Positions 1-6,676 of a stretch of DNA of 6,676 nt are shown one piece after another. The first letter of the stretch is position 1; each line of letters starts with the position of its first letter. Origin of the DNA: Chloroflexota bacterium (GTDB taxonomy: Bacteria > Chloroflexota > Anaerolineae > Anaerolineales > UBA4823); contig DAOVXM010000145.1 in assembly GCA_030636125.1 (NCBI GenBank), forward strand, positions 1-6,676, read 5' to 3'. Below the pieces are notes generated by a model. It searched no databases and was not told the origin of the DNA. It saw only the letters and a list, made by a program, of their open reading frames with translations. Both the position numbers and the translations under genes were made by a program.

Positions 1-2214
1 CAGTTCGATAATTTGTTCCGCTTCCGGTACTGCGGTCTCTCTCCCCGGCTTGGCTATGGGAAAGGGTGCTAACATAATCACTCCTTCTGTCCCGGGTAAC
101 TTTTGCCATAACTCCTCGGTTACAAAGGGCGTAAATGGATGCAATAATCGCAAGCATAAGTCTAAGACGCGTGTTAAAGTCTGGACGGTGTAAAATGCGC
201 GGTCACCACCTTCTGCCATTTGGAGCTTAGCAACTTCCAGGTACCAATCAGCAAACTCACCCCAGAAGAAGTCGTAAATCTGGCGTCCGGCCTCACCATA
301 CTGGTAATTTTGGAAAAGGCGCTCTACATCTTTTATGAGAGATTGCAAACGTGCCCAAATCCATGAATCCGCTAAGGTCCAATCTGGTTCAGCCACAGGT
401 ATTGTTGGCGTCTGGTGGATATTGCCAATCACAAACCGGCCAGCGTTCCAAATTTTGTTGGCAAAATTGCGGTTGGCTTCAACTCTCTTGATACTCAGGT
501 TCATATCGTTCCCTGGAGTAGAGCCAACCAGCAGGGTAAAACGAAGCGCATCGGTTCCCAGTTCGTCCATAACAACCAATGGGTCGATCACATTGCCATA
601 AGTTTTACTCATCTTGCGCCCGCTTTCATCGCGGATCAATCCATGCAAATAAACGATGTTAAATGGGATATCGCCGGTGAATTCCAATCCAAACATAATC
701 ATGCGTGCAACCCAGAAGAAAAGGATATCGTAGCCAGTTTCCATCATAGTGGTGGGGTAGAAATATTTGTAATCGGGGGTTGCCTCAGGCCACCCAAGAG
801 GGGAGAAGGGCCACAAACCAGAAGAGAACCAGGTGTCCAATACATCAGGGTCTTGTTCGAGGTCTTTGCTGGCACAGTAAGCACATTCTGTCGGGTCCTG
901 GCGCGATACTGTCATCTGATTACAGTCTTTGCAATACCAAACGGGGATGCGATGTCCCCACCATAATTGACGACTGATACACCAATCCTGGATGTTTTCA
1001 AGCCAGTTGTAATAAACCTTGGTAAACCGTTCAGGCACGATACGGATTTTTCCCTCCCTAAGGGCTTCGAGCGCAACCTCAGCCAGGGGCTGGATTTTTA
1101 CGAACCATTGAGTAGAGACCATAGGTTCGATAATCTCGCCACCGCGTTGGGAGCGAGGGACTTTCAAGGTGTAAGGCTCCTCCTTGATAACCAGTCCAGC
1201 CTGGCGCATATCTTCCCATAGATTTTCGCGAGCCATAATACGATCCTGCCCAGCATACGGACCACCGTGCGAATTGATCAGGGCGCTATCATCCAGAACA
1301 GAAATAACCTGCAACCCATGGCGTTGACCGATCTCATAGTCATTAGGATCGTGCCCCGGTGTGATCTTAAGCGCACCAGTCCCGAATTCGCGATCAACAT
1401 AATCGTCCGCAATAACAGGTATTTGGCGCTCCAATATGGGTACGAGTACCTGGCGACCGATGTAATGCCGGTAACGATCATCTTCGGGGTGGACTGCTAC
1501 AGCAGTATCACCGAGAATTGTCTCTGGTCGAGTAGTTGCGACTGGAATATATGCCTCATCGTAATCCACCAGTTTATATTTGAAGTAGTACAGGGTTCCT
1601 GGTTCTTCAGCATACTCAACTTCAAGATCTGAGACGGCTGTTTTCAAACCAGGTGACCAGTTGATCAGACGCGGACCGCGATAGATCAAACCTTTCTGAT
1701 ACAGGCGTACAAATGCTTCCCTTACAGCAATAGAAAGACCTTCATCCAAGGTGAACCGTTCTCGATCCCAGTCACAAGAAGCACCCAGGCGTTGAACTTG
1801 CTGTGTGATGATGCCACCAAATTTTTCTTTCCATGCCCAAGTTCGGTTCACGAACTCATCACGCCCGATTTCTTCGCGGGTCAAACCTTCTTTGGCAAGC
1901 GATTTTTCCACTTGGAGTTGGGTAGCAATACCGGCATGATCTGTACCTGGCACCCATAGTGTTGGAACACCTTTCATGCGGTGGTAGCGGATCATCAGGT
2001 CTTCCATGGATACAAACATGGCGTGACCAAGATGTAACTCACCGGTCACATTGGGAGGGGGTATTGAGATCACATACGGTTTTCTGGCAGGGTCAAAATC
2101 CGTTTGATTTGGGTCATTAACCGGCTTGAAATAACCGTTCTGGTCCCACCATTGGTAGACACGTTGCTCGGTGTCTTTGAAGTTATATGTTTTTGGGAGG
2201 GTTTGCTCGGGCAT
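1..2214 (-). CDS. valS: Valyl-tRNA synthetase, canonical bacterial type (3' end cut by window)
   Basis: This cytoplasmic class Ia enzyme charges tRNA-Val with valine and edits Thr-tRNA-Val. The frame is open from the ATG at 2214 to the window edge, giving 738 residues. Seen: the HIGH motif as HLGH (61-64) in PPPNVTGELHLGH; the editing-domain signature TTRPET near 225 and ITPGHDPNDYEIG near 284-296; a four-cysteine zinc ribbon at C428, C431, C444 and C447; KMSKT (534-538), a mild variant of KMSKS; and an anticodon-binding helical domain from about residue 613. These block sequences are those of ValRS rather than IleRS or LeuRS. Family members usually run to about 880-950 residues, so the end of the anticodon domain and the C-terminal coiled-coil arm should lie outside the window. 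The start is fixed by an AGGAG six bases upstream. It is the second gene of an operon, 9 bp after a second, different ValRS gene, and shares that gene's T-box control. Confidence 0.95.
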   Translation of the reverse strand, partial: MPEQTLPKTYNFKDTEQRVYQWWDQNGYFKPVNDPNQTDFDPARKPYVISIPPPNVTGELHLGHAMFVSMEDLMIRYHRMKGVPTLWVPGTDHAGIATQLQVEKSLAKEGLTREEIGRDEFVNRTWAWKEKFGGIITQQVQRLGASCDWDRERFTLDEGLSIAVREAFVRLYQKGLIYRGPRLINWSPGLKTAVSDLEVEYAEEPGTLYYFKYKLVDYDEAYIPVATTRPETILGDTAVAVHPEDDRYRHYIGRQVLVPILERQIPVIADDYVDREFGTGALKITPGHDPNDYEIGQRHGLQVISVLDDSALINSHGGPYAGQDRIMARENLWEDMRQAGLVIKEEPYTLKVPRSQRGGEIIEPMVSTQWFVKIQPLAEVALEALREGKIRIVPERFTKVYYNWLENIQDWCISRQLWWGHRIPVWYCKDCNQMTVSRQDPTECAYCASKDLEQDPDVLDTWFSSGLWPFSPLGWPEATPDYKYFYPTTMMETGYDILFFWVARMIMFGLEFTGDIPFNIVYLHGLIRDESGRKMSKTYGNVIDPLVVMDELGTDALRFTLLVGSTPGNDMNLSIKRVEANRNFANKIWNAGRFVIGNIHQTPTIPVAEPDWTLADSWIWARLQSLIKDVERLFQNYQYGEAGRQIYDFFWGEFADWYLEVAKLQMAEGGDRAFYTVQTLTRVLDLCLRLLHPFTPFVTEELWQKLPGTEGVIMLAPFPIAKPGRETAVPEAEQIIEL

Positions 2215-2220
2215 TTTCTG

Positions 2221-2225
2221 CTCCT
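2221..2225 (-). promoter_or_regulatory. Shine-Dalgarno of canonical valS, overlapping the upstream stop codon
   Basis: On the minus strand the text reads TTTAGGAGCAGAAAATG. AGGAG lies six bases before the ATG, and its first two bases are the last two of the TAG stop of the upstream synthetase gene. This fixes the valS start and suggests translational coupling between the two genes. Confidence 0.8.
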
Positions 2226-4701
2226 AAATAGATGATGTTGGGATATTGATCGCAATGGAAATTGTTCCATTTGTTGGCAATTCCTCAAGTCCGGCTTCAA
2301 ACTGATCGACCAATTCTATGGATCGAGCACGGGTAATACTTTTTATGTCAATCGAGGCCGCACTCAGGCTTTCAGCAATTGTCGATTGGTCAGTCATTAA
2401 TTGTAAACGATCAAGCTCAGTACCAAGGGAAAGGTTATGTTCACTTTTGTAGCGTCTTACCACGGTGGCTATTTCAACCAAGGCTTTTCCGATAACTTCA
2501 GCGTTTGAATCTTCGAAGACATGTGCGGGAGATGGCCAAGTAGAGATATGTATCGATTGGCAACTCTCGGCATCCGCAAATAATCCTTGGTATATCTCCT
2601 CGGTGATAAAGGGGAGGTATGGGGCGAGCAATTTGATTATAGTAAGTAATGTAGTATAGAGCGTATATCGACCACCCTCCCGCATAGGATGTGTTTTATC
2701 GTAGAGACGCTGTTTACACATCTCCAGGTAATTATCTGTGAAATCCCTCCAAAAAAAGGTTTCAATTTCGTTCTTAGCGGAAGCGTAATCATAATCTTCC
2801 AGCAAGCTGGTAACTTGGCGCACTAACATTTCCAGACGAGAGAGGATCCAACGATCTGCCGGAGTTAATTTGGAAATTATTTCTCCATTTGGGGAAGTAG
2901 ACGGGGAGTAACCTGATAAAAATCCCTGGCTAAAGCGAGCGACATTCCATAATTTCGTAACAAGTTTAGTTCCGTTGCGGATCTTACGCTCACTGATGAC
3001 AGCATCCTTGCCTGGGCTAGTGCTGGAAGCCCAGTAGCGTACGGCATCGGAAGAAAATCGCTGGATCATTTCCATGGGTGCCAAGTGGTCACCACCACGA
3101 CTCTTGCTTATTTTTTCCATACCTTCCCCAGCAATACCCCAACCTGAGATGAGGATATTGTTCCATGGGATGGCGTTGAAGTGGAAATGGGATTTAACAA
3201 TCGTGTAAAATGCCCAGGTTCGGATGATTTCATGGGCTTGTGCTCGTAATGTGAAAGGGAATAAACGGTTGTAAAACTCTGCCTGGTTCAACCATCTTCC
3301 AACAATTTGGGGAGTCATAGAGGATGTAGCCCATGTGTCAAGAATATCCTCTTCAGGATCAAATTCTTGTCCCCCACAATTTGGGCATGGTTTGTTGGGT
3401 GAATCTTCAATAGGATCGACTGGAAGTTGTTCATCGTCAGCTGGGATAACTTCACCACACACCCGACAATACCAAATAGGGAAGGGCACACCGAAATAAC
3501 GCTGGCGCGAGATACACCAATCCCAGTTCAGATTTTCGATCCAGGCCTGGTAGCGTGATTTCATATGCTCAGGATGCCAGTGAATTTTATCACCAGCTTT
3601 TAGAAGATCTTCTTTGAGGTCAAGAACACCAATGAACCATTGGCGAGTGATAATATATTCTACTGGAGTGTCGCATCGTTCATGCACACGAACTGATTGG
3701 CTTGTGTGTGTTCGTTGAAGTATGTAGCCGGCTTCCTCCAAAGTACGTTTAATATCTTTTCGAGCTTGGGTTATTGAAAGACCGGAGTATTCACTGGCTA
3801 TCTCTGTCAAGTGGCCATTTTGATCAATGGCTTCAACCAATGGTAATTTGTATGTATACCACCAGGAGACATCAGTCGTATCTCCGAAGGTACAGCACAT
3901 AACGGCACCTGTGCCTTTTTCCGGATTGGCACTTTTGTCAGCTAGGATGGGTACCCGTTGCCCGAATAAGGGCACGTTGGCTGATTGACCGATAAGTTGT
4001 TTGTACCGAGTATCTTGTGGATGGACGAAGATAGCTACACAAGCTGGTAATAATTCAGGTCGCGTTGTAGCTATGGGTAAGGAGTTACCGTTGTCGACAC
4101 GGAAATCTAAAAAAACGAACTCACTCTCACGATCTAGATCTTGTAACTCTGCCTGGGCAATCGCGGTGCTGCATTCAGGACACCAGATTGCGGGAGCCTC
4201 ACGGCGATAAGCACGACCTTTACGATAAAGTTCAAGGAAGGATAATTGGGATATGCGACGCGAATCTGCATCGATTGTACGGTAGGTATAACGCCAGTCA
4301 ATTGATAGTCCAAGTCGCTGCCAGAGCGCCAAATATTCTCCCTCAGCTTCCTGGCTGACTTCCAGACATTTTTTAATAAACTCCTGCCGACCAATTTTGG
4401 TCGCGGAAGTATTTAGACGTTTCTCCACCAGGCGCTCAGTTGGTAAACCATTATCATCGAAACCCATGGGGTAAAACACATAATGTCCCCTCATTCGCCA
4501 GAATCGGGCGAATAGGTCGGGGTGTGAATATGAATACACATGACCAAGGTGCAAGTCACCAGATACGGTTGGTGGGGGTGTATCGATGGAATAAATTGGT
4601 CCTTCTTCAGGTAAAGAAAAATTATAGATACCTTCCGATTGCCAGAAGGATTGAATGCGAGGTTCAACCTCATTAGGAGTGTAGCGCTTGGAAAGTCCCA
4701 T
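2224..4701 (-). CDS. valS: Valyl-tRNA synthetase, archaeal/Rickettsia-like type 2, complete
   Basis: This is a complete class Ia synthetase of 825 residues, within the usual range for type 2 ValRS. Seen: HLGH (51-54) inside DTPPPTVSGDLHLGH, followed by YPMGFDDNGLPTERLVEK (77-94), which are hallmark blocks of archaeal and rickettsial ValRS. The editing domain has TTRPELLPAC near 213-222 and MCCTFGDTTDVSWW near 268-281, again type 2 forms. Zinc-ribbon cysteine pairs sit at C174/C177, C412/C415 and C439/C442. KISKS lies at 530-534, and the anticodon-binding domain starts near 611. I chose the ATG at 4701 because GAGGAG precedes it by six bases and family-like sequence begins there. The in-frame ATG at 4767 would add 22 residues lying in the untranslated leader. 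It is the first gene of the T-box operon, and its stop overlaps the ribosome site of the next ValRS gene. It may be the housekeeping enzyme or an inhibitor-tolerant partner; the sequence cannot say. Confidence 0.95.
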   Translation of the reverse strand: MGLSKRYTPNEVEPRIQSFWQSEGIYNFSLPEEGPIYSIDTPPPTVSGDLHLGHVYSYSHPDLFARFWRMRGHYVFYPMGFDDNGLPTERLVEKRLNTSATKIGRQEFIKKCLEVSQEAEGEYLALWQRLGLSIDWRYTYRTIDADSRRISQLSFLELYRKGRAYRREAPAIWCPECSTAIAQAELQDLDRESEFVFLDFRVDNGNSLPIATTRPELLPACVAIFVHPQDTRYKQLIGQSANVPLFGQRVPILADKSANPEKGTGAVMCCTFGDTTDVSWWYTYKLPLVEAIDQNGHLTEIASEYSGLSITQARKDIKRTLEEAGYILQRTHTSQSVRVHERCDTPVEYIITRQWFIGVLDLKEDLLKAGDKIHWHPEHMKSRYQAWIENLNWDWCISRQRYFGVPFPIWYCRVCGEVIPADDEQLPVDPIEDSPNKPCPNCGGQEFDPEEDILDTWATSSMTPQIVGRWLNQAEFYNRLFPFTLRAQAHEIIRTWAFYTIVKSHFHFNAIPWNNILISGWGIAGEGMEKISKSRGGDHLAPMEMIQRFSSDAVRYWASSTSPGKDAVISERKIRNGTKLVTKLWNVARFSQGFLSGYSPSTSPNGEIISKLTPADRWILSRLEMLVRQVTSLLEDYDYASAKNEIETFFWRDFTDNYLEMCKQRLYDKTHPMREGGRYTLYTTLLTIIKLLAPYLPFITEEIYQGLFADAESCQSIHISTWPSPAHVFEDSNAEVIGKALVEIATVVRRYKSEHNLSLGTELDRLQLMTDQSTIAESLSAASIDIKSITRARSIELVDQFEAGLEELPTNGTISIAINIPTSSI

Positions 4702-4707
4702 GATAAT

Positions 4708-4713
4708 CTCCTC
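4708..4713 (-). promoter_or_regulatory. Shine-Dalgarno deciding the start of the type 2 ValRS gene
   Basis: GAGGAG on the minus strand lies six bases before the ATG at 4701. No comparable purine-rich site precedes the longer in-frame start at 4767, so the shorter protein is preferred. Confidence 0.8.
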
Positions 4714-4754
4714 ATTGGGATATGCTTTCGTGGCATCAAATGTAACCACAATTT

Positions 4755-4805
4755 GGCACCAATCCAAAAAAGTTGGTCAGTTTTCCTTACCGATCAGGTG
4801 GTGCC
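4755..4805 (-). promoter_or_regulatory. Nested stem-loop between the T-box terminator and the start codon
   Basis: In the minus-strand transcript GGCACCA (4805-4799) can pair perfectly with TGGTGCC (4761-4755). Inside it, GATCGGT (4795-4789) can pair with ACTGACC (4781-4775) with one mismatch and one G-U pair. That inner hairpin is followed by AAC and six U (4771-4766). It could be a weak second attenuator, an mRNA-stabilising or processing structure, or incidental. Its function is not established by the sequence. Confidence 0.4.
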
Positions 4806-4824
4806 TAAACCTTGCCTGGCAAAC

Positions 4825-4858
4825 AAAAAAACCTCTCGTCCAATTTGAGGACGAAAGG
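4825..4858 (-). terminator. Intrinsic terminator of the valine T-box leader
   Basis: In the minus-strand transcript CCTTTCGTCC (4858-4849) pairs over ten bases, with one G-U, with GGACGAGAGG (4841-4832) around a seven-base loop. Seven U follow (4831-4825). The loop-side bases CCTCAA can instead pair with TTGAGG at the start of the T-box sequence to form the antiterminator, so the two folds exclude each other. Confidence 0.93.
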
Positions 4859-4867
4859 GCAAGCCAT

Positions 4868-4881
4868 CCGCGGTACCACCT
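4868..4881 (-). promoter_or_regulatory. T-box sequence / antiterminator bulge
   Basis: The minus strand reads AGGTGGTACCGCGG, a near-exact match to the conserved T-box element. TGGT is the segment expected to pair with the free ACCA end of uncharged tRNA. Flanking TTGAGG pairs with CCTCAA inside the terminator to build the antiterminator. Confidence 0.93.
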
Positions 4882-5080
4882 CAATTCGCCAGATGTCATT
4901 TCTGGCACACTTAACCCTTGACAATCCGATAATAGCTGGTTTATCAAGGCTACGCTATAACGGGCTTACCCGTGCCGGTCTACTTAGGTTAATTTTTCTT
5001 ACCTGTTCTTCGGCATTAAATCCAGGCGACCTTCGGCGATTGGCAACTATGGGGGCTTTCAGCCAATGGCCACTCCTTCT

Positions 5081-5111
5081 CTGAGGAAAACACATCGTGT
5101 CTTCCACTCAG
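5081..5111 (-). promoter_or_regulatory. Extra hairpin inserted in T-box stem I
   Basis: In the leader RNA GGAAGACAC (5105-5097) pairs over nine bases with GTGTTTTCC (5093-5085) around a GAT loop. CTGA/TCAG extends the stem below a two-base bulge. It lies on the 5' strand of stem I between the upper stem (5117) and the putative AG bulge (5082-5078), with no matching insertion on the 3' strand, so it would form a side arm. Confidence 0.6.
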
Positions 5112-5161
5112 CGCTTCAATCGCTTACTGCTCCCGGATGAGGGTTCTATATTGTTTCAGAG

Positions 5162-5190
5162 ATTATAAGCGTTTATTGTATGAAGGTCAA
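5162..5190 (-). promoter_or_regulatory. Sigma-70-type promoter of the T-box/ValRS operon
   Basis: On the minus strand TTGACC (5190-5185) and a perfect TATAAT (5167-5162) are separated by exactly 17 bases. The expected transcript start is near 5155, about 17 bases before stem I of the T-box begins. Confidence 0.85.
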
Positions 5191-5266
5191 CGCATAGAGT
5201 AATGAAGTAGTTTCCTGGTTTGAGAAGTAGATGAGAAAAATATATCGATAAACGGTCTCGGATTGC

Positions 5267-5296
5267 TTGACTTTTGCCCCTAGTTTATGCTATCCT
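5267..5296 (+). promoter_or_regulatory. Sigma-70-type promoter of the MBL-fold hydrolase gene
   Basis: TTGACT (5267-5272) and TATCCT (5291-5296) are separated by 18 bases, about 35 bases before the start codon at 5331. It is divergent from the T-box operon promoter; the two -35 boxes are about 76 bp apart. Confidence 0.65.
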
Positions 5297-5330
5297 GAGC
5301 TAATACTTAAACTCTTGGGAAGGAAAAATA

Positions 5331-6197
5331 ATGCAACGCGAGAGAGTAGCTGATAACGTATATTATTTTCAAAGCGAGGTCTATGCCCAGGTTACTGCAG
5401 GTGCTGTTGTGGGACCAAACTGGGCTGTAGTTATTGATACATTAGCATTGCCAGAGGAAGCTTTATCCATACGGGATTTTATTGAACAAGTACTCAATGT
5501 TCCAGTCCGTTATGTAATTAACACGCACTATCACGCTGATCATGCCTGGGGGAATTATTATTTCCCCGGGTCAGTGGTGATCGCCCATACATACTGCCGT
5601 CAATGGTTGGAAGAACGGGGTGTTCCATCTTTAGAGACGGTAAGCCAACAGAACCCAGCATTTCGAAATGTAAAGATCGTCTTGCCCCAAGTTACTTTTA
5701 ATCAAGGACAAATCAGCCTAAAAGTCGGGAAGAAAACGTTGACGCTTTTACCTTTACCTGGCCACTCAGCCGATAATATCGCCGTTCTGGTCGAAGAGGA
5801 CCGGGTTCTATTCGCGGGAGATACCTGCATGCCGTTGCCATATATTGTTGATGGAAATATTGATGATATGGAGTCCTCATTGAAATTTTTGGAAACAATT
5901 GGATTGGAGAGTCTGGTTCAAGGTCATGGTGATATTGTCTTGCGCGGTGAGGTTGGAGGATATGTTAAAGAAAATCTAGCTTATTTATCAGCTATTCGGA
6001 AAGCGGTTCGTAAGGCTTCCAGACGAAAATACCCACAGGATTTGTTACAAAAAATCAGCGTGGAGGACAGCGGTAAGAGTCGGGTATTGTTAGAAGGATT
6101 GGTAGAAGAGCTGCATCAACGCAACTTGCGCGCCTTGTATTATCAGACATATCAAGAGTATCCTTTGGAATCCGAGGAGGATAATGATTACTATTAA
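5331..6197 (+). CDS. MBL-fold metallo-hydrolase
   Basis: This is a complete 288-residue protein with no signal peptide or membrane segment visible, so it is probably cytoplasmic. The metallo-beta-lactamase-fold signature is complete. THYHADH supplies H66, H68, D70 and H71, PGHS supplies H145, FAGDT supplies D164 and GHGD supplies H199, which is enough for a binuclear metal site. The order and spacing resemble the broad family of single-domain MBL hydrolases often labelled SoxH/cyclase-like or glyoxalase II-like; the substrate cannot be told from sequence. The last third is helical and basic (AVRKASRRK), ending in an acidic tail ESEEDNDYY. The start is supported by GGGAAGGA (5317-5324) and by an upstream promoter. 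It is divergent from the ValRS operon and convergent with the JAMM gene, so probably monocistronic. No functional tie to valine charging is visible. Confidence 0.92.
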   Translation: MQRERVADNVYYFQSEVYAQVTAGAVVGPNWAVVIDTLALPEEALSIRDFIEQVLNVPVRYVINTHYHADHAWGNYYFPGSVVIAHTYCRQWLEERGVPSLETVSQQNPAFRNVKIVLPQVTFNQGQISLKVGKKTLTLLPLPGHSADNIAVLVEEDRVLFAGDTCMPLPYIVDGNIDDMESSLKFLETIGLESLVQGHGDIVLRGEVGGYVKENLAYLSAIRKAVRKASRRKYPQDLLQKISVEDSGKSRVLLEGLVEELHQRNLRALYYQTYQEYPLESEEDNDYY

Positions 6198-6243
6198 GAT
6201 TAAGAGACTTGTCGCATGACTTTTTAATAGCGCGTCCGATAGT

Positions 6244-6249
6244 TATAAT
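6244..6249 (+). promoter_or_regulatory. Possible -10 element before the hairpin array
   Basis: A perfect TATAAT is followed by AGGGAACC, placing a possible transcript start just before the first hairpin. No convincing -35 box lies 16-18 bases upstream (the region is TTTTTA-like), so this is tentative. Confidence 0.3.
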
Positions 6250-6262
6250 AGGGAACCTCAGT

Positions 6263-6309
6263 AACAGTAGTGCATGAGTGATGTAAACCACCCACGCACT
6301 ACTGTTTTC
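6263..6309 (+). terminator. Long hairpin, possible terminator of the MBL gene (inverted repeat 1)
   Basis: AACAGTAGTGC (6263-6273) and GCACTACTGTT (6296-6306) pair perfectly over 11 bases. The stem continues inward as TG/CA and GTG/CAC across two A-C mismatches to an eight-base loop, giving 16 paired bases. TTTTC overlaps and follows the right arm, about 65 bases after the MBL stop codon. The T run is short, so termination is plausible but not certain. Confidence 0.5.
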
Positions 6310-6321
6310 AGAAAAATCACT

Positions 6322-6373
6322 AGTGTTGCGCGGTGAAAGTGACTCGATAGTTTGGTAACAATGGCGCAACACT
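6322..6373. repeat. Inverted repeat 2 of the hairpin array
   Basis: AGTGTTGCGC (6322-6331) and GCGCAACACT (6364-6373) pair perfectly over ten bases around a 32-base loop. There is no U-run on either side, so it is not a standard terminator. Confidence 0.75.
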
Positions 6374-6377
6374 TTAA

Positions 6378-6427
6378 GCAGTTGGGCAAAGACAACAGAA
6401 ACCACCGATGCATTTAGGCCCAACTGC
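6378..6427. repeat. Inverted repeat 3 of the hairpin array
   Basis: GCAGTTGGGC (6378-6387) and GCCCAACTGC (6418-6427) pair perfectly over ten bases around a 30-base loop. It starts five bases after inverted repeat 2 ends. Its loop shares the octamer AAACCACC (6399-6406) with the interior of inverted repeat 1 (6285-6292), which may be chance. Confidence 0.75.
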
Positions 6428-6462
6428 ACTAGCATCTAGAAAAAACTTAAGAATTTTAACCA

Positions 6463-6481
6463 GTGGTCATCGATATGCCAC
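6463..6481. repeat. Small hairpin just after the JAMM gene stop
   Basis: GTGG (6463-6466) and CAT (6468-6470), with a one-base bulge, pair with ATG and CCAC (6475-6481) around a CGAT loop. It lies a few bases beyond the minus-strand stop codon. A minus-strand run of six T (plus-strand A at 6440-6445) comes 17 bases later, too far for a classic terminator. Confidence 0.4.
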
Positions 6482-6484
6482 AGG

Positions 6485-6676
6485 TTAATTTATGCGTAAT
6501 AATACTTCAGAGACTTTACCGTTGGAAATACGAAATCCTCTACAAGTCCAATTGTCTGCTGTAAGTGACCAAATCAGGTGAATGGCATCTGGGTAGTAGG
6601 CTTCGGCGATATCGGTTAGTGAGGGTATTGCGGGTCCGTTTGGGTGGGAGTGGTAGATACCCAGCATCTCCCAACC
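6485..6676 (-). CDS. JAMM/MPN-domain (Mov34/M67-type) metalloprotease, C-terminal part
   Basis: Only the last 63 residues are in the window; the reading frame continues through the right edge (GWEMLGIYHSHP...), so the methionine at 6667 is internal. HSHPNGPAIPSLTD fits the zinc-binding JAMM core HxH-x7-S-x2-D exactly, and the preceding hydrophobic WEMLGIY strand fits the fold. The catalytic glutamate of the motif should lie upstream, outside the window. Bacterial relatives of about 130-160 residues include Mec-type peptidases that act on small ubiquitin-like sulfur carriers (ThiS/MoaD/CysO) and other isopeptidase-like proteins; which one this is needs the neighbouring genes to the right. The protein ends with an ordinary TAA at 6487-6485, is convergent with the MBL gene and is separated from it by the hairpin array. 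Confidence 0.88.
   Translation of the reverse strand, partial: GWEMLGIYHSHPNGPAIPSLTDIAEAYYPDAIHLIWSLTADNWTCRGFRISNGKVSEVLLRIN

Follow-up and report, generated by a model that had tools for sequence, protein, structure and literature searches.

A tandem of two deeply diverged valyl-tRNA synthetase genes behind a probable T-box leader in Chloroflexota

Valyl-tRNA synthetase (ValRS) is usually encoded by one essential gene, and a tandem of two different ValRS genes raises the question of why a bacterium would keep a second enzyme for the same amino acid. Such a tandem was predicted within a 6,676-nucleotide stretch of DNA from a Chloroflexota bacterium (contig DAOVXM010000145.1; hereafter the window), and both reading frames are found where they had been placed, on the minus strand. 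The upstream gene (2224..4701) encodes an archaeal-type ValRS of 825 aa, designated T2, that falls in the T2 clade described below. The downstream gene (1..2214) encodes the first 738 aa of a canonical bacterial ValRS, designated CAN, truncated by the window edge. T2 scores 1043 bits against NF009687 (cut-off 738) and CAN scores 1079.8 bits, over its 738 aa, against NF004349 (cut-off 704). Both families carry the name valine--tRNA ligase and, with scores this high, a chance match is not at issue. Among solved structures, 1gax, the Thermus ValRS, is the closest in sequence to both (371 bits for T2, 771 bits for CAN). Membership of T2 in alt_ValS (NF000540), a family that the tree places on the same side as T2, was considered and ruled out, as the score of 781.8 is below that family's cut-off of 900. 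Members of alt_ValS do occur in Chloroflexota, with L101 and L104 scoring 1051.7 and 1347.1 against the same cut-off, and L102 groups with L101 in the 136-row tree.

The motifs quoted for the two genes in the original prediction are present in their translations and, with the core catalytic and editing motifs of both enzymes kept, the accompanying proposal that both appear catalytically and editing competent is supported at the level of motifs. Across 61 Chloroflexota-type T2 sequences, the first His of the HIGH motif, both Lys residues of KxSKS and both Asp residues of the editing block are invariant. The last His of HIGH is changed in three (to Asn in L036 and L044, and to Ser in L048), all of which retain the other motifs checked, and the window T2 has the canonical HLGH, with HIGH unaltered. 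Its editing block, GTGAVMCCTFGDTTD, is like those of the archaeal rows and unlike the GTGALKITPGHDPND of CAN; these blocks presumably form the editing site. The stretch of CAN in which a C-terminal arm (PF10458) would be expected falls beyond the window edge; the arm is present in five proteins of 901 aa that are 98-99% identical to CAN over 96% of the query. A broken CAN, a possibility that the original prediction had allowed for, finds no support, as its close kin are full length. T2 and CAN are both apparently intact enzymes.

The prediction that the two genes are a non-orthologous pair, and not a recent duplication, is borne out by their phylogeny. In a tree of 136 rows, T2 (91) and CAN (45) sequences lie on opposite sides of one branch with a support of 100. 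That tree left out L109, L115-L120 and proteins shorter than 690 aa, and includes the CAN of L012, which has a long branch and is partly foreign owing to a run of Ns. In a tree of 68 rows built under LG+C20 from 62 hand-picked ValRS and rooted with 6 IleRS as outgroup, ValRS forms one clade (100) that splits into a CAN clade (100) and a T2 clade (100). Both trees were quick searches, with support given by SH-aLRT only and with Rickettsiales left out. T2 and CAN are about 30% identical which, with their separate clades, rules out a recent duplication. The window T2 falls with the archaeal ValRS rows, apart from the canonical bacterial ValRS, with a support of 100, and this position and its NF009687 score identify it as an archaeal-type enzyme, which bears out the archaeal part of the predicted archaeal/rickettsial type. 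Within the rooted tree, the 25 Chloroflexota-type T2 rows form a group (99) that is distinct from all other T2, the archaeal ones included. The T2 sequences of the window, L002 and L012 cluster together (94), as do the CAN sequences of the window and L002 (100). L002 is an Anaerolineales chromosome, and the host of the window is probably a member of that order. In G116 and G176, members of the class of Ktedonosporobacter, the T2 is of the Anaerolineae type while the CAN groups with its own class, which suggests that these T2 genes were acquired by transfer. Chloroflexota-type T2 genes are also found on two contigs, L036 and L038, titled Proteobacteria and Latescibacterota, respectively, reflecting either transfer or binning errors.

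The organization of the locus is that of a probable operon. T2 starts with an ATG at 4701, preceded by AGGAG, and is separated from CAN by 9 nt, with the AGGAG of CAN overlapping the T2 stop codon. Within the junction (2050-2450) there is no terminator-like site, and there is one weak promoter-like site (9/12), about the number expected from shuffled sequences. Upstream of T2, a sigma-70-like promoter sequence, TTGACC-17-TATAAT, with 11 of 12 consensus matches, is present at 5162..5190 on the minus strand; the region from 4700 to 5335 has two promoter-like sites, as compared with a mean of 1.1 in shuffles. Given the 9-nt gap, the T-box and promoter-like site upstream and the absence of a terminator-like site at the junction, T2 and CAN are likely to be on one transcript. 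The original claim that they are expressed from a single transcript is to this extent well founded, the expression itself being predicted. A metallo-beta-lactamase-fold protein is encoded divergently from the ValRS operon (5331-6197, plus strand), and a gene for such a protein also lies upstream of T2 in five relatives. The C-terminal part of a JAB-domain protein is encoded at 6485-6676 on the minus strand, truncated by the window end, and a JAB-like protein, recognized by eye, is encoded near T2 in five relatives.

The T-box leader and the promoter-like site were absent from the earlier description of the locus. The leader, from stem I to the antiterminator, extends over 4844..5120 on the minus strand and matches RF00230 with 54.4 bits (E 4.2e-11), a score below the Rfam gathering score of 93. 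Within it, on the same strand, are the T-box sequence GGTGGTACC (4872..4880) and a specifier codon, GUC (Val; 5028..5030), in the context GAA-G-GUC-GCC (5034-5025). An intrinsic terminator, with a 10-pair stem and a T run, is positioned as an alternative to the antiterminator (4825..4858, minus strand). It is the one terminator-like site found, as compared with a mean of 0.6 in shuffles, and its fold, at -17.1 kcal/mol (z -5.3), was equalled by none of 200 shuffles. For the antiterminator, 57 of 200 shuffles fold at least as well (z -0.59). The window leader has a T-box sequence, a specifier loop with a cognate codon and a terminator, and sits upstream of a cognate synthetase. All of 20 further Chloroflexota leaders scanned match RF00230 (E <= 2.1e-8), with one reaching the gathering score, a score reached by all 7 clostridial T2 leaders found (8 loci given). 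In other leaders, the GUN triplet of the specifier is constant and the preceding base varies. The RNA switch ahead of the pair probably senses uncharged tRNA-Val. T-boxes are reported for Chloroflexi in PMC3766115.

A survey of related genomes for the pair had been suggested, and it revealed that the tandem recurs. A scan of public genomes was evaluated for the best 80 of 564 stretches, 53 of them Chloroflexota-type loci, and the fractions that follow apply to the loci most similar to the query. Of the Chloroflexota-type T2 loci, 49 have 400 nt or more of upstream sequence, and a T-box core is present there in 42. No T-box core was found in the upstream stretch read for the remaining seven (L005, L008, L013, L036, L038, L044 and L050), although L008 does have a core, at more than 900 nt upstream. 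Downstream sequence of 3.5 kb or more is available for 44 T2 loci, and in 22 of these a CAN follows on the same strand, within 1-100 nt of T2 in 12 cases and at about 1-3.3 kb in 10. With at least 7 kb of downstream sequence, 18 of 33 T2 loci have a CAN and 15 do not. Clustering of neighbours (top 14 clusters) identified CAN as the commonest neighbour of T2, with 22 loci, the next cluster having 8. A candidate 23rd CAN neighbour, at L041, was rejected as a distant synthetase-like frame, 21-25% identical, on the opposite strand. CAN sequences that seemed split or intein-bearing, in G005 (L012), G007 (L016) and L037, have breaks that coincide with runs of Ns, and these breaks are assembly gaps or masked stretches. 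When T2 and CAN lie apart, each often has its own T-box, and T-boxes also precede CAN in some Chloroflexota where CAN alone was found (L094, L096, L098).

Presence of T2 was scored, genome by genome, as a match over the NF009687 cut-off. T2 is present in 24 of 300 Chloroflexota, in 4 of 120 members of the class of G001, the nearest named relative, in 18 of 47 members of the class of G016, which is the class of Ktedonosporobacter, and in 10 of 148 members of the clostridial class of G319, a Clostridiaceae MAG, with the sample centres G001, G016 and G319 holding T2 by construction. In whole-genome searches, both ValRS types were found in 17 of the 18 genomes reached via T2 loci. A second ValRS match is present in 18 of 23 listed T2-bearing Chloroflexota, including G257, an alt_ValS carrier, and 7 of the 10 clostridial T2 genomes also have CAN. 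No CAN over the cut-off accompanies T2 in G003, G113, G198, G350, G472, G543 and G573, and in G039 CAN is present as a C-terminal fragment only. The genomes may be incomplete, and little weight attaches to any single one of these absences. In G202, the related alt_ValS type occurs by itself, and in its tree neighbour, G106, a CAN over the cut-off is also lacking. T2 is, then, a patchy accessory, mostly alongside CAN, and the sole ValRS found in some genomes.

Genomes in which T2 and CAN each have their own T-box permit a comparison of the codons that the leaders display. Specifiers were read as GAA-(N)-GUN-N-(C/U) and, where there were several candidates, the choice was made visually from a GAA-(N)-GUN context. 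Both leaders were readable in 26 of the 31 genomes with both genes that were examined. In the five in which they were not, no T-box core was found for CAN (G004, G013, G483), for T2 (G030) or for either (G315). In 18 of the 26 genomes, the T2 and CAN leaders read different valine codons. T2 has GUG and CAN has GUC in 12 genomes of the Ktedonosporobacter class and in the Clostridia G319 and G322; T2 has GUA and CAN has GUC in the Clostridia G464 and G498; and the reverse arrangement, GUC for T2 and GUG for CAN, is found in G317 and in G008, for which the T2 codon comes from a first pass that left 26 of 65 leaders unread and misread some others. The CAN codon of G347 was read from a variant motif with CAA. 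The codons are the same in the remaining 8, with GUC in G014, G018, G116, G176, G380 and G402, and GUA in G559 and G582. The 18 differing genomes, counted one by one, represent about four lineages, not 18 events. Leaders with different codons were noted in G016, G017, G316 and others (loci L047, L081, L060, L087, L223 and L232). The G016 genome has 54 tRNA matches, of which 44 were read, the other 10 being at least 80 nt long. These include tRNA-Val with GAC, UAC and CAC anticodons, so that both G016 leaders have a matching tRNA. In G001, 30 of 35 tRNA matches, a list that is seemingly incomplete, were read and include tRNA-Val with UAC and GAC. Extra or odd tRNA-Val genes were considered and rejected, as all five tRNA-Val genes seen in G001 and G016 look ordinary.

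We consider it fairly probable that the window contains a T-box-controlled two-gene valS operon in which T2 is an inducible second ValRS that adds valylation when tRNA-Val is uncharged. The leader would bind uncharged tRNA-Val, with a GAC anticodon, via its GUC specifier, and the bound tRNA would stabilise the antiterminator so that transcription runs into T2 and then into CAN. CAN would be the resident housekeeping ValRS, and T2 a second, presumably competent, archaeal-type ValRS that may increase valylation capacity when charged tRNA-Val drops. T2 would be an accessory of long standing, transferred between members of the phylum or lost from some of them, and in its inducible role it would resemble the second synthetases ThrZ and TyrZ of Bacillus. 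Several observations count against an inducible second ValRS, namely the sub-gathering score of the leader, an antiterminator fold like those of shuffles, the 7 of 49 loci with no core and the rarity of the pair (T2 in 4 of 120 members of the G001 class, G001 included). Induction alone also leaves the keeping of a different type unexplained, because more of the resident enzyme would serve equally.

Conservation of the two proteins was compared over 20 loci, with L012, L035 and L112 left out. In close pairs, mean identity is 64.9% for T2 and 73.9% for CAN, and CAN has the greater identity in 81 of these 85 pairs, which are non-independent. No such difference is seen when all 190 pairs are taken together (62.6% for T2 and 61.9% for CAN, with CAN ahead in 86), probably because the CAN sequences of the tandem loci are of two distant sorts. 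The lower conservation of T2 in close pairs, its patchiness and the occasional loss of the last His of HIGH may be signs of an accessory role. These same features also count in favour of T2 being an isozyme tolerant of an inhibitor or analogue directed at canonical ValRS, as IleRS2 is for mupirocin, and the active-site blocks of T2 and CAN do differ. Hyper-resistance to mupirocin is reported for IleRS2 whose HXGH motif is altered (PMC10485003). We regard this explanation as rather unlikely. T2 and CAN are equally conserved over all pairs, the window T2 has an unaltered HLGH, nothing among the recurrent neighbours (top 14 clusters) suggests an inhibitor, and resistance would not need co-transcription with CAN.

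The original prediction had also raised the possibility of a replacement caught in progress. As a one-off event this is unlikely, because this tandem recurs in many relatives, yet the genomes in which only T2 was found suggest that displacement is possible. A slow non-orthologous displacement, in which redundant enzymes without a special role persist until one is lost, would accommodate the existence of T2-only, CAN-only and dual genomes and the transfer suggested by G116 and G176, but both the pairing and the T-box are recurrent features of distantly related Chloroflexota and of Clostridia, and the core motifs remain intact; we consider it unlikely. A division of tRNA-Val isoacceptors, with T2 and CAN serving, or wired to, different ones, had likewise been raised, and is hinted at only in genomes other than that of the window, by the leaders with different codons (T2 GUG or GUA with CAN GUC in 16, the reverse in 2) and by the three tRNA-Val anticodons of G016. 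It is very unlikely, given the one GUC leader that precedes both window genes, the identical codons in 8 of 26 genomes, the few lineages to which the differing cases are confined, the ordinary-looking tRNA-Val genes seen in two dual genomes and the genomes in which T2 was the only type found. The control of valine charging could itself be split by isoacceptor, with one ValRS gene induced by uncharged tRNA-Val(CAC) or tRNA-Val(UAC) and the other by tRNA-Val(GAC), in several lineages and in both directions, and with the window tandem as the single-leader form; this we advance tentatively, as an improbable reading.

Several known systems resemble the pair in part. ThrZ and TyrZ of Bacillus subtilis are T-box-controlled second synthetases and, like T2, each is a second gene for the same amino acid, with a T-box leader that has a cognate specifier. 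Unlike them, T2 belongs to a different deep clade from its partner, and the leader and operon are common to both copies. With archaeal ValRS of the PRK13208 type (NF009687), the window T2 shares family membership, by score and by tree position, but in contrast to these enzymes it is an accessory and lies behind a T-box; in three archaeal genomes (G329, G330 and G331), the NF009687-type enzyme is the only match over the valS cut-off. IleRS1 and IleRS2, described in PMC10485003, likewise bring enzymes from two deep clades of a class Ia synthetase together in a single cell, and in the accessory clade the HIGH motif is sometimes changed. In IleRS2, however, it is the first and third residues of HIGH that are swapped, whereas in T2 the fourth is changed, in 3 of 61 sequences, and the window T2 has HLGH. 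For T2, inhibitor tolerance would be a conjecture. Judged by titles and the starts of abstracts, the pair is undescribed in the open-access papers among the matches listed. With a recurring pair of deep paralogues behind tRNA-sensing leaders, the question of why a cell has two synthetases for one amino acid becomes testable, and a second type of ValRS bears on how inhibitors of ValRS could fail.
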